Origin: Mycolicibacterium pulveris
GTDB taxonomy: Bacteria; Actinomycetota; Actinomycetes; Mycobacteriales; Mycobacteriaceae
DNA length: 64,000 bases
Assembly: GCF_010725725.1 (NCBI RefSeq)
Contig: NZ_AP022599.1
Location: 992,001-1,056,000, forward strand
Reading direction: 5' to 3'
Shown: positions 1 to 64,000 of the stretch, piece by piece
Position numbering within the stretch: the first letter of the stretch is position 1
How the letters are laid out: every line of letters starts with the position of its first letter
The notes under the pieces: generated by a model
Seen by the model: the letters and a program-made list of their open reading frames with translations, nothing else
Told to the model about the DNA's origin: nothing
Databases searched by the model: none
Made by a program: the position numbers and the translations under genes

Positions 1-1
1 C

Positions 2-1480
2 CGAATTCCCAAGGGAGTCGGGAAGATTCTCGGCAACCCGAAGCTCACCTGGCACTTCCCGGTCCGCCCCGTCGGACCGTCCAAGGTCGTCGAACAATGG
101 GTGCGCGGCAAGACCCTCGGCGGATCCAGTTCGGTCAACGGAATGGTCTACAACCGTGGCAGCGCGGCCGACTACGACGCGATGGCGGCGCTGGGTAACC
201 CGGGTTGGGGCTGGAGCCACCTGCTTCCCGCCTTCCGTGCCATCGAGGGCCACGAGTTGAGACCGGATCCGACGCGGGGCTCGCACGGGCCGCTGACGAT
301 CTCGGTCGACACCGACCGCCCCAGCATCTGCGACGACGTCATCGCCGCCGGTGAACACCTGGGCTGGTCGCCCACCGACGACGTCAACGCCGGCGACGAT
401 GAACGCATCGGCCCTGCGCCCCGAACCATCAAGCGCGGCAAGCGGGTCAGCGCTGCGCATGCGTTCCTTCACCCGGTCACCCACCGCGCGAACCTCACCG
501 TCGCCACCGATACCAGCGTCAACCGGGTGCTCGTTGAGAACGACAAGGCAATCGGGATCGAAACGACCTCGCGCGGCGCCACGGTCGACCACACGGCCCG
601 GCGTGAGGTGATCCTGTCCGCGGGCAGCATCTGCACCCCGAAACTGCTGCAGCTGTCCGGCATCGGGGACCGGTCGCTGCTGCGCCGCCTGGGCATCGAC
701 ACCGTCGCGGACAGCCCCAACGTCGGCCGACGCCTGCGCGAACACCGCTGCCTCGTCATCCAGTTCCGGCTCAACCGGGATATCGGGTACAACCGGCTGC
801 TGAGCACGCCGCTGCGCCAGGCCGCGACCACCGCAAGGTATTTGGCGACGAGGCGGGGCCCCCTCGCCGGCGCGGCTTTCGACGTCATCGGGTTCTTCAA
901 GACAGCACCCGAACTCGACCGGCCGGACGCCCAGATCCTCATGGCGCCGTTCTCGCTGGCGCCGTACGAACAGGGTGAAGCGGCGGCCGTCGAGCGCGCT
1001 CCGGGCGTCCAGGCCATCGGCTACGTCCTGCGCCCCGACAGCGAAGGCTCGGTGGCGATCACATCGTCCGCCCCGGAGGCACCGCTGGACATCGACGCCG
1101 GCTTCCTGACCACCGCGCAGGACCGGGCGAAGAGCGTCGCGCTGTTTCACACGATGCGCCGGTTGTTCAGCCAGCCGCCGATCGCGCGATCACTCGCCGC
1201 CGAGACCCGCCCGGGTGCGCAAGTCGTTACGGACCAGGCGATCATCGATGCCGGACTCGACGAGGGCTACTGCGGGTACCACGCCGTCGGCACGTGCGCC
1301 ATGGGCCCCAACGACACTGACGTCGTGGATTCGTCGCTGCGCGTCCGCGGCGTCGACAATCTGCGGGTGATGGATGCCTCGGTCATGCCGACGATGGTGT
1401 CGGGCAACCTCAACGGTCCGGTGATGGCGATGGCTTGGCGGGCAGCCGATCTCATCCTCGCCGAGGCTTCGCTCAGGTGA
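2..1480 (+). CDS. GMC-family FAD-dependent oxidoreductase (5' end outside window)
   Basis: This is the C-terminal ~490 residues of a glucose-methanol-choline family flavoprotein oxidising an alcohol substrate that the sequence does not identify. The frame is open to the left edge (it reads IPKGVGKILGNPKLTWHF before the first internal GTG at 101), so the N-terminal GxGxxG FAD fold lies outside the window. Visible family marks are the signature GKTLGGSSSVNGMVYNRG, the second signature region around GSICTPKLLQLSGIG, and near the C-terminus the catalytic His in GYHAVGTCAMGP and the Asn in SGNLNGPVMAMAW. The domain order matches choline dehydrogenase-like members. Its stop overlaps the stop of the convergent small secreted gene by 8 bp. 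Family is secure; substrate is unknown. Confidence 0.9.
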   Translation, partial: RIPKGVGKILGNPKLTWHFPVRPVGPSKVVEQWVRGKTLGGSSSVNGMVYNRGSAADYDAMAALGNPGWGWSHLLPAFRAIEGHELRPDPTRGSHGPLTISVDTDRPSICDDVIAAGEHLGWSPTDDVNAGDDERIGPAPRTIKRGKRVSAAHAFLHPVTHRANLTVATDTSVNRVLVENDKAIGIETTSRGATVDHTARREVILSAGSICTPKLLQLSGIGDRSLLRRLGIDTVADSPNVGRRLREHRCLVIQFRLNRDIGYNRLLSTPLRQAATTARYLATRRGPLAGAAFDVIGFFKTAPELDRPDAQILMAPFSLAPYEQGEAAAVERAPGVQAIGYVLRPDSEGSVAITSSAPEAPLDIDAGFLTTAQDRAKSVALFHTMRRLFSQPPIARSLAAETRPGAQVVTDQAIIDAGLDEGYCGYHAVGTCAMGPNDTDVVDSSLRVRGVDNLRVMDASVMPTMVSGNLNGPVMAMAWRAADLILAEASLR

Positions 1481-1841
1481 CCCGCGTCCAGGGTTGACAG
1501 TTGCGCGATTCGAACGCCTTGACCGTCGAGTTGATGTTCGCGTACATCGGGCCCATGGAGATGTTGGTCGCGACGACGTTGTCCTTGTTCGCGTCGGGCG
1601 TGCTGTAGGTGAACCACACGCACATCGAATCCTGTGTCGGTATGTCGTTGATCCAGACGCCGAACGCCGACGCCGTTCCGTCCGAATGGTAGAGGCCCGG
1701 CGCGATGTCGGGCCCGACCAGAAAGAAGCCGTTTCCCGGGATGGGATCCAGTGGCGCGGCCGCCGCCGGCGGTGCGCTCACGATCGCGGCCGCCGAGACC
1801 ATCAGCACGGCCGCCGCCTGAGACCAACCCGTCGAGGGCAT
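1473..1841 (-). CDS. small secreted protein of unknown function
   Basis: A 122-residue protein. The longest open frame runs further upstream, but the ATG at 1841 is chosen because it directly precedes a signal peptide: a short polar start, the hydrophobic core AAAVLMVSAAAIVSA, and an Ala-rich cleavage region ending PAAAAPLDP. The mature part is about 95 residues with the motif FFLVGPDIAPGLYHSDG and two cysteines (in SMCVWF and RNCQPW) that could form a disulfide. Small exported actinobacterial proteins with a VGxDIxPGxY stretch are common, but I cannot name a function. It is transcribed away from the crotonase gene, with a 64-bp divergent gap, and converges on the GMC gene. Confidence 0.7.
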   Translation of the reverse strand: MPSTGWSQAAAVLMVSAAAIVSAPPAAAAPLDPIPGNGFFLVGPDIAPGLYHSDGTASAFGVWINDIPTQDSMCVWFTYSTPDANKDNVVATNISMGPMYANINSTVKAFESRNCQPWTRVT

Positions 1842-1905
1842 CGTTTCAACGTATGCCCTCGACGGCTTCGGTGGTGCAGAATTCACACCGAGTGAGGTGA
1901 TCGCG

Positions 1906-2679
1906 ATGGACGAACCCGTGCTGGTACACGACCGCGACGAGCGCGGGGTCGTCACCCTCACCCTGAACCGCCCGCAGTCCTTCAATGCACTCTCGGAGGG
2001 CGTGCTCGCGGCGCTCGACGAGGCGTTCGAGAAGCTCGCGACCGACGAGCCGGTTCGGGTCGTGGTGCTCGCGGCGTCGGGCAAGGCCTTCTGCGCGGGC
2101 CACGACCTCAAGGAGATGCGGGCGCAGCCGTCACTCGAGTACTACCAGCGACTGTTCGCGCAGTGTTCGGCCGTGATGATGGCGATCCAGCGCCTGCCCG
2201 TACCGGTGATCGCGCGGGTGCAGGGCATCGCGACGGCGGCGGGCTGCCAGCTTGTCGCGATGTGCGACCTGGCGATCGCCAGCAGCGACGCCCGGTTTGG
2301 GGTCAACGGCGTCAACGTGGGGTTGTTCTGTTCGACGCCGGCCGTGGCGCTGGCCCGAAATGTGCCGCGCAAGGCGGCCTTCGAGATGCTCGTCACCGGC
2401 GACTTCATCTCCGCCGAGGACGCACACGCCATGGGCCTCGTCAACGGTGTCGTTCCTACAGCAGCACTCGACGACGAGGTCGAGAGGCTGGTGGCCCGTA
2501 TCATCGCCAAACCGCGCGTCGCAATCGCGTTGGGCAAGGCCATGTTCTACCGCCAACTCGAGCAGGACATGGCGTCTGCCTACGAGGACGCCGGCGCGAC
2601 GATGGCCTGCAACATGATGGATGCGAGCGCCCTCGAGGGCGTGCAGGCCTTCATCGACAAGCGCCCGCCGGAGTGGTGA
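1906..2679 (+). CDS. enoyl-CoA hydratase/isomerase (crotonase) family protein
   Basis: A 257-residue crotonase-fold protein. The ATG at 1906 is preferred over the GTG at 1897 because GAGGTG lies 6 nt before it. The CoA-binding part is recognisable (NRPQSFNALS, then AFCAGHDLKEM). Both glutamates of hydratases are replaced: the usual GGGxE loop reads TAAGCQLVAMCDLAIA (Gln for Glu), and the second region reads FGVNGVNVGLFCSTPA (Asn for Glu). The protein therefore resembles the ECHDC3-like branch and may not hydrate enoyl-CoA; another CoA-ester reaction is possible. Its last 29 bp overlap the end of the convergent cyclase gene. Confidence 0.88.
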   Translation: MDEPVLVHDRDERGVVTLTLNRPQSFNALSEGVLAALDEAFEKLATDEPVRVVVLAASGKAFCAGHDLKEMRAQPSLEYYQRLFAQCSAVMMAIQRLPVPVIARVQGIATAAGCQLVAMCDLAIASSDARFGVNGVNVGLFCSTPAVALARNVPRKAAFEMLVTGDFISAEDAHAMGLVNGVVPTAALDDEVERLVARIIAKPRVAIALGKAMFYRQLEQDMASAYEDAGATMACNMMDASALEGVQAFIDKRPPEW

Positions 2680-4165
2680 AAACCCTCAGTTCGGCGGACT
2701 TTCCCTTCAGAGGGTGCACTCCCCGGTCGACGAGTCCGGGCGGTCGCTGAGCCAAGGCATCGACGGTCTGCTCGGTGAGAAGGATCGCGTCGCCGGTGGT
2801 CTTGGTGAGCTGTTCGACGCGGGCCGCGACGTTGACGGTGTCACCGATCAGCGTGAACTCCAATTTGCCTGCCGCGCCGATGGTTCCGGCGATCACCGGG
2901 CCGGTGTTGATCCCGATGCCGATGCGTAGCTCCCCTGCGAATCGCTCAGCGACCCGTTGCTGGATGAACACGGCTGCGTTCAGCGCGGCATCGGCGTGAC
3001 CGGTCAGGTCATTGGGCGCGCCGAAGACGGCGAGAGCACCGTCACCGAGGAACTTGTTGATGTGCCCACCGGCTTCCACCACGACGGGCACCACGATCTC
3101 GAACAGCGTGTTGAGTCGGGTGACCGTGTCCTCGGCGGTGTTGGCCTCAGCGTACGGGGTGAAGTCGCGCACGTCGATGAACATCACGGTCACCTCGCGG
3201 CGTTCCCCGGTGAAGACATCATCACCCTGCTCCAGCAGCCGAGCCGCCAGAGCGGGGTCGACGTAGGTTCCGAATGCCACCTGAAGGCGTTGGCGCTCAA
3301 CCAATCCCGCCTGCATTCGGTTGAACGAGGCCGTCAACGTGCCGAGATCATCGTCGTGGACGACCGGCAGGCGTTGGCTGTAGTCGCCGGCCGCAACCCG
3401 TTCGGTCCCTTCGGTGAGATCGCGGATGGGTCGCACGGACGGTGCGAAGTTCATGCCGAGCGTGTACGGCACGCCGAAGACCAGTGTCAGCGCACATCCG
3501 ATGGCGACGAAGAGGACCGGATTTGCGGGCGCGTTGCCAAACACTGCCGCGAGCATCGCGCCGTAGACGGCGAACGAAAACGTGCCCGCGAGGACCATGA
3601 CGTTCGACCAAGCGGCGAAAGTCGGACGCGAACGAGGAAGGTCGTCGCCGATCCCCGTGTCACCGGCGATCGCGACCCTGGCCGGCCTGATCGCCGCTTC
3701 CGCGAAACCGTGTGCGGCGGTCAACGCGAAGGACGTCCCCGCGAAGGCGCCAAGGACGGCGTACCCGATCAGCCGGTCCGTCGGTGCGCCCGCGACCGCG
3801 CCGACGATGACCGACAGCAGGCCCACAGCGATGCAGTTGCTGACCACCATTCGGGGCACCGCGGCGCGGGTCCAGGTATAGGTAGCGCGGAGCGCCTTCG
3901 CCCGATCGGTCTCGGAGCCGGCCGCCCACCGCTCCACACACCGACTCGACCCCACGCCGGGCAGCGTGTTGAGGTACCCCAGCACCGGCACGGCGACAAT
4001 GCCGATCGCCACCGCCTCGACGATGGCCGTCGCGCCCTCGACCCCGACTATGAGCAACGACCAGGTGAGATAGACCGGCACGCTCAACACGACCACGGTG
4101 ACGTAGCTCGCCCAGGAGTATCTCGCCGCAAACCGATCCCATACCCACTGCCAGACCCGGTCCAT
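2651..4165 (-). CDS. membrane-anchored HAMP class III adenylate/guanylate cyclase
   Basis: A 504-residue cyclase making a cyclic nucleotide at the membrane. The N-terminal half has about six hydrophobic segments (starting YVTVVVLSVPVYLTWSLLIV), followed by a HAMP linker (PIRDLTEGTERVAAGDYSQRLP) and a C-terminal class III domain. Catalytic positions look complete: metal aspartates in MFIDVRDFT, the Lys/Asp pair in NKFLGDGALAVFG, and the Asn/Arg set in LIGDTVNVAARVE. This architecture matches the mycobacterial Rv1318c/Rv1319c/Rv1320c/Rv3645 group. ATG at 4165 is used; a GTG at 4180 is in frame but lies inside the upstream terminator hairpin. The likely product is cAMP, by family. Confidence 0.9.
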   Translation of the reverse strand: MDRVWQWVWDRFAARYSWASYVTVVVLSVPVYLTWSLLIVGVEGATAIVEAVAIGIVAVPVLGYLNTLPGVGSSRCVERWAAGSETDRAKALRATYTWTRAAVPRMVVSNCIAVGLLSVIVGAVAGAPTDRLIGYAVLGAFAGTSFALTAAHGFAEAAIRPARVAIAGDTGIGDDLPRSRPTFAAWSNVMVLAGTFSFAVYGAMLAAVFGNAPANPVLFVAIGCALTLVFGVPYTLGMNFAPSVRPIRDLTEGTERVAAGDYSQRLPVVHDDDLGTLTASFNRMQAGLVERQRLQVAFGTYVDPALAARLLEQGDDVFTGERREVTVMFIDVRDFTPYAEANTAEDTVTRLNTLFEIVVPVVVEAGGHINKFLGDGALAVFGAPNDLTGHADAALNAAVFIQQRVAERFAGELRIGIGINTGPVIAGTIGAAGKLEFTLIGDTVNVAARVEQLTKTTGDAILLTEQTVDALAQRPPGLVDRGVHPLKGKSAELRVFTTPAGACR

Positions 4166-4172
4166 GCCAGTA

Positions 4173-4209
4173 CAAAACACCCCCGGCCGCGACGACCGGG
4201 GGTGTTTTG
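4173..4209 (-). terminator. hairpin terminator after groEL1
   Basis: A perfect 14-bp inverted repeat (CAAAACACCCCCGG and its complement) with a 9-nt loop, 12 bp beyond the groEL1 stop. The A/T ends of the arms supply a short U stretch in either direction. It separates the groES-groEL1 transcript from the cyclase gene. Confidence 0.8.
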
Positions 4210-4221
4210 CCGAACTACGAA

Positions 4222-5856
<1,635 letters not shown>

Positions 5857-5869
5857 CTAGTTACGCATG

Positions 5870-5912
5870 CCGCCCCGGAGATCACCCGTACAGACGGGGA
5901 TTTCCGGGGCGG
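5870..5912 (-). other. intercistronic hairpin between groES and groEL1
   Basis: Arms CCGCCCCGGA (5870-5879) and TCCGGGGCGG (5903-5912) pair perfectly. The interior (ATCACCCGT with ACGGGGAT) pairs almost completely, giving one long stem in the groES-groEL1 spacer. There is no U-tract, so a processing or stability element separating the two cistrons is more likely than a terminator. Confidence 0.6.
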
Positions 5913-5923
5913 AACACGGGTGC

Positions 5924-6226
5924 TTACTTGTTGACGACGGCCAGCACGTCGCGGGCCGACAGGATCAGGTACTCCTCGCCGTTGTACTTGATCTCGGTGC
6001 CGCCGTACTTGCTGTAGATGACGGTGTCGCCCTCGGCAACGTCCAGGGGGATGCGCTTCTCGCCCTCGTCGTCCCAGCGGCCGGGGCCAACTGCGACGAC
6101 GGTGCCTTCCTGCGGCTTCTCCTTGGCGGTGTCGGGGATGACCAGACCGGAAGCGGTCGTGGTCTCGGCCTCGTTGGCCTGAACGAGGATCTTGTCCTCG
6201 AGTGGCTTGATGTTCACGCTCGCCAC
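5924..6226 (-). CDS. groES: 10 kDa co-chaperonin GroES
   Basis: A 100-residue co-chaperonin that caps GroEL. It starts [16 protein letters not shown], contains the mobile-loop region ([20 protein letters not shown]) and ends with the typical [13 protein letters not shown]. Length is exactly that of mycobacterial GroES. It is the first gene of the groES-groEL1 unit. The CIRCE palindrome about 145 bp upstream indicates HrcA-mediated heat-shock repression. Confidence 0.97.
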
Positions 6227-6370
6227 GATGGAGCCCTCCAGTGGTTCGGGTAGTAGATCCGGGGCCAGGCCCCGGATCTAGAGATTCCAGTGTTACCAGG
6301 TGTTCGGCATAGCGTCCGTGCCCAAGCGCCGTCGTCGCGGGTGCCGGCACGTGGGTTGGCCGCCTGCCAC

Positions 6371-6402
6371 CTAGCACTCTATACATGAGAGTGCTAGCAC
6401 TC
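6371..6402. promoter_or_regulatory. CIRCE operator (HrcA site) with an extra half-site
   Basis: A perfect CIRCE: CTAGCACTC, 9-nt spacer TATACATGA, GAGTGCTAG (6371-6397). A third copy of the half-site CTAGCACTC overlaps the right arm at 6394-6402. It lies between the SnoaL-like gene and groES, in position to repress groES-groEL1 transcription. Confidence 0.95.
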
Positions 6403-6418
6403 AAGGCCACCCTACTGC

Positions 6419-6883
6419 CTAATTGTCGAAGGCCGCCGGGTCGATGCTCAGATGAGCCGACACATCGCCCACCATCTGGACCTCGACCCTGCGTTCGGTG
6501 AAGTGCCAGCCGGAATCGTCGCAGGTGAAACGGTCGAAATAACGCCCGACCACGATCGGCTGCAGCGGGACCGTCTCGGTGTCCTGCACGACGCAGAACG
6601 TCGAACGTGCCTGGGCGGTGTCGCCGTCCACCTCCACGATCGGGTTGAGCACCAGGTGCCGGGTCCGCGGGGTGTTGCCGTGCTCCGGATAACGACGGGT
6701 GGTCGACGCGAACAGCTTGGTGATGTTCTCCGCCCCGGCCACGCCCTGCGGGCCGGACCCGCCGAAGGTCGCCCGCGTGAGCAGCTGCCCGACCCCATCG
6801 AAGTCCCCGGCGTCGATCAGCTCGGCATAGCGGTACAGCAGCTCGGTGACGGCCAGCTTGTCCGCCGCGTCGCCGCCGCTCAC
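6419..6883 (-). CDS. SnoaL/NTF2-like fold protein
   Basis: A 154-residue protein of the SnoaL-like (NTF2 fold) superfamily. It opens [28 protein letters not shown], typical of polyketide-cyclase/hydroxysteroid-isomerase-like cones, and later has [20 protein letters not shown] and [20 protein letters not shown]. The start is the GTG at 6883, giving a 4-bp GTGA overlap with the tsaD stop and therefore translational coupling. The longer in-frame extension upstream is only a shadow of tsaD. The ligand or reaction cannot be told from sequence. It closes the t6A-gene run just before the CIRCE/groES promoter. Confidence 0.8.
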
Positions 6884-7905
6884 GCGACCTGCCCCTGCAC
6901 CACCGGCAGGCCCGGGTCGCTGGCGACATCCAGCGGCGACGGCGTCGCACCCGCGGCGATCAGGTGGGCCGCGAACGACGCGATCATCGCGCCGTTGTCC
7001 GTGCACAGCCGCGGCCGCGGGATGCGTAACGTCAGCCCGGCGGCCGCGCAGCGCTCCTCGGCCAGCTCGCGCAACCGCGAATTGGCCGCCACCCCACCGG
7101 CGATCAGCAGCGTCTTGACCCCGAGGTCGGTGGCGGCGCGGACGGCCTTGAGGGTCAGCACGTCGGCGACGGCCTCCTGGAAACCCGCCGCCACGTCGGC
7201 CCGCGCGGCGTCGGGGTGGCTCTCGACGTAGCGGGCCACCGCGGTCTTGAGCCCGGAGAAACTGAAGCCGTACGGGTCGTCGCGCGGGCCGGTCATGCCG
7301 CGGGGGAAGACGATCGCGTCGCGGTCACCGGTGCGGGCCAGGTCATCGAGCACCTTGCCGCCCGGATAGCCGAGGCCGAGCAGCCGCGCCACCTTGTCGT
7401 AGGCCTCCCCGGCCGCGTCATCGACCGTGCTGCCGAGTTCGATGATCGGCTCGCCCAGCGACCGCACGTGCAGCAGGTTGGTGTGCCCGCCCGAGACCAG
7501 CAGCCCCACGCACTCCGGCAGCGGGCCGTGGTCGTAGACGTCGGCGGCCAGATGCCCACCCAGATGGTTGACCGCGTAGAACGGCACCTGCCAGGCCGCC
7601 GAATAAGCCTTGGCCGCAGCGACTCCCACCAGCAACGCCCCCGCCAGCCCGGGGCCGATGGTGGCCGCGACGACGTCGGGTTTGGTGACGCCCGCCGCCT
7701 GCAGCGCGCGCCGCATCGTCGGGCCGAGCGCCTCCAGATGGGCCCGCGAGGCGATCTCGGGGACGACGCCGCCGAACCGGGCGTGTTCGTCGACGCTGGA
7801 GGCCACCTCGTCGGCGAGCAACGTCACGGTGCCGTCGGCATCGAGTTGAGCGATGCCGACGCCGGTTTCGTCGCAGGAACTTTCGATGGCCAGGATGACG
7901 GTCAT
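6880..7905 (-). CDS. tsaD: tRNA N6-adenosine threonylcarbamoyltransferase TsaD
   Basis: A 341-residue Kae1/TsaD ASKHA-fold enzyme that transfers the threonylcarbamoyl group to A37 of ANN-decoding tRNAs. It begins [18 protein letters not shown]. The metal-site HxxxH appears in [12 protein letters not shown], with the other hallmark [20 protein letters not shown], the [17 protein letters not shown] nucleotide loops and the C-terminal [15 protein letters not shown]. The longer open frame upstream is the shadow of rimI/tsaB; the ATG at 7905 overlaps the rimI stop as ATGA. Its partners TsaB and TsaE are encoded just upstream in the same run. Confidence 0.97.
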
Positions 7906-8354
7906 GATGGATCTCGTCTCATCGTATAGGCGTCGGCGCCGCTGACACGGTAGTAGCGCTTGCGCACCCCCACGATGACGAACCCCAAGCTCTCGTACAG
8001 CTTGATGGCCGCCGCGTTGTCCGTACGGACTTCGAGGAAGACCGTTGCTCCCGAGGCGATCTCGAGCAACCTCGTGACCAGCTGCCTGCCGATGCCTTGA
8101 CCCTGGTATGCCGGGTCGACGCCCACGGTGTGGATCTCGTACTCGTAGGGCCGCTTTCGGCCGAGGCGCGCGATGCCGGCATAGCCGACGAGTTTGTCGT
8201 CGGCGCGTGCCGCCACGTAATGGATGTGTTTGGCGGCCAGTTCGGCCAGAAACGCTCGCGCCGGCCAGGGGTCGTCGCCCTCGAACAGCTGCGCCTCCAG
8301 CTCGGCACACCGCGCCGCGTCCAGGGGCGTCAGCTTCCCGTAATCGACGCTCAT
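7902..8354 (-). CDS. rimI: ribosomal-protein-alanine N-acetyltransferase RimI
   Basis: A 150-residue GNAT acetyltransferase. The acetyl-CoA motif A is [19 protein letters not shown] (Q/RxxGxG type), followed by [20 protein letters not shown] and the C-terminal [15 protein letters not shown], all diagnostic of RimI, which acetylates the N-terminus of ribosomal protein S18 and other proteins. The start ATG at 8354 overlaps the tsaB stop by 4 bp (ATGA), and its own stop overlaps tsaD by 4 bp. The tsaB-rimI-tsaD order is the classic actinobacterial arrangement. Confidence 0.95.
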
Positions 8355-8995
8355 CGGGCGCCCGCAGGCGGTTTGGCGTCGGGGCGGCGCAGGTAGAGCG
8401 GGACCAGCGGCGCCGGTTCGGCCGACCAGTCCGCGACGGCCCGCACCAGCCCCGTGGGGGTCGGATACCGCGGGGGCTCGGCCAACGCCTCGGCCGCACC
8501 GGACACGTCGGCGGGAGCGTTGACGGCCGGGCCGGCCACCCGCACCCCGTCGCGGTAGCGCGCCCAGTACACCTCGCGGCGCCGGGCGTCGGTGACGACC
8601 AGCACCTCGCCGGTGGTCTCGATGCCGATGGCGTCCAGGCTGCACACGCCGTGCACCGGCACCCCAAGGGCATGGCCGAAGGCCGCCGCGGTCGCCATCC
8701 CGACCCGCAGCCCGGTGAACGGTCCCGGGCCGCAGCCCACCACGATCGCGTCCAGCTCGTCGAACGTGACCTGCGCGTCGGCCAAGGCGTCGACGACGTT
8801 GGGGGTCAGGCGCTCGGCGTGCGCGCGGGCGTCGACGGTCACCCGCTGGCCCAAAATCCGCGCCGAAATAGCATTCCGGGTTGCTGATTCGTGGTCTCGA
8901 CGACCTGGAATGCTATTTCGCGGGAGCTCGACGCGCAGCACACCAGCGGTGACGGCCGGGGTCGCGGTGTCGATGGCCAGAACCAGCATGCTCAC
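8351..8995 (-). CDS. tsaB: t6A dimerisation protein TsaB, with an in-frame palindromic insert
   Basis: A 214-residue TsaB, the inactive TsaD paralogue needed for t6A formation. It begins [15 protein letters not shown] and contains [17 protein letters not shown] and [15 protein letters not shown]. The GTG at 8995 overlaps the tsaE stop (GTGA); the ATG at 8989 is the alternative. Between the first beta strand and [16 protein letters not shown] lies a segment (about residues 22-49) far longer than the short hairpin usual at this position in TsaB. Most of it (residues 26-44, RNSIPG...RNAIS) is encoded by a 57-bp DNA palindrome. The frame is kept and the rest of the protein looks intact. Confidence 0.93.
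8864..8920. repeat. 57-bp palindromic element inside tsaB
   Basis: Perfect 14-bp arms CGAAATAGCATTCC (8864-8877) and GGAATGCTATTTCG (8907-8920) flank a 29-nt centre. The total is 57 bp, exactly 19 codons. Its local base composition (A/T-rich arms) differs from the surrounding GC-rich coding sequence. It looks like a small palindromic repeat inserted into tsaB without breaking the frame. No second copy was noticed in this window. Confidence 0.75.
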
Positions 8996-9459
8996 GGTGC
9001 GCTCCACTCCCACACCGCCGTTCGCGTCTCGCCCGCCGAGCCGCGTTCCAGCCGCACGTCGAGATGGCTGTCGGAGAGCCGTTCGGCCACCCCTTCACCC
9101 CACTCGACCACCACGACGGCGTCTTCGAGGTCGGTGTCGAGGTCCAGCGAGTCCAGTTCAGCGAGCAGGTCCACCGACGGCTGATCCAGCAGCCGGTACA
9201 GGTCGACGTGAATCATCGCCGGTGCTCCGGGCTTTCGCGCACGGTGCACCCTGGCGAGCACGAACGTCGGCGAGATGACCGGGCCCTCGACATCCATTGC
9301 CTGTGCGATTCCCTTGGCCAGCACCGTTTTCCCGGCGCCCAGTGGTCCCGACAACACCACCACGTCACCTGCCCGCAGCTGCGCGCCCAGCCGCGCCCCC
9401 AGCGCGACGGTGTCCTCCGCGGTGGGCAACTGCGCTGTGCCCGGCGTTCGTTCAGTCAT
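8992..9459 (-). CDS. tsaE: tRNA t6A biosynthesis ATPase TsaE
   Basis: A 155-residue P-loop ATPase that drives the TsaBD cycle. Walker A is in VVLSGPLGAGKTVLAKGIA. The family motifs PVISPTFVLARVH, MIHVDLYRL and the Walker-B-like VVVVEWGEGV follow. The ATG at 9459 ([21 protein letters not shown]) overlaps the upstream hydrolase stop by 8 bp; the longer frame adds only low-quality sequence. It is translationally coupled to tsaB by a GTGA overlap. Confidence 0.95.
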   Translation of the reverse strand: MTERTPGTAQLPTAEDTVALGARLGAQLRAGDVVVLSGPLGAGKTVLAKGIAQAMDVEGPVISPTFVLARVHRARKPGAPAMIHVDLYRLLDQPSVDLLAELDSLDLDTDLEDAVVVVEWGEGVAERLSDSHLDVRLERGSAGETRTAVWEWSAP

Positions 9460-10570
9460 TGCGGACCCGTTCGCGCACCCGCCGGCCGAGCGCAACCAGC
9501 TTGGACGGCGTCGCCCGCTCGACCAACCGCACCAACGCGTCGTCGATGAGGTCGGGCCGTTCGAGCTGCACCAGATGCCCCGCGCCTGGCACGATCACCA
9601 GTTCGGATTTCTGCAGCGCGTCCGCCATGTGTTCGGAGTACTCCTTCGGGGTGAGGAGGTCTCGGTCACCGCAGGCGACCAGCGCGGGAATCTTGGCCAG
9701 CGTGGCCAGCCCCGCGGTTTCGTCGTGAACCTCGAGCGCGTGCAGGAACTCCACCACCGTCGCGATCGGCGTGCCGTGCATCATCTGCTCGGAGAACGCC
9801 ACGACGCTCGGGCTGATCGCCTCGTCACCGTAGGAACCCGCCCGCAGGATCGGCCCGACCACCGACTTGGCGAGGCCGCGGGTGCGGTGCACGGCTTCCG
9901 GCGCGTAGCGCACGGCGAAACGCACCGCCTCCAGCGCCGGGTTCTTCAGGATCTCACCGAGCGGCGAGCGCGGAACCCCTTCCGCGGCGGAGGAGATCAG
10001 CGCGACGCCCACAATGCGCGTCGGATACCGCTGCGGAAACTGGCGGGCGTGGGACAACACGGTCATCCCACCCATCGAATGACCGACCAGTACCACGGGC
10101 CCGCGCGGCGCCATCACCGCAAGGACGGCCTCCAGGTCTCTGCCCAGTTGGGTGACCGTGTAGTCCTCGGGCGAGGATTCCTCGGACCCGCCGTGGCCGC
10201 GCTGGTCGTAGAACACCATGCGCACCTGGTCGCCCCATTGCGCGGTGAGCCGGGCGCGCTGAAAGTGGAAGGCGCCCATGCGTAGACAGAAGCCGTGCGC
10301 GAAGACGACGGTCAGAAACGCATCTTTGGGTCCGACCTCGCGCACGGCCAGCGACACCCCGTCGGGTGTGGTCACCACGTAGCTGCGGTCGGCGTCGAGC
10401 AGGGTGAAGTCCTCGTACGCGTACGGATCGTCGGCGCTGAGCCGCCGGCGCAGTGAACGGGCGACCGAGAAACCGGCAGCCGTGCCCACCGCGCTCAGGC
10501 CCGCCGCACCGGCCAGCCAGCGAGCAGCCGCACCACTGTCATGCGGTGGCTCGATTTCGTTGTCCGTCAA
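9452..10570 (-). CDS. alpha/beta-fold hydrolase between alr and tsaE
   Basis: About 372 residues. An N-terminal hydrophobic stretch ([29 protein letters not shown]) could be a signal anchor and is followed by a canonical alpha/beta hydrolase. The oxyanion region is [14 protein letters not shown], the nucleophile elbow [14 protein letters not shown], the acid is in [12 protein letters not shown] and the catalytic His in [12 protein letters not shown]. The start is taken as the TTG at 10570, which overlaps the alr stop as TTGA; a later start cannot be excluded. Such a hydrolase between alr and tsaE is found in several mycobacteria, but to my knowledge not in M. tuberculosis. The substrate is probably a lipid ester or similar (inference). 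Confidence 0.85.
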
Positions 10571-11742
10571 CGATTCTTGCCTATCTGCCGACCACCGCGA
10601 TAGGTCCGGACCACACGCCCGCGCGGGCTGGTGACCACCTCGTAGTTGATGGTCCCCAGGAGATCGGCCCAATCCTGGGCGGTGGGTTCGCCCTGGGTGC
10701 CCGGCCCGAACAGTATCGCCTCGTCGCCTTCGGACACGTCGGCGTCGGGACCGAGGTCCACCACGAACTGGTCCATGCAGATCCGCCCGACATTGCGCCG
10801 CAACCGACCGTTGATCAGCACGTCGATCCGCCCACTCAGCACCCGGAAGACCCCGTCGGCATATCCGATCGGCAGCAGTCCCAGCGTAGTGTCGCGCTCA
10901 GCGATCCAGGTGTGACCGTAGGACACTCCGTCACCGGCCTTGATCGAACGAACCATCGCCACAGGGCATTTCAGTGTCATCGCCGGGCGCAGGCCCATGT
11001 CGCCGCGTTCGGGGATCGGGGTCTGCCCGTACACGGCGATCCCCGGGCGCACGATGTCGAAGGCCAAATCGGGGCGCGTCAGCGCGGCAGGCGAATTGCT
11101 CAGGTGGGCGATCTCGAACGGCACGCCCTGTTCCCGCGCGGAGCGCAGCATCTCGGTCAGACGCTCGCCCTGCTGGCTGTTGAGGGGATGATCCGGATCG
11201 TCGCCGTGCACCAGATGCGACATCAGGCCCCGCACCCGCACCGCGCCGTCGACCTGCGCGCGCTTCAACGCGGCAAGCAGCGCGGGATAGCCGCATGCAC
11301 TGCTGCCGTTGCGGCTCAGCCCGGTGTCGACCTTGACGGTGACAGTCGCGGTGACGCCGGTGCGTCCGACCGCGTCGAGCACCTCGTCGAGCTGGCGCAC
11401 CGATGACACCCCGATCTCGACATCGGCGCTCAGCGCAGGCGCGAAGTCGGTGCCGGGGGGATGCAGCCAGGCCAGCACGGGCGCGGTGACCCCGTCGCGC
11501 CGCAGCGCCAGCGCCTCCCCGACGGTGGCGACGCCGAGTTCGGCGGCCCCGGCGGCCAGGGCGGCCGCGGCGACCTCGGTGGCGCCATGACCGTAGCCGT
11601 CGGCCTTGACGATGGCCATCACCTGCGCGGATCCGGCACGCTCGCGCAGCAGCCGAACGTTATGGGCGATGGCGTCGAGATCCACCACCGCCTCGGCGGG
11701 CGCCACGGTGGAGGTCGTCGACTCGGTCGTGTGAATGGTCAC
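10567..11742 (-). CDS. alr: alanine racemase
   Basis: A 391-residue PLP enzyme that makes D-alanine for peptidoglycan. The PLP lysine lies in [17 protein letters not shown] (Lys46), and the second base is the Tyr in GVSYGHTW. Other family marks are [13 protein letters not shown] and [15 protein letters not shown]. The start [22 protein letters not shown] resembles mycobacterial Alr with its short N-terminal extension. The gene lies 42 bp after gadB and overlaps the downstream hydrolase, so it sits inside one long minus-strand transcription unit. Confidence 0.97.
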
Positions 11743-11784
11743 TACGGCCGATTGTCCCAGACCGGCTCGGTGGGGCGCGAAACC

Positions 11785-13167
11785 TCAGTGCGCGAAGGGC
11801 TGCATGCTGTTGAAGTGCCCGCCCGGCTTGAGCTCGTCGAGACTGCTCAAAACGGTGGTCAGATCGTCGCGCAGCGCACGGGCCAGGTCGGCGGAGAAGC
11901 CCTCCCGCACCACGATGCGCAGCACCGCGACGTCGGTCGCGTTCTCCGGCATGGTGTAGGCCGGCACCTGCCAGCCGTAGGCGCGCAGGGTGTGTGAGAC
12001 GTCGAACTCGGTGTAGCCGAAATCACCCGCCAGCTTGAAGCTGACGACCGGGATCGCCGAACCGTCGGTGATCACCTCGAAGTGCTCGCTCTCGCGAAGC
12101 TGGTCACCGAGCCAGCGCGCGGTCTGCGACAGGCTCTGCATGACCTGGCCGTATCCCGCGCGGCCGAGGCGCAGGAAGTTGTAGTACTGACCGACCACCT
12201 GGTTGCCGGGCCGGGAGAAGTTCAGCGTGAACGTCGGCATGTCGCCGCCGAGGTAGTTGACCCGGAAGACGAGATCCTCGGGCAGGTGCTCGGCGCTGCG
12301 CCACACCACAAAGCCGATGCCCGGGTACGTCAGGCCGTATTTGTGGCCGCTGACGTTGATCGACACCACCCTGGGCAGCCGGAAGTCCCACTCCAGGTCC
12401 GGATGCAAGAACGGCACCACGAAGCCGCCGCTGGCCGCGTCCACGTGCACGGGCACGTCCACTCCGCCGTCGGCGGCCAGCTTGTCCAGGGCCGCGCAGA
12501 TCTCGCCGACCGGTTCGAGTTCACCGGTGTAGGTGGTGCCCAGGATCGCGACCACACCGATGGTGTCCTCGTCGACGTTCTCGAGCACCTGCTCGGGGGT
12601 GATGACGTAGCGGCCCTTCTCCATCGGCAGATACCGCGGCTCGACGTCGAAGTAGCGGCAGAACTTCTCCCACACCACCTGCACGTTGGAACCCAGCACC
12701 AGGTTCGGGGTGCGCCCCTTCCAGTCCTTGCCGACCCGCTCCCGCCACCGCCATTTCATCGCGAGCCCGGCCAGCATGACGGCCTCGCTGGAGCCGATGG
12801 TCGACACGCCGATCGCGCTGGACGGGTCGTCATCGCGCAGGTCTTCGGCATGGAACAGGTCGGCCACCATGCACACGCAGCGCTGCTCGATCGCCGCGGT
12901 CGCCGGATACTCGTCCTTGTCGATCATGTTCTTGTCGAACGTCTCGGCCATCAGCCTCTCGGCCTGCGGATCCATCCACGTCGTGACGAACGTCGCGAGG
13001 TTCAACCGGGAGCTGCCGTCGAGCATCAGCTCGTCGTGGATGAACCGGTAGGCCGCGTCGGGGTGCATCGACTCATCGGGCATCCGCAGCGACGGAACCG
13101 GCGCCATTTCCAGCCGCCCCGTATAGGCGGGCGCGACAATCGGTGCGGAAGTGCGCTTGCGCGGCAT
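11785..13167 (-). CDS. gadB: glutamate decarboxylase
   Basis: A 460-residue group II PLP decarboxylase converting glutamate to GABA and CO2, a proton-consuming acid-resistance reaction. Visible are the N-terminal RLNLATFVTTWMDPQAERLM, the substrate-site DEYPATAAIEQRCV, the PLP-binding aspartate region VHVDAASGGFVVPFLHPDLEW and the Schiff-base lysine in NVSGHKYGLTYPGIGF. The C-terminus ends PGGHFNSMQPFAH, with a His near the end as in acid-regulated Gad enzymes. It starts 15 bp after nnr. Length and sequence match the full-length family. Confidence 0.96.
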   Translation of the reverse strand: MPRKRTSAPIVAPAYTGRLEMAPVPSLRMPDESMHPDAAYRFIHDELMLDGSSRLNLATFVTTWMDPQAERLMAETFDKNMIDKDEYPATAAIEQRCVCMVADLFHAEDLRDDDPSSAIGVSTIGSSEAVMLAGLAMKWRWRERVGKDWKGRTPNLVLGSNVQVVWEKFCRYFDVEPRYLPMEKGRYVITPEQVLENVDEDTIGVVAILGTTYTGELEPVGEICAALDKLAADGGVDVPVHVDAASGGFVVPFLHPDLEWDFRLPRVVSINVSGHKYGLTYPGIGFVVWRSAEHLPEDLVFRVNYLGGDMPTFTLNFSRPGNQVVGQYYNFLRLGRAGYGQVMQSLSQTARWLGDQLRESEHFEVITDGSAIPVVSFKLAGDFGYTEFDVSHTLRAYGWQVPAYTMPENATDVAVLRIVVREGFSADLARALRDDLTTVLSSLDELKPGGHFNSMQPFAH

Positions 13168-13182
13168 GACATACCCTTTCGT

Positions 13183-14604
13183 CTACAAACTGGCGATGGC
13201 ACTGCGGATGTGCGCGAGGATTCGCGACGCTGAGGTGGGGGCGGCCTGCGGCCCCGGGTCGAGCGCGGACAGGTTCGCCGCGCGGCTGTGGACGAACGCC
13301 GCGGCGGCGGCGGCTTCCCCGGCGGGCAGGCCCGCCGCGAGCAGGGCGCCGATCATGCCCGACAGCACGTCACCGGATCCTGCTGTGGCAGCCCATGATT
13401 GATGGGCGGGGCTGAGGCAGACCGGGCCGCCGGGTTCGACGATGACGGTGACGTGGCCCTTGAGCAGCACGGTGGCGCCGAACCGGTCGGCCAGCCTGCG
13501 GGTGGCGCCGACGCGGTCCTGGCCCGGCGGTGAACCGGCCAGCCGCGCGAATTCACCTGCGTGCGGGGTCAACACGGTGGGAGCGGCGCGGTCGGCGACG
13601 AGCTCGGGATGCGCGGCCAGGATGGTGAGCGCGTCGGCGTCGACGATCACCGGCAGGTCGGTCTGCAAGGCGAACCACACGGCGGAGGCGCCGGCGTCGT
13701 CGGTACCCAGCCCGGGGCCGACCACCCACGACTGCACTCGACCGGATGCGCCTGCGCTCGGCGCGGCGATCACTTCCGGCCAGTGCGAAAGCACCTGTTG
13801 CACAGCGCTTCCTGCATATCGCACCATGCCCGACGTGGCTGCCACCGCGGCGCCCGCGCAAAGCACCGCGGCACCGGGATACGTCGCCGACCCGGCCAGC
13901 ACACCGGTGACGCCCTGGGTGTACTTGTCGTCGGTGGGCCGGGGCACCGGCCAGCGCGCCTTGACGTCGGCTGCCTCCACCTCGAACATGTCCGAAGGCG
14001 CCAGATCCAGGCCGATGTCGACGAGCTCGACGCGGCCGCAATCGGCCAGCGCATGAACGGGTTTGAGGCCGCCGAAGGTGACGGTCAGCTTGGCGGTGAC
14101 ATGCGCACCCTCGGTGGCTCCGGTGTGGACGTCGATGCCGCTGGGGGTGTCCACGGCGACGACCGGGATGCCCGCGGCGTCGACGGCGGCGAACACCTCC
14201 GCGGCCCTGGGGCGCAACGGTCCGGACCCGGAGATGCCCACGATGCCGTCGATCACCAGATCGGTTGTCACCGGAACGCTTTGCACGATCTGCCCGCCCG
14301 CGCTGATGAACGCCGCCAGCGCCTTGGCATGGGTGCGATCGGGGTTCATCAGCACCGCGGACACGGTCGCACCGCGGCGGCGCAGGAAGGTCGCGGCCCA
14401 CAGCGCATCGCCGCCGTTGTCGCCGGAGCCGACGACCGCGCAGATGCTTCGCCCGGCAACGCCTCCGGTGAGCTGGCCGAGCTCGCGCGCGATCGCGACG
14501 GACAGGCCGTAGGCGGCGCGGCGCATCAGGGCACCGTCGGGCAGGGACGCCAATAGCGGGGCTTCGGCCGCGCGGATCACATCAGCCGAGTAGTAGTACC
14601 GCAT
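13183..14604 (-). CDS. nnr: bifunctional NAD(P)HX epimerase/dehydratase (Nnr)
   Basis: A 473-residue repair enzyme for hydrated NAD(P)H. The N-terminal YjeF_N epimerase (about 1-215) has VVGSGDNGGDALWAATFL and the FGGLKPVHAL region. The C-terminal ADP/ATP-dependent dehydratase (about 225-473) has VVGPGLGTDDAG, TPHAGEFARLAG and the catalytic TAGSGDVLSGMIGALLAAG. The ATG at 14604 (MRYYYSADVIRAAE) is chosen over the longer frame because a -10 hexamer TAGGGT sits 7 nt upstream, implying a leaderless mRNA that starts at this codon. It heads the nnr-gadB-alr-tsaEBD run. Confidence 0.95.
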   Translation of the reverse strand: MRYYYSADVIRAAEAPLLASLPDGALMRRAAYGLSVAIARELGQLTGGVAGRSICAVVGSGDNGGDALWAATFLRRRGATVSAVLMNPDRTHAKALAAFISAGGQIVQSVPVTTDLVIDGIVGISGSGPLRPRAAEVFAAVDAAGIPVVAVDTPSGIDVHTGATEGAHVTAKLTVTFGGLKPVHALADCGRVELVDIGLDLAPSDMFEVEAADVKARWPVPRPTDDKYTQGVTGVLAGSATYPGAAVLCAGAAVAATSGMVRYAGSAVQQVLSHWPEVIAAPSAGASGRVQSWVVGPGLGTDDAGASAVWFALQTDLPVIVDADALTILAAHPELVADRAAPTVLTPHAGEFARLAGSPPGQDRVGATRRLADRFGATVLLKGHVTVIVEPGGPVCLSPAHQSWAATAGSGDVLSGMIGALLAAGLPAGEAAAAAAFVHSRAANLSALDPGPQAAPTSASRILAHIRSAIASL

Positions 14605-14611
14605 CCCCGTT

Positions 14612-14617
14612 ACCCTA
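14612..14617 (-). promoter_or_regulatory. -10 element of nnr (leaderless start)
   Basis: TAGGGT on the minus strand, followed by a 7-nt spacer and then the nnr ATG. This is the usual TANNNT geometry of mycobacterial leaderless transcripts. It would drive the whole nnr-to-tsaD run. No clear -35 was seen, which is common in mycobacteria. Confidence 0.5.
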
Positions 14618-14656
14618 CGACGGTCCCGGTCACCGAGGCTGACGTTTGCTACAAGT

Positions 14657-15550
14657 TCAGTTCCTGCGGTCGATGTGAGCCCAGAACGTGCCCGCACGGT
14701 CGGCGATCTGGGCCGCGTACTCGCCGTTGATGGCGTGGGAGGCGTCGGGCCACACTTCGACCTGTCCGCGCGGCAACAGGTTTCGCGCCCGCGCCGCCGC
14801 GCGGTCGGCGTCGTGCATCACGCTGCGGCCGCCGATGAGCGTCAACACCGGGATGGTGAGCGAGCGCAACTGCTCGTCGGTGATGAGTTTGGGCATCGCC
14901 TTGCGTATCACGTAATCGGTGGAGCCGGCGGAGATCAGTGCGGCCTCCGGCAGCGAGCCGTCGACCTCGGCGCCGCCGGAGATCCAGCTGAGCACTCGCC
15001 TGCGCAGACGGTCGGGAACCCCGGGCAGGAACAGCGCGGGCGAGGCCAGCACCGCCTTGGCGGCGATCGGGGCGAACGTGAACACCGGATCGAGCACCAC
15101 CAGCGACGCGGCACGTCCTGGCCGGCGTACCGCATAGTTGACCACGGTCCAGCCGCCGATCGACACGCCCATGAGGTGCACGCGGTCCAGGTTCAGCGCA
15201 CCGAGCGCGTCGTCAAGCCACTGCGCCTCATCGTCGGGTCCGGTGATCGGCTTGCGCTGCACGGACATTCCGGCCTCGCCGAGCAAGTCGACCCCGAGCA
15301 CGGGCCGATGCGCCAGCAGCCCGGGGATGTTGGCCCGCCACATCGGCGTCGACGCGTTGCGCCCCGGCAGCACCATGACCGGCGTTCCCTCGGCCGGGCC
15401 GTCGAACCGGTAGATCCGCACGGTGCCGAATCGTGTTGGCACGTCGTGGGTTTGGCTGACCGGCGGCAAGTCGGCCATCGCCTTTCGATAAACGTCGTGG
15501 AAGTGGGCGCGGGCCCGGTCGTGCTTGAAGTCCCCGACCCGGCCCGGCAC
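14657..15550 (-). CDS. alpha/beta hydrolase coupled to glmS
   Basis: A 297-residue alpha/beta hydrolase. Core marks are VMVLPGRNASTPMW (oxyanion region), HLMGVSIGGWTVVNYA (GxSxG elbow, GVSIGG), LIGGRSVMHDADRA (acid region) and VWPDASHAINGEY (catalytic His). The GTG start at 15550 shares one base with the glmS stop (TAGTG), so translation is probably coupled to glmS. The substrate is unknown; a link to amino-sugar metabolism is suggested only by position. Its end lies 52 bp from the nnr start, on the same strand. Confidence 0.85.
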   Translation of the reverse strand: MPGRVGDFKHDRARAHFHDVYRKAMADLPPVSQTHDVPTRFGTVRIYRFDGPAEGTPVMVLPGRNASTPMWRANIPGLLAHRPVLGVDLLGEAGMSVQRKPITGPDDEAQWLDDALGALNLDRVHLMGVSIGGWTVVNYAVRRPGRAASLVVLDPVFTFAPIAAKAVLASPALFLPGVPDRLRRRVLSWISGGAEVDGSLPEAALISAGSTDYVIRKAMPKLITDEQLRSLTIPVLTLIGGRSVMHDADRAAARARNLLPRGQVEVWPDASHAINGEYAAQIADRAGTFWAHIDRRN

Positions 15551-17418
15551 TATTCGACGGTGACCGACTTGGCCAGGTTGCGGGGCTTGTCGACGTCGTA
15601 GCCGCGGGCCTGCGCGACGCCGGCGGCGAAGACCTGCAGCGGGATGGTCGACAGCAGCGGCTGATACAGCGTCGACACCGTCGGTATCTCGATCAGGTGG
15701 TCGGCGTACGGCTGGATCGTGTCGTCGCCTTCCTCGGCGATCACGATGGTGATCGCGCCGCGCGCCTGGATCTCGCGGATGTTGGACAACAGCTTGGCGT
15801 GCAGCATCGGCGCGTTCTTCGGCGACGGCATCACCACGATGACCGGTAGGTCGTCTTCGATCAGCGCGATGGGGCCGTGCTTGAGCTCGCCTGCGGCGAA
15901 GCCCTCGGCGTGCATGTACGCGAGTTCCTTGAGCTTGAGCGCACCTTCGAGGGCCACGGGATAACCGACGTGGCGGCCGAGGAACAGCACGGTGTGCGAC
16001 TGTGCGAACTTGTGCGCGAGTTCACGCACCGGCTCCATGACGTCCAGCACCCTGGCCACCAGGTCGGGCATGGCCTCCAGCTCGCGGTACTCGCGCTCCA
16101 CCTCGTCGGGATACTTGGTGCCGCGGGCCTGCGCAAGTGCCAGGCCGACAAGGTAGTTGGCGGCGATCTGCGCGAGGAACGTCTTGGTGGACGCCACCCC
16201 GATCTCCGGTCCGGCACGGGTGTAGAGCACCGCGTCGCATTCCCGGGGGATCTGGCTGCCGTTGGTGTTACAGATGGCCAGCACCTTGGCCTTCTGCTCC
16301 TTGGCATGGCGCACCGCCTCGAGCGTGTCGGCGGTCTCACCGGACTGCGAGATCGCCACGACGAGGGTGTGCCGGTCCAAAACCGGGTCGCGGTACCGGA
16401 ATTCACTGGCCAGCTCGGCCTCGACGGGCAGCCGCGTCCAATGCTCGATCGCGTACTTGGCGAGCAGCCCCGAGTGGAACGCGGTGCCGCAGGCCACCAC
16501 GAAGACCTTGTCGATCTCGCGGAGCTCCTGATCGGAGAGCCGTTGCTCGTCGAGCACGATACGGCCGTCGGCGAAATGGCCGAGCAACGTGTCGGAGACG
16601 GCGGCGGGTTGCTCGGCGATCTCCTTGAGCATGAAGTACTCGTAGCCGCCCTTTTCGGCGGCCGAGATGTCCCAATCGATATGGAAGGACCGGGCACTCG
16701 CGCCGTCGTCGGCGCCGTTGAAGTCGGTGATGCGGTATCCGTCCGCGGTGACCACCACCGCCTGGTCCTGGCCCAGCTCGACGGCATCGCGGGTGTGCTC
16801 GATGAACGCCGCCACGTCCGAGCCGACGAACATCTCACCGTCGCCAACGCCCACCACCAACGGGGTCGAGCGTCGTGCGGCCACGATCGCGCCCGGGTCG
16901 TCGGCGTTGGCGAACACCAGCGTGAAGTGGCCCTCGAGTCGGCGCAGCACCGCCAGCGCGGACGCCGGGAAGTCGCCCGCCGTGGGCCCGTGCCGGTACT
17001 GCCAGGACACTAGGTGCACCGCGACCTCGGTGTCGGTGTCGCTGGCGAACTCCACCCCGGTCTGCTCGAGCTCGGCCCGAAGTGTGGCGTAGTTCTCGAT
17101 GATGCCGTTGTGCACGACGGCGAACTTGCCGGTGCTGTCGCGGTGCGGATGGGCGTTGCGGTCGGTGGGCCGGCCATGGGTGGCCCAGCGGGTGTGGCCG
17201 AGCCCGGTGCTGCCCGCCAGGCTAGCCGCGTCGGTGGCGATGAGCTCGGCCTCCAGGTTGGCCAGCCGGCCCGCCCGCCGACGCACGGTGAGACCGCCTC
17301 GACCGTCGAGAAGAGCGACCCCCGACGAGTCGTATCCGCGATACTCCATCCGGCGGAGCGAGTCGACGACGATGTCGCAGGCAGGTCGTTGCCCCACGTA
17401 GCCGACGATTCCGCACAT
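15550..17418 (-). CDS. glmS: glutamine-fructose-6-phosphate aminotransferase (isomerising)
   Basis: A 622-residue GlmS, the first step of UDP-GlcNAc synthesis. The ATG at 17418 gives MCGIVGYVGQ, which places the catalytic Cys at the mature N-terminus; the ATG two codons earlier would not. A TACCCT -10 hexamer 8 nt upstream supports the same choice. The glutaminase half has GHTRWATHGRPTDRNAHPH and VHNGIIENY. The isomerase half has two SIS domains (VACGTAFHSGLLAKY, ISQSGETADTLEA, ASTKTFLAQ) and the invariant tail RNLAKSVTVE. No GlmS ribozyme-like leader is present. glmM, two steps later in the pathway, lies 7.5 kb away on the same strand. Confidence 0.98.
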   Translation of the reverse strand: MCGIVGYVGQRPACDIVVDSLRRMEYRGYDSSGVALLDGRGGLTVRRRAGRLANLEAELIATDAASLAGSTGLGHTRWATHGRPTDRNAHPHRDSTGKFAVVHNGIIENYATLRAELEQTGVEFASDTDTEVAVHLVSWQYRHGPTAGDFPASALAVLRRLEGHFTLVFANADDPGAIVAARRSTPLVVGVGDGEMFVGSDVAAFIEHTRDAVELGQDQAVVVTADGYRITDFNGADDGASARSFHIDWDISAAEKGGYEYFMLKEIAEQPAAVSDTLLGHFADGRIVLDEQRLSDQELREIDKVFVVACGTAFHSGLLAKYAIEHWTRLPVEAELASEFRYRDPVLDRHTLVVAISQSGETADTLEAVRHAKEQKAKVLAICNTNGSQIPRECDAVLYTRAGPEIGVASTKTFLAQIAANYLVGLALAQARGTKYPDEVEREYRELEAMPDLVARVLDVMEPVRELAHKFAQSHTVLFLGRHVGYPVALEGALKLKELAYMHAEGFAAGELKHGPIALIEDDLPVIVVMPSPKNAPMLHAKLLSNIREIQARGAITIVIAEEGDDTIQPYADHLIEIPTVSTLYQPLLSTIPLQVFAAGVAQARGYDVDKPRNLAKSVTVE

Positions 17419-17426
17419 AGCCATAA

Positions 17427-17432
17427 AGGGTA
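17427..17432 (-). promoter_or_regulatory. -10 element of glmS (leaderless start)
   Basis: TACCCT on the minus strand with 8 nt to the ATG at 17418. The spacing favours a leaderless transcript and decides between the two possible start codons. On the opposite strand, TACGGT at 17462-17467 stands 6 nt before a GTG (17474) of the divergent gene, so both genes may be leaderless and transcribed back to back. Confidence 0.45.
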
Positions 17433-17470
17433 GTGCAAGAGCTGGGTCACACCCGCTGCGCTACGGTTCG

Positions 17471-18328
17471 GTGGTGGCCAGCACGAAGAAGCTCTTCACC
17501 GCGTTGACCCGCCGCGGCCCGCACCGTGTTTTACGCGGTGACCTGGCATTTGCCGGTCTTCCCGGCGTGGTGTTCACCCCGGAGTCGGGGAAGAACCTCC
17601 CGGGGGTGGCGTTCGGTCACGATTGGGTGGCAAAAGCCGACCGCTATCACGGCACGTTGGAGCATCTGGCGTCGTGGGGCATCGTCGCGGCGGCTCCCGA
17701 CACGGAGACGGGACTGGCCCCGTCGGTCCTCAACCTGGCCTTCGACCTGGGCACCGCGCTGGACATCATCACCGGCGTACGGCTGGGGCCAGGCAAGATC
17801 AGCGTGCACCCGACCAAGCTGGGGGTCGTCGGTCACGGTTTCGGCGGGTCGGCAGCGGTGTTCACGGCGGCGGGGATGCCGGCCGGACCGAACGCCCCGA
17901 AGGCCGTCGTCGCGGCGTTTCCCAGCGTGACCAGGCCGGCGGCAGAAGAGCCCGCGGCCACATTGAAAGTGCCCGGCCTGGTGCTGACCGCCCCGGGTGA
18001 CCCGATGACCCTGCGGTCCAACGCGGTGGAACTGAGCCGGGTGTGGAAGACGGCCACGCTGCGGACGGTGAACAAGGCCAAGGCGGGCGGGCTGATCGAA
18101 GGCCGCCGACTGGCCCGTGCGGTGGGGCTGCCCGGCGCCGATCGCAGCACCCAGAAGGTGGTGCGGGCGTTGATGACGGGCTATCTGCTGCACCTACTGA
18201 CCGGCGACAAGACCTACCGCGACTTCGCCGACCCGGCAGCGGCGCTACCCAAGGCCCCGGCGGTCGACCCGTTCGCCGAGGATCCGGTGGATCTGGAGAA
18301 CAAGGTCATCGCGCTGTTGAAACCCTAG
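17471..18328 (+). CDS. dienelactone-hydrolase-like protein lacking the Ser nucleophile
   Basis: A 285-residue alpha/beta hydrolase-fold protein. The fold is recognisable: GVVFTPESGKNLPGVAFGHDW near the start, GIVAAAPDTETG, then the elbow LGVVGHGFGGSAAVFTAAG. Here the usual GxSxG reads GHGFG, so the catalytic Ser is a Gly. It may bind rather than hydrolyse, or use another residue. The GTG at 17474, one codon in, stands 6 nt after a TACGGT hexamer and may be the true leaderless start. Divergent from glmS with a 52-bp gap, and followed at 30 bp by an F420-type oxidoreductase with which it may form an operon. Confidence 0.75.
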   Translation: MVASTKKLFTALTRRGPHRVLRGDLAFAGLPGVVFTPESGKNLPGVAFGHDWVAKADRYHGTLEHLASWGIVAAAPDTETGLAPSVLNLAFDLGTALDIITGVRLGPGKISVHPTKLGVVGHGFGGSAAVFTAAGMPAGPNAPKAVVAAFPSVTRPAAEEPAATLKVPGLVLTAPGDPMTLRSNAVELSRVWKTATLRTVNKAKAGGLIEGRRLARAVGLPGADRSTQKVVRALMTGYLLHLLTGDKTYRDFADPAAALPKAPAVDPFAEDPVDLENKVIALLKP

Positions 18329-18345
18329 CCCTTCTGAAACCCTAG
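18318..18345 (+). repeat. short direct repeat at the end of the hydrolase-like gene
   Basis: TGAAACCCTAG occurs at 18318-18328, where it includes the stop codon, and again at 18335-18345. This is a 17-bp step duplication. The second copy supplies part of the AGGAG ribosome-binding site of the next gene. Confidence 0.6.
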
Positions 18346-18358
18346 GAGCCGTACCGCT

Positions 18359-19399
18359 GTGCGCACCGGAATCTTTCTGAGTTACGCCGGCGGCTTCCTC
18401 GATGCCGTCGACGAGGTCGTGGAGCTGGAGAAAGTCGGCGTCGACATCGCGTTGGTGGCCGAGGCGTACTCCTTTGACGCGATCAGCCAGCTGGGCTTCC
18501 TGGCGGCGCGGACTTCCCGGATCGAGTTGGGCACCGGCGTGGTGCCGATCTACATCCGCACGCCCACATTGCTTGCGATGACGGCCGCGGGTCTCGACTA
18601 CGTCTCCGGTGGCCGGTTCCGGCTGGGCATCGGCACGTCGGGGCCGCAGGTGATGGAGGGTTTCCACGGTGTGCCGTTCGACGCGCCGTTGGGCCGCACC
18701 CGCGAGGTCGTGGAGATCTGCAGACAGGTCTGGCGTCGCGAAAACGTGCAGTACGACGGCAAGCATTACCAGATCCCATTGCCTGCGGACCGGGGCACCG
18801 GTCTGGGTAAGCCCCTGCACTTGATCAATCATCCTGTGCGCGAACGTATTCCGGTAACCATCGCCGCGCTGGGCCCCAAGAACGTGGAACTGACTGCGGA
18901 GATCGCCGAGGGTTGGCAACCGGTGTTCTTCTACCCCGAGAAGGCCGACGAGGTGTGGGGGTCCTCGCTGCGGGCAGGGTTCGCAAAGCGGGACCCGGCG
19001 CTGGGGCCGCTGGACGTGATGGTCAGCGCGACGCTGGCGATCGGTGACGACGTCGAGGATCGATTGTCCTGGGCGAAGCCGCAATTGGCGCTGTACATCG
19101 GTGGCATGGGTGCGCGGGGACGCAACTTCTATCACAATCTGGCGACCCGTTACGGGTACGGCGACGTGGCCGATCACATCCAGGATCTGTACCTCGCGGG
19201 CAAGAAGATGGAAGCGATCAACGCGGTGCCTGACGAGTTGGTCCGCCAGGTGTCGCTGGTCGGGCCGCGGGGGTTCGTGAAGGAGCGGCTGGCGGCGTTC
19301 GCGGAGGCCGGCGTCACGACGATGCTGGTGCATCCGCTCACCGGTGACAGGCGCGAATCGGTGCGCTTCGTCGAGGATTTGCAGTCGCTGTTGCCGTAG
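18359..19399 (+). CDS. LLM-class F420-dependent oxidoreductase
   Basis: A 346-residue luciferase-like TIM-barrel oxidoreductase, in mycobacteria usually F420-dependent. It begins MRTGIFLSYAGGFLDAVDEVVELEKVG and has the family stretches DIALVAEAYSFDAISQLGFLA, RIELGTGVVPIYIRTP, GRFRLGIGTSGPQVMEGFHG and IAALGPKNVELTAEIAEGW. GTG start with AGGAG 10 nt upstream. F420 and not FMN as cofactor is inferred from family and organism. Its substrate is unknown. It follows the hydrolase-like gene by 30 bp. Confidence 0.88.
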   Translation: MRTGIFLSYAGGFLDAVDEVVELEKVGVDIALVAEAYSFDAISQLGFLAARTSRIELGTGVVPIYIRTPTLLAMTAAGLDYVSGGRFRLGIGTSGPQVMEGFHGVPFDAPLGRTREVVEICRQVWRRENVQYDGKHYQIPLPADRGTGLGKPLHLINHPVRERIPVTIAALGPKNVELTAEIAEGWQPVFFYPEKADEVWGSSLRAGFAKRDPALGPLDVMVSATLAIGDDVEDRLSWAKPQLALYIGGMGARGRNFYHNLATRYGYGDVADHIQDLYLAGKKMEAINAVPDELVRQVSLVGPRGFVKERLAAFAEAGVTTMLVHPLTGDRRESVRFVEDLQSLLP

Positions 19400-19428
19400 C
19401 CGATTAACCGAATCGGCGGGCGTGCCTG

Positions 19429-19548
19429 TACAGTGGTCTCCAGCGGCATCTTCTGTTCTGCCTTTTGCCGCTTCTCGATCGTCATACCGAGCGCCGCGGA
19501 ACGGTCCGCGCCGGGCAGGACGACCACACTTACTTTCGGAGTTCTTTC
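19429..19548 (+). promoter_or_regulatory. promoter and 5' leader of the DEAD-box helicase
   Basis: A TACAGT hexamer (19429-19434) could be the -10, giving a leader of about 105 nt before the helicase start. The leader is pyrimidine-rich early on (CTTCTGTTCTGCC) and ends CGGAG just before the start. Long leaders on RNA-helicase genes often serve in cold-shock or autoregulatory control; this is inference only. Confidence 0.35.
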
Positions 19549-20850
19549 TTGTCTGTTCAAAACACCTGTGGCACAAGCGTGCCCACCTTCGCCGACCTCG
19601 GCCTTCCTAAGGCTGTCGTCAGCGTTCTCGCTGCCAACGGCGCCGAAACCCCGTTTCCGATCCAGGCGGCGACGCTGCCCGATTCGCTGGCCGGCCGCGA
19701 CGTACTCGGCCGGGGACGCACCGGATCGGGTAAGACGTACGCGTTTCTGTTGCCGATGGTGACGAGGCTCACTGCACACCGCGCCAAGCGGGTGCCAGGT
19801 CGGCCGCGGGCGGTCATCCTCGCGCCCACACGCGAACTCGTGGCGCAGATCGCCGCGTCGCTGGCGCCGTTGGCCGCCGCAATGGATCTACGGACTGTGA
19901 CGGTCTTCGGCGGTGTCGGCCCCCAGCCGCAGATTCAGAAGTTGCGTGCGGGTGTCGACGTCGTGATCGCATGCCCTGGCCGACTGGAAGACCATGTGAG
20001 ATCGGGCCACGCCGATTTGTCCGGCGTCGAGATCTCGATACTCGACGAGGCGGACCACATGGCAGATCTGGGGTTCCTGCCGCCGGTGAAGCGTCTGCTG
20101 GACAAAACTCCGCGCGACGGGCAGCGGATGTTGTTCTCCGCCACCCTGGATGGCGGCGTGGACGTGTTGGTCAAGCGGTACCTGAACAACCCTGTGGTGC
20201 ACAGCGTGGATTCGGTGGAGGCGCCGGTGACGGCCATGGAGCATCATGTGCTGCATGTCGACAAGGCCGCGCGGATCAATGTTCTGACCGACCTCGCCGC
20301 GTCACCGGGTCGCACCATCGTGTTCGCCCGTACCAAGCATGGCGCCAAAGCACTTACCCGACAGTTGAATTCGCGTGGCGTGTCCGCGGTCGAGTTGCAC
20401 GGCAACCTTTCTCAGAACGCCCGTACGCGCAACCTCGCGGCGTTCTCGGACGGTTCGGCGACCGTGATGGTGGCGACGGACATCGCTGCGCGGGGCATCC
20501 ACGTCGACAATGTGAACCTTGTCGTACACGCCGATCCCCCGGTCGAGCACAAGGCGTACCTGCATCGATCCGGCCGGACCGCACGCGCCGGGGCCGACGG
20601 CACGGTGGTGACGCTGATGCTCGACGACCAGGTGCACGACGTGCGTCGGCTCGTCCGCAAAGCCGGCGTGAAACCGACGATCACGCGGTTCAGCGGCGCG
20701 TCGCATCCCGTGCTGCACGAGATTGCACCGGGCGAACGAACATTTTCGAAGGCCCTTGTGGCCAACCGACCGGAGCCCGCGGCGCCTCAGCGGGCGCGTC
20801 GGCGCCGGCCGTCACGCCGGAGACGCCCGGCTGGAGCTGTCGCCGGCTAG
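19549..20850 (+). CDS. DEAD-box ATP-dependent RNA helicase (RhlE type)
   Basis: A 433-residue helicase. Motifs in order: Q motif TPFPIQAATLP, Walker A GRGRTGSGKT (residues 54-63), APTRELVAQI, CPGRLEDHV, DEAD box LDEADHMADLGF, SATLDGG, IVFARTKHGAK, ATDIAARGIHVDNV and the arginine-finger motif HRSGRTARAG. A short Arg-rich tail (ARRRRPSRRRRPAG) gives non-specific RNA binding. The TTG at 19549 (reading SVQNTCGTSVPTFADLG) is preferred because CGGAG precedes it and the frame before it lacks family similarity. An in-frame ATG at 19465 is the alternative. Probably remodels ribosomal or structured RNA in the cold. Confidence 0.93.
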   Translation: MSVQNTCGTSVPTFADLGLPKAVVSVLAANGAETPFPIQAATLPDSLAGRDVLGRGRTGSGKTYAFLLPMVTRLTAHRAKRVPGRPRAVILAPTRELVAQIAASLAPLAAAMDLRTVTVFGGVGPQPQIQKLRAGVDVVIACPGRLEDHVRSGHADLSGVEISILDEADHMADLGFLPPVKRLLDKTPRDGQRMLFSATLDGGVDVLVKRYLNNPVVHSVDSVEAPVTAMEHHVLHVDKAARINVLTDLAASPGRTIVFARTKHGAKALTRQLNSRGVSAVELHGNLSQNARTRNLAAFSDGSATVMVATDIAARGIHVDNVNLVVHADPPVEHKAYLHRSGRTARAGADGTVVTLMLDDQVHDVRRLVRKAGVKPTITRFSGASHPVLHEIAPGERTFSKALVANRPEPAAPQRARRRRPSRRRRPAGAVAG

Positions 20851-20919
20851 GGAACTCCTCGGCCTCTTCGATAAGCCGCTGACCTGCGGGGTCTGTCTTG
20901 TCGGTGGGCCGTGGCAGTA

Positions 20920-20935
20920 TCGAACGTATGTTCGG
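20920..20935. promoter_or_regulatory. LexA (SOS) box overlapping a start codon
   Basis: TCGAACGTATGTTCGG matches the mycobacterial SOS box TCGAAC-N4-GTTCGA at all but the last position. It spans the ATG (20928-20930) of the 13E12-family gene, and its left half overlaps a possible -10 (TATCGA). LexA bound here would block initiation at a leaderless promoter. Confidence 0.85.
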
Positions 20936-22538
20936 TTCGGAGTTTCGGTCGGTCGAGGAGGCCGGGTTGGTGGCCGAGATTCAGGCCTGCACCCGTGCGG
21001 AGGCCCAGGCCGCGGCGCGGCGGCTGGCCGCGGTCGGGGAGCTGGCCGCACGCGCCACCGAACCCGACGACGATGAGCGCCAAAAGTGGGTGGTGGATCT
21101 GTGGGCGTGCGCGGCTGCTGAGGTGGGCGCGGCCATGGGCATCAGCCACCACCGGGCCAAACAACAACTGGCCATCGGGTTGAGCCTGCGCGAGCGGCTA
21201 CCCAAGGTCGCTGCCCTGTTTGCGGCCGGGGCGATCAGCGCCAAGCTGATCTCCACGATCACCTGGCGCACCCATCTGGTCCTCAACGCCGAGTTGGCCG
21301 CCCGCATCGATGCCGCGATCGCCGAGCACGCCTGCAGCTGGGGGGCGCTGTCACAGCAGCGCCTGGACTTGGCCATCGACGCCATCGTGGAAACCCACGA
21401 TCCCGATGCGCGGCGACGCTTTCATGAAGCCGCCCGCAACTGTGATGTGCAGATCGGCAAACCCGATGACGCCACCGGCACCGCCTCCGTCTACGGCCGG
21501 CTCAGCGCCCCTGACGCCGCGCTGCTCGAGCAACGCATCACCGAGCTGAGCACCAGCGTGTGTGATGGCGATCCGCGTACCTGCGGGCAACGCCGCGCCG
21601 CGGCCCTGGGCGCGATCGCCGCCGGCGCTGAACAGCTGGCCTGCCACTGCGGCGCCGCGCAGTGCCCACGCGCCGGGGCCCCCGACCCCCGCGCCACCGC
21701 CATCGTCATCCACGCCATCACCGACACCACCCCCACCAAGCCCACCGCCACACCCACCCCCGCCAAGCCCCAATCGCGCAGACCCAATCGGTCCACCGAC
21801 ATCCCGGCACCACCCATGGACGATGAGGTGGCACCGGCGGCCGAACCCACACCGCCAAGCGAGGAACCCACATCCGAGCCACCGACACCCCCGAGTGACC
21901 CGGGCGCTGGATCGGTCTATGAGCCGCAGCCGCCGGCGGGTACCCCGGCAGCGATCATCCTCGGGCGCGGCGGCGGGGTGATCCCCCCAGCACTGCTAGC
22001 CGAACTGATCGCCAACGGCGCCACCGTCCGCAGCGTGTATCGCCCCGACGACATCGCCGACCCCGGCTACCGGCCCCCACAACCCTGCCAACGCTTCATC
22101 CGCATGCGCGATCTGACCTGCCGCTTCCCCGGCTGTGACCGCCCCGCCCAACACTGCGACATCGACCACACCATCCCCCACCCCGCCGGGCGCACCCACC
22201 CCTCCAACACCAAATGCCTATGCCGGCTACATCATCTGCTCAAAACATTCTGCGGCTGGCACGACCAACAACTACCCGACGGCACCATCACCTGGACAGC
22301 CCCCAGCGGACACACCTACACCACCCACCCGCTCAGCCGCATGCTGTTCCCACACTGGAACACCACCACCGCCGACCTACCCCCACCCGCACACCCACCC
22401 CCACCACCTTCAGCCCAACGCCACCTGAAGATGCCCCGCCGACGACGCACCCGCGCCGCCGACACCACCACACGCATCAACACCGAACGCACACTCAACA
22501 AGCGTGAGGTCAACCACTACGACCCCTACCGGCGATAG
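20928..22538 (+). CDS. 13E12-family DUF222/HNH endonuclease-like protein
   Basis: A 536-residue member of the mycobacterial 13E12 repeat family. The N-terminal DUF222 helical domain (about 1-240) is followed by a long Pro/Thr-rich linker (about 260-350) and a C-terminal HNH module: CRFPGCDRPAQHCDIDH, then NTKCLCRLHHLLK, containing the Cys pairs and the DH..H catalytic set. The tail is rich in Pro, Thr and Arg. It starts at the ATG inside the LexA box, so it is probably DNA-damage inducible, as known for several 13E12 genes. Its role is unproven; nicking or processing of DNA during the SOS response is plausible. This family is often multicopy, so read mapping here may be ambiguous. Confidence 0.92.
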   Translation: MFGSEFRSVEEAGLVAEIQACTRAEAQAAARRLAAVGELAARATEPDDDERQKWVVDLWACAAAEVGAAMGISHHRAKQQLAIGLSLRERLPKVAALFAAGAISAKLISTITWRTHLVLNAELAARIDAAIAEHACSWGALSQQRLDLAIDAIVETHDPDARRRFHEAARNCDVQIGKPDDATGTASVYGRLSAPDAALLEQRITELSTSVCDGDPRTCGQRRAAALGAIAAGAEQLACHCGAAQCPRAGAPDPRATAIVIHAITDTTPTKPTATPTPAKPQSRRPNRSTDIPAPPMDDEVAPAAEPTPPSEEPTSEPPTPPSDPGAGSVYEPQPPAGTPAAIILGRGGGVIPPALLAELIANGATVRSVYRPDDIADPGYRPPQPCQRFIRMRDLTCRFPGCDRPAQHCDIDHTIPHPAGRTHPSNTKCLCRLHHLLKTFCGWHDQQLPDGTITWTAPSGHTYTTHPLSRMLFPHWNTTTADLPPPAHPPPPPSAQRHLKMPRRRRTRAADTTTRINTERTLNKREVNHYDPYRR

Positions 22539-23104
22539 TTGGGGCGACCGCCGCCGGCGGCGATCTCACCCAGCATGGCGACTACGACACCGAATGCGAA
22601 ATACAACGGTGGCAGCCACGGGCCTACTCCGAACAATCCATCGGAGTCGTCGTGGTAGGCGAACAAGCCAGCTTTGGCGAGTGTTATCTCGACTGCAGGA
22701 CCGATAACGGCAGCGAGCACACCGCAAACCACCGACGGTCCGTCTCCTAAGACGCACCAGATGATCACCGCCATCGCGACGATCAGCGTCGTGCTCGGTA
22801 CCGTAGGCGCACCGTGCACCAGCGCCGTCGTGACGTAGGTACCGATCACTGCGGCGACACCGGCGATCCCCTGTCGGACCGTGACGTCGGTGCGCGGATT
22901 CGGTAGATGCAGGCGGATCTCGGCCAGCGATGCAGTGGCCGCACCGACCAGAATTGGAAACCAAATCGGACTGCTCCACACGGACGGCACCGCGTCGGTG
23001 AAGTATTCGGTTGTTTCCGTGGTGACGTGGCTGTGGTCGCCGACCAGCGACGCCGCCGCACCCAACAGGAAGAAGAATGCCAACTCGCGCACGCGTAACT
23101 TCAC
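22526..23104 (-). CDS. six-helix membrane protein, probable Insig-like
   Basis: A 192-residue membrane protein with about six hydrophobic segments near residues 7-21, 47-63, 79-98, 106-119, 124-142 and 163-183. Size, helix number and the last two helices (GVLAAVIGPAVEITLAKAGLFAY, split by a conserved-looking GP, then LFGVGPWLPPLYFAFG and VVVAMLGEIA) resemble eukaryotic Insig proteins. A mycobacterial Insig homologue (MvINS of M. vanbaalenii) is known structurally and binds a diacylglycerol. The assignment rests on pattern recognition without an alignment. GTG start at 23104. The last 13 bp overlap the end of the convergent 13E12 gene. Other small hypothetical membrane families remain possible. 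Confidence 0.5.
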   Translation of the reverse strand: MKLRVRELAFFFLLGAAASLVGDHSHVTTETTEYFTDAVPSVWSSPIWFPILVGAATASLAEIRLHLPNPRTDVTVRQGIAGVAAVIGTYVTTALVHGAPTVPSTTLIVAMAVIIWCVLGDGPSVVCGVLAAVIGPAVEITLAKAGLFAYHDDSDGLFGVGPWLPPLYFAFGVVVAMLGEIAAGGGRPNYRR

Positions 23105-23217
23105 GATCGCACCGTACGCGGCACTGGCTTACGCTTCGCGAGTTCTACCCCAGGGCTGTGGTGACCGCGTGCGCCACGACCCTCGTGCAGAAATCGACGC
23201 TCGACCGTACTCCGGGA

Positions 23218-24600
23218 TTACTCGCCAACCTGCGGCAGTTCGTCAGCGGCAATTTCACAAGGCGTACCCGCATCGCCCACTGGTGCCGGCGGTGCCGACT
23301 CGGCCGCCGGTGGCGACGCCACAATAGGCGGCGGCAACGCCTCCGGTGCTGCCGGCGCAGGGTCTACCTCATCCGTGAGCAGCTGATCCTCCTGCGGCAC
23401 AGGGTCTTCTGGCGGCAGATCACATGCGGTTTCGGCGTCGGCAGCTACGGCTTCATCATCGAGCTCGTCTGCCTCCTCATCGCCAAGCTCGTCATCCTCG
23501 GGCTCATCCTCGTCGAGATCCTCGACCTCCGCCGACTCGTCGACCTGGGGCATTTCGATGCCTTCCGGTTCGGTGAGCACGCCGTCTGCACCGCCCAACA
23601 AGCCTCCCAACGCCTCACCCATCTGCTGAGCGAATCCCGTTAAACCACTTCCGATATCGGGTAGACCGCCGCCAAGCGGCGGCATTGTCGGCGCAGGTGC
23701 GGCCGGTGCAGCAGCCGCCGGGTCGACCGCCGCTGGAGCTGCAGCGAGCGGCGCAACGGGCGACGGCACATCAGCGGGTGGCGCCGAGAAGGCCGGGGGG
23801 GCACTCCACGCTGCCGGAGCGACGGGCGCGACGGGCGCAACCGCCCCGACCGGTGCGGTGCTCGGCGCCGTCGCCGAGGCGTCGCGGCCCGCAGGGGTCC
23901 ACGCCGGGCCGAGATCGCCTGGCACGTCGAACGTCGCAACCGCTTCCGAAGCCAGCTCAGCCGTCAACACGTCGTATGCCGCCCCGATCGCGTCGACGGC
24001 AGCGCGCATCGCTGTCAACCATTCGCCGCCGATCACATTGGTGACAAACGGTTTTACCTCCTGGTCGACCAGTTCGCTGGCCGCTGCCCGGTCACCCGCG
24101 CCAGTGGTCACGGTGTGCGCCGCGGCCAACCAGTCAGCACGCTGCCCATCGACACGCTCGTCGATGGCCGTCACCGTCGCAACCTTGCCATCGACGCTCT
24201 GCCATAACTTGTCGCGCAGCTCGGCCAGTCCGTGCGCCGCGGTGCGCACAGCGGTCGCCACCAGCGCCGACGCTTCGCCGTGGCGACGCAAGAACTCCCG
24301 CGACGCCTCGGCGCCACGCCCCTGCCACCCCACCATCAGCGCCACCCGTTGGGCATCCTGACGGGTGAGTGCCTCCTCCGTCGCCGTCGCCGCCGCCTGC
24401 AGCGCCGAGCAATCCGCATCCAATGCGACCAGATTGAGTCCGTCCTCACTGGCGTATTGCTCACGCACCTGTGCCGCATTCATGGTCAGATCGGGGTGCT
24501 CATAGCCAAGCATGCGGCACGCCCAGACGTAGTTCTGCACAGCATCCACCGACGGCATGCCTTCGGCCAATCGCGATGCGGCATCGAACTTCTCGGCCAT
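23218..24600 (-). CDS. Ala/Pro-rich type VII secretion-like protein (Rv3439c-type)
   Basis: A 460-residue protein with a helical N-terminal domain (about 1-230) containing a WXG-like turn at Trp92-Gly94 (MVGWQGRGAEASREF). Next come an Ala/Pro-rich region (about 235-320), a Gly-rich segment GFAQQMGEALGGLLGGADG, a strongly acidic stretch (EVEDLDEDEPEDDE and following) and a second Pro/Ala tail. No transmembrane helix or signal peptide is visible. By position it corresponds to M. tuberculosis Rv3439c, upstream of glmS and next to glmM. It is encoded 3 bp after a small YxxxD protein, the arrangement of a T7SS substrate pair. Function unknown. Confidence 0.75.
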   Translation of the reverse strand: MAEKFDAASRLAEGMPSVDAVQNYVWACRMLGYEHPDLTMNAAQVREQYASEDGLNLVALDADCSALQAAATATEEALTRQDAQRVALMVGWQGRGAEASREFLRRHGEASALVATAVRTAAHGLAELRDKLWQSVDGKVATVTAIDERVDGQRADWLAAAHTVTTGAGDRAAASELVDQEVKPFVTNVIGGEWLTAMRAAVDAIGAAYDVLTAELASEAVATFDVPGDLGPAWTPAGRDASATAPSTAPVGAVAPVAPVAPAAWSAPPAFSAPPADVPSPVAPLAAAPAAVDPAAAAPAAPAPTMPPLGGGLPDIGSGLTGFAQQMGEALGGLLGGADGVLTEPEGIEMPQVDESAEVEDLDEDEPEDDELGDEEADELDDEAVAADAETACDLPPEDPVPQEDQLLTDEVDPAPAAPEALPPPIVASPPAAESAPPAPVGDAGTPCEIAADELPQVGE

Positions 24601-24603
24601 CGC

Positions 24604-24909
24604 TCAACCTACCCGCGAGCCGGCGCGGAAATCGGCATCGGCGTAGCGGTCCGCGGATGCACGCAAAACAGCGGCGATCTCACTGCACGCGCGCGACCAC
24701 TGCCGCACCTGATACGCCACCTGCTCCACGACGTCGCGCACAGCGTCGCCACGCGCGACATATGCCCGACCTGCGGTCGCTCCATCGAACGTCAGCCCGC
24801 TCAGATGCGTGCGCACGGCAGCGTCGAGGATTTCGGCCACCGTCTGGTACTCGTCGGCGACGCTGCGCAGCGTCGCAACGTCAACGCGCGCGACGTCAGG
24901 TTCTCCCAT
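24604..24909 (-). CDS. small EspC-like type VII secretion candidate (Rv3440c-type)
   Basis: A 101-residue, largely helical protein. After a helix-turn-helix outline (turn near FDG at 41-43) it carries a C-terminal Y89-A-D-A-D93, matching the T7SS secretion motif YxxxD/E just after the second helix. Size and motif position resemble EspC/WXG100-like ESX substrates. It is followed after 3 bp by the large WXG-containing partner, so the two probably form a heterodimer exported together. By position it corresponds to Rv3440c. Which ESX system would export it is unknown; the ESX-4 locus lies 4.4 kb away. The gene starts 39 bp after the glmM stop, on the same strand. Confidence 0.7.
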   Translation of the reverse strand: MGEPDVARVDVATLRSVADEYQTVAEILDAAVRTHLSGLTFDGATAGRAYVARGDAVRDVVEQVAYQVRQWSRACSEIAAVLRASADRYADADFRAGSRVG

Positions 24910-24948
24910 ACACGTTTGGACGCGCCGAGCAGCCGTTCGGTTCCATCC

Positions 24949-26286
24949 TCAGCGGACGGCGCTGACCTGCTCGGCCACCCGCACGGCCAACTGCCGTGCA
25001 GTGTCCTCGTCGGCCGCTTCCACCATCACCCGGACAACCTGCTCAGTTCCCGAGGGCCGCAGCAGGATTCGACCTGTGTCGCCAAGCGCGGCTTCAGCCT
25101 CGGCCACGGCGGTGCGCACCGACGGCGCGTCGGCGACCGTCGCCTTGTCCGCCACCGCGACGTTGATCAGCACCTGGGGCAGGGTCTGCATCGGATCGGC
25201 CAGCGCCGCGAGCGGCTTGCGCGTCTGCGCCATCCGCGACATCAACCGCAGCGCCGTGACGATCCCGTCGCCCGTGGTGCCCAACGTCGGCATGACGATG
25301 TGGCCGGACTGCTCGCCGCCGAGCGAGAACTCGCCCGCGCGCAGTTCCTCGAGCACGTATCGGTCGCCGACGCTGGTGGTGCGCACGGTAACGCCCGCCG
25401 CGCGCATCGCAAGATGCAGCCCGAGATTACTCATCACGGTCGTGACCAGCGTGTTGGACGCCAGCTCGCCGGCTTCTTGCATCGCGAGCGCCAGGATCAC
25501 CATGATCGCGTCGCCGTCGACGATGCGGCCGCGCGCGTCGACGGCCAGGCACCGGTCGGCGTCGCCGTCGTGAGCGATCCCCAAGTCTGCGCCGTGGGAC
25601 ACCACTGCGGCCTGCAGAGCCTCCATGTGCGTCGAGCCGCAGCGGTCGTTGATGTTGAGGCCGTCGGGTGCGGCGTTGATCGCGATGACGTTGGCGCCGG
25701 CGGCCCGGTAGGCCTGCGGTGCGGCCACCGAGGCGGCGCCGTGGGCGCAGTCCACGACGACGGTCAGGCCGTCGAGGCGGGTGGTGACCGCCTTTCCGGC
25801 GTGACGCAGGTAGCGGTCGAGGGCGTCATCGGCGTCGACGACTCGCCCGATGCTCGCGCCGACGGGCCGGTCGCCGGGGCCTTGGTGGACCAGTTCTTCG
25901 ATCCGGTCCTCGGTGGCGTCATCGAGCTTGTGGCCGCCGGGTCCGAAGATCTTGATGCCGTTGTCGGGCATCGGGTTGTGCGACGCGCTGATCATCACGC
26001 CGAAGTCGGCGTCGTAGGCGCTGGTGAGATATGCCACAGCCGGCGTCGGGACCACGCCGACCCGCAGCGCATCGACTCCCTCGCTGGTCAGACCGGCGAT
26101 CACGGCCGCTTCCAGCATCTCGCCGCTGGCCCGCGGGTCGCGGCCCACGACGGCTACCCGGCGGGCGTGGCCGCCGACGCTTCCCAGCCGACGAGCTGCC
26201 GCCGAGCTCAGGGCCAGTGCCAGTTCCGCGGTCAGAGCCTGGTTGGCGACCCCACGCACGCCGTCGGTGCCGAACAGTCGAGCCAT
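24949..26286 (-). CDS. glmM: phosphoglucosamine mutase
   Basis: A 445-residue alpha-D-phosphohexomutase that converts glucosamine-6-P to glucosamine-1-P for UDP-GlcNAc. Marks are the N-terminal [16 protein letters not shown], the phosphoserine loop [16 protein letters not shown] (phosphoacceptor Ser102), the metal loop [14 protein letters not shown], the sugar loop [12 protein letters not shown] and the phosphate-binding [15 protein letters not shown]. The ATG at 26286 is chosen; the in-frame extension beyond it is not conserved-looking. Directly followed by the Rv3440c/Rv3439c-type pair on the same strand. Confidence 0.98.
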
Positions 26287-26373
26287 GCCGACAAACTTCT
26301 CACAGATGCCAGCGGAAAAAGAAACCGGTGAGCGTGCCGCCCGTGCCGCCGCCGAATCGGTATCGAACCGCGA

Positions 26374-26409
26374 CTCACCGCCCGCATCTGGACAGACACG
26401 GGCGGTGAG
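26374..26409 (-). terminator. hairpin between the secreted-protein gene and glmM
   Basis: Perfect 11-bp arms CTCACCGCCCG and CGGGCGGTGAG with a 14-nt loop, 21 bp beyond the secreted-protein stop. No U-tract follows, so it would be a tail-less mycobacterial-type terminator. Confidence 0.6.
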
Positions 26410-26430
26410 CATGGTGTCGTTATTTATTTG

Positions 26431-27132
26431 TCAGCCCCCGAGGATGGCGAGGATCTGGTTTAACAGGTCGATGATCGGCTGCAACGGATTCGGCGGCACT
26501 GGCAATCCACCCGCCAGTGAGCACAGCAGCGACCCGAGTAGGCCGCCCGCCGGATCCGCGGTGATATTCAGCACCACCTGGTTGAGGTCCACGATGAGGC
26601 CGAGCAGCTCGAGGTGCAGCGGTCCCAGCACCAGGTTGAGGACGTCGCATACTCCCTGCTGGCTTGCCAGCCGGACCTGTCCGTCGTGGCCATTGCCGGT
26701 TGTCGCCGACGACGACTGGGCTTCGCCACCCGGAACGGAAATGTCGTTGACCGGCATCGAGAAGCCCGAGATGTTGACGTCTTGGGCCGCACCCCGGTCA
26801 CCCGGTTGGTTTCCCTGCTGGGGCTGACCGGGCGAGACGAGCTTGCCGATGAGCTGTCCAGTCAGGGCGATACCGGTGTTCGACGAGGTCGCCCCATTCG
26901 CATCGGCCGTGGCGGGTCCGGCCTGCTGGGTTACCTCCTTGGCGGCAGTCGCGACGAATTGACCGTTGAACTTGACTCCGTCCGGCCCGGTCCCCTGCAC
27001 CTGGACGACGTTCTTCTTGCCCACGCCTGGTGGCTGCGCTGCCGCGGTCCCCCCGCCGGTCACCCCTCCGACTAACACCAACATTGCGGCGCTGACCACG
27101 ACGGCCAGCAATCGCATCAGGTGAGTTTTCAT
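26431..27132 (-). CDS. secreted protein of unknown function
   Basis: A 233-residue exported protein. The ATG at 27132 starts a clear signal peptide (MKTHLMRLLAVVVSAAMLVLVGG, with cleavage expected near TAAAQPP). The longer open frame upstream is rejected because it would bury that signal. The mature part has a polar Gln/Gly/Ser-rich half (GQPQQGNQPGDRG) and a hydrophobic C-terminal half with two Cys (QQGVCDVLN and SLLCSLAGG) and the motif LGLIVDLNQVVLNITADPAGG. That pattern resembles a group of small mycobacterial exported proteins without known activity. Bounded by hairpins on both sides, so probably monocistronic. Confidence 0.75.
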   Translation of the reverse strand: MKTHLMRLLAVVVSAAMLVLVGGVTGGGTAAAQPPGVGKKNVVQVQGTGPDGVKFNGQFVATAAKEVTQQAGPATADANGATSSNTGIALTGQLIGKLVSPGQPQQGNQPGDRGAAQDVNISGFSMPVNDISVPGGEAQSSSATTGNGHDGQVRLASQQGVCDVLNLVLGPLHLELLGLIVDLNQVVLNITADPAGGLLGSLLCSLAGGLPVPPNPLQPIIDLLNQILAILGG

Positions 27133-27480
27133 GATCACTCCATTCTCAATTTCAGGAAGCAGCGGCCCGGCCCCCGACCGCTCCTGAAACGTCGCGCCGG
27201 TGGCGGCAATGGACCGCCCTGCGCGCAGCATCCGTGCTTCCACCGGGGATGGTTCCTCTAGAGGCGCGGGCTAAACGACAATTGCCGCAAGAATTTTCGT
27301 TTCCGTAAGCACGCCGAGCTGACCTAGTTAGCTCTGGGGACCACAAGTTGCCGAGTCGTCGCACAAGGGGGGGTGATTAGACAGTCACATCACGGTTCAC
27401 CGAGGCCCGTGAAGAGGCCCGTGAAATTTTTGCGTCGCTGGGGCCGGAGAGCGGCGCGCGGCGGCGACCCCCAGACGACG
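27133..27480. other. gene-free region upstream of the secreted-protein gene
   Basis: About 350 bp with no convincing gene on either strand; the short open frames here lack family features. It must contain the promoter and leader of the secreted-protein gene to its left. It holds a 12-bp tandem duplication (27402-27425) and a run of seven or more G near 27366-27372. Confidence 0.6.
27402..27425. repeat. 12-bp perfect tandem duplication
   Basis: GAGGCCCGTGAA is present twice head to tail (27402-27413 and 27414-27425). It lies in the gene-free stretch between the two secreted-protein genes. Confidence 0.85.
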
Positions 27481-27516
27481 CACCGCCCGTGTCCGAGGCG
27501 ACGGACACGGGCGGTG
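27481..27516 (-). terminator. hairpin terminator after the small secreted protein
   Basis: Perfect 14-bp arms CACCGCCCGTGTCC and GGACACGGGCGGTG with an 8-nt loop, 12 bp beyond the stop of the gene to its right. Very stable and without a U-tract. Confidence 0.75.
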
Positions 27517-27528
27517 GACGCTATCTGG

Positions 27529-27966
27529 TTAGTTCTGGCCCTCAGCGGGCTGCTCGGCCGCGGGAGCCTCCGCAGCGGGGACCTCTGCGGCGCCCGGGGC
27601 GGACTCAGCCTGGCCCGGGGTGCTCTCGGTCTGTCCCGGCGCGTTCTCGGACTGTCCCGGACCACCACGTTGGATGTTGACCGAGCCGAGGTTGTTCGTG
27701 CAGACGACCTGCTCATCGCCATTGGTCACCACCGACTCGACCACCGAGTTCACCTGCGAGACCTCGACGTCACACAGCGCGGCAGCGATCTGCGCCGCGT
27801 CGGTCACGCTGACGTCCTCGAGGACACCGGCGGTTCCGATCGCCACGTTGACCCGGTCGGTCTGGGTGGCGTCGGGCTGCGCGGTGGCGACGCCCAACCC
27901 GGCAGTGAACAGCAGTGAACCGCCCATCAGGGCGCCAGCAGCAGCGTTCTTCACGACTTTCCTCAT
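27529..27966 (-). CDS. small secreted protein with C-terminal PGQxES repeats
   Basis: A 145-residue exported protein with the signal peptide MRKVVKNAAAGALMGGSLLF, cleaved near GVATAQPDA. The mature core (about 32-100) contains two Cys (AALCDVEVS and QVVCTNNLG), probably a disulfide. The C-terminal third is disordered and acidic, with degenerate repeats GPGQSENAPGQTESTPGQAESAPG split by single residues, then PAAEAPAAEQPAEGQN. No family function is recognised. It has its own hairpin terminator downstream and lies between the rplM-rpsI operon and the other secreted gene. Confidence 0.75.
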   Translation of the reverse strand: MRKVVKNAAAGALMGGSLLFTAGLGVATAQPDATQTDRVNVAIGTAGVLEDVSVTDAAQIAAALCDVEVSQVNSVVESVVTNGDEQVVCTNNLGSVNIQRGGPGQSENAPGQTESTPGQAESAPGAAEVPAAEAPAAEQPAEGQN

Positions 27967-28151
27967 TCAATGCTCCTTTTCAGTCAGGAAACGACGATCC
28001 GGTCCCCCAACGAGCTGACTGACTCGTACCGGTGGCAGAGCGGCCGCCACGCACGAAGCGCCGTCGCCTCCGACGCCTGTGTATTCACGGTCAACCCACA
28101 ATTCAAACCAAAATCTAACAATTCATCAGTTTTCGCAGGTCAACGCCATAA

Positions 28152-28188
28152 AAAACCGCCGGGCACGCAATGCGTACCCGGCGGTTTT
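28152..28188 (-). terminator. intrinsic terminator of the rplM-rpsI operon
   Basis: Arms AAAACCGCCGGG and CCCGGCGGTTTT with further pairing inside (CGCA with TGCG). On the minus strand a run of six T follows the stem, so this is a classical Rho-independent terminator, 16 bp beyond the rpsI stop. Confidence 0.9.
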
Positions 28189-28203
28189 CGCCGACGAATT
28201 CGG

Positions 28204-28680
28204 TCAGCGCTTGCTGTACTGAGGCGCCTTGCGGGCCTTCTTGAGCCCGTACTTCTTGCGCTCGATCTCCCGCGGATCACGGGTCAGGAAGCCGGCCTTC
28301 TTCAACGCCGGCCGGTCCTCGGGCTGCACCAGGATCAGCGCCCGTGCGATGGCCAGCCGCAGCGCACCGGCCTGACCGGACGGGCCGCCGCCGTCGAGGT
28401 GGGCGTAGACGTCGAAGCTCTCCAGCCGATCCACGGTCACCAGCGGAGCCTTGATGAGCTGCTGATGCACCCTGTTCGGGAAGTAGTTCTCGAGGCTGCG
28501 CCCGTCGAGGTGGAACTGCCCGGTGCCGGGCACCAGCCGCACTCGCACCACGGCCTCCTTGCGGCGGCCGACGGCTTGCACGGGGCGGTCGAACACCACG
28601 GGCTCACGCGGCGCCTCGGTCTCGGCCGCGGCGGTGGTGTCGGAGTCGGTGTCGGGGGTCGTCTCAACTGGCTGGGTCAC
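28204..28680 (-). CDS. rpsI: 30S ribosomal protein S9
   Basis: A 158-residue S9 with a Thr/Glu-rich N-terminal extension of about 30 residues typical of actinobacteria, followed by the conserved [39 protein letters not shown] and the invariant tail [20 protein letters not shown] ending YSKR. Its C-terminal residues reach the tRNA in the P site. The GTG at 28680 overlaps the rplM stop (GTGA), coupling it to L13. Confidence 0.98.
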
Positions 28681-29120
28681 TGGGCCACCTGCTTGATCTC
28701 GTACGGAATCGGCTGCTGGGCGGCGTGCGGATGATCCGGGCCGACGTAGACACGCAGCTTCTTCTTGACCTGGCGGCCCAACTTGGTGTGGGGGATCATG
28801 CCGAGGATCGCGTTCTCGACGACGCGATCCGCGTGCCTTTCCATCTCGTCACCGAGCGACCGCTTGCGCAGACCACCGGGATAACCCGAGTGGCGGTAGA
28901 AAAACGTGCGGTCGGCCTTGTTGCCGCTGATCGCGATCTTCTCGGCGTTGACGATGATGACGAAGTCGCCACCGTCGACATTCGGCGTGTACGTCGGCTT
29001 GTGCTTGCCGCGCAGCAGATTCGCTGCCGCGACGGCGAGCCGGCCGAGCACCACGTCGGTGGCGTCGATGACGTACCACTGCCGCGTGGTGTCACCCGCC
29101 TTCGGCGTGTACGTAGGCAC
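28677..29120 (-). CDS. rplM: 50S ribosomal protein L13
   Basis: A 147-residue L13, an early-assembly protein of the large subunit. It begins [20 protein letters not shown] and has [40 protein letters not shown] and [22 protein letters not shown]. Normal length. First gene of rplM-rpsI. Its promoter must lie in the 29124-29279 interval, between it and the ESX-4 terminator. Confidence 0.98.
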
Positions 29121-29279
29121 AGCGCATACCTCTCTTCTCGGGTTTCCTGGTGCCGGTCAGGGCGGTTGCGGGCGGTGAACCCTCGGCGACCGACATTGAC
29201 CCGAGGCCCGGCGTTCCGCACGCCAACGAGGCAGCTTACCTGCGTGCGTCCTCGCAGGTCAAAAAGCGCTCCGGGGCGA

Positions 29280-29323
29280 CTGTGCGGCCCCGATCGGCTC
29301 CCCTCCGATTCGGGGCCGCACAG
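29280..29323 (-). terminator. hairpin at the end of the ESX-4 minus-strand operon
   Basis: Perfect 14-bp arms CTGTGCGGCCCCGA and TCGGGGCCGCACAG, extended by an inner TCGG/CCGA pair, with a small C-rich loop. It lies 14 bp beyond the esxT stop and isolates ESX-4 transcription from rplM-rpsI. No strong U-tract. Confidence 0.8.
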
Positions 29324-29337
29324 AGTCTTGCACGGGC

Positions 29338-29634
29338 TCAGCCGCCCCAGGCCGCCGCGGCGCGGCGGTCGGTGGCCGCGACGTCGTCCGCGCCGTCGCG
29401 GACCGCGTTGCCCAGCCGGTACAGGATGTCGTTGAGTGCTCCCGCCGCCTGCTCCCAACGGGCCTGCTCGACGCGGTAGGCCTGCGCGGCCTCGCGGGTC
29501 CAGACCTCCTGCAGCGGGGCGATCTGTGCCCGCAGGTCGTCGAGCGCGGCGTTCAGCCGCGCCGAGGTGGCGTGGATCTGCTGCCGGACGGTGTACTCGA
29601 TCTCACCGAAGTTGTACGAAAGCGCGTTCGCCAT
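29338..29634 (-). CDS. esxT: ESX-4 WXG100-family protein EsxT
   Basis: A 98-residue WXG100-type helical hairpin protein and partner of EsxU in ESX-4. It starts MANALSYNFGEIEYTVRQQIHATSARLNAALDD without exceeding the typical length (about 100 residues in M. tuberculosis EsxT). The turn reads LQEVWTREAAQAY, so the Trp is kept but the Gly of WXG is Arg. The C-terminus runs YRLGNAVRDGADDVAATDRR. It lies 10 bp downstream of esxU, as in the standard Rv3445c-Rv3444c order. Confidence 0.93.
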   Translation of the reverse strand: MANALSYNFGEIEYTVRQQIHATSARLNAALDDLRAQIAPLQEVWTREAAQAYRVEQARWEQAAGALNDILYRLGNAVRDGADDVAATDRRAAAAWGG

Positions 29635-29644
29635 CGCCGCCCCC

Positions 29645-29968
29645 TCACAGTTCCGTGCCGACGGCGCCGAGCCGCTGCGAATGACTTTCGCCGGCCTCCA
29701 ACAGCGTCTGGCGGTTCTGCCGGATGGTCTCGGCGATCCGCGCGAGCGCGGTGTGCAGCTTCAGCGATTCCGTGTTCCACCGGTCCACCACCTCCCGGAA
29801 CCGGGTGGCGGCGACGCCTCCCCACACCGACGGCGGCACGCTGCTCATCTGTCCGATGAACCCCTGCAGAAACGCCCGGATCTCGTCGTTGCGCGCATCG
29901 GTCTTGTCGGCGACGGCGGCCATCAGGTCGAAATCGGTGTTGAGCGAGCCGCCTGCGGGTGTCGTCAT
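29645..29968 (-). CDS. esxU: ESX-4 WXG100-family protein EsxU
   Basis: A 107-residue WXG100 protein with a clean WXG turn ([15 protein letters not shown]) between two long helices. It is predicted to form a heterodimer with EsxT and to be exported by, or required for, ESX-4. ATG at 29968. It follows the Rv3446c-type gene after 77 bp. Confidence 0.93.
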
Positions 29969-30045
29969 GGGCTTCCTTTCGTCGTGCGGTTATGAAGTTG
30001 GACGCGCGGGCCGCCCGGTTGGTTCCATCGCCGACGCACTTTTGT

Positions 30046-31215
30046 TCACCGCACCGCGTGCGCCGACCGGATCGCCTGGTCGCAGATCTCACGCACCAGC
30101 TGTTCGCCGCCGACCGCGCTCTGGCAGCCGATGGCGATGCGGACGGCACCGTCGACCAACACGGTCCAGGTCACCGTGTGCTGCGACCGCACCTCCCGAT
30201 AAGTCACCACGTCGCGACCTGCTCGGTGATCGGCAGCGGTGAAATCGACGAACGTGCCGTCGTTTTCACTGTCGAGGGCCGCCCGCAGCGAGTCCGCCAC
30301 GACCGTCAGGCCGTCGTCGGGGCCGCCGGTCGACTGCGTGAGGTGCAGGGCGACGGCGGCGTGCGACGGCGACGTGAGCTGGACACGGGCTGATCCCGGC
30401 CCCGACGTCACGTGCTGCACCGGCCAGTCGGCGGGCACCACCATGCCGACCCGGCCCTCCACCAACAGCGTCGTCGGCGTCGCCTCGCCGGCTGAGCCGC
30501 CGTGTACCGCGAATCCGCCGACCGTTATCGCAGCCGCCGATACCGCGCCGACGACAGCCGCCGCCACGGCGGGGTTTCGTCGCCGCGCCTCGACGCACGG
30601 GGTACTCTCGTGGCTCCGTCGTGACCGCAACGCCGCCCGCCGCACCGCGGCCTCGTCGGCAATGACTACTTCGATTCCGTTGCCACGCAACCGATCAGCG
30701 ATCACGGCGGCCGTTTGGTCGGAACCCGCGACACCGGCTGGTGCGTCGATGAGCGCGACGGGTGCGTCGCCGACGCTGGCGACGACTGCTTCTGCGGTCA
30801 TGGTCGCGTCGCCCTGGCGGGCGATGACGGTCGCGCGGGCGGTGGCGGGTGTGACGACAACGAAGTCGTCTGTCAGCTCGACAACGGTGGTGCGTCGCGG
30901 GGCGGCGAGCTGGCAGAGCAGCGCGGTGCGGTGCAGGAGCACGACGGTGTCCGCCACCGCCTGCGCCGCCTCTTGCACGCGGTCCGTGCGCGAGGGCGGC
31001 CACCACGTCGGGCAGACCACGACCAGCGTGTCATGTTCGTCCCCGGCGGCAACCTCTATCACGTCCTGCCACAGGTCCTGTACCGATACGGGCCGCTCGC
31101 CCAGCAGCGCGATGTTGTCGTCGATGCACTCCAGTGCGGTCGAAACCAACTCGACCGGAAGCTGATTGGCGCCGCTGACGGTGGCGGGACCGACTTCGAC
31201 AACGGTCTCGGTCAC
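30046..31215 (-). CDS. type VII secretion-associated protein, Rv3446c family
   Basis: A 389-residue protein found only in ESX-4 loci. An N-terminal soluble domain of about 200 residues (with LVVVCPTWWPPSRTDRV) precedes a basic stretch (RRSHESTPCVEARRRN), one transmembrane helix at about 217-238 (AVAAAVVGAVSAAAITVGGF) and a C-terminal extracytoplasmic domain (about 240-389) that defines the family (VEGRVGMVVPADWPVQHVTSG, then SQHTVTWTVLVDGAVRIAIGCQS). The GTG start overlaps the eccC4 stop as GTGA. Its role in ESX-4 is not established; the topology suggests a regulatory or assembly factor. Confidence 0.9.
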   Translation of the reverse strand: MTETVVEVGPATVSGANQLPVELVSTALECIDDNIALLGERPVSVQDLWQDVIEVAAGDEHDTLVVVCPTWWPPSRTDRVQEAAQAVADTVVLLHRTALLCQLAAPRRTTVVELTDDFVVVTPATARATVIARQGDATMTAEAVVASVGDAPVALIDAPAGVAGSDQTAAVIADRLRGNGIEVVIADEAAVRRAALRSRRSHESTPCVEARRRNPAVAAAVVGAVSAAAITVGGFAVHGGSAGEATPTTLLVEGRVGMVVPADWPVQHVTSGPGSARVQLTSPSHAAVALHLTQSTGGPDDGLTVVADSLRAALDSENDGTFVDFTAADHRAGRDVVTYREVRSQHTVTWTVLVDGAVRIAIGCQSAVGGEQLVREICDQAIRSAHAVR

Positions 31216-34200
31216 GGCGGGTCGACCCAGGCGACCTGGATGAGCTCATGGGCGTCGCCCCGGGTGACCAGCGTTCCCCTGCCGGGCGGCAGCGGCGCCG
31301 GCCGGACCGCGCCCAGCAGCACGCCCTCCTCGGGATCCGCGCTCAGCATCAGCCCGGTGCAGCCCGGCTCTCGCAGCCGGGCCAGCACGGGGTCGAACAT
31401 CGCCCGGGCGGCACCGCTGGACCGTCGCGCGACAACGACATGGAGGCCGAGATCCTTGGCGTACGGCAGGAAGTCGGCAAGCGGTGTCAACGGGTTACCC
31501 GTCGAGGTGGCGACAAGGTCGTAGTCGTCGACGACGACATAGATGCGCGGACCCGACCACCACGACCTGTTGCGCAACTGCTGCTGTGTGACGTTCTCCC
31601 CCGGCATCCGGTCCTCCAATCGGGTCAGAAGCGAGCGCAACCGCGATGTCAGCGCGGCCGGCGACGCGGCGTAGCCGGCGAGGTGTTCGGATTCCACGAC
31701 ACCGAGCAGCGCGCGGCGGAAGTCGACGATCTCGATCTGTGCTTGCTCGGGGTCTGCGCCGCTGAGGATCTGGTGGCACAGCAGCCGCAGCACCGACGTC
31801 TTACCCGACTCCGCCTCCCCGAGCACCAGCAGATGCGGCTGCGCCGCGAGATCAATTGTCACGGGCTGCAATTCCCGCTCGCCCACGCCGATGATAAGGT
31901 GCGGGACGACCGGTGGCACGATGCTGCGCGCGACGACGTCGGACAGCTCGACACGGCCGGGCAGCAGTTCGACCACAGGTGCGCGCGGACCTTCACAGCG
32001 GTCCTGCAGGCGGCTGACCTCGGCGGCGACCGCCTCTCCGAGATCGTCGGTCATCGCGCGACCGTCGAACCGGGGCAACGCGACCAGCATCTCCCGGCCG
32101 CCCGCGGTGACGCCCCGTCCCGGCCCGGCGGTACCGAGTTGGCGAGCACGCTTGCGGTCCATCTCCGATTCGGCCGGTTCCCCGAGCCGCAATTCGATGC
32201 GCGTCGCGATCTGATCCTTCAACGCGGGCCGCAGCTCCGCCCACCGCGAGGCGGTCACGACGACATGCACGCCGTAGGAAAGGCCTTGTGCGGCAAGAGC
32301 GGTGATCGGGGCCTCGAGGCCGTCGAACTCCTCACGCAGCGCGGCCCACCCATCCACGACCAAGAACACGTCGCCGTACGGATCGTCCCGAACGGTTGGA
32401 TCGCCGGCGGTGCGCCGCGCCCGGTAGTCGGCCACCGAATCGATGCCCAACCGGGTGAACCGTTCCTCCCTGGCGCGGACGACGGACTCCATGACCGCGA
32501 CCGTGCGGCGGCACAGCGCGACGTCTCGTCGGCCCGCCACCGCGCCCACGTGGGGCAGATCGCGCAGTGACGACAGGGAGCCGCCGCCGAAATCCAGACA
32601 GTAGAAACCGACTTCAGACGGGTCGTTCGCCTCAGCGAGTGCCAGGATCATCGTGCGCAGGGCCGTCGACTTGCCGGATCGGGGGGCACCGACGATCGCG
32701 ACATTGCCCGCGGCACCGGACACGTCGACGGTCAACATGTCGTTGCGTTGTTCAAAAGGATTATCCACCAGTCCGATCGGTGCCTTGAGCCGGCAGTCAC
32801 CGTTGGGCACCAGCATGTCGAGCGTCGGCGAGACGACCAACGGTGGCAGCCACACCTGATGTGCCGCGGTTCCGCGTCCGGCCAGCCGGTCCAGCACCGT
32901 CTCGAGCACCGTGCGTCCATGGCGTCGGGTCTCGGCCGTCTTGACGGGGGCGGAGCGGGGCGTGGGCGCGGCGGTGAATACGCTCGGGGCCAATGGTTCC
33001 CCATCGTCGACGTCGGCCGCGGACTGCTCGGCGACACCCGACACGAACGCGGTCTGAAACCGGGTCAAATCCCCTGAGGCGGTCTTGAGATACGCCGCGC
33101 CGGGTAGGCTCGGCAGGTGGTAGGCGTCGGGAATCCCGAGCACGACGCGAGATTCGGCGGCGGAGAATGTCTTGAGGCAGACCCGATAGGAAAGGTGGGT
33201 CTCCAGCCCTCGCAACCTACCCTCGTCGAGGCGCTGGCTGGCCAGCAGCAGGTGCATGCCCAGCGAGCGGCCGAGCCGACCGATCGCCACGAACAGCTCG
33301 GCGAAATCCGGGTGCTGGCTTAACAACTCGGAGAACTCGTCGACGACGATGAACAGGGCGGGCAACGCGGGAAGGGGCGCGCCGTCGGCCCGGGCACGCT
33401 CGTAGTCGGCGACGTTCGCGAACCCGCCCGCCGCCCGCAGCAACTCCTGCCGACGGTGCATCTCTCCGGCGAGCGCGTCGCTCATTCGGCTGACGAGGTG
33501 CGCCTCCTCGGAGAGGTTGGTGATGATCGCGGCGACGTGCCGTACCCGGTGCATTCCGAGAAACGTTGCGCCGCCCTTGAAATCGATCAGCGCGAGGTTC
33601 AGCGCCTCGGGCGGGTGGGCCGCGACCATCCCCAGCACCAGGGTGCGCAAGAACTCCGACTTTCCTGACCCGGTCGCACCCACGCACAGCCCGTGTGGGC
33701 CCATCCCGTGCTGCGCGGCCTCGTTGATGTCGAGGTGCACCGCCGACCCGTCCTCGGCGATGCCGATGGGAACCGGTTTCAGACGCCTGCCGCGGGTGGA
33801 GGCCCATTGCCGTTCGGGGTCGATGCGACTCGGATCGTCGATGCCCATCAGCTCCAGCCAGCCGCGGGCCGGGTCCGAGTGGGGCGCACGGTCGGATGCT
33901 GGGCCGAGGCGGTACCGCGTCAGCCGTCGCGCACACACGATCGCCTGGCTACGTGACAGCGCGTCAGGATGCGCGAGGTCGTCGATGTGCAGACACAGCC
34001 CATCCACGTTCGCGGCCAGGCCTACGCCGACCTCGATGACGGTGGCCTTGCCGTCGAGTCCTATCTGCTCGGAAGCCGTTGCGCCGTCGACGATCACCAC
34101 GGACCACGAAGGGCATGGGCGATGCTCGCAGTGCGGCAGCCATTTGAGCCACTCCCACTCGGCGCGGGTGTCGGGGCCGACCGCCGCGGCTATCGCGAGA

Positions 34201-34922
34201 TGGTCGGGAGCATGGGCGACCGCGAGCCCGCAGATCATCGCGCGAATCAGCGCACGAGCGGCGTCGACGTCACCCTCAACGCTCACCACTGGGTGCCCGT
34301 TCAGTTCGACGACGACCGGCGCGCCGGTGATTGTCGTGCGCTGACGGATCATTCGGCGCATCGCGTCGACGGTGACGGGATCGTGCTGTTCTGAGGATCC
34401 CAGGGCAGGCGCCACCAGCGTGGTGCACAGCGGTTGCTCGCCGACCCCGACCCGGACGAGGCCGAAGTCGGCGTCCTCGGGTCTGCGCTCCCACATCCGC
34501 GGGCCGCCGACGAGTGTCCACAGCGTGTCCGGGGCCGGATGACTCCACCACAGCGACCGGTGCTGATCCGCGGCCGCCTGCGCGATCGCGACCTCGAGCG
34601 TGTCGAGGTATCGCAGATAGCTTTCCCGATCCCGGGTGATCTCGGCGGAACGGTTCGCGCCGCGCCCACCGTAGGCTACCGTGCCGAGCACCGAAACCAG
34701 CATCATCACCGGGAAGAACAAGAACATCGGGCTGCGCCCACCGACGCCGGATTTGAAATAGAAGACCATCATCCCGACAGCGGCCACCAGCAGGGCAAGC
34801 GGCATCAGGCGGGCAAGCGGGTTGGGCGGCGCCGCCTTGGGTACCTGCGGCGGCGCGTCGATAACCAGATCGCCGGATGCCACCGGGGGCACCGCAAGCC
34901 GCGTTTCGCGAAGAAACTCCAT
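31212..34922 (-). CDS. eccC4: ESX-4 FtsK/SpoIIIE-type ATPase EccC4
   Basis: A 1236-residue single-chain EccC, the motor and substrate receptor of the secretion channel. Two N-terminal transmembrane helices (LMPLALLVAAVGMMVFYF and MFLFFPVMMLVSVLGTVAYG) precede three ATPase domains. Walker A motifs are VGATGSGKSEFL (near residue 410), VGAPRSGKSTAL (near 742) and LGEAESGKTSVL (near 1035). Walker B is full in domain 1 (LFIVVDEFSELL), lacks the Glu in domain 2 (FLVVDGWAALR) and is DD in domain 3 (YVVVDDYDLVA). Domain 1 is therefore the likely active ATPase, with 2 and 3 acting in substrate binding and control. The gene is divergent from eccD4 across 119 bp. Confidence 0.97.
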   Translation of the reverse strand: MEFLRETRLAVPPVASGDLVIDAPPQVPKAAPPNPLARLMPLALLVAAVGMMVFYFKSGVGGRSPMFLFFPVMMLVSVLGTVAYGGRGANRSAEITRDRESYLRYLDTLEVAIAQAAADQHRSLWWSHPAPDTLWTLVGGPRMWERRPEDADFGLVRVGVGEQPLCTTLVAPALGSSEQHDPVTVDAMRRMIRQRTTITGAPVVVELNGHPVVSVEGDVDAARALIRAMICGLAVAHAPDHLAIAAAVGPDTRAEWEWLKWLPHCEHRPCPSWSVVIVDGATASEQIGLDGKATVIEVGVGLAANVDGLCLHIDDLAHPDALSRSQAIVCARRLTRYRLGPASDRAPHSDPARGWLELMGIDDPSRIDPERQWASTRGRRLKPVPIGIAEDGSAVHLDINEAAQHGMGPHGLCVGATGSGKSEFLRTLVLGMVAAHPPEALNLALIDFKGGATFLGMHRVRHVAAIITNLSEEAHLVSRMSDALAGEMHRRQELLRAAGGFANVADYERARADGAPLPALPALFIVVDEFSELLSQHPDFAELFVAIGRLGRSLGMHLLLASQRLDEGRLRGLETHLSYRVCLKTFSAAESRVVLGIPDAYHLPSLPGAAYLKTASGDLTRFQTAFVSGVAEQSAADVDDGEPLAPSVFTAAPTPRSAPVKTAETRRHGRTVLETVLDRLAGRGTAAHQVWLPPLVVSPTLDMLVPNGDCRLKAPIGLVDNPFEQRNDMLTVDVSGAAGNVAIVGAPRSGKSTALRTMILALAEANDPSEVGFYCLDFGGGSLSSLRDLPHVGAVAGRRDVALCRRTVAVMESVVRAREERFTRLGIDSVADYRARRTAGDPTVRDDPYGDVFLVVDGWAALREEFDGLEAPITALAAQGLSYGVHVVVTASRWAELRPALKDQIATRIELRLGEPAESEMDRKRARQLGTAGPGRGVTAGGREMLVALPRFDGRAMTDDLGEAVAAEVSRLQDRCEGPRAPVVELLPGRVELSDVVARSIVPPVVPHLIIGVGERELQPVTIDLAAQPHLLVLGEAESGKTSVLRLLCHQILSGADPEQAQIEIVDFRRALLGVVESEHLAGYAASPAALTSRLRSLLTRLEDRMPGENVTQQQLRNRSWWSGPRIYVVVDDYDLVATSTGNPLTPLADFLPYAKDLGLHVVVARRSSGAARAMFDPVLARLREPGCTGLMLSADPEEGVLLGAVRPAPLPPGRGTLVTRGDAHELIQVAWVDPP

Positions 34923-35041
34923 CGAATATTGGACGTCGCGCCCGCCGCCTCGGTTCCATCCCCAACCCGAGAAATTGCCGCGCGGGCGATCCCCTGGCCG
35001 GGGTTACGGTGACGGTATGGGTCGGAGCTACGGGGGATGCG

Positions 35042-36370
35042 ATGCGAAATGGGCTGTGCCGACTGACCGTTGAGCATCAACGCGACGACGGCTGTCACGA
35101 GGTCGACCTCGCGTTGCCGCGCGACATCCACCTGTGCCAGCTGATGCCGTCGATCGTGGAGCTGACGCACGGCGCGATCGCGCCGGAGGTCGGTGTCCGT
35201 TGGCGGCTTGTGCGGATCGGCGGTGTCTCGCTCGACGAGTTTATGACGCTGGAACAGAACGGAATTGACGACGGCGCGATGCTGCTGCTCACGACGGTCG
35301 CACCACCGGAGCCGGTGTGGTCTCCGGGTGATTTCGGCCGGCTGACCGCGCAGCTCACCGATACCGACGATGCGTCGGCGCTGCTGCCTGTCACCGGTGC
35401 TTTGACCGCGGCAACGGTGGCGGCCGCGGCGCTCGGATGGGCCGAGGCCCCGACGACTGCGCGCTTGGTGACGGCCCTCGGCGTGGCCGCCGTCACGACG
35501 GCGGCTGCGGTAGTGAGCGACCGGGCGTACCCCGACGGCCCGATGGCATCGGCATTGAGCGTGGTGGCGGTGATGTTCGTCGCCGCAGCGGGATTCATCG
35601 CGGTTCCTGGCGGGCCGGCCACTCCTCACGTCCTGTTGTCCTCGGCGTCAGCGCTGGCGATGACGATGGCGCTACTGCGCCTGACCCGATGTGCGACGGT
35701 GTGGTTGACGGCGATCGCATCGGCTGCCGCATTGACCGCCTCGGCGGCGGGGGCCGGGTCGGGGTGGCATCTTCCGCCGGCCACGGTCGGAACCCTGCTC
35801 GCCGCCTTATCGCTCGCGGCATTGGCGGTGGCGCCCCGTCTTTCGATGCTGGCGGCCGGCGTCGGGCCTCCGCCGCCGGGCTCCGACGACCTGCCCGTCG
35901 GCGACGCCGGGGTGACACATGCTCACCGAGTGTTGACGGGGCTGGTCGTGGGCGCCTCGACGGCCGCGACGCTGGGTTGCGCGACGGTCACGTTCGCCGC
36001 GGTGGCCGGTCATACGGCGAAGCTGAACACCGCCCTGTTTGTCGGGATCATGGCCGCCGTGCTCCTACTGCGGACGCGCGTCCACGTCGATCCGGCCCGT
36101 CGCACTGCACTCGGAGTCGGGGGAATCGTGTCGGCGGTGGCGTGTTTCGTGATCGCCGCTGCCGCGATGCCCGGTCAGTTGCACTGGTTCAGCCTGCTGG
36201 CCACCGCCGCGGGCGCGGCGGGGTTGAGTCGGCTGATCGGGCTGTCCGTCGGTCCCGTGTTGCAGCGGGTTGTCGAGGTCGCCGAGTACGTCGCTGCGGC
36301 AGCCGTTGTGCCGCTGGCCTGCTGGGTCGCCGGTGTCTACGGTGTTGTCCGCGCCATTGGCTTGTCATGA
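35042..36370 (+). CDS. eccD4: ESX-4 membrane channel component EccD4
   Basis: A 442-residue EccD with an N-terminal ubiquitin-like (YukD) domain of about 90 residues (RLTVEHQRDDGCHEVDLAL and following) and about eleven transmembrane helices making the core of the ESX-4 inner-membrane complex. The ATG at 35042, with GGGGG six bases before it, is used rather than the 55-codon in-frame extension, which overlaps the eccC4 promoter and start. Its stop overlaps the mycP4 start as ATGA, so the two proteins are translationally coupled. Confidence 0.95.
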   Translation: MRNGLCRLTVEHQRDDGCHEVDLALPRDIHLCQLMPSIVELTHGAIAPEVGVRWRLVRIGGVSLDEFMTLEQNGIDDGAMLLLTTVAPPEPVWSPGDFGRLTAQLTDTDDASALLPVTGALTAATVAAAALGWAEAPTTARLVTALGVAAVTTAAAVVSDRAYPDGPMASALSVVAVMFVAAAGFIAVPGGPATPHVLLSSASALAMTMALLRLTRCATVWLTAIASAAALTASAAGAGSGWHLPPATVGTLLAALSLAALAVAPRLSMLAAGVGPPPPGSDDLPVGDAGVTHAHRVLTGLVVGASTAATLGCATVTFAAVAGHTAKLNTALFVGIMAAVLLLRTRVHVDPARRTALGVGGIVSAVACFVIAAAAMPGQLHWFSLLATAAGAAGLSRLIGLSVGPVLQRVVEVAEYVAAAAVVPLACWVAGVYGVVRAIGLS

Positions 36371-37701
36371 GGGCGGCGCGGCTCTTGGTGGCGGCGTTGT
36401 TGGTCGCGCTTCCGGTGGGCATGAGCGCGCCTGCGGCGGCGGTGAGCCCACCGGCGGTGGATGACTCGCGGCTGCCCCGGGCGGCATCGCCTGCGCCACC
36501 GCGGCCCACCCGCCAACAGGAGCCATGTGTGTCATCGACCGACACCATCGAGCAGGGCAAGCCAGAGCAGCTCAACGCCCTTGGTTTGCCGTCGGTTTGG
36601 CAACTGACGCGCGGCGGCGGGCAGACGGTCGCGATCATCGACACCGGCGTGTCGCGGCACCGGCTTCTGCCCCACCTCATCCCCGGCGGCGACTATGTGT
36701 CGAGCGGCGACGGCACCGACGACTGCGACGGTCACGGCACGATCGTGGCCGGCATCGTCGGGGCCGCTGGCGACGGCGCGTTCCAAGGCGTCGCACCCGA
36801 CGCCACGATCATCGGTATCCGCCAGTCCAGCACCAAGTTCCGTGCCGTCGACGACGCCACCGGCTCGGGGTTCGGCGACGTGGACACCCTGGCCATGGCG
36901 GTCCGCACCGCCGCCGACATGGGCGCCACGGTGATCAACGTGTCCTCGGTCGCGTGCCTGCCCGCCGAGGACCTCCTCGACGACCGCGCCCTCGGTGCCG
37001 CGCTGGCCTACGCCGTCGACGTCAAGAACGCCGTCGTGGTGGCCGCGGCCGGAAACGTCGGCGGCTTAGGACAATGCCCGCAGCAGAACCCGGTCGATCC
37101 CACGCAGGCCGGCCGTCCCGACTGGGCGGGCGTGCGCGTGGTCGTCAGCCCGGCCTGGTACGACGACTACGTGCTGACGGTCGGGTCGGTCACCCCGAAC
37201 GGTACGGCGTCGAAGTTCACCCTGGCGGGTCCGTGGGTGGATGTCGCCGCTCCCGGTGAGGGCATCGTGTCGCTGGATCCCGATGGCGAGGGCCTCGTCG
37301 ATGAACTGCCCGCCGCCGGCGGCGCGTCGCCGATCGCGGGCACGAGCTACGCCGCTCCTGTGGTGACCGGAGTCGCTGCGCTGCTGCGGGCGCGCTCACC
37401 GGAGCTGACGGCGCGACAGGTCATGCAGCGCATCGAAGCCACCGCACGTCCACCTGCCGCCGGCTGGAATCCTGTTGTCGGACATGGGGTTGTCGATCCG
37501 GTCGCCGCCGTGACCGGCCGTCCCACACAATCGGATGCCCCTGACACACCACGCCGGGTGTCCGTCCCTGTCGCGGACCCGCCGGACGAACGGCCCACCC
37601 GGATCGCCGTGCGCGGTGCGACGGTCTGTGTCGCGGTGTCGGCGGCGCTGATCGCGGTGACGCGGTTACGACGGCGGTCCCAGGCTGTCGCGCACGATTG
37701 A
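36367..37701 (+). CDS. mycP4: ESX-4 subtilisin-like mycosin protease MycP4
   Basis: A 444-residue membrane-anchored serine protease. A signal peptide (residues 1-25, MRAARLLVAALLVALPVGM then SAPAAA) leads into a subtilisin fold with Asp92 (AIIDTGVS), His123 (DCDGHGTIVAG), the oxyanion Asn in VVAAAGNVGG and Ser327 (AGTSYAAPVVTG). A C-terminal helix (ATVCVAVSAALIAVTRLRRR) anchors it in the membrane. Mycosins stabilise and process the ESX machinery. The ATG overlaps the eccD4 stop. The last 36 bp overlap the convergent eccB4. Confidence 0.96.
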   Translation: MRAARLLVAALLVALPVGMSAPAAAVSPPAVDDSRLPRAASPAPPRPTRQQEPCVSSTDTIEQGKPEQLNALGLPSVWQLTRGGGQTVAIIDTGVSRHRLLPHLIPGGDYVSSGDGTDDCDGHGTIVAGIVGAAGDGAFQGVAPDATIIGIRQSSTKFRAVDDATGSGFGDVDTLAMAVRTAADMGATVINVSSVACLPAEDLLDDRALGAALAYAVDVKNAVVVAAAGNVGGLGQCPQQNPVDPTQAGRPDWAGVRVVVSPAWYDDYVLTVGSVTPNGTASKFTLAGPWVDVAAPGEGIVSLDPDGEGLVDELPAAGGASPIAGTSYAAPVVTGVAALLRARSPELTARQVMQRIEATARPPAAGWNPVVGHGVVDPVAAVTGRPTQSDAPDTPRRVSVPVADPPDERPTRIAVRGATVCVAVSAALIAVTRLRRRSQAVAHD

Positions 37702-39060
37702 AGCGGCCGCGACGCTGAGCCCCGGTCCGCGCGGCAGGCTGGCGAGCACGGGCCACGGCGCCGGCACCGGGGCACCGGACAGTCCGAGGCGGTTGGCGGC
37801 GTCGTCGTCGTGCAGGCCGAACACCACCCCGGAGCCGTCGACGTAGTACAACGTCCCGGCGTCCGCGCCGGCACCGGTCACACCGGTCGCCCGCACGTAG
37901 GCCGCGCGACCGCGGGGCAGGTAGACCCGGTCGACGCCGACGCCTGCGTCATCCGCGTTCGCCAGCGACGTGACCGCGTCGAGGTCGGCGACAGGTAGCG
38001 AATTGCCCATCAGCACCCGATGTTCCACGGATCGGGTCGAAGCCGACCACTTCCACCGCACGCACAACACCGGTTCGTCGGCCACTCCCCCGCGATCGGG
38101 GAACCGGCCGACAGGGAGGTCGTCGACCACCGGCACGGACCCGATGACGCCCGGCTCGACGGTGGTGATATCGCGGCGACCCGCGGAGTAGGTGAACCGG
38201 ATGAGGTCGGCGGCGGCCACGCCGATCCGCTGCACCCCATCGCTGAGCACGACGTAGTACGCGGTCGAGTCCGCCTGTGGCAGCCGCACCACCGTGCCCA
38301 CCGCAAGGCGGTGCAGCGTGGCCGGCCCCGCCGTTCCCGCGTTCGCGATGACGGGAACGGCGAGTTCGGGAACCTCCGGCACCGCGGCGAGCATCACCCG
38401 GGAGACGATGCGCGGCTTCACGCCGTCGAGCCGAAGCGCACGCACCACCGCGGGGTTGCGCAGATCCACCCGCGCCCGCACCCCGTCGTAGAGCAGGTAG
38501 GTCGCGGCGGCGCCCTCTCCGCCGGCCACGACGAGCGCGCTGCGGCCGGCATCCAGGTGCTCGACGTCGGCCCCGACGAGCACCGTGGTGGTCGCCGTGG
38601 CGTCCTGGCACACGGTCCAGTCGGATTCCGACTCATCGAGCGGCGGCGCCACGGTGTGCGGTGCGCCGGGAATGCCGACCAGCGCACCTGTTTTCGCGTC
38701 GGCGACCGCGGATGCGCTGACCAGTTCCGGGGTGTCCGCCGTGCCCGCGATGAGCCGGGCCGAGGCGAGGTTGAAAGTCGGATGCATGGTGTCGTCGATC
38801 CGCACGTACAGCGCGCCGGACTCGCGTACGACGGCGATCGGTGCGGCGCCAAGCTCGTTCTTGGGGCCGAGGAACGCCAGGACCGCGCAGGCGGCGATGA
38901 CGATGACCGCCAGCACGCAACCGGCCACCAGCGAAAGCGACTGTGCGCGTAGCGGATCGTCGAGCATCCGGACATCGCCCCGGACCAGGGCGTGGGTCAT
39001 CCGCCGCACCAGGAATCGGTGGCCGCTGAGCTGCAGTCTGGTCGTCGGGTCCCGAGCCAT
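37666..39060 (-). CDS. eccB4: ESX-4 periplasmic component EccB4
   Basis: A 464-residue EccB. A cytosolic N-terminus beginning MARDPTTRLQLSGHRFLVRR and containing MTHALVRGD is followed by one transmembrane helix (SLVAGCVLAVIVIAACAVLAFLG) and a periplasmic region with the EccB repeats. Family stretches include YVRIDDTMHPTFNLASARLI and GIPGAPHTVAPPLDESE (near 125). A Cys pair is suggested by DWTVCQDAT and EPVLCVRWK. It completes the ESX-4 set. Convergent with mycP4, as in other ESX-4 loci. Confidence 0.96.
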   Translation of the reverse strand: MARDPTTRLQLSGHRFLVRRMTHALVRGDVRMLDDPLRAQSLSLVAGCVLAVIVIAACAVLAFLGPKNELGAAPIAVVRESGALYVRIDDTMHPTFNLASARLIAGTADTPELVSASAVADAKTGALVGIPGAPHTVAPPLDESESDWTVCQDATATTTVLVGADVEHLDAGRSALVVAGGEGAAATYLLYDGVRARVDLRNPAVVRALRLDGVKPRIVSRVMLAAVPEVPELAVPVIANAGTAGPATLHRLAVGTVVRLPQADSTAYYVVLSDGVQRIGVAAADLIRFTYSAGRRDITTVEPGVIGSVPVVDDLPVGRFPDRGGVADEPVLCVRWKWSASTRSVEHRVLMGNSLPVADLDAVTSLANADDAGVGVDRVYLPRGRAAYVRATGVTGAGADAGTLYYVDGSGVVFGLHDDDAANRLGLSGAPVPAPWPVLASLPRGPGLSVAAASIVRDSLGPPS

Positions 39061-39108
39061 TCCCCTCCCCCGCGACCCAGCCTAACGGCCGAACGGGCCT
39101 CGGGTTGT

Positions 39109-39187
39109 CACCGATTTCTGCGCCGCCGGCGTTACCTCCGCGCCCAGCGCCGGTTTCGCTGATTCGCGCGGCGCTCACCGATTTCTA
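39109..39187. repeat. 12-bp direct repeats flanking a short intergenic segment
   Basis: TCACCGATTTCT occurs at 39109-39120 and again at 39176-39187, where it runs into the stop codon of the DUF3237 gene. The 55 bp between them carry no gene. This may be a target-site-like or recombination scar, or simple local duplication. Confidence 0.5.
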
Positions 39188-39643
39188 AACGGCCCGAAAG
39201 ACCTCGTACTCCACCCCGAAACCTTCGCGCAGCTTGCCGCGGGCGACGAACACGCTGTGGGCCATCCAGGTATAGCGTGGGTCGCCCGTCTCGACCCGCG
39301 GCGTCGTCCTGAAGTACTGATCCTCGAACGCGGTGGCTCTGCCCGACGCCAGCGCCTGTGCGACGGTTTCGTTCATCTCGAGAAGCCCGAGATACTGCAT
39401 GTAGACGTGGGCCCCGTCGTCGGTGGCGAACTGCAGCCGAACGTCGATGCGCCCGTAGCCATCTGGCGCGATCAACAGCCAGTCCCCACCGCCGCCGACG
39501 GCCTGGGCGTTGAACCGGTCGCCGGTCGCCTCGCCCTCGATCACTTCGGCGAAGATCCGCTGGCCCAGCGGTCCGGCGCCGAAGTCGATCGGCGGTTTGA
39601 GCGACGCCCACATCGAGAATTCGTGTTTGAGCTCAAGACCCAT
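39185..39643 (-). CDS. DUF3237 domain-containing protein
   Basis: A 152-residue single-domain DUF3237 protein: LKHEFSMWASLKPPIDFGAGPLGQR, then GDRFNAQAVGGGGDWLLIAPDGYGRIDVR, FATDDGAHVYMQYLGLLEM and DPRYTWMAHSVFVARGK. Such proteins are small beta-barrels of unknown activity, often beside oxidoreductases or degradation genes. It begins 24 bp after the CGNR gene on the same strand, so they may be co-transcribed. Function not assigned. Confidence 0.85.
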   Translation of the reverse strand: MGLELKHEFSMWASLKPPIDFGAGPLGQRIFAEVIEGEATGDRFNAQAVGGGGDWLLIAPDGYGRIDVRLQFATDDGAHVYMQYLGLLEMNETVAQALASGRATAFEDQYFRTTPRVETGDPRYTWMAHSVFVARGKLREGFGVEYEVFRAV

Positions 39644-39668
39644 GCCGACCCCCTCGCACCGAAGGCCC

Positions 39669-40244
39669 TCACGTTACGCCGTCGCCGGTATGTGCGCGGC
39701 GTTGTCGATAGGCCGCCACGTGCTGGCGGTTGCCGCAGTTGCCGGTGTCACAGAACTTGCCCGACCGGTTGCGCGAGAGGTCGACCAGCACGGCCTCGCA
39801 GTCGGGCGCGGCGCAGGTCTTGAGCCGGCGCAACTCACCGGTGCGGATCAGGTCGGCAAGGGCCATCGCCATCTCGGCACCCATCCGCTGCCACAGCGGA
39901 TCGGAAACGGACGCGAGATGCAGGTGCCATTCGGGCATCTCCGGATGACGCGTCAGCCACGGGGCAGCACGGGTGTCGCTCAGCAACGCGTTCACCTGGC
40001 TGACGACCTGCTCCTCGTCGCCGGCGGCCGCCCAGATCTTCCCGAGCCGCTCCCGTAGCCGCCGCACGGCGCGCAGTTCCTCGTCGTCGTGATCGCGGCG
40101 ACCCGTCCAGCCGAACCTGTCCAGGTAGCGGTTCAGGGCGGCCATGTCGGCGAGCTGGTCGCCTGCCACCCGGTCGCTGTTGACCAGCACACAGATGGCC
40201 CGCAACGTGAGGTCGGTGTCATGACTGAAAAGCATTTGACCCAT
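39669..40244 (-). CDS. CGNR zinc-finger (ABATE-domain) transcriptional regulator
   Basis: A 191-residue protein with an N-terminal ABATE-like domain (DTDLTLRAICVLVNSDRVAGDQL) and a C-terminal CGNR zinc finger: Cys pairs in LKTCAAPDCEAVLVDLSRNR and GKFCDTGNCGNRQHVAAYR. The latter holds the CGNR tetrad and the DNA-contacting basic end. The ATG at 40244 is chosen; the frame extends 12 codons further. It is divergent from an EamA transporter, with 64 bp between the starts, so it probably controls that exporter and itself. The effector is unknown. Confidence 0.85.
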   Translation of the reverse strand: MGQMLFSHDTDLTLRAICVLVNSDRVAGDQLADMAALNRYLDRFGWTGRRDHDDEELRAVRRLRERLGKIWAAAGDEEQVVSQVNALLSDTRAAPWLTRHPEMPEWHLHLASVSDPLWQRMGAEMAMALADLIRTGELRRLKTCAAPDCEAVLVDLSRNRSGKFCDTGNCGNRQHVAAYRQRRAHTGDGVT

Positions 40245-40308
40245 GACCCCCTTCGTCGCTAATGTCATGACCAAAGACAATTTTACTCATTACGCTCGGG
40301 GGGTGCTC

Positions 40309-41322
40309 ATGGCCGCGGATCAGCTGCGCACGCGACCGGCCGGCGAGCACTTCCGCCTCGGCTTGCTTCTCGCGCTGACCTCGGCGTTCGCGTTCGGGTG
40401 CTCGGGGCCGTTCGCCAGATCGCTGATGGATGCCGGCTGGACGCCGACGGCCGCGGTGGTCGCCCGGCTGGCCGGCGGGGCGCTGGTCATGGCGCTGTTC
40501 GCGACGTTGGTGCGGCCGGGCTGGATCCGGGAGGCGGTGACGCACCGCAGGGCGGTGCTGGCCTACGGCGTGATCCCGATCGCCGGGGCGCAGCTGTTCT
40601 ACTACAACGCGGTCGCACACCTGTCGGTCGGCGTCGCGCTGCTGCTCGAGTACACCGCGCCCATCCTCGTGGTCGCGTGGGTCTGGGCCACCACCCGGCG
40701 CAGACCGACCTATCTGACCTTGGCGGGTGTTGCGCTGGCATTTGCGGGAATGATGTTGGTGCTCAACGTCTTCGCGGCGGCACACGTCAGCGTGGTCGGC
40801 GTCGGCTGGGGGCTGGCCGCCGCGGTGTGCGCGGCCTGCTACTTCGTGATGTCCGCCAACGTCAACGAGGACGGCGACGACGCCGTGCATCCCGTCACCT
40901 TGGCCGCGGGCGGGCTCGTCGTCGGCGCGGTGACCGTCACGCTGCTCGGCGTAACCGGGGTGATGCCGCTGACCTTCACCACCAACGACGCCGTCGTCGC
41001 CGGATGGACGACCGCGTGGCTGGTGCCGGTGGTCGCGCTGGGCGTGCTGGCCACCGCGGTCGCCTACACGCTGGGCATCTTCGGCATCGCGCTGTTGCGG
41101 CCGCGGTTCGCCTCCCTGGTCGGGCTCTCCGAGGTGATGTTCGCCGTGCTCGCCGCCTGGGTGCTGGTGGGCGAGTCGATCACCGTCACGCAGGCCATCG
41201 GCGGTGCGATCGTCCTGTGCGGGCTGGCGCTGGCCCGCCTCGGCGACCGCTCCGAGGAGGTCGCCGAGGCAACCTGGCCGGACGGCCCGGTCGGAAAGAT
41301 GCCGACCGCCGCTGACCGTTAG
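40309..41322 (+). CDS. EamA/DMT-family transporter
   Basis: A 337-residue drug/metabolite-type exporter with about ten transmembrane helices arranged as two EamA repeats (first from LGLLLALTSAFAFGCSGPFAR, second from VVGVGWGLAAAVCAACYFVMS). The repeat hallmark ALLLEYTAPILVVAWVW is present. The ATG at 40309 is chosen because GGGGGG lies 5 nt before it; an in-frame ATG at 40243 would overlap the regulator start. Likely an amino-acid or small-metabolite exporter, substrate unknown, probably under the divergent CGNR regulator. Confidence 0.85.
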   Translation: MAADQLRTRPAGEHFRLGLLLALTSAFAFGCSGPFARSLMDAGWTPTAAVVARLAGGALVMALFATLVRPGWIREAVTHRRAVLAYGVIPIAGAQLFYYNAVAHLSVGVALLLEYTAPILVVAWVWATTRRRPTYLTLAGVALAFAGMMLVLNVFAAAHVSVVGVGWGLAAAVCAACYFVMSANVNEDGDDAVHPVTLAAGGLVVGAVTVTLLGVTGVMPLTFTTNDAVVAGWTTAWLVPVVALGVLATAVAYTLGIFGIALLRPRFASLVGLSEVMFAVLAAWVLVGESITVTQAIGGAIVLCGLALARLGDRSEEVAEATWPDGPVGKMPTAADR

Positions 41323-41355
41323 ACCGTCGACGGCATGATGTGTGAGTATGTCGGC

Positions 41356-42027
41356 GTGACTTTGCTGCGCGCAATGCGCCTGCCGGCAGCGGCGGCGGCC
41401 GTCGTCGCCGCGTTCGTCATCGGCCCGATGCCGTCGGCCGTGCCCCAGCCAGGCCCGCCCCCCGGGCAGTGCCCCGACGTCGAGGTGATCTTCGCCCGCG
41501 GCACCGACGACACCCCCGGCCTGGGCACGCCCGGCACGGCGTTCGTCGACGCGCTGCGCCGGCAGGTTACGGGGCGAAGCGTCACCGCCTACGCGGTCGA
41601 CTATCCCGCCTCCTACGATTTCCTGGCCGCCGCGGACGGAGCGACCGACGCCACCAACCGGGTCACGCTCATGGCGCAGCAGTGCCCGTCGACACGCATC
41701 GTGCTCGGCGGCTATTCGCAGGGTGCGGCGGTGATGGACATGCTGGCCGGGGTGCCGCCGCTGGGCAACAAGATCGGATCCATGGGATCGGCGCCTCCGC
41801 TGCCCGGCAGCCTGCACCGAAACATCGCCGCGGTCGTGGTGTTCGGCAACCCGGCAGCCAAGTTCAACAACCCGATCACCGGTTCGGTCTTCGCCGGCCG
41901 GGCGATCGACCTGTGCAAGGACGGCGATCCGATCTGCTCCCGCGGCCGCAATCCGTTCGCGCACAACGATTATGTGAGCGCCGGACTGATTCAGCAGGGC
42001 GCGAACTTCGCCGCGGGCCTGGTCTGA
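41356..42027 (+). CDS. cutinase-like serine esterase, copy 1
   Basis: A 223-residue secreted cutinase-family esterase. The signal peptide core is MRLPAAAAAVVAAFVIG. The mature domain opens QCPDVEVIFARGTDDTPGLG and has the nucleophile elbow RIVLGGYSQGAAVMDMLAG, the acid in LCKDGDPICSRGRNPFAH and the catalytic His in the last of these. Cys pairs match the family disulfides. The GTG at 41356 gives a signal region of similar length to copy 2; in-frame ATGs at 41335 and 41374 are alternatives. First of three tandem copies where M. tuberculosis has two (Rv3451/Rv3452). Substrates are probably medium-chain esters or lipids. Confidence 0.9.
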   Translation: MTLLRAMRLPAAAAAVVAAFVIGPMPSAVPQPGPPPGQCPDVEVIFARGTDDTPGLGTPGTAFVDALRRQVTGRSVTAYAVDYPASYDFLAAADGATDATNRVTLMAQQCPSTRIVLGGYSQGAAVMDMLAGVPPLGNKIGSMGSAPPLPGSLHRNIAAVVVFGNPAAKFNNPITGSVFAGRAIDLCKDGDPICSRGRNPFAHNDYVSAGLIQQGANFAAGLV

Positions 42028-42041
42028 CCGCCATCCTCCGT

Positions 42042-42047
42042 TATCAT
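42042..42047 (+). promoter_or_regulatory. -10 element of cutinase copy 2 (leaderless)
   Basis: TATCAT 8 nt before the GTG of the second cutinase. The surrounding string CGCCATCC...CGTTATCAT recurs before the third copy, showing duplicated promoters. Confidence 0.6.
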
Positions 42048-42055
42048 CTGGATCC

Positions 42056-42706
42056 GTGGATCTGCGTCGTCTTCGCCGACGGCTCGTCGGCGCCGCCTTT
42101 GCCACGCTGACCGCGTCGGCCCTCCTCGTCCCGACCACCGCATCGGCGCAGCCGTGCTCGGATGTGACGGTGGTGTTCGCGCGGGGTACCGGTGAACCGC
42201 CGGGCATCGGCCGGGTCGGTCAGGCGTTCGTCGACGCGCTCCGCCCCCAGCTCGGTAACCGGACGTTGTCCAGCTACGGGGTGAACTACCCGGCCAGCTA
42301 CGACTTCGTCCTCGCCGCAGACGGTGCCGCGGAGGCCTCGGCGTATGTCTCGAACATTGTGGCCACCTGCCCGTCGACGCGGGTCGTGCTCGGCGGGTTC
42401 TCTCAGGGTGCGGCGGTGGTCGACATGCTGGCCGGGGTGCCGCCGCTCGGGAACCGCCTCGGGGCGGTGGGCCCGATGCTGCCGCCGACGGCGGTGTCCA
42501 AGGTCGCCGCGGTCGCCGTGTTCGGCAATCCAGCGACAAAGTTCGGCAACCCGATCACCAGCTCGGTCTTCGGCGGGCGGGCGATCGACCTCTGCACCGA
42601 CGGCGACCCGATCTGCTCGCCCGGCCGGAATCCGTTCGCTCACAGCAACTACGTCAGCGCCGGGATGGCACACCAGGCGGCGAACTTCGTGGCCAGCCTG
42701 GTGTAG
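42056..42706 (+). CDS. cutinase-like serine esterase, copy 2
   Basis: A 216-residue secreted cutinase, strongly similar to copy 1. The twin-Arg-rich start MDLRRLRRRLVGAAFATL leads a signal peptide cleaved near TASAQPC. The mature enzyme has VTVVFARGTGEPPGIGRVG, the elbow RVVLGGFSQGAAVVDMLAG and the Asp/His region LCTDGDPICSPGRNPFAHSNY. Nearly every catalytic block is shared with copy 1, so this is a recent tandem duplication. The GTG start coincides with the expected transcription start of the TATCAT promoter, implying a leaderless mRNA. Confidence 0.93.
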   Translation: MDLRRLRRRLVGAAFATLTASALLVPTTASAQPCSDVTVVFARGTGEPPGIGRVGQAFVDALRPQLGNRTLSSYGVNYPASYDFVLAADGAAEASAYVSNIVATCPSTRVVLGGFSQGAAVVDMLAGVPPLGNRLGAVGPMLPPTAVSKVAAVAVFGNPATKFGNPITSSVFGGRAIDLCTDGDPICSPGRNPFAHSNYVSAGMAHQAANFVASLV

Positions 42707-42752
42707 ACGGTCGGCCGGCAAATTCGCCGCCGCCGGCGTTGTCGCCATCCGT

Positions 42753-42758
42753 TATCAT
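42753..42758 (+). promoter_or_regulatory. -10 element of cutinase copy 3 (leaderless)
   Basis: TATCAT 7 nt before the GTG of the third cutinase, in the same CGCCATCC-GTTATCAT context as copy 2. It fixes the GTG at 42766 as start in preference to the longer frame. Confidence 0.6.
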
Positions 42759-42765
42759 CGGCTGG

Positions 42766-43461
42766 GTGAAAAACGATCTTGTACGTCGTTGCGGGCGTCG
42801 GGGGCTGCTGCTTGTGGCGGCAGTGGTGCTCGCGGCGACCGGCCTGATCGCACCGGCAACGCCTGCCTACCAATGGTTTGCGCCCGTGGCTGCCGCGCAG
42901 TCCTGCCCGCAGGCCGAGCTGATCTTCGCCCGCGGCCGCACCGAAGCCCCCGGCGCCGGGGTGATCGGCAATGCGCTCATCAGCGCGATCCGCAGCAAGA
43001 CCGACAAGAGCATCAACCTCTACTCCGTGAACTACCCCGCGGACTATGAGATCGACATCGGCGCCAACGACATGAGCGCGCGCATCCAGGACATGTCGGC
43101 CCGCTGCCCCGACACCCGGCTGGTGCTTGGCGGTTATTCGCTGGGCGCCGCGGTAACCGACGTCGTGCTGGCCGCACCCATCGCGGCGTTCGGTTTCAAG
43201 AACCCGCTGCCGGCCGGCATGGACCGTCACATCGCCGCCATCGCGCTGTTCGGCAACGGCATCGCCTGGGTGGGGCCGATCACGAACTTCAGCCCGCTCT
43301 ACGGCGAACGCACCATCGAGCTGTGTCACGGCGCGGACCCGATCTGCAGCCCTGCCGACCCCAAGACATGGGAGGGCAACTGGCCCGACCACCTGGCGCG
43401 GGCCTACATCAACGGGGGCATGGTCAATCAAGCCGCGGATTTCATCGTGGCCCGCATCTAG
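42766..43461 (+). CDS. cutinase-like serine esterase, copy 3 (diverged)
   Basis: A 231-residue secreted cutinase-family protein, more diverged than the first two. The signal region is [21 protein letters not shown]. The mature part begins [21 protein letters not shown] and has the elbow [19 protein letters not shown], the acid in [18 protein letters not shown] and the His in [14 protein letters not shown]. The loop between acid and His is longer than in copies 1 and 2, suggesting a different substrate. Its stop overlaps the truA stop by 4 bp (convergent). Confidence 0.9.
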
Positions 43462-44351
43462 TCGACGACCCGCAGATCCCGGGTCACCCTGGTCCGTGCC
43501 TCGAGTTGGTCGTCGGGCGGATAGTCCACGCCGACGAGGGTCAGGCCCTGCGGCGGTGCCGCCGTGAACTCGCTGGAGCGTCGCTCGGCCATCAACAGCA
43601 TTGCGCACCAATCGGGTTCGTGGCGATGCTCACCCACCGCGAGCAGCGCACCCACCAGGGACCGGACCATCGACCAGCAGAACGCGTCAGCGGTGACGTG
43701 GGCGGTGATGCGGTCACCGTCGCGCGACCAGTCCAGCCGCTGCAGGTCCCGGATCGTGGTGGCCCCTTCGCGCTGACGGCAGAACGCGGCGAAGTCGTGC
43801 AGCCCCAGCAGGTGCCGGGATCCCGCAGCCATGGCGTCGACGTCCAGCGGGCGCGGCCACGCCGTCACATAGCGGGCATCCTGCGGGTCCACACCGTACG
43901 GCGCCGTCGACAACCGGTAGATGTAATGGCGGCGCAGCGCCGAGAACCGTGCGTCGAAACCTGATGGGGCGCGGGCTATGTGGCGAACACGCACGTCGGC
44001 GGGCAGGAACCGGCCGAGCCGTCGCACCAGCGGAAGAAACTCACTGTCACCCGGACGTGGCGTGCGCGGGTAGGCGTGCGACAGCGCATCGGCGGGCACG
44101 TCGACGTGGGCGACCTGCCCGGTGGCGTGCACACCGGCGTCGGTGCGTCCCGCCGCTCGCAGCTGCACCGGAGTGCGGAACACCGTCGACAACGCCTTGT
44201 CGAGGACGCCCGCCACGGTGCGCTGCCCAGCCTGCACGGCCCACCCGGCGAAATCGGTTCCGTCGTAGGCGATATCGAGGCGAAGACGAACATGCCCGCC
44301 ACCGGAGTCGATGGCGGGCATGTTCACGAAGTCGTCAGGACTTGTCGTCAT
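43458..44351 (-). CDS. truA: tRNA pseudouridine(38-40) synthase TruA
   Basis: A 297-residue pseudouridine synthase acting on positions 38-40 of the tRNA anticodon arm. It begins with [27 protein letters not shown]. The catalytic Asp lies in [18 protein letters not shown], followed by [18 protein letters not shown] and [21 protein letters not shown]. The ATG at 44351 is chosen and overlaps the rplQ end by 17 bp; ATG 44321 is an alternative. The Arg-rich extension beyond is a shadow of rplQ. Last gene of the infA-rpoA-rplQ ribosomal operon, as usual in mycobacteria. Confidence 0.95.
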
Positions 44352-44928
44352 CCTTGTCGGCTTCAGCCTCAGGGGCCTGGTCGGCGGCGACCTCGGTCGA
44401 CTCCGCCTTGGCCTCCTCGACCGACTGGTCCTCGGTCGGACCCTCGGCGGCTTCCGGCTCGACCGCGGCCTGCGGCGCCGACGCCGCCGCGACCTTCTGC
44501 TCGGCCTTCTCGGCGCGCTTCGCCTGCGAAGCCGCGGCACGCCTAGCGCGCTCGGCCTCCGAAGTCACCGTCTTCTCCCGCACCAGCTCGATGACCGCCA
44601 TGGGCGCGTTGTCGCCCTTGCGTGCCTCGACCTTGATGATGCGGGTGTAGCCGCCGTTGCGGTCGGCGTAGAACGGGCCGATCTCGGCGAACAGCGTGTG
44701 CACCACGTCCTTGTCGCGGATCTTCTTCATCACCTCACGCCGATTGTGCAACGTGCCCTTCTTGGCGTGGGTGATGAGCTTCTCCGCATAGGGCCGCAAC
44801 GCCCGCGCCTTGGGCTCGGTCGTCTTGATCCGGCCGTGCTCGAAGAGCGATGTGGCCAGGTTGGCCAGGAGCGCCTTCTGGTGTGAGGACGACCCGCCGA
44901 GGCGAGGACCCTTGGTGGGCTTGGGCAT
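44335..44928 (-). CDS. rplQ: 50S ribosomal protein L17 with long acidic C-terminal extension
   Basis: L17 core of about 120 residues ([60 protein letters not shown]), then a tail of about 75 residues. The tail starts as a basic/Ala helix ([20 protein letters not shown]) and ends in acidic low complexity ([11 protein letters not shown]). Actinobacterial L17 commonly has such tails. 197 residues in all. Follows rpoA. Confidence 0.97.
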
Positions 44929-44956
44929 TGCGAACTCCTATGAGGGATGTGACGTA

Positions 44957-46018
<1,062 letters not shown>

Positions 46019-46089
46019 CTATCTCCTTCTCGACACCCGCTATTTGATGCCGGTTGGGGTTCTGCGGTCGGGTGCGCCGCAGAAGTCTT

Positions 46090-46695
46090 TTACTTCGAGT
46101 AGAACTCGACGATGAGCTGCTCGGAGAGCGGCACGTCGATCTGCTCGCGCGTGGGCAGCTGGTGCACCAGGATGCGCGGACGCTCGCCGACCACCTGCAG
46201 CCAGCCCGGGACCGGGCGCTCGCCCATGGTTTCCCTGGCGATCTGGAACGGCAGCGTGTTCAGCGACTTGTCCTTGACGTCGATGATGTCGTACTGCGAC
46301 ACCCGGTAGCTGGGGATGTCCACCTTGACGCCGTTGACCAGGAAGTGGCCGTGGCTGACCAGCTGGCGAGCCTGACGGCGGGTACGCGCCAGCCCGGCGC
46401 GGTAGACGACGTTGTCGAGCCGGCTCTCCAGAATGCGCAGCAGCTCCTCGCCGGTGACGGCCGAGCGCCGCACCGCCTCCTCGTAGTAGCGGCGGAACTG
46501 CTTTTCCATCACGCCGTAGGTGAAACGCGCCTTCTGCTTCTCCTGCAGCTGCAGGCGGTATTCGCTTTCCTTGACCCGCGAGCGGCCGTGCTGGCCGGGC
46601 GGGTAGGGGCGCTTCTCGAACGATTGATCCCCGCCGACCAGGTCGACGCCCAGGCGGCGCGACTTGCGGGTCGCGGGTCCGGTGTAACGAGCCAT
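46090..46695 (-). CDS. rpsD: 30S ribosomal protein S4
   Basis: A 201-residue S4: MARYTGPATRKSRRLGVDL at the start, the S4 RNA-binding domain RLDNVVYRAGLARTRRQARQ then LVSHGHFLVNGVKVDIPSYRV, and the C-terminal REQIDVPLSEQLIVEFYSK. An early 16S-binding protein. It contains no zinc-binding Cys cluster (Cys-free N-terminus), so it is of the non-zinc type. 15 bp after rpsK. Confidence 0.98.
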   Translation of the reverse strand: MARYTGPATRKSRRLGVDLVGGDQSFEKRPYPPGQHGRSRVKESEYRLQLQEKQKARFTYGVMEKQFRRYYEEAVRRSAVTGEELLRILESRLDNVVYRAGLARTRRQARQLVSHGHFLVNGVKVDIPSYRVSQYDIIDVKDKSLNTLPFQIARETMGERPVPGWLQVVGERPRILVHQLPTREQIDVPLSEQLIVEFYSK

Positions 46696-46710
46696 CTCTG
46701 AAATCTCCTC

Positions 46711-47118
46711 CTAGACCCGGCGCCGCTTCGGCGGACGGCAGCCGTTGTGCGGCTGCGGCGTGACATCGGCGATCGCGCCGACCTCGAGGCCGGCGGCCTG
46801 CAACGACCGGATGGCGGTCTCCCGGCCCGAGCCCGGGCCCTTGACGAACACGTCGACCTTGCGCACGCCGTGCTCCTGCGCCTTGCGGGCGGCGTTCTCG
46901 GCGGCCAGCTGCGCGGCGAACGGCGTCGACTTGCGCGAGCCCTTGAAGCCGACGTGGCCCGACGACGCCCAGGCGATGACGTTGCCCTGCGGGTCGGTGA
47001 TGGTCACGATCGTGTTGTTGAACGTGCTCTTGATGTGCGCGGCGCCGTGCGGGACGTTCTTCTTCTCCCGGCGACGGGTGCTCTTGCCCTTCGCGGCCGC
47101 CTTCTTTGCTGGTGGCAT
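46711..47118 (-). CDS. rpsK: 30S ribosomal protein S11
   Basis: A 135-residue S11 with a Lys-rich start ([20 protein letters not shown]), then [40 protein letters not shown] and [18 protein letters not shown] at the end. Normal length. 4 bp after rpsM. Confidence 0.98.
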
Positions 47119-47122
47119 CTGC

Positions 47123-47497
47123 TTACCTGGCCTTCTTCTTGCCGGCGATGGTGCGCTTGGGGCCCTTGCGGGTGCGCGCGTTGGTCTTGGTCCGCTGGCC
47201 GCGCACCGGCAGGCCGCGGCGGTGCCGCAGGCCCTGGTAGCAGCCGATCTCGATCTTGCGGCGGATGTCGGCCTGCACCTCGCGGCGCAGATCGCCCTCC
47301 ACCTTGAGGTTGCCCTCGATGTAGTCGCGCAGCTGGGTCAGCTGATCGTCGGTCAGATCCTTGGTTCGTAGGTCCTTGGAGATGCCCGTCGCCGCGAGAA
47401 TCTCGTTGGAACGGGTACGGCCGATGCCGTAGATGTAGGTCAGGGCGACCTCCATGCGCTTATCGCGCGGAAGATCTACGCCCACGAGACGTGCCAT
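47123..47497 (-). CDS. rpsM: 30S ribosomal protein S13
   Basis: A 124-residue S13: [59 protein letters not shown] and the basic C-terminus that approaches tRNA. 154 bp separate it from rpmJ. That spacer holds no gene and could contain an internal promoter. Confidence 0.98.
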
Positions 47498-47651
47498 CGA
47501 AGCAGTGTTCCTTCTTCTATGCGGAGGTCTGGTCCCAGCCCGTTCCCCGTTGGGGTCCGGCCTCCGTACCGGACGCGACGAGCGGCCTGTCCGCTCGGTG
47601 GTGCTGGGATTTCGTCATTGAGTTGTGGTGGCGAGCCAGAAAACCCCTGGC

Positions 47652-47765
47652 TCAGCCTTGGCGTTGCTTGTGACGCGGATCGGAGCAGATCACCATGACC
47701 CGCCCATGCCGGCGGATCACCCTGCACTTGTCGCAGATGGGCTTGACGCTCGGGTTCACCTTCAC
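47652..47765 (-). CDS. rpmJ: 50S ribosomal protein L36 (zinc-type)
   Basis: A 37-residue L36, too short for most gene finders. It reads [20 protein letters not shown] after a GTG start and ends DPRHKQRQG. The zinc ligands Cys, Cys, Cys and His are all present ([13 protein letters not shown]), so this is the zinc-binding paralogue. The start is the GTG at 47765, 34 bp after infA. Confidence 0.95.
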
Positions 47766-47799
47766 GGCTGTGTTCGATCCTGTTCTTCTCGTTCTTGAC

Positions 47800-48021
47800 T
47801 TACTTGTACCGGTAAACGATGCGGCCCCGGGACAGGTCGTAGGGGGACAATTCCACCACGACACGGTCCTCGGGCAGGATGCGGATGTAGTGCTGCCGCA
47901 TCTTGCCGCTGATGTGGGCGAGGACCTTGTGACCGTTCTCCAGCTCAATGCGGAACATCGCATTGGGCAGAGGTTCGACCACGCGACCCTCGACCTCGAT
48001 GGCACCGTCTTTCTTTGCCAT
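47800..48021 (-). CDS. infA: translation initiation factor IF-1
   Basis: A 73-residue S1/OB-fold IF-1: [40 protein letters not shown] and [20 protein letters not shown]. Binds the ribosomal A site during initiation. First gene of the infA-rpmJ-rpsM-rpsK-rpsD-rpoA-rplQ-truA operon. Confidence 0.98.
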
Positions 48022-48194
48022 TATGTTTCGGAGATCCTCCGTGTCCTTCTCGTAGTGCGGCGCCCGGTGTCACCGCGGACGGCGGCACCCTGCACGGCGC
48101 GACTGATGCTTCCGACTACAAAACGTGAGCCAGCAGCCAGAAATTCCAGAACAGGGGCACGCAAGAGCCGGCACGGGAGCCGCACCGCCGGTCC

Positions 48195-48222
48195 ATATTA
48201 CCTGCTGAGGCGCTAGCCCCAA
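48195..48222 (-). promoter_or_regulatory. possible promoter of the infA operon
   Basis: On the minus strand TTGGGG, a 16-nt spacer and TAATAT lie about 170 bp upstream of infA. The -10 fits TANNNT; the -35 match is partial. It sits in the 277-bp divergent interval with the response-regulator fusion gene, which otherwise holds no gene. Confidence 0.35.
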
Positions 48223-48298
48223 AATCGTTGGACGACGATCCCCGCCCGAGAGATTACAACAGGAAAATCGCTGGCTGGGCAGCGCATACTTGACCTCG

Positions 48299-49960
48299 AT
48301 GACAGGCCCCACACCCCGCAAGCCCGTAATCCTCACCGTCGACGACGATCCAGCAGTGTCTCGGGCTGTCGCCCGCGACCTGCGGCGCCACTACGGAGAG
48401 GCCTTCCGCATCGTCCGCGCCGAATCGCCGCACGACGCGCTCGAGACGCTCAACGAGCTCAAATTGCGCGGTGAGACCGTCGCGGTGTTCGTCGCCGACT
48501 ACCGGATGCCGCAGATGAGCGGCATCGAGTTCCTCGAAGAGGCGATGGACATCTTTCCGATGGCGCGCCGGGTGCTGCTGACCGCGTACGCCGACACCAC
48601 CGCCGCGATCGACGCGATCAACGTCGTCGACCTGGACCACTACCTGCTCAAACCGTGGGACCCGCCCGCCGAGAAGCTCTACCCCGTGATCGACGCTCTC
48701 ATCGAGGCCTGGCGCGAAACCGGGGACCGGGCGATCCCCCACACCAAGATCATCGGTCACCCCTACAACGCCCGCTCCTCGGAGGTGCGTGAGTTCCTGG
48801 CCCGCAACCGGATGTACTACACGTGGCTGCGTGCGGACGAGCCCAAGGGCCGTCGACTGCTCGACGCCGCCGGGCTGGACGATCTGACCCTCCCGGTCGT
48901 GATCACCGAACAGGGCCAGACGCTGGTCGCCCCGTCCGACGCCGAGCTCGCCGCCACGCTCGGCCTGTCCACCACCCCGGCCGAGGATTTCTACGATCTC
49001 GTCGTCATCGGCGGCGGCCCCGCCGGGCTGGCCGCGGCGGTGTACGGCGCGTCCGAGGGGCTCAAGACGGTGCTGATCGAACGCACCGCCACCGGCGGCC
49101 AGGCCGGGCAAAGCTCACGCATCGAGAACTACCTGGGCTTCCCGGACGGGTTGTCGGGCGCTCAGCTCGCCGAACGGGCGCGCAGGCAGGCCGAGAAGTT
49201 CGAAGCCGAGTTGATCACCGCCGCCGAGGTCCTCCGCCTCGAGGTCGACGGGTCCGCCCGCACGATTCACCTCTCCGACGGACGGGCGATCGGCACGCGG
49301 GCGGTGATCCTGGCCATGGGCGTCGAGTACCGCCAGCTCGACGCCGACGGCTGCGCCGGGTTGACCGGCGCGGGCGTCTATTACGGGGCGGCCACCTCCG
49401 TCGCCACCGACTGCGGCGGCGAGGAGATCTTCGTCGTCGGCGGGGCGAACTCCGCCGGGCAGGCCGCAATGTATCTGTCGCGCAGCGCGAAACGGGTGAC
49501 CATCGTGTGCCGTCGCACGCTCGAGGATTCGATGTCCTACTACCTGATCCAGCAGATCCGCGCGCAGAACAACATCAGGGAACTGCCCTACACCAGGGTG
49601 CACGCCGTCAAAGGCGGCGACCATCTGGAACGCATCTGCCTGGAGAACCTCCGCACCGGTGAACAAGAGGAACACAGCTGCGAGCGGATGTTCGTCCTGA
49701 TCGGCGCCGAACCGCGCACCGACTGGGTCGAACAGGCAGGCATCGCCCGCGACGACCACGGGTTCATCCTGGCCGGACCCGATCTGCGTGACGTCGCCGG
49801 TTGGACGCTCGACCGGCCGCCGCACCAGCTGGAAACAAGCGTGCCGGGGGTATTTGTTGCAGGGGACGTGCGCTCTCAGTCCGCCAAACGGGTGGCCGCC
49901 GCCGTCGGCGAAGGATCGATGGCCGTGATGTTGGTGCACCGCTACCTCGCGGAAGCGTAG
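48299..49960 (+). CDS. fused response regulator / glutaredoxin-like / thioredoxin-reductase-like flavoprotein
   Basis: 553 residues in three parts. (1) A receiver domain, about 8-125, with acidic Asp15-17, phosphoacceptor Asp67 (VFVADYRMPQMSG), Thr95 and Lys118. (2) A thioredoxin/glutaredoxin-like segment, about 148-220 (KIIGHPYNARSSEVREFLAR ... LPVVITEQGQTL), with no CxxC. (3) A thioredoxin-reductase-like FAD/NAD(P)H module, about 227-553, with LVVIGGGPAGLAAAVYGASE, GGQAGQSSRIENYLGFP, FVVGGANSAGQAAMYLSR and the C-terminal FVAGDVRSQSAKRVAAAVGE. The position of the TrxR CxxC reads GVYYGAATSVATDCGG, so the dithiol is lost. There is no DNA-binding domain: output would be enzymatic or redox. ATG 48299 follows CATACT by 8 nt (leaderless candidate). 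The kinase gene follows after 16 bp. Confidence 0.9.
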   Translation: MTGPTPRKPVILTVDDDPAVSRAVARDLRRHYGEAFRIVRAESPHDALETLNELKLRGETVAVFVADYRMPQMSGIEFLEEAMDIFPMARRVLLTAYADTTAAIDAINVVDLDHYLLKPWDPPAEKLYPVIDALIEAWRETGDRAIPHTKIIGHPYNARSSEVREFLARNRMYYTWLRADEPKGRRLLDAAGLDDLTLPVVITEQGQTLVAPSDAELAATLGLSTTPAEDFYDLVVIGGGPAGLAAAVYGASEGLKTVLIERTATGGQAGQSSRIENYLGFPDGLSGAQLAERARRQAEKFEAELITAAEVLRLEVDGSARTIHLSDGRAIGTRAVILAMGVEYRQLDADGCAGLTGAGVYYGAATSVATDCGGEEIFVVGGANSAGQAAMYLSRSAKRVTIVCRRTLEDSMSYYLIQQIRAQNNIRELPYTRVHAVKGGDHLERICLENLRTGEQEEHSCERMFVLIGAEPRTDWVEQAGIARDDHGFILAGPDLRDVAGWTLDRPPHQLETSVPGVFVAGDVRSQSAKRVAAAVGEGSMAVMLVHRYLAEA

Positions 49961-49976
49961 GAGTAGGAGGCAGGCC

Positions 49977-51437
49977 ATGGGCGACGCGGAAATCAGATGC
50001 ATGCCCGACGAACTGAGGACGTTGTTCCTGTTCGAGGCCCTCGACGACCGGCAGCTGCAGGTGCTGTGCGACAACGGTCACATCGCCGTGTTCGAACCGG
50101 GTCCGATCTGCACCGAGGGCGACCCGGCCACCTGTTTCTACGTCCTGCTCGACGGCGAGTTGGTGATGTCGAAGCGGTCCGGGGGCGTCGACATCGAAAC
50201 CAACCGCACCTCCCAGCGCGGCGTCTACTGCGGCGCCTGGTCGGCATACGTGCCCGGCGAGGAGCACGTCTATGAGGCATCGGTGCGGGTCACCAAACCG
50301 TCCCGGTTTTTCGTGCTCGACGCCGACGCGTTCGCCGCGTTCATGCAGAGCGAGTTCCCGATGGCGGTGCATCTGCTCGAAGGCCACCGGGTGGGCGGGC
50401 GGCGGCAGCGCGAGATCGTCGGGCAGCGCGAGAAGCTGTTGGCGCTGGGCACCATCACCGCCGGGCTGACCCACCAGCTCAACAACCCGGCCGCGGCCGC
50501 CGCACGCGCGGTTGCCGATCTGCGTGAAGGCGTCGGAAAGATGCGCCACAAGTTGGCGATGCTGGCCGACGGCAAGTTCACCCCCGAGGCGCTGCGGGTG
50601 CTGGTGAGCATTCAGGAGGAGGTGGCCGAGCAGGTCGCCAAGTCCAAGGCCCAGGAGCTCACCGCGCTGGAGCTTTCCGACCGCGAGGAGCAGGTCGGTG
50701 ACTGGCTGGAGTCCCGCGGCATCGTCTCGGCCTGGGATTACGCGCCGACGTTCGTCGAGGCCGGGCTCGACATCGACTGGCTGGGCCGGGTCGAGGCCTC
50801 GATCGACGACGTGGACTGTTCGGCGACGTTGCAAGGCGCGTTCGGCTGGCTGAAGTACACGATCGACGCCGAGCTGCGGATGAACGAGATCGCCGACGCC
50901 AGCAAGCGGATCTCGGCGCTGCTGGCCGGCGCCAAGCAGTACTCGCAGATGGACCGCAGCGAGTACCAGACCGCCAACGTCCACGAGCTGATCCACAGCA
51001 CGATCAAGACGATCTTCGGCGACAGGATCGGTAAGGACAAACCGGTCAATCTGGTGTGGGAGAAGGACACCGCTCTCCCCGAATTACATTGTTATCCAGG
51101 CGATCTGAACGAGATGTGGACCAACCTCATCGACAACGCCATCCAGGCGATGGGCGGGGAGGGCACCCTGACGATCCGCACCGCGCGGCACAACGACGAC
51201 ATGGTGCGCGTCGAGGTCTGCGACGACGGTCCGGGCATCCCCGAAGAACACATCGACAGGATCTTCACCCCGTTCTTCACCACCAAGGCCTTCGGTGAAG
51301 GCACCGGGCTGGGCCTGGACCTGGCGCGCCGCGTCGTCGTCGAAAAACACCACGGCGACATCCGGGTGGAGTCCGCGCCCGGCGACATGCGGTTCATCGT
51401 CCTGCTTCCGCTGGTGGCGCCCGCACCGCGGGAATAG
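49977..51437 (+). CDS. soluble histidine kinase with N-terminal cyclic-nucleotide-binding-like domain
   Basis: A 486-residue cytosolic sensor kinase without transmembrane helices. The N-terminal cNMP-binding/Crp-like beta roll (about 12-130: LFLFEALDDRQLQVLCDNG, ICTEGDPATCFYVLLDGELV) lacks the usual FGExAL...R ligand signature (here CGAWSAYVPGEEHVYEAS). It may therefore sense something else, possibly through Cys residues. A helical region follows with the phospho-His166 in GTITAGLTHQLNNPAAAAA and a long dimer segment. The HATPase domain has the N box NEMWTNLIDNAIQAM (near 377), CDDGPGIP (near 414) and GEGTGLGLDLARR (near 439). Cognate partner: the fusion protein 16 bp upstream. Confidence 0.92.
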   Translation: MGDAEIRCMPDELRTLFLFEALDDRQLQVLCDNGHIAVFEPGPICTEGDPATCFYVLLDGELVMSKRSGGVDIETNRTSQRGVYCGAWSAYVPGEEHVYEASVRVTKPSRFFVLDADAFAAFMQSEFPMAVHLLEGHRVGGRRQREIVGQREKLLALGTITAGLTHQLNNPAAAAARAVADLREGVGKMRHKLAMLADGKFTPEALRVLVSIQEEVAEQVAKSKAQELTALELSDREEQVGDWLESRGIVSAWDYAPTFVEAGLDIDWLGRVEASIDDVDCSATLQGAFGWLKYTIDAELRMNEIADASKRISALLAGAKQYSQMDRSEYQTANVHELIHSTIKTIFGDRIGKDKPVNLVWEKDTALPELHCYPGDLNEMWTNLIDNAIQAMGGEGTLTIRTARHNDDMVRVEVCDDGPGIPEEHIDRIFTPFFTTKAFGEGTGLGLDLARRVVVEKHHGDIRVESAPGDMRFIVLLPLVAPAPRE

Positions 51438-51466
51438 CGGGCCGACGCGACGAAGTTGGAGCAGCC

Positions 51467-52312
51467 ATGACGAAACCGGAGCTCGGCCGCTACGGGGTAT
51501 TCGGTCTGTACTGGACGTGGCAGAAGCTCAGCCCGGATCAGCTGCGGGCGATCGAGGACCTCGGCTACGGCGCGATCTGGGCCGGCGGCTCCCCACCGGC
51601 GGACCTGTCGTGGGTCGAGCCGCTACTCGAGCCCACCACCAACCTCAAGGTGGCCACCGGCATCGTCAACATCTGGACCGCCGAGGCCGGCCCGGTCAGC
51701 GAGTCGTTCCACCGCATCGAGCGGGCCTATCCCGGTCGTTTCCTGCTGGGCATCGGTGTCGGCCATCCCGAGGCGCACGCCGAATACCAGAAGCCGTACG
51801 ACGCGCTGAACGACTACCTCGACAAGCTCGACGAGCACGGCGTCCCCGAGGATCGCCGGGTCGTCGCCGCGCTGGGTCCGCGGGTACTGAAGCTGTCGGC
51901 GCGGCGCGCCGCGGGCCCGCATCCGTATCTGACGACGCCGGAACACACCGCGCGGGCGCGTGCGCTGCTCGGGCCCGACGCGTTCATCGCGCCCGAGCAC
52001 AAGGCCGTGTTGACCACCGATGCCCACGAGGCACGGGCGACCGGCCGCAAGGCGCTGGACATCTACCTGAACCTGACGAACTACCGCAACAACTGGAAGC
52101 GCCTCGGGTTCACCGACGAAGACATCGCCAAGCCGGGCAGCGACCGCCTTGTCGACGCGATGGTGGCGTATGGCACCGTCGATGCCATCGCCAACCGGCT
52201 CAAAGAGCACCGCGACGCGGGCGCCGACCACGTGCCCGTGCAGGTACTCACCGGACCGGACAAGCTGGTGGACGCGCTCACCGAACTCGCAGGCCCGCTG
52301 GGCCTGCGGTGA
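51467..52312 (+). CDS. LLM-class F420-dependent oxidoreductase (Rv3463-type), copy 1
   Basis: A 281-residue luciferase-like monooxygenase-fold protein: MTKPELGRYGVFGLYWTWQK, GYGAIWAGGSPPADLSWVEP, NLKVATGIVNIWTAEAGPVS, ERAYPGRFLLGIGVGHPE and ALGPRVLKLSARRAAGPHPY. Mycobacterial members of this subgroup (Rv3463 is the positional equivalent) use F420. It starts 29 bp after the kinase gene and may be co-transcribed with it. About half the residues match the next gene, so the pair arose by tandem duplication. Substrate unknown. Confidence 0.9.
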   Translation: MTKPELGRYGVFGLYWTWQKLSPDQLRAIEDLGYGAIWAGGSPPADLSWVEPLLEPTTNLKVATGIVNIWTAEAGPVSESFHRIERAYPGRFLLGIGVGHPEAHAEYQKPYDALNDYLDKLDEHGVPEDRRVVAALGPRVLKLSARRAAGPHPYLTTPEHTARARALLGPDAFIAPEHKAVLTTDAHEARATGRKALDIYLNLTNYRNNWKRLGFTDEDIAKPGSDRLVDAMVAYGTVDAIANRLKEHRDAGADHVPVQVLTGPDKLVDALTELAGPLGLR

Positions 52313-52327
52313 CCCGAAGGGATCCAC

Positions 52328-53170
52328 ATGACTGAGCTCAAGCCCGAACTCGGCCGCTTCGGAGTCTGGACGTTCGGGGTGGTCAAACCCGAACAGGCCG
52401 TCGAAATCGAGAAGCTCGGGTACGGCGCCGTGTGGATCGGCGGGTCCCCGGCCGGTGACCTCAACTACGTCGAGCCCATCCTCGAACGCACCGAGAACCT
52501 TCAGGTCGCCACCGGCGTCATCAACGTCTGGACGGCGCCCGCCGACGAGGTCGCCGAGGCCTACCACCGCGTCGAAGACGCCTACCCGGGTCGGTTCCTG
52601 CTCGGCATCGGCATCGGGCATCCCGAGCACACCGAGGAGTACCGCAAGCCCTACGACGTGATGGTGGAGTACCTCGACCGTCTCGACGCGGCCAAAGTGC
52701 CGACCAGCCGGCGCGTGATCGCCGCGCTGGGCCCGCGGATGCTCAAGCTGGCCGCACAACGCAGTGCAGGCGCTCATCCCTACCTGACGACGCCGCAGCA
52801 CACTGGGGAAGCGCGAAACCTGTTGGGCCCGACGGTGTTCCTGGCCCCCGAACACAAGGTGGTGCTGGCCAGGGACGCTGAGGCGTCGCGCCGGATCGGC
52901 CGCGAGGCCGTCGATTTCTATCTGAACCTGTCCAACTACCGCAACAACTGGAAGCGGCTCGGGTTCACCGACGACGACCTGGCCAAGCCTGGCAGCGAGC
53001 GGTTCATCGACGCGGTGGTCGCCCACGGCACCCCCGAAGACATCGCCGCACGCTTGACCGAGCATCTGGACGCCGGCGCCGACCACGTGACGATCCAGGT
53101 GCTCGGGGGCTGGGACAACCTGCTACCGACGCTTGCCGAACTGGCCGGCCCGCTCGGCCTGAAGGACTGA
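52328..53170 (+). CDS. LLM-class F420-dependent oxidoreductase, copy 2
   Basis: A 280-residue tandem paralogue of the previous gene with the same landmarks: FGVWTFGVVKPEQAVEIEKL, GYGAVWIGGSPAGDLNYVEP, NLQVATGVINVWTAPADEVA, PGRFLLGIGIGHPEHTEEYR and the shared NLSNYRNNWKRLGFTDDDLA. It begins 15 bp after copy 1. The second copy differs most in the N-terminal 40 residues, near the expected cofactor face, and may have a different partner substrate. Confidence 0.9.
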   Translation: MTELKPELGRFGVWTFGVVKPEQAVEIEKLGYGAVWIGGSPAGDLNYVEPILERTENLQVATGVINVWTAPADEVAEAYHRVEDAYPGRFLLGIGIGHPEHTEEYRKPYDVMVEYLDRLDAAKVPTSRRVIAALGPRMLKLAAQRSAGAHPYLTTPQHTGEARNLLGPTVFLAPEHKVVLARDAEASRRIGREAVDFYLNLSNYRNNWKRLGFTDDDLAKPGSERFIDAVVAHGTPEDIAARLTEHLDAGADHVTIQVLGGWDNLLPTLAELAGPLGLKD

Positions 53171-53194
53171 CGCCGAACCGGCAGACCGCTCCGT

Positions 53195-54807
<1,613 letters not shown>

Positions 54808-54825
54808 CCCGCGCGCGACCCGATA

Positions 54826-56199
54826 TCAGGGCGGCAGCAGCATGTCCCGCCACGACTTGTCGACAGCTGCTTCCGCCGCCGGGTCATATTCGACGTCGGC
54901 CACTGGGGGTGGCGGGCTCTTGGGCGGCGGCGGCAGCTGCGGCACGGGCTGGCCCGAAAGCGTGGCATTCGGGTCGCCCTTCCAGTTGAACCCGTCGTTG
55001 AGCGGCACGTAGTCTTCGTCGCTCTCGCAGAGCGCGACGGTGGCCGCGCGCTTGCCGGGCACGGTCTCACACGGAATGTTGCGGGCGCCACGCACATTGA
55101 ACTGCGAATCCTGCGGCACCCGGCAGTAGAGATCGCCTGCGGGGCGCTCCGGATAGTCCTCCAGCGCGGCAACCCGCTGCTGTTGGGCGGGCAGGAATCC
55201 GGTGGTGCACGGCGGCGGCAGGTTGAGGTTCAGGTTGAAGCTCAGGTACTGACCCTTGTAGTCCTGCTTGGTGTTGAGGTTGCCGAGAATGCCTGCCTGA
55301 TCGGCTTGGACGGCTTGCGGGAACACCACGAGCAGCTGCTCGATGTCGTTCTGGTAATCGAGCGCGACCTGCCCCACCGAGACGAGGTTGGCCATCAGGG
55401 TCGGCAGCGTTGGCGACAGCCGGTCCACGAGTTGGCGTCCCTGGGCGGCCGCCGGTCCGCCTTCGTCTATCACGCCCGCGACCGCCTGGTCGTGGTCACG
55501 CAGTTCGTCGGTCACCGCGGCCAACCGGGCCGCCCACGCCGAGATCGCACCGGAGGTGTCTGACTGCGAGTCCAGCACCGGCCGGGATTGATCGATCAGC
55601 GTTGTCAGCCCCTCCAGGTTCTCGCGGGCGTCGATCGCTAGGGTGGTCGTTCCCTTCACAAGCCGAGACAGTTCGGGACCGAGCCCGCCGACAGCGGTGT
55701 ACGACTCGTCGATGACGGTCTTGAGGTTGTCCCGAGGTATCGCGTGCAGGCCCTCGTTCGCGGCGGCGAGCAGTGTGTTGATGTCGGGGGGAACGGACGT
55801 GTCGGCCAACGGAATCACGTCGCCGTTCTTCAATGGCGGCGCGGAGCCGTTGCGCGGCAACAGGAGTACGTAGGATTCGCCGACCGCCGACTGGCTGTGC
55901 ACCTGCGCTTCGAGATCCGACGGGATGTCGATCCCCGAGTTCAGCGACAGCACCGCTTCGACACCGCTGTCGGACAACCGCACCGAGCGCACCTGGCCGA
56001 CTTTCGTGCCCCGATAGGTGACGTTGGCGGTTTCGTAGAGCCCACCGGATTTCGGTAGTTCGAGCGTCACCGTGTACTGGCCGACACCGAACATGGTGGC
56101 GGGCAGCCTCATGAAGTGCAGCGTCATCAACGCGACCGCGCCGACCGCGACCACCGTGAAGATGGCCAACTGGATTTGAACCCGTCGATTCACCCGCAT
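54826..56199 (-). CDS. MCE family protein, mceF position
   Basis: A 457-residue MCE protein, last of the six. An N-terminal anchor (VQIQLAIFTVVAVGAVALMTL) precedes one MCE domain (about 40-115: GQYTVTLELPKSGGLYETAN, YRGTKVGQVRSVRL), a long helical region of heptad-like segments (about 150-330) and a Pro-rich C-terminus (PQLPPPPKSPPPPVADVE). It would form part of the hexameric periplasmic tunnel for lipid import. One base separates it from the mceE stop (TGA C ATG). The locus class (mce1-8) is not assigned. Confidence 0.93.
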   Translation of the reverse strand: MRVNRRVQIQLAIFTVVAVGAVALMTLHFMRLPATMFGVGQYTVTLELPKSGGLYETANVTYRGTKVGQVRSVRLSDSGVEAVLSLNSGIDIPSDLEAQVHSQSAVGESYVLLLPRNGSAPPLKNGDVIPLADTSVPPDINTLLAAANEGLHAIPRDNLKTVIDESYTAVGGLGPELSRLVKGTTTLAIDARENLEGLTTLIDQSRPVLDSQSDTSGAISAWAARLAAVTDELRDHDQAVAGVIDEGGPAAAQGRQLVDRLSPTLPTLMANLVSVGQVALDYQNDIEQLLVVFPQAVQADQAGILGNLNTKQDYKGQYLSFNLNLNLPPPCTTGFLPAQQQRVAALEDYPERPAGDLYCRVPQDSQFNVRGARNIPCETVPGKRAATVALCESDEDYVPLNDGFNWKGDPNATLSGQPVPQLPPPPKSPPPPVADVEYDPAAEAAVDKSWRDMLLPP

Positions 56200-56200
56200 G

Positions 56201-57358
56201 TCACGGCCCCTGATCCCACCGGTAGGGGATGGCGAGCGGGTTACCTTGGTTGTGGGGTCCGCCCGCCATGCAGGGGCTGGGGAACTGCCCGATGGTTCGA
56301 CCCCACTGCAACTCCAGTTCGGTCAAGTCGCACTCCCACCGAGTGCCGGTGAACAACGCCTGATCGATCCGGCTCAGCGTGAGGTCGACGATCGCGGTCA
56401 GGTTGGCGTAATCGCCGCGTTGGAAGTTCTCGAAGGTCTCGTTCGGAAACGGAAAGGTCGCCAACAAGCTGAGGGACCGGGTGAGGCTGGTGCCGGCGTT
56501 GGCCAGCGACTCCAGCACGGGGCCGACGTCGTGTAGCTCCCTGATCAGGTTCTCCTTCGTCTGGTTGACCGAATCGACCGTCAGCGCACTGAATTTGGCC
56601 AGACCCTCGGCCGCTGCCACCAGGTTGTCCCGCTCGGTGTTGAGCACCTCGAGCGCATCCGGAACGGTGGCCAGTGCCCGGTCGAGCACCGGCTGCTGTG
56701 CAGCGAACCGCCCGACCAGACGGTTCAGGCTGTCGGTGGCGGCGATGATGTCGTCCATCTGGTGGTTGAGGTGGCCGGTGAATTCGTTCAACTGCTCGAC
56801 CACGCTTCGCACATCCTGCTCGCGGCCCCGGAACGCGGTCGAGAGCGCCTCGGCGATGTCGTGCACCTGCCCGACCCCGCCGCCGTTGAGCACCATCGAC
56901 AACGCCGCCAACGTCTGCTCGGTGCTCGGATAGCTGCCGCCGCGCGACAGCGGAATCAGCGAGCCGTTGTGCAACCTGCCCGTCGGCGGTTCATCGGTCG
57001 GCGGCGCGAGTTCGATGTGCAGCGAACCGAGCAGGCTGGTGGCGCCGATCTTGGCGGTGGCGTTGGCGGGCAGCTCCACGCCGTCGTTGAGCCTCATGGT
57101 CACCAGGGCGTGCCAACCCTGGCGTTCGATCCTCGAGACGTGCCCGACGGTGACATCCGCGACGCGGACCCGCGAATTCGGCTGGAGATTGTTGACGTCC
57201 GGCAGCTGGGCCTGCACCTCGAACGAGGTCGATCCCTTGCCTTCCACGCCGGGAAGGGGCAGCGAATTCAGCCCCTTCCAGCCGCAGCCGGTCATGGTCA
57301 CCAACGTCAGGACCGCGAGCAGCATCGTTGCCGCGCCGTGTGCGCGTCGCCGCATCAT
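56201..57358 (-). CDS. MCE family lipoprotein, mceE position
   Basis: A 385-residue MCE protein with a lipoprotein signal: hydrophobic TMLLAVLTLVTMTGC, where the lipobox MTGC gives lipid attachment at Cys and is followed by GWKGLNSLPLPG, typical of mycobacterial MceE/LprK-like proteins. The MCE domain (about 43-125: FEVQAQLPDVNNLQPNSRVR, VADVTVGHVSRIERQGWH) is followed by helical segments and a polar tail. The ATG start overlaps the mceD stop (ATGA). Confidence 0.94.
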   Translation of the reverse strand: MMRRRAHGAATMLLAVLTLVTMTGCGWKGLNSLPLPGVEGKGSTSFEVQAQLPDVNNLQPNSRVRVADVTVGHVSRIERQGWHALVTMRLNDGVELPANATAKIGATSLLGSLHIELAPPTDEPPTGRLHNGSLIPLSRGGSYPSTEQTLAALSMVLNGGGVGQVHDIAEALSTAFRGREQDVRSVVEQLNEFTGHLNHQMDDIIAATDSLNRLVGRFAAQQPVLDRALATVPDALEVLNTERDNLVAAAEGLAKFSALTVDSVNQTKENLIRELHDVGPVLESLANAGTSLTRSLSLLATFPFPNETFENFQRGDYANLTAIVDLTLSRIDQALFTGTRWECDLTELELQWGRTIGQFPSPCMAGGPHNQGNPLAIPYRWDQGP

Positions 57359-58626
57359 GACCCACCGCCATGGGTGACCATCATCCCCGGCAGACCGTCG
57401 GCGGGGTCGGTGGCGACCGCCTCGGCGGGCGGCTCAGGGACCGGGGTCGGAACGTGATCGGGTCGCATCCATTCCTCGCTGTAGGTGATCTCGTTCGGCC
57501 GCGCCTGCGTACCGACGAAGAGGTTCATTCCCAACGGCGGGAAGTTGTACTGGCGGTTCTTCATGATGGGCGCCAGATACTGCGCGCACAGCTTCGCCGA
57601 CTGCTCGCCACCCAATCGGGAAGCGGATTGAATTGCGCCACAGAGGAAAGACACCGGGTTGGCGAAGTTGTTGACGGCGAGCGCACCGGTCATCGACCCG
57701 TTGGCGGGCTCGTACATGTTGTTGAAGTTCTGCATGACGGTCGGGGCGATGTGCAGTGTCTGCTTGATGTCGCCGATGCTGTCGACCAGTGCGTCGGTGA
57801 TCGACGTCAACCTGTCCGACGCGGTGCCGATCACCTCGGTGTGTTCGGCGGCGAAATCGTGCACGTCGGCGACCACCGCATTCAGTTCCTCGGCGGCCCT
57901 GCCGATCTTGTCCGGGTCATCGGCGAGCACCGAGCTCACGGCGGCGAGGTTGTGGTTGAGTTGCTCGAGCAGATCGGCGCTGTCGCGCAACGCGGACACC
58001 AACGTCGCAAGGTTCTTGGTCGTGGCGAAGACGTCGTCGCTCTGATCGGCGAGCGTGGTGACCGTGCGGGACAGTTTCATGACCGCGTCGCGGATCGTGG
58101 GTCCCTGTCCGCGCACATTGTCCGCGGCGGTGTTGATGAGGGCGCCGAGCGTACTCACGCCGCCCGGCCCGGTCGGCTTCAGCAGTTCGGTCACCCGCTC
58201 GAGCTGCACCCTCAGGTCATCCCATTCGACCGGCACCGCCGTGCGGTCGAGGCCGATGACTGCGCCGTCGGCCAGCGTGGGCCCCCCACGGTAGGGCGGT
58301 ATCAGCTGGATGGCCCTACCGGTCACCAGCTGCGGCGACAGGATGACGGCCTTGGCATCGGCGGGAACCCGGTACTTACTGTCGATCGAGAAGGTGACCT
58401 TGGCCTGCTCGGGCTGCGGCTCGATCTTCTCGACCTTGCCGACCGACACGCCCCGGATCCAAACATGATCACCCGCGAACAGCCCTGTGGTGTTCTCGAA
58501 GTAGGCAACCACCGTCATTCGCGCGCTCTGACCGGGCAACCGCACGGCCAGAAACACACCCGCACCGAGAATGAGCACCAGCGCGGCCGCCAGCACCACC
58601 CGCACATTCCGTGACCGGCGCATCAT
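57355..58626 (-). CDS. MCE family protein, mceD position
   Basis: A 423-residue MCE protein. N-terminal anchor VRVVLAAALVLILGAGVFLAV, MCE domain (about 35-115: MTVVAYFENTTGLFAGDHVW, IRGVSVGKVEKIEPQ), a helical stretch and a C-terminal Pro-rich tail ending PDHVPTPVPEPPAEAVA and beyond. ATGA overlap with mceC upstream. Confidence 0.93.
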   Translation of the reverse strand: MMRRSRNVRVVLAAALVLILGAGVFLAVRLPGQSARMTVVAYFENTTGLFAGDHVWIRGVSVGKVEKIEPQPEQAKVTFSIDSKYRVPADAKAVILSPQLVTGRAIQLIPPYRGGPTLADGAVIGLDRTAVPVEWDDLRVQLERVTELLKPTGPGGVSTLGALINTAADNVRGQGPTIRDAVMKLSRTVTTLADQSDDVFATTKNLATLVSALRDSADLLEQLNHNLAAVSSVLADDPDKIGRAAEELNAVVADVHDFAAEHTEVIGTASDRLTSITDALVDSIGDIKQTLHIAPTVMQNFNNMYEPANGSMTGALAVNNFANPVSFLCGAIQSASRLGGEQSAKLCAQYLAPIMKNRQYNFPPLGMNLFVGTQARPNEITYSEEWMRPDHVPTPVPEPPAEAVATDPADGLPGMMVTHGGGS

Positions 58627-59855
58627 GGCTGTGCTCCCGGCTGCGGTGCAGGCGGACCCGGCGGGGGGCCGCCGGGAGGCGGAGGCGGCGGTGGTTCGCG
58701 GTAGGGATAGCGTGGATCACCGGGTTTACCGGTGATCGCATCGGGCAACGTCAGCCTCGGCTCGCCGCCCTGCCCGGTCCGCGGATACGGTACCGGCAGC
58801 GCCGGGGTTCCCGGCTGACCCACCGGCGGATCGGTCAACTCCGACGGCAGCAGCGTGGCCGGATCCAGTCCGAGATCGGAGAACGCGGCGTCGACGAACG
58901 GCTGGACGAACTGGCCCGGTAGCAGATTGGCCACATAGGCCTTGAAAAACGGTCCGGACGACAGCGATTCGCCGAGCGACATGACGTAGGTGTTGATCAG
59001 CTTGATGGCCTGCTGCAGCCGTTCCTTGCGGTCGTCGACGACCTCGAGCACCCCGTTGAGCTTGTCCAGCGCCGGCTTCAGCTGCGCGCGGTTCTCGGAT
59101 ATGAACGCCTTCAGCTGTTTTGACACCGCCGAGATGTTTCCCCATATCTGATCCAGTGCCGCGCTCTGCGTGCGCAGTTGCGCCAGCAGCGCGTTGGTGT
59201 CGCGCACCAGGCCCGCGACCTGGTCGGCGCGGTTGGCGAGCACCGACGTCGCCGCGGCGGCGTTCTTGAGCAGGCTGCGCAGCTGAGCGTCGCGGGAGTC
59301 GAGCGTCTGCGCCAGGCGAGACACCCCGGCCACCGCTTCCCGCAGGGAAGGCGGTGTGTCGGAGAAGGTCTGCGCCAACGTCGCCAACGAGTCCGACAAC
59401 TGGTTGGTGTTCACCCCGCTGATCGTGGTCGCCAGATCACCGAGGGCTTCCGGCAACTGATACGGCGACGTCGTCCGGTCGAGTGGAATGGCGCCTTCGA
59501 GCCGGCCGTCCCCGCGCGGCGTCACGTCGACGATCTTGGCGCCCAGCAGGCTCTTGGTCCTGATCGCGGCCTCGGTGCGAGACCCCATCCGGACGTCCTC
59601 ACCGATCTTGAAGGTGACCAGAACGCCGGCGGGCTCCAGATCGATGCTCATCACGCTGCCCACCGGATAACCAGAGACTTCGACCACGGCACCGTTTCTC
59701 AGCCCGCTGGCGTCGGCGAAGTAGGCCGAGTAGACCTCGCCGGTGCTGAGAAAGGGCAGCCGCTGGTACTGAAGCGCCGCCACCACGACCGCGGACACGG
59801 CAAGTACACCGATGCCGCCGATCAGTATCGGATTGCGTTCCGCAAACGACCTCAC
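58623..59855 (-). CDS. MCE family protein, mceC position
   Basis: About 410 residues: N-terminal anchor NPILIGGIGVLAVSAVVVAAL, MCE domain (YSAYFADASGLRNGAVVEVS, GYPVGSVMSIDLEPAG), a helical segment and an extreme Pro-rich C-terminus (EPPPPPPPGGPPPGPPAPQP then GAQP). The GTG at 59855, which overlaps the mceB stop (GTGA) with GGGAGG about 11 nt before it, is preferred to the GTG at 59867, which would overlap mceB by 16 bp. Confidence 0.92.
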   Translation of the reverse strand: MRSFAERNPILIGGIGVLAVSAVVVAALQYQRLPFLSTGEVYSAYFADASGLRNGAVVEVSGYPVGSVMSIDLEPAGVLVTFKIGEDVRMGSRTEAAIRTKSLLGAKIVDVTPRGDGRLEGAIPLDRTTSPYQLPEALGDLATTISGVNTNQLSDSLATLAQTFSDTPPSLREAVAGVSRLAQTLDSRDAQLRSLLKNAAAATSVLANRADQVAGLVRDTNALLAQLRTQSAALDQIWGNISAVSKQLKAFISENRAQLKPALDKLNGVLEVVDDRKERLQQAIKLINTYVMSLGESLSSGPFFKAYVANLLPGQFVQPFVDAAFSDLGLDPATLLPSELTDPPVGQPGTPALPVPYPRTGQGGEPRLTLPDAITGKPGDPRYPYREPPPPPPPGGPPPGPPAPQPGAQP

Positions 59856-60877
59856 TTGGGCGCGCACCTCCCGGTGCTCTGGCCGACCACCTTCACGTAC
59901 ACAGGCTGTCCCCCTTTACCGTTGAGTTTCAGCACCACGTCGCACAGGTAGAAACTGAAGTAGTCGCCGTACATCCCCTGCCGGACCAGCGCCCGGTACT
60001 TGTCCGGCAGGGTGTTGATCAGGTTGTCGAGGTAATCGCGGTCCGCCATCGCGATCTCGGCCACCCGGTCGGTCTCATGCACCACCTTCCGGAACGGCGC
60101 CCGCGACTTCGCCAGCAGGTCGGCGAGAGAGCCTGCAACGGCGTTGGTATGGGCCACCGCGTTGGAGACATCGGTTCGGCGCTCCGCCAGCCGATTGATC
60201 AGCTCGGAGAGTGAGGCCACCGCGGTGTCGAGTCGATCGCTCTGGCCGCCAAGGGATCCCAGCACGACGTTGAGGTTGTCGATGACCTGCCCGATCAACA
60301 CATCGCGGTCCGCCAACGCGTTGGTCAGCACCGCTGCTTGGTCGAGGAATGACCCGATGGCCGGGCCCTGTCCTTGAAAAGCCGCGATCAACTCCTCGCT
60401 GAGGCTGTTGACCTGATCCGGGTCGAGGGCCCGAAACAGCGGCTTGAACCCGCCTATCACCGCGTCCAGATCCAGCGCCGGCTCGGTGCGGGTCGGCGGG
60501 ATCGTCTGCCCGGGCTGTAGCGTCCTGGTGCCACCGGCCCCCTCCGTCAACGCGAGGTAGCGGTCACCGATCAGGTTGTCGTACCGGATCACTGCGCGTG
60601 ATCCCTCGGTGAGAACCACCGACTTGTCTACCGAAAAGCTCACCCGCACAGTCGCATCGGGGTTGATCGAGATGTCGTTGACCTTGCCCACCTCCACCCC
60701 GGCGATCCGGACGGTCGTCCCTTTCCGCAGATTCGAGACGTTGGTGAACTCGGCGTAGTAGCCGTTGCCCGAGCCGAAGCGGAACTCTCCGAAGGTCGCC
60801 AGCAGCAGGAACCCGATGAGCGAGCAGGCGGTCAGCCAGGTGGCAAACCGCCAGATCACGCCCTTTAGGCTACTCAC
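59852..60877 (-). CDS. MCE family protein, mceB position
   Basis: A 341-residue MCE protein: N-terminal helix LTACSLIGFLLLATFGEF, MCE domain (about 40-115: YYAEFTNVSNLRKGTTVRIA, GVEVGKVNDISINPD), the LIGDRYLALTEG turn and a helical region. Ends VGQSTGRCAPK with an unusual Cys near the C-terminus; a second Cys is in FYLCDVVLKL, so a disulfide is possible. 28 bp after mceA. Confidence 0.93.
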   Translation of the reverse strand: MSSLKGVIWRFATWLTACSLIGFLLLATFGEFRFGSGNGYYAEFTNVSNLRKGTTVRIAGVEVGKVNDISINPDATVRVSFSVDKSVVLTEGSRAVIRYDNLIGDRYLALTEGAGGTRTLQPGQTIPPTRTEPALDLDAVIGGFKPLFRALDPDQVNSLSEELIAAFQGQGPAIGSFLDQAAVLTNALADRDVLIGQVIDNLNVVLGSLGGQSDRLDTAVASLSELINRLAERRTDVSNAVAHTNAVAGSLADLLAKSRAPFRKVVHETDRVAEIAMADRDYLDNLINTLPDKYRALVRQGMYGDYFSFYLCDVVLKLNGKGGQPVYVKVVGQSTGRCAPK

Positions 60878-60905
60878 GTTTTCTCCCTTGCGATTTCAGG
60901 TCGTT

Positions 60906-62267
60906 CTACGGCTGGTTCGCACCCATTGGGGTGGGACTCGGTTTAGGCGGTGGCACTCCCGGCCACAGGGGCGTCCCGTCGGGCCCGTACCACGGCGCGC
61001 CGTATGGCGGTGCCCCGGGAGCGGTGATCGGCCCGATCGCCGGACCCGGAATGCATTGCCGGATGCTGGGGGGTTCCGGCACCGCACGGGTCACCGGCAG
61101 GTAGTTCGCCCAACAGGGATGTCCGATGCCGGGATTGGGTCGGATGTCCAGGCCTGTGCCCCAACCGGTATTGGTGATCAGTTGGCGCACCGGGAAGTTC
61201 TTCGTGGCATCCGGAAGCGAACCGCATCCGGGTTGCCCGCCGGGTCCGCCTTTGGCCGCGACGATCGGCAGGTGTTCCGGATAGGTGTAGGGGTCGTTCC
61301 CCAGCAGCAGGGCGACATCCAGTTGCAGGGTGCGGCCGTCACCGCCCCACGCCGCGTAGCCCCCGTTCTCCAGATACCATGTCGCTCCCTGCAGGAAGCA
61401 GGTGTACACGGGGTTGTGGTGGAGCAGCAGACCCGTGGTGGGTTGCAGGGTGTTGACGGCGTCCACGAAGTCGTCTTTGCTCGTGGCGAGCAGGTTGGTG
61501 CCGGCTTCGGTGAAGCCGACCACGTTCAGCAGCAACGCATCCAGCGCGCGTTCGTGCTCGGTGACGGTGGTGCTCGTCGTGCTGACGGCATCCAGGATGG
61601 CGACGATGTCTTCGGCGGCGGCGTCGTAGGTGTCGGTGAAGTTCTTCAACGAGCGCCAGTTTGCGCCGATGGTTTCGCTGCGTTCGTTGAGGGCCAGGAG
61701 CACCTGGTTGAGATCGGTGATGGACTGCCCCATCCGTTCACCCTGTCCACGGACCCCCTCGGCCACGGCGGTCAGCACCGCGTTCAGCTTCAGCGGATCG
61801 ATCATGTTGAGTAGGTCGACCACGTTCTCGAACACGGTGTTGACCTCCGTGCTGACCCGGTCGGCATACAACACCGCACCTGCGGTCAGCCGGGCGGGGC
61901 TCGGCTCCGACGGATACACCAGCTCAACGAATTTCGTTCCGAAGGCAGTGGTGGCGCTGATCTGGGCCGTGACGTTCGCCGGGATGTATCGAACCTGGTC
62001 GGGGTCGAGCTCCAGCTTCAGGCTCGTCCCGTTCTCGTCGTTGCTCAACCTGCTGACACGGCCGACCCGCACCCCGCGCAGCATCACGTCGGCGTCGGTT
62101 TCCATCACCAGCCCCGCGCGTTCTGACGTGAGCGTGACTCCTACGTAGGACCGGAACGTACCGCGGAAGGCCGCGGCGGATCCGAACAGGAAGACCACGA
62201 TCACCGCAAGCAGGATCAGCGTCCACCACCCGGTGGAGATGCGGTGTGTGCCTGCTCTGCGGTTCAT
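60906..62267 (-). CDS. MCE family protein, mceA position
   Basis: A 453-residue MCE protein, first of the six. The anchor WWTLILLAVIVVFLFGSAAAF is followed by the MCE domain (about 35-120: VGVTLTSERAGLVMETDADV, LRGVRVGRVSRL, TTAFGTKFVELVYPSE) and a helical segment (to about 270). A C-terminal region has several Cys (in VYTCFLQG, GQPGCGSLP, GHPCWANYLP and RQCIPGPA) and Pro/Gly-rich sequence ending PSPTPMGANQP. It forms the entry ring of the lipid transporter. Starts 4 bp after the yrbEB stop. Confidence 0.94.
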   Translation of the reverse strand: MNRRAGTHRISTGWWTLILLAVIVVFLFGSAAAFRGTFRSYVGVTLTSERAGLVMETDADVMLRGVRVGRVSRLSNDENGTSLKLELDPDQVRYIPANVTAQISATTAFGTKFVELVYPSEPSPARLTAGAVLYADRVSTEVNTVFENVVDLLNMIDPLKLNAVLTAVAEGVRGQGERMGQSITDLNQVLLALNERSETIGANWRSLKNFTDTYDAAAEDIVAILDAVSTTSTTVTEHERALDALLLNVVGFTEAGTNLLATSKDDFVDAVNTLQPTTGLLLHHNPVYTCFLQGATWYLENGGYAAWGGDGRTLQLDVALLLGNDPYTYPEHLPIVAAKGGPGGQPGCGSLPDATKNFPVRQLITNTGWGTGLDIRPNPGIGHPCWANYLPVTRAVPEPPSIRQCIPGPAIGPITAPGAPPYGAPWYGPDGTPLWPGVPPPKPSPTPMGANQP

Positions 62268-62271
62268 GTCC

Positions 62272-63126
62272 CTATGCCGCCAGGTGGAAGTTGCCGGACT
62301 GGCCGTAAATCGCCAGTGTCATAACCACAATCAGCAGCGACGCGACGACCATCGACGCCCGCACCGCCCGTCCGACGGCCTCCCCCACCCCCGACGGCCC
62401 GCCGCTCGCCGTGTAGCCGTAGTAGGTGCACATCAGCATGATCATCAGCGCCACCGCGGCGACTTCCCCGATAGACCACAGCACGTCGGTGGGGTGCAGA
62501 TAGGTGTAGAAGTAGTGGTCGTAAACGCCGGCCCCCTGCCCGTAGACGGCAGTGGTGCCGAGGCGTGCCGCGAGGTACGCCGTCATCAGGCCGACGCAGA
62601 ACAGCGGCACCGCCACGATCACCCCGGCCAGCACCCGGGTCGATGCGAGGTAGCTGACGCTGCGGATGCCGATCGCCTCCAGGGCGTCGATCTCCTCGTT
62701 GATACGCATGGCCCCCAATTGCGCGGTGCTGCCTGCGCCGACGGTGGCCGCCAACGCGACCATCACGGTGCCCGGCTGGATTTCGCGCGTGTTGAAGAAG
62801 GCGGATGCGAACCCCGTGAGGGCCTCCACCCCCACGGATGCCAATTGGTTATAGCCCTGCACCGCGACGATCGCACCGGTGGTGATCGTCAAGAACGCCA
62901 CAATCACCACCGTGCCGCCGATCACCGCGAGGGCGCCGCTGCCGAGGCCCATCTGCGCGATCACCCGCAGCAGTTCGCTGCGGTAATTGACTACGGCGTC
63001 GGGGATTCCGGCCAATGTGGTGGCGTAGAACCGGGTTTGGGCCCCGATGCGGTGCCATTCGCCGACTGCGCGGTTGCCCACTCGTCGCAGCCGCGGATGA
63101 AGCGTACTCGGAACACTGACTGTCAT
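62272..63126 (-). CDS. MCE-associated permease YrbEB
   Basis: A 284-residue MlaE/YrbE-family ABC permease with about five to six membrane segments. The conserved cytoplasmic loop RINEEIDALEAIGIRSVSYL and the helices ALAVIGGTVVIVAFLTITTG and VLAGVIVAVPLFCVGLMTAY identify it. It partners YrbEA, and the cytosolic MlaF-like ATPase encoded elsewhere, to move lipids through the MCE tunnel. 7 bp after yrbEA. Confidence 0.95.
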   Translation of the reverse strand: MTVSVPSTLHPRLRRVGNRAVGEWHRIGAQTRFYATTLAGIPDAVVNYRSELLRVIAQMGLGSGALAVIGGTVVIVAFLTITTGAIVAVQGYNQLASVGVEALTGFASAFFNTREIQPGTVMVALAATVGAGSTAQLGAMRINEEIDALEAIGIRSVSYLASTRVLAGVIVAVPLFCVGLMTAYLAARLGTTAVYGQGAGVYDHYFYTYLHPTDVLWSIGEVAAVALMIMLMCTYYGYTASGGPSGVGEAVGRAVRASMVVASLLIVVMTLAIYGQSGNFHLAA

Positions 63127-63133
63127 GGGCCAC

Positions 63134-63907
63134 TCACCTCACCATGAACGGGACGCCGATGGCGGTGACGATGATGTTGGTCAGGAACAGGACGATGAAG
63201 GCGAACACCACCGTTTCGTTCACCGCCCGACCCACACCGGCCGGGCCGCCGCCCACTGAAATGCCCTGATAACAGGCGATCAGGCCCGCCGCCAACCCGA
63301 ACAATGTCGCCTTGATCATCGAGATGATGACGTCGGCCAGATGCGTCATCGTCGTCAACCCCGCGACCCACGCACCGGCGGAGACGTCCATCAGGTACAC
63401 CGAACACACGAACGCACCGACCAGGCCGGTCACGATCAGCACCGAGTTCAGCGCCAGCGACACCGTGGTCGCCGCGAGCACCCGGGGAACGACCAGCGCT
63501 TGAATCGGATCGATTCCCATCACCCGCAGCGCATCGAGTTCCTCCCTGATCGTGCGCGCGCCCAGATCGGCGCACATCGCGGTGGCGCCGGCACCGGCGA
63601 CCACCAACACCGTCACGATCGGACCGCTTTGGGACACGGTGAAAATCGCCGCGCCCGTGCCGGAGAAATCGGCGGCACCGATGTCGGACAACAGCACGTT
63701 GAACAAAAACCCCGAGATGACAGCCCACGGGACCGTCATCAGCAGCCCCGGGAGGGTCGACACCCGCGCCACGAACCAGCACTGGATCATGTACTCGCGC
63801 CATGCCAGCGGCGCCCGGAACATCATCACCAGGGTGTCCATGGACATCGCGAAGAAGCCGCCGACCGCCCGCACCGGCTTGGCCATCGCCTGGGTGTCGA
63901 TCACCAT
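63134..63907 (-). CDS. MCE-associated permease YrbEA
   Basis: A 257-residue MlaE/YrbE permease, first of the operon. Marks: WREYMIQCWFVARVSTLPGL, the EQ-loop-like DLGARTIREELDALRVMGID, LVVPRVLAATTVSLALNSVL and GLIACYQGISVGGGPAGVGR, ending with the helix FIVLFLTNIIVTAIGVPFMV. The ATG at 63907 is used; a GTG at 63919 is in frame and equally open. A separate promoter was not identified; the upstream gene ends about 50 bp away. Confidence 0.94.
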   Translation of the reverse strand: MVIDTQAMAKPVRAVGGFFAMSMDTLVMMFRAPLAWREYMIQCWFVARVSTLPGLLMTVPWAVISGFLFNVLLSDIGAADFSGTGAAIFTVSQSGPIVTVLVVAGAGATAMCADLGARTIREELDALRVMGIDPIQALVVPRVLAATTVSLALNSVLIVTGLVGAFVCSVYLMDVSAGAWVAGLTTMTHLADVIISMIKATLFGLAAGLIACYQGISVGGGPAGVGRAVNETVVFAFIVLFLTNIIVTAIGVPFMVR

Positions 63908-63956
63908 CGCTCTGCCCACCCCGTGACATCGAGGTTCTGCCGTCGGGCGGTTTTGC

Positions 63957-64000
63957 TCACGCTGGTCCTCCAGGCAGCTGGAACTCGACGTGTGACGGTG
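63957..64000 (-). CDS. 3' end of a gene continuing beyond the right edge
   Basis: In one minus-strand frame the last 44 bases read PSHVEFQLPGGPA followed by TGA. They would be the C-terminus of a protein encoded just upstream of yrbEA and transcribed in the same direction. Too little is visible to name it, and chance openness over 13 codons is possible. Confidence 0.35.
   Translation of the reverse strand, partial: PSHVEFQLPGGPA

Follow-up and report, generated by a model that had tools for sequence, protein, structure and literature searches.

The window, a stretch of 64,000 nucleotides from Mycolicibacterium pulveris, contains two neighbouring genes for a flavoprotein with an N-terminal receiver domain and for a soluble histidine kinase (Table 1). 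The flavoprotein reading frame, ending at 49960, could start at ATG 48299 or at TTG 48290, three codons upstream, and 16 bp separate it from the kinase, whose ATG is preceded by AGGAGG; this reading of the open reading frames reproduces the gene coordinates and the gap of the first-pass annotation. Residues such as D67, T95 and K118 follow the 553-aa numbering of the flavoprotein, and its Pfam ranges the 556-aa numbering. Conservation refers to three alignments, of near flavoproteins (A2, 48 rows), of a wider flavoprotein set (A1, 21 rows) and of kinases (A3, 48 rows).

Table 1. Genes, domains and key residues of the flavoprotein–kinase locus (window positions)
Feature	Position	Strand	Evidence
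Receiver/Grx-like/TrxR-like flavoprotein, 553 aa	48299..49960	+	ORF; Pfam domains
Receiver domain, residues 9-125; acidic pair D15 D16, phospho-acceptor D67, switch T95 and Y115, K118	48323..48673	+	Pfam; alignments
Glutaredoxin-like domain, residues 148-224, CxxC replaced	48740..48970	+	AlphaFold secondary structure; weak profile match to Rv3198.1
TrxR-like FAD/NAD(P)H module, residues 232-553	48992..49957	+	
AATS replacing the catalytic CATC of thioredoxin reductase	49388..49399	+	Alignment with the genome's own TrxB; codons read
Cys372, lone cysteine kept among near relatives	49412..49414	+	48/48 rows A2, 15/21 rows A1; codon read
Soluble histidine kinase, 486 aa	49977..51437	+	ORF; Pfam
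Cys8, before the Crp-like domain, probable counterpart of oxidised MSMEG_1515 Cys5	49998..50000	+	34/48 rows A3; codon read; OxICAT table PMC5430705
Crp-like (cNMP-binding fold) sensor domain, about residues 13-135	50013..50381	+	Pfam; PDB sequence match to DNR, E 3.6e-4
DHp helix 1, residues 128-197, with H166 (codon 50472-50474)	50358..50567	+	H166 48/48 rows; codon; model
Helical insert between DHp helices, about residues 198-284	50568..50828	+	Model; sequence there in 25/25 aligned kinases
Catalytic ATP-binding domain, about residues 331-479	50967..51413	+	HATPase_c 376-479; model

Pfam places Response_reg at residues 14-125 (E 9.9e-13), and D15, D16, D67 (codon 48497-48499), T95, Y115 and K118 are invariant in both flavoprotein alignments (48/48 rows in A2, 21/21 in A1). 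The protein therefore has the acidic pair, phospho-accepting aspartate, threonine and lysine of a response regulator, with a kinase gene adjoining. D67, T95 and K118, together with H166 of the kinase, had already been named as the phosphorylation residues and hold up in 48/48 rows of the respective alignments, the row from the window included; the Pfam matches also include no DNA-binding family, in keeping with the earlier statement that such a domain is lacking. Conservation in A2 is highest in the receiver (0.857, followed by 0.771 for the TrxR-like and 0.707 for the Grx-like part), and the ranking is the same in A1.

The C-terminal half matches Pyr_redox_2 at residues 235-542 (E 1.1e-35) and retains FAD and NAD(P)H motifs and the TrxR fold although the CxxC is lost. 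The segment between receiver and flavin module has no significant Pfam match in the window protein, a weak profile match to the glutaredoxin Rv3198.1 (E 0.23) and, in one of 12 cases checked, a Pfam Glutaredoxin match at E 0.063; its order of strands and helices in the AlphaFold model of the whole protein fits a thioredoxin-type fold. Thus, in the fusion described by the first-pass annotation, the receiver and the flavin module are recognised by Pfam, while the glutaredoxin-like part stands on the modelled strand and helix order and the E 0.23 match. The model as a whole is only fair (mean pLDDT 77.6, pTM 0.55), so its domain packing is not reliable; the structure-match lists (Foldseek, VIA) are dominated by TrxR chains and therefore bear little on the N-terminal half. 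No solved structure spans both a receiver and the flavin module among the top 60 of 243 sequence matches.

Both the TrxR-like and the Grx-like part have lost their redox cysteines, an observation absent from the first-pass annotation. The glutaredoxin-like domain carries neither CxxC nor CxxS, the position reading NARS in the window protein and SARS or similar in many relatives, and no CxxC occurs anywhere in the 40 aligned family proteins (window included). The thioredoxin-reductase chemistry implied earlier is consequently unsupported, as neither redox domain has a CxxC. Thioredoxin reductase function was rejected on the lack of CxxC and on the NCBIfam TIGR01292 score (216.1 bits, below the cut-off of 343.45). 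A disulfide formed through Cys372 was likewise judged unlikely, this cysteine not being conserved across the wider set. A disulfide reductase that works through another cysteine, for example Cys372, or a conventional thioredoxin reductase to which regulation has been added, would be in line with the TrxR fold and with the presence of Cys372 throughout A2, as well as with the naming of such proteins, which in some databases is thioredoxin reductase (NADPH) and in others FAD-dependent oxidoreductase. Nevertheless, Cys372 is missing in 6 of the 21 wider members, the family score falls short, neither CxxC is present, and a TrxB with CATC is separately encoded in the same genome, adjoining a thioredoxin gene, so that we consider a disulfide reductase highly improbable.

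The fusion of response regulator and thioredoxin reductase had been called a named family, and this is borne out by PMC5847659 and PMC9953108. The window protein belongs by architecture to the fused response regulator/thioredoxin-disulfide reductases (TrxB class of response regulators), having the same domain order; the 'Mycobacterium-like' REC-TrxR is a class in the accessible text of PMC5847659, where the kinase and UBP partners described below are not mentioned. The class name implies disulfide reduction, yet the cysteines needed for it are absent in the window protein and in 39 other family proteins. The TrxB proteins of M. smegmatis (5uth) and M. tuberculosis (2a87) have CATC, whereas the window protein has AATS and, in addition, the receiver and Grx-like domains. 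AhpF similarly bears a thioredoxin-fold domain ahead of a TrxR-like module, and its electrons are relayed via CxxC pairs; however, AhpF lacks a receiver and the window protein lacks those pairs. The AhpF chain 4xvg aligns with residues 145 to 553 at an rmsd of 21.7, indicating that the domain packing differs from that of AhpF. A Gloeobacter oxidoreductase (5n0j), which we take to be a DDOR-type protein, is TrxR-like without the usual relay, but shares just 18% identity with the window protein, and the matched chain (300 residues) has no receiver.

The description of the second gene as a soluble kinase with a Crp-like sensor was confirmed by Pfam matches to cNMP_binding at residues 44-125 (E 1.7e-8; PF00027 at 34.7 bits against a cut-off of 27.5) and to HATPase_c at 376-479 (E 2.5e-26). 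The protein carries the histidine-kinase signatures, namely the H-box histidine (H166, 48/48 rows of A3), N box and G boxes, and N383, N387, D416, G418, G442, G444 and G446 are conserved in at least 90% of 25 kinases. Pfam HisKA is unmatched; the model has two long DHp helices with a helical insert in between. This insert is a feature not contained in the first-pass annotation. A Crp-type phosphate-binding cassette was not found in the window kinase, where the segment reads GVYCGAWSAYVPGEEHVYEAS, while the kinases of loci L090-L093 retain GE-ALL-R-like motifs. Judged from these residues, cAMP sensing by the window kinase is possible, though its cassette is degenerate.

Conserved adjacency of the fusion and the kinase, a check proposed beforehand, was found across Actinomycetota. 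Among 296 actinobacterial genomes, 46 strong flavoprotein matches (E 1e-55; window included) occurred in 42 genomes, and 44 of them had a match to the window kinase (E 1e-30) on the same strand and 9-51 bp away (match to match), downstream in 42 and upstream in two. Of the two unlinked matches, G173:C121 stops 542 bp short of the contig end, and G285:C6 (L114) is a real exception with no kinase within 6 kb and the next match on its contig about 22 kb off. None of the 65 weaker flavoprotein matches, classes B and C, had this kinase adjacent, although the kinase threshold may miss a distant kinase beside them. Counted per genome, with four fragment rows included, both genes were present in 43, the flavoprotein only in one (at a contig edge), the kinase only in one and neither in 251; these four class A rows, two from G256:C57 and two from G135, were fragments assigned manually and lie outside the 46. 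In named loci (the best 80 of at least 591), the kinase was present in 80/80 and within 319 bp in 76. Eight of 64 kinase matches had no flavoprotein match within 6 kb, and kinases of this type may therefore have further partners.

The full phospho-acceptor set was found in 22/22 near-set proteins (21 with an adjacent kinase and one, L114, without), but in 0/12 proteins of a related clade that has no adjacent kinase and a decayed receiver. These 12 form one branch (98/97) in the tree built without the N-terminal domain, and since the decay is confined to one clade it may be a single event; alignment and tree hold 41 rows, comprising 39 loci, the window protein and its genome's own TrxB, with L112 of the 40 loci left out as it has no called flavoprotein. 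A third clade (96/99) has a cNMP domain in the receiver's place and no kinase match nearby, as though a signal might reach the enzyme either by direct fusion or via a phosphorelay. The A, B and C classes were assigned by score and match start, and a domain scan of 10 of the 65 B and C rows gave cNMP_binding over the cut-off in 5/5 C rows, and in B rows a receiver match below the cut-off (3/5) or none (2/5). The conserved linkage and the contrast in phospho-acceptor residues give good support, at the level of sequence comparison, to the two genes being a cognate two-component pair with a putative output other than DNA binding.

Data on the probable orthologues are available from M. smegmatis. 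By locus numbers, names, size and the position of Cys5, MSMEG_1515 and MSMEG_1516 are probably the orthologues of the window kinase and flavoprotein. Hypochlorite raises Cys5 oxidation of the sensor kinase MSMEG_1515 from 13.1 to 48.5% (OxICAT; PMC5430705). Five kinase relatives begin with MGEKC or MGETC, by which Cys5 fits Cys8 of the window kinase. However, Cys8 is replaced by leucine in 12 of the 48 kinases in A3, so that it cannot be a general sensor, and the oxidised cysteine of MSMEG_1515 may be a bystander.

Genes farther out vary between lineages. The widest neighbour clusters outside Mycobacteriaceae, apart from the kinase and the UBP zinc finger, were SDR-like (7/40 loci), UspA-like (5) and MFS-like (5), labels that are our own reading, and no fixed metabolic neighbour stands out as a substrate source. 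Of 107 UBP zinc-finger matches, 29 had a flavoprotein or kinase match no more than 10 kb away, against about 0.8 expected from a simple window-size estimate, two of the 107 being one split gene of the window's genome; such a finger also occurs at 40 of the 80 named loci (again the best 80 of at least 591). In Streptomyces, the genes for finger, flavoprotein and kinase frequently follow one another directly. No title among the literature matches listed concerned bacterial UBP fingers with a receiver/Grx/TrxR-like module, and the part of PMC2602986 at hand treats zf-UBP mini-proteins with thioredoxin unmentioned. This enrichment would suit a phospho-regulated docking or scaffold factor whose receiver and Grx-like domain govern the binding of a partner, for instance the UBP zinc-finger protein, with flavin chemistry in a subordinate role. 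Protein contacts also fit: in the band that the toxic phage protein Wildcat gp145 co-precipitated, MSMEG_1516 accounted for by far the largest number of spectra (PMC7474061), and it is among the ClpC1 interactors, with low scores (PMC10433963). On the other hand, the only zinc-finger matches of the window's genome are 2 Mb from the pair, in two reading frames, 78 of the 107 matches are away from the module, and the conserved FAD and NAD(P)H motifs point to chemistry; we hold the scaffold role to be distinctly unlikely.

The reading we favour, at about even odds, is that the pair forms a two-component system which responds to redox state and gates a flavoenzyme without disulfide chemistry. The soluble kinase would read an intracellular signal, in mycobacteria perhaps the thiol-oxidation state via the N-terminal cysteine beside the Crp-like domain, autophosphorylate at H166 and hand the phosphate on to the flavoprotein's D67. 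In response, the receiver would alter the arrangement of the Grx-like and FAD/NAD(P)H domains and thereby gate electron flow from NAD(P)H via FAD to an acceptor reduced by a route other than the customary dithiol relay. Of this scheme we infer the phosphotransfer, the sensing of redox state by the window kinase, the gating, the use of NADPH as donor and the acceptor. The direction could also be reversed, the flavin module sensing NAD(P)H or oxygen without turnover, setting receiver phosphorylation or dephosphorylation and so reporting redox state to the kinase. This would agree with the retention of FAD and NAD(P)H motifs in a protein that has lost all redox cysteines, and with the neighbours outside Mycobacteriaceae, which are common protein types with no strongly recurring metabolic gene among them. 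Yet among the clustered neighbours no further response-regulator family that could relay the signal turns up repeatedly next to the pair (one receiver-like family lies near four loci, just one of them kinase-linked), and in the cNMP-fused clade the same module occurs with no kinase match in its vicinity, which makes a reporting role rather unlikely. Returning to the gated flavoenzyme, a more speculative history, possible but doubtful as a whole, is that an ancestor with a dithiol relay made up of Grx plus TrxR lost all four redox cysteines and that receiver control replaced cysteine exchange; a redox-stress phosphorelay would end in this flavoenzyme, the sister lineage would wire the Crp-like domain in directly, and the bacterial UBP zinc-finger protein would be a frequent partner.

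The architecture is already in print, and what is new here is the missing cysteines and the partners. M. smegmatis already offers data on the probable pair, in the form of a hypochlorite-oxidised kinase cysteine and a flavoprotein bound by a toxic phage protein, and the occurrence of three N-terminal arrangements on one enzyme allows one-component control to be compared with two-component control in nature. If the gating model is true, proteins that some databases name thioredoxin reductase would not be disulfide reductases, among at least 8000 scored database candidates that may include ordinary TrxR, and a bacterial kinase would switch redox metabolism without transcription.

The two-component module that the first-pass annotation had described, with a flavoprotein as response regulator output, is borne out by a pair of open reading frames and their Pfam domains. 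The flavoprotein (556-aa numbering) contains Response_reg at 14-125 and Pyr_redox_2 at 235-542, and the kinase contains cNMP_binding at 44-125 and HATPase_c at 376-479. Flavoprotein residues 148-224 take a thioredoxin-type fold in an AlphaFold model (mean pLDDT 77.6, pTM 0.55); the best sequence match for this glutaredoxin-like part is a weak one (E 0.23) to the glutaredoxin-like Rv3198.1, whose WCGYC aligns opposite WSARS. In the kinase model (mean pLDDT 81.1), a helical insert separates a long helix at 128-197, which carries H166, from another long helix at 285-327. An insert between the DHp helices is unusual for a histidine kinase; by splitting the two long helices in the model, it may be the reason that HisKA goes unrecognised. 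The insert region is occupied by sequence in all 25 aligned kinases.

Features of the flavoprotein/kinase locus (window coordinates; gene names other than the pair are readings of the sequences)
Feature	Position	Strand	Remark
infA		divergent	upstream of flavoprotein
Flavoprotein ORF	48299-49960 (ATG start)	+	16 bp before kinase ORF
Kinase ORF	start 49977	+
Helical insert between the two DHp helices	50568-50828		about 87 residues, from the model
Two luciferase-like F420-type genes, then rmlB-like and rmlC-like genes			downstream of kinase

The window, G000:C1:992001-1056000, lies in a 5.48 Mb single-contig genome, and the closest protein relatives are from Mycolicibacterium; among the matches listed, a protein carrying the name of M. 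holsaticum stands at 93%. A protein search of this genome found no second full-length copy of either gene; next in line for the flavoprotein comes TrxB, at 37% over residues 229-555, and the remaining kinase matches span mainly the ATPase domain. The two similar luciferase-like F420-type oxidoreductase genes stand in tandem after the kinase (51467-53170), and one to three relatives occur at three other mycobacterial loci. In M. tuberculosis infA and rmlB are separated only by a single gene of this kind, and the flavoprotein/kinase pair therefore seems to have been lost there.

Conserved adjacency of fusion and kinase, which the first-pass annotation had proposed as a check, emerged from a survey of 296 genomes sampled evenly across the phylum, the window's genome included. 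Flavoprotein matches above 500 bits numbered 46, in 42 genomes. For 44 of them the kinase lay on the same strand at a match-to-match distance of 9-51 bp; it followed the flavoprotein in 42 cases and preceded it in 2. One of the two unlinked matches stops 542 bp short of a contig end (G173:C121); the other, G285:C6, is a true exception. No kinase match lay within 6 kb of the 36 and 29 weaker flavoprotein matches. By genome, with four fragment rows counted in, 43 held both genes, 1 the flavoprotein only and 1 the kinase only; 8 of 64 kinase matches had no flavoprotein match within 6 kb, which counts against a strict one-to-one bond. Among the best 80 of at least 591 named loci, which include Mycobacterium, Streptomyces, Nocardia, Rhodococcus, Tsukamurella, Kutzneria, Frankia, Micromonospora, Kribbella, Amycolatopsis and others, a kinase was present in every fetched flank, within 319 bp at 76. 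Two or three related kinases follow one flavoprotein in tandem at L084 and L086 (genomes G200 and G125) and in genomes G174, G216, G208 and G232, as if several signals fed one output. At L094:9786-11195 the kinase is upstream and seems to have a receiver-like N-terminus instead of the Crp-like domain.

A UBP-type zinc finger gene (PF02148; 107 matches in 76 of 296 genomes) is a recurrent neighbour: 29 of the 107 have a flavoprotein or kinase match no more than 10 kb away, against about 0.8 expected from genome sizes. It lies downstream of the kinase at 40 of the 80 best named loci (between L133 and L191) and close to the pair at L078, L093, L113 and L114; it is near 18 of 50 flavoprotein rows of the near set (the class of the strong matches, fragments included), and 3 of 36 and 7 of 29 in the two weaker classes. 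The window genome's only UBP matches (C1:3123479-3123677; L195:3479-3677) lie 2 Mb from the pair and are split over two reading frames, through gene decay or else a fault in the assembly.

The thioredoxin-reductase chemistry implied by the family name is probably wrong. Whereas the genome's own TrxB, whose gene adjoins a thioredoxin gene, carries CATC, the flavoprotein has AATS at the aligned position; its glutaredoxin-like motif is NARS, and none of 40 aligned family proteins, window included, has CxxC. The flavoprotein is thus very unlikely to be a dithiol reductase. Since flavin and pyridine-nucleotide motifs are retained and R405, at the first-Arg position of the HRR of TrxR, is invariant (21/21 rows), NADPH is its likely donor, judging from sequence.

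Response regulator/TrxR fusions have been counted as a response-regulator class, with a 'Mycobacterium-like' REC-TrxR combination (PMC5847659), and TrxB output has been tabulated among response regulators (PMC9953108). In M. smegmatis, infA is MSMEG_1519 (PMC11129820), MSMEG_1516 is named 'thioredoxin reductase' (PMC7474061, PMC10433963) and MSMEG_1515 'two-component sensor histidine kinase'; given these locus numbers, these names and the MGEKC or MGETC N-termini of kinases from five relatives, MSMEG_1516 and MSMEG_1515 are very likely orthologues of the window flavoprotein and kinase. Hypochlorite raises oxidation of MSMEG_1515 Cys5 from 13.1 to 48.5% in the wild-type strain; where mycothiol is lacking, the rise is from 39.2 to 58.3% (PMC5430705). 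The kinase may respond to thiol oxidation. Wildcat gp145, a toxic mycobacteriophage protein that makes cells grow as branched filaments when expressed, pulls down MSMEG_1516 in co-precipitation (PMC7474061). MSMEG_1516 also appears with low scores in a ClpC1 interactome (PMC10433963) and is under-represented upon VapC overexpression (PMC10745673). The cited passages of the M. smegmatis and RR/TrxR papers draw no tie between kinase and flavoprotein, and no title among the matches listed from the open literature, where subscription journals are mostly outside coverage, concerns the pair.

A tree of 41 rows, built on the glutaredoxin-like and TrxR-like part only, resolved one clade of degenerate-receiver proteins (12 rows, 98/97) and one of cNMP-domain proteins (6 rows, 96/99). 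All other family rows make up the near set, which takes 2 changes, so its single-clade status is not shown. The full phospho-acceptor set occurs in 22/22 near-set proteins vs 0/12 and 0/6 in the two clades, and an adjacent kinase accompanies 21 of the 22, the other (L114, at G285:C6) keeping all phospho-acceptor residues nonetheless. Within the near set no domain is as well conserved as the receiver; together with the phospho-acceptor pattern, this matches what selection on phosphorylation should produce, but the loss was seen once and is one correlated event rather than a statistical sample. Pairing of the kinase with an enzyme output is therefore well supported by linkage and phospho-acceptor pattern, and the two proteins are predicted with high confidence to be a cognate phosphotransfer pair. 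Gating of flavin chemistry by phosphorylation is putative but plausible, and slightly more likely than not.
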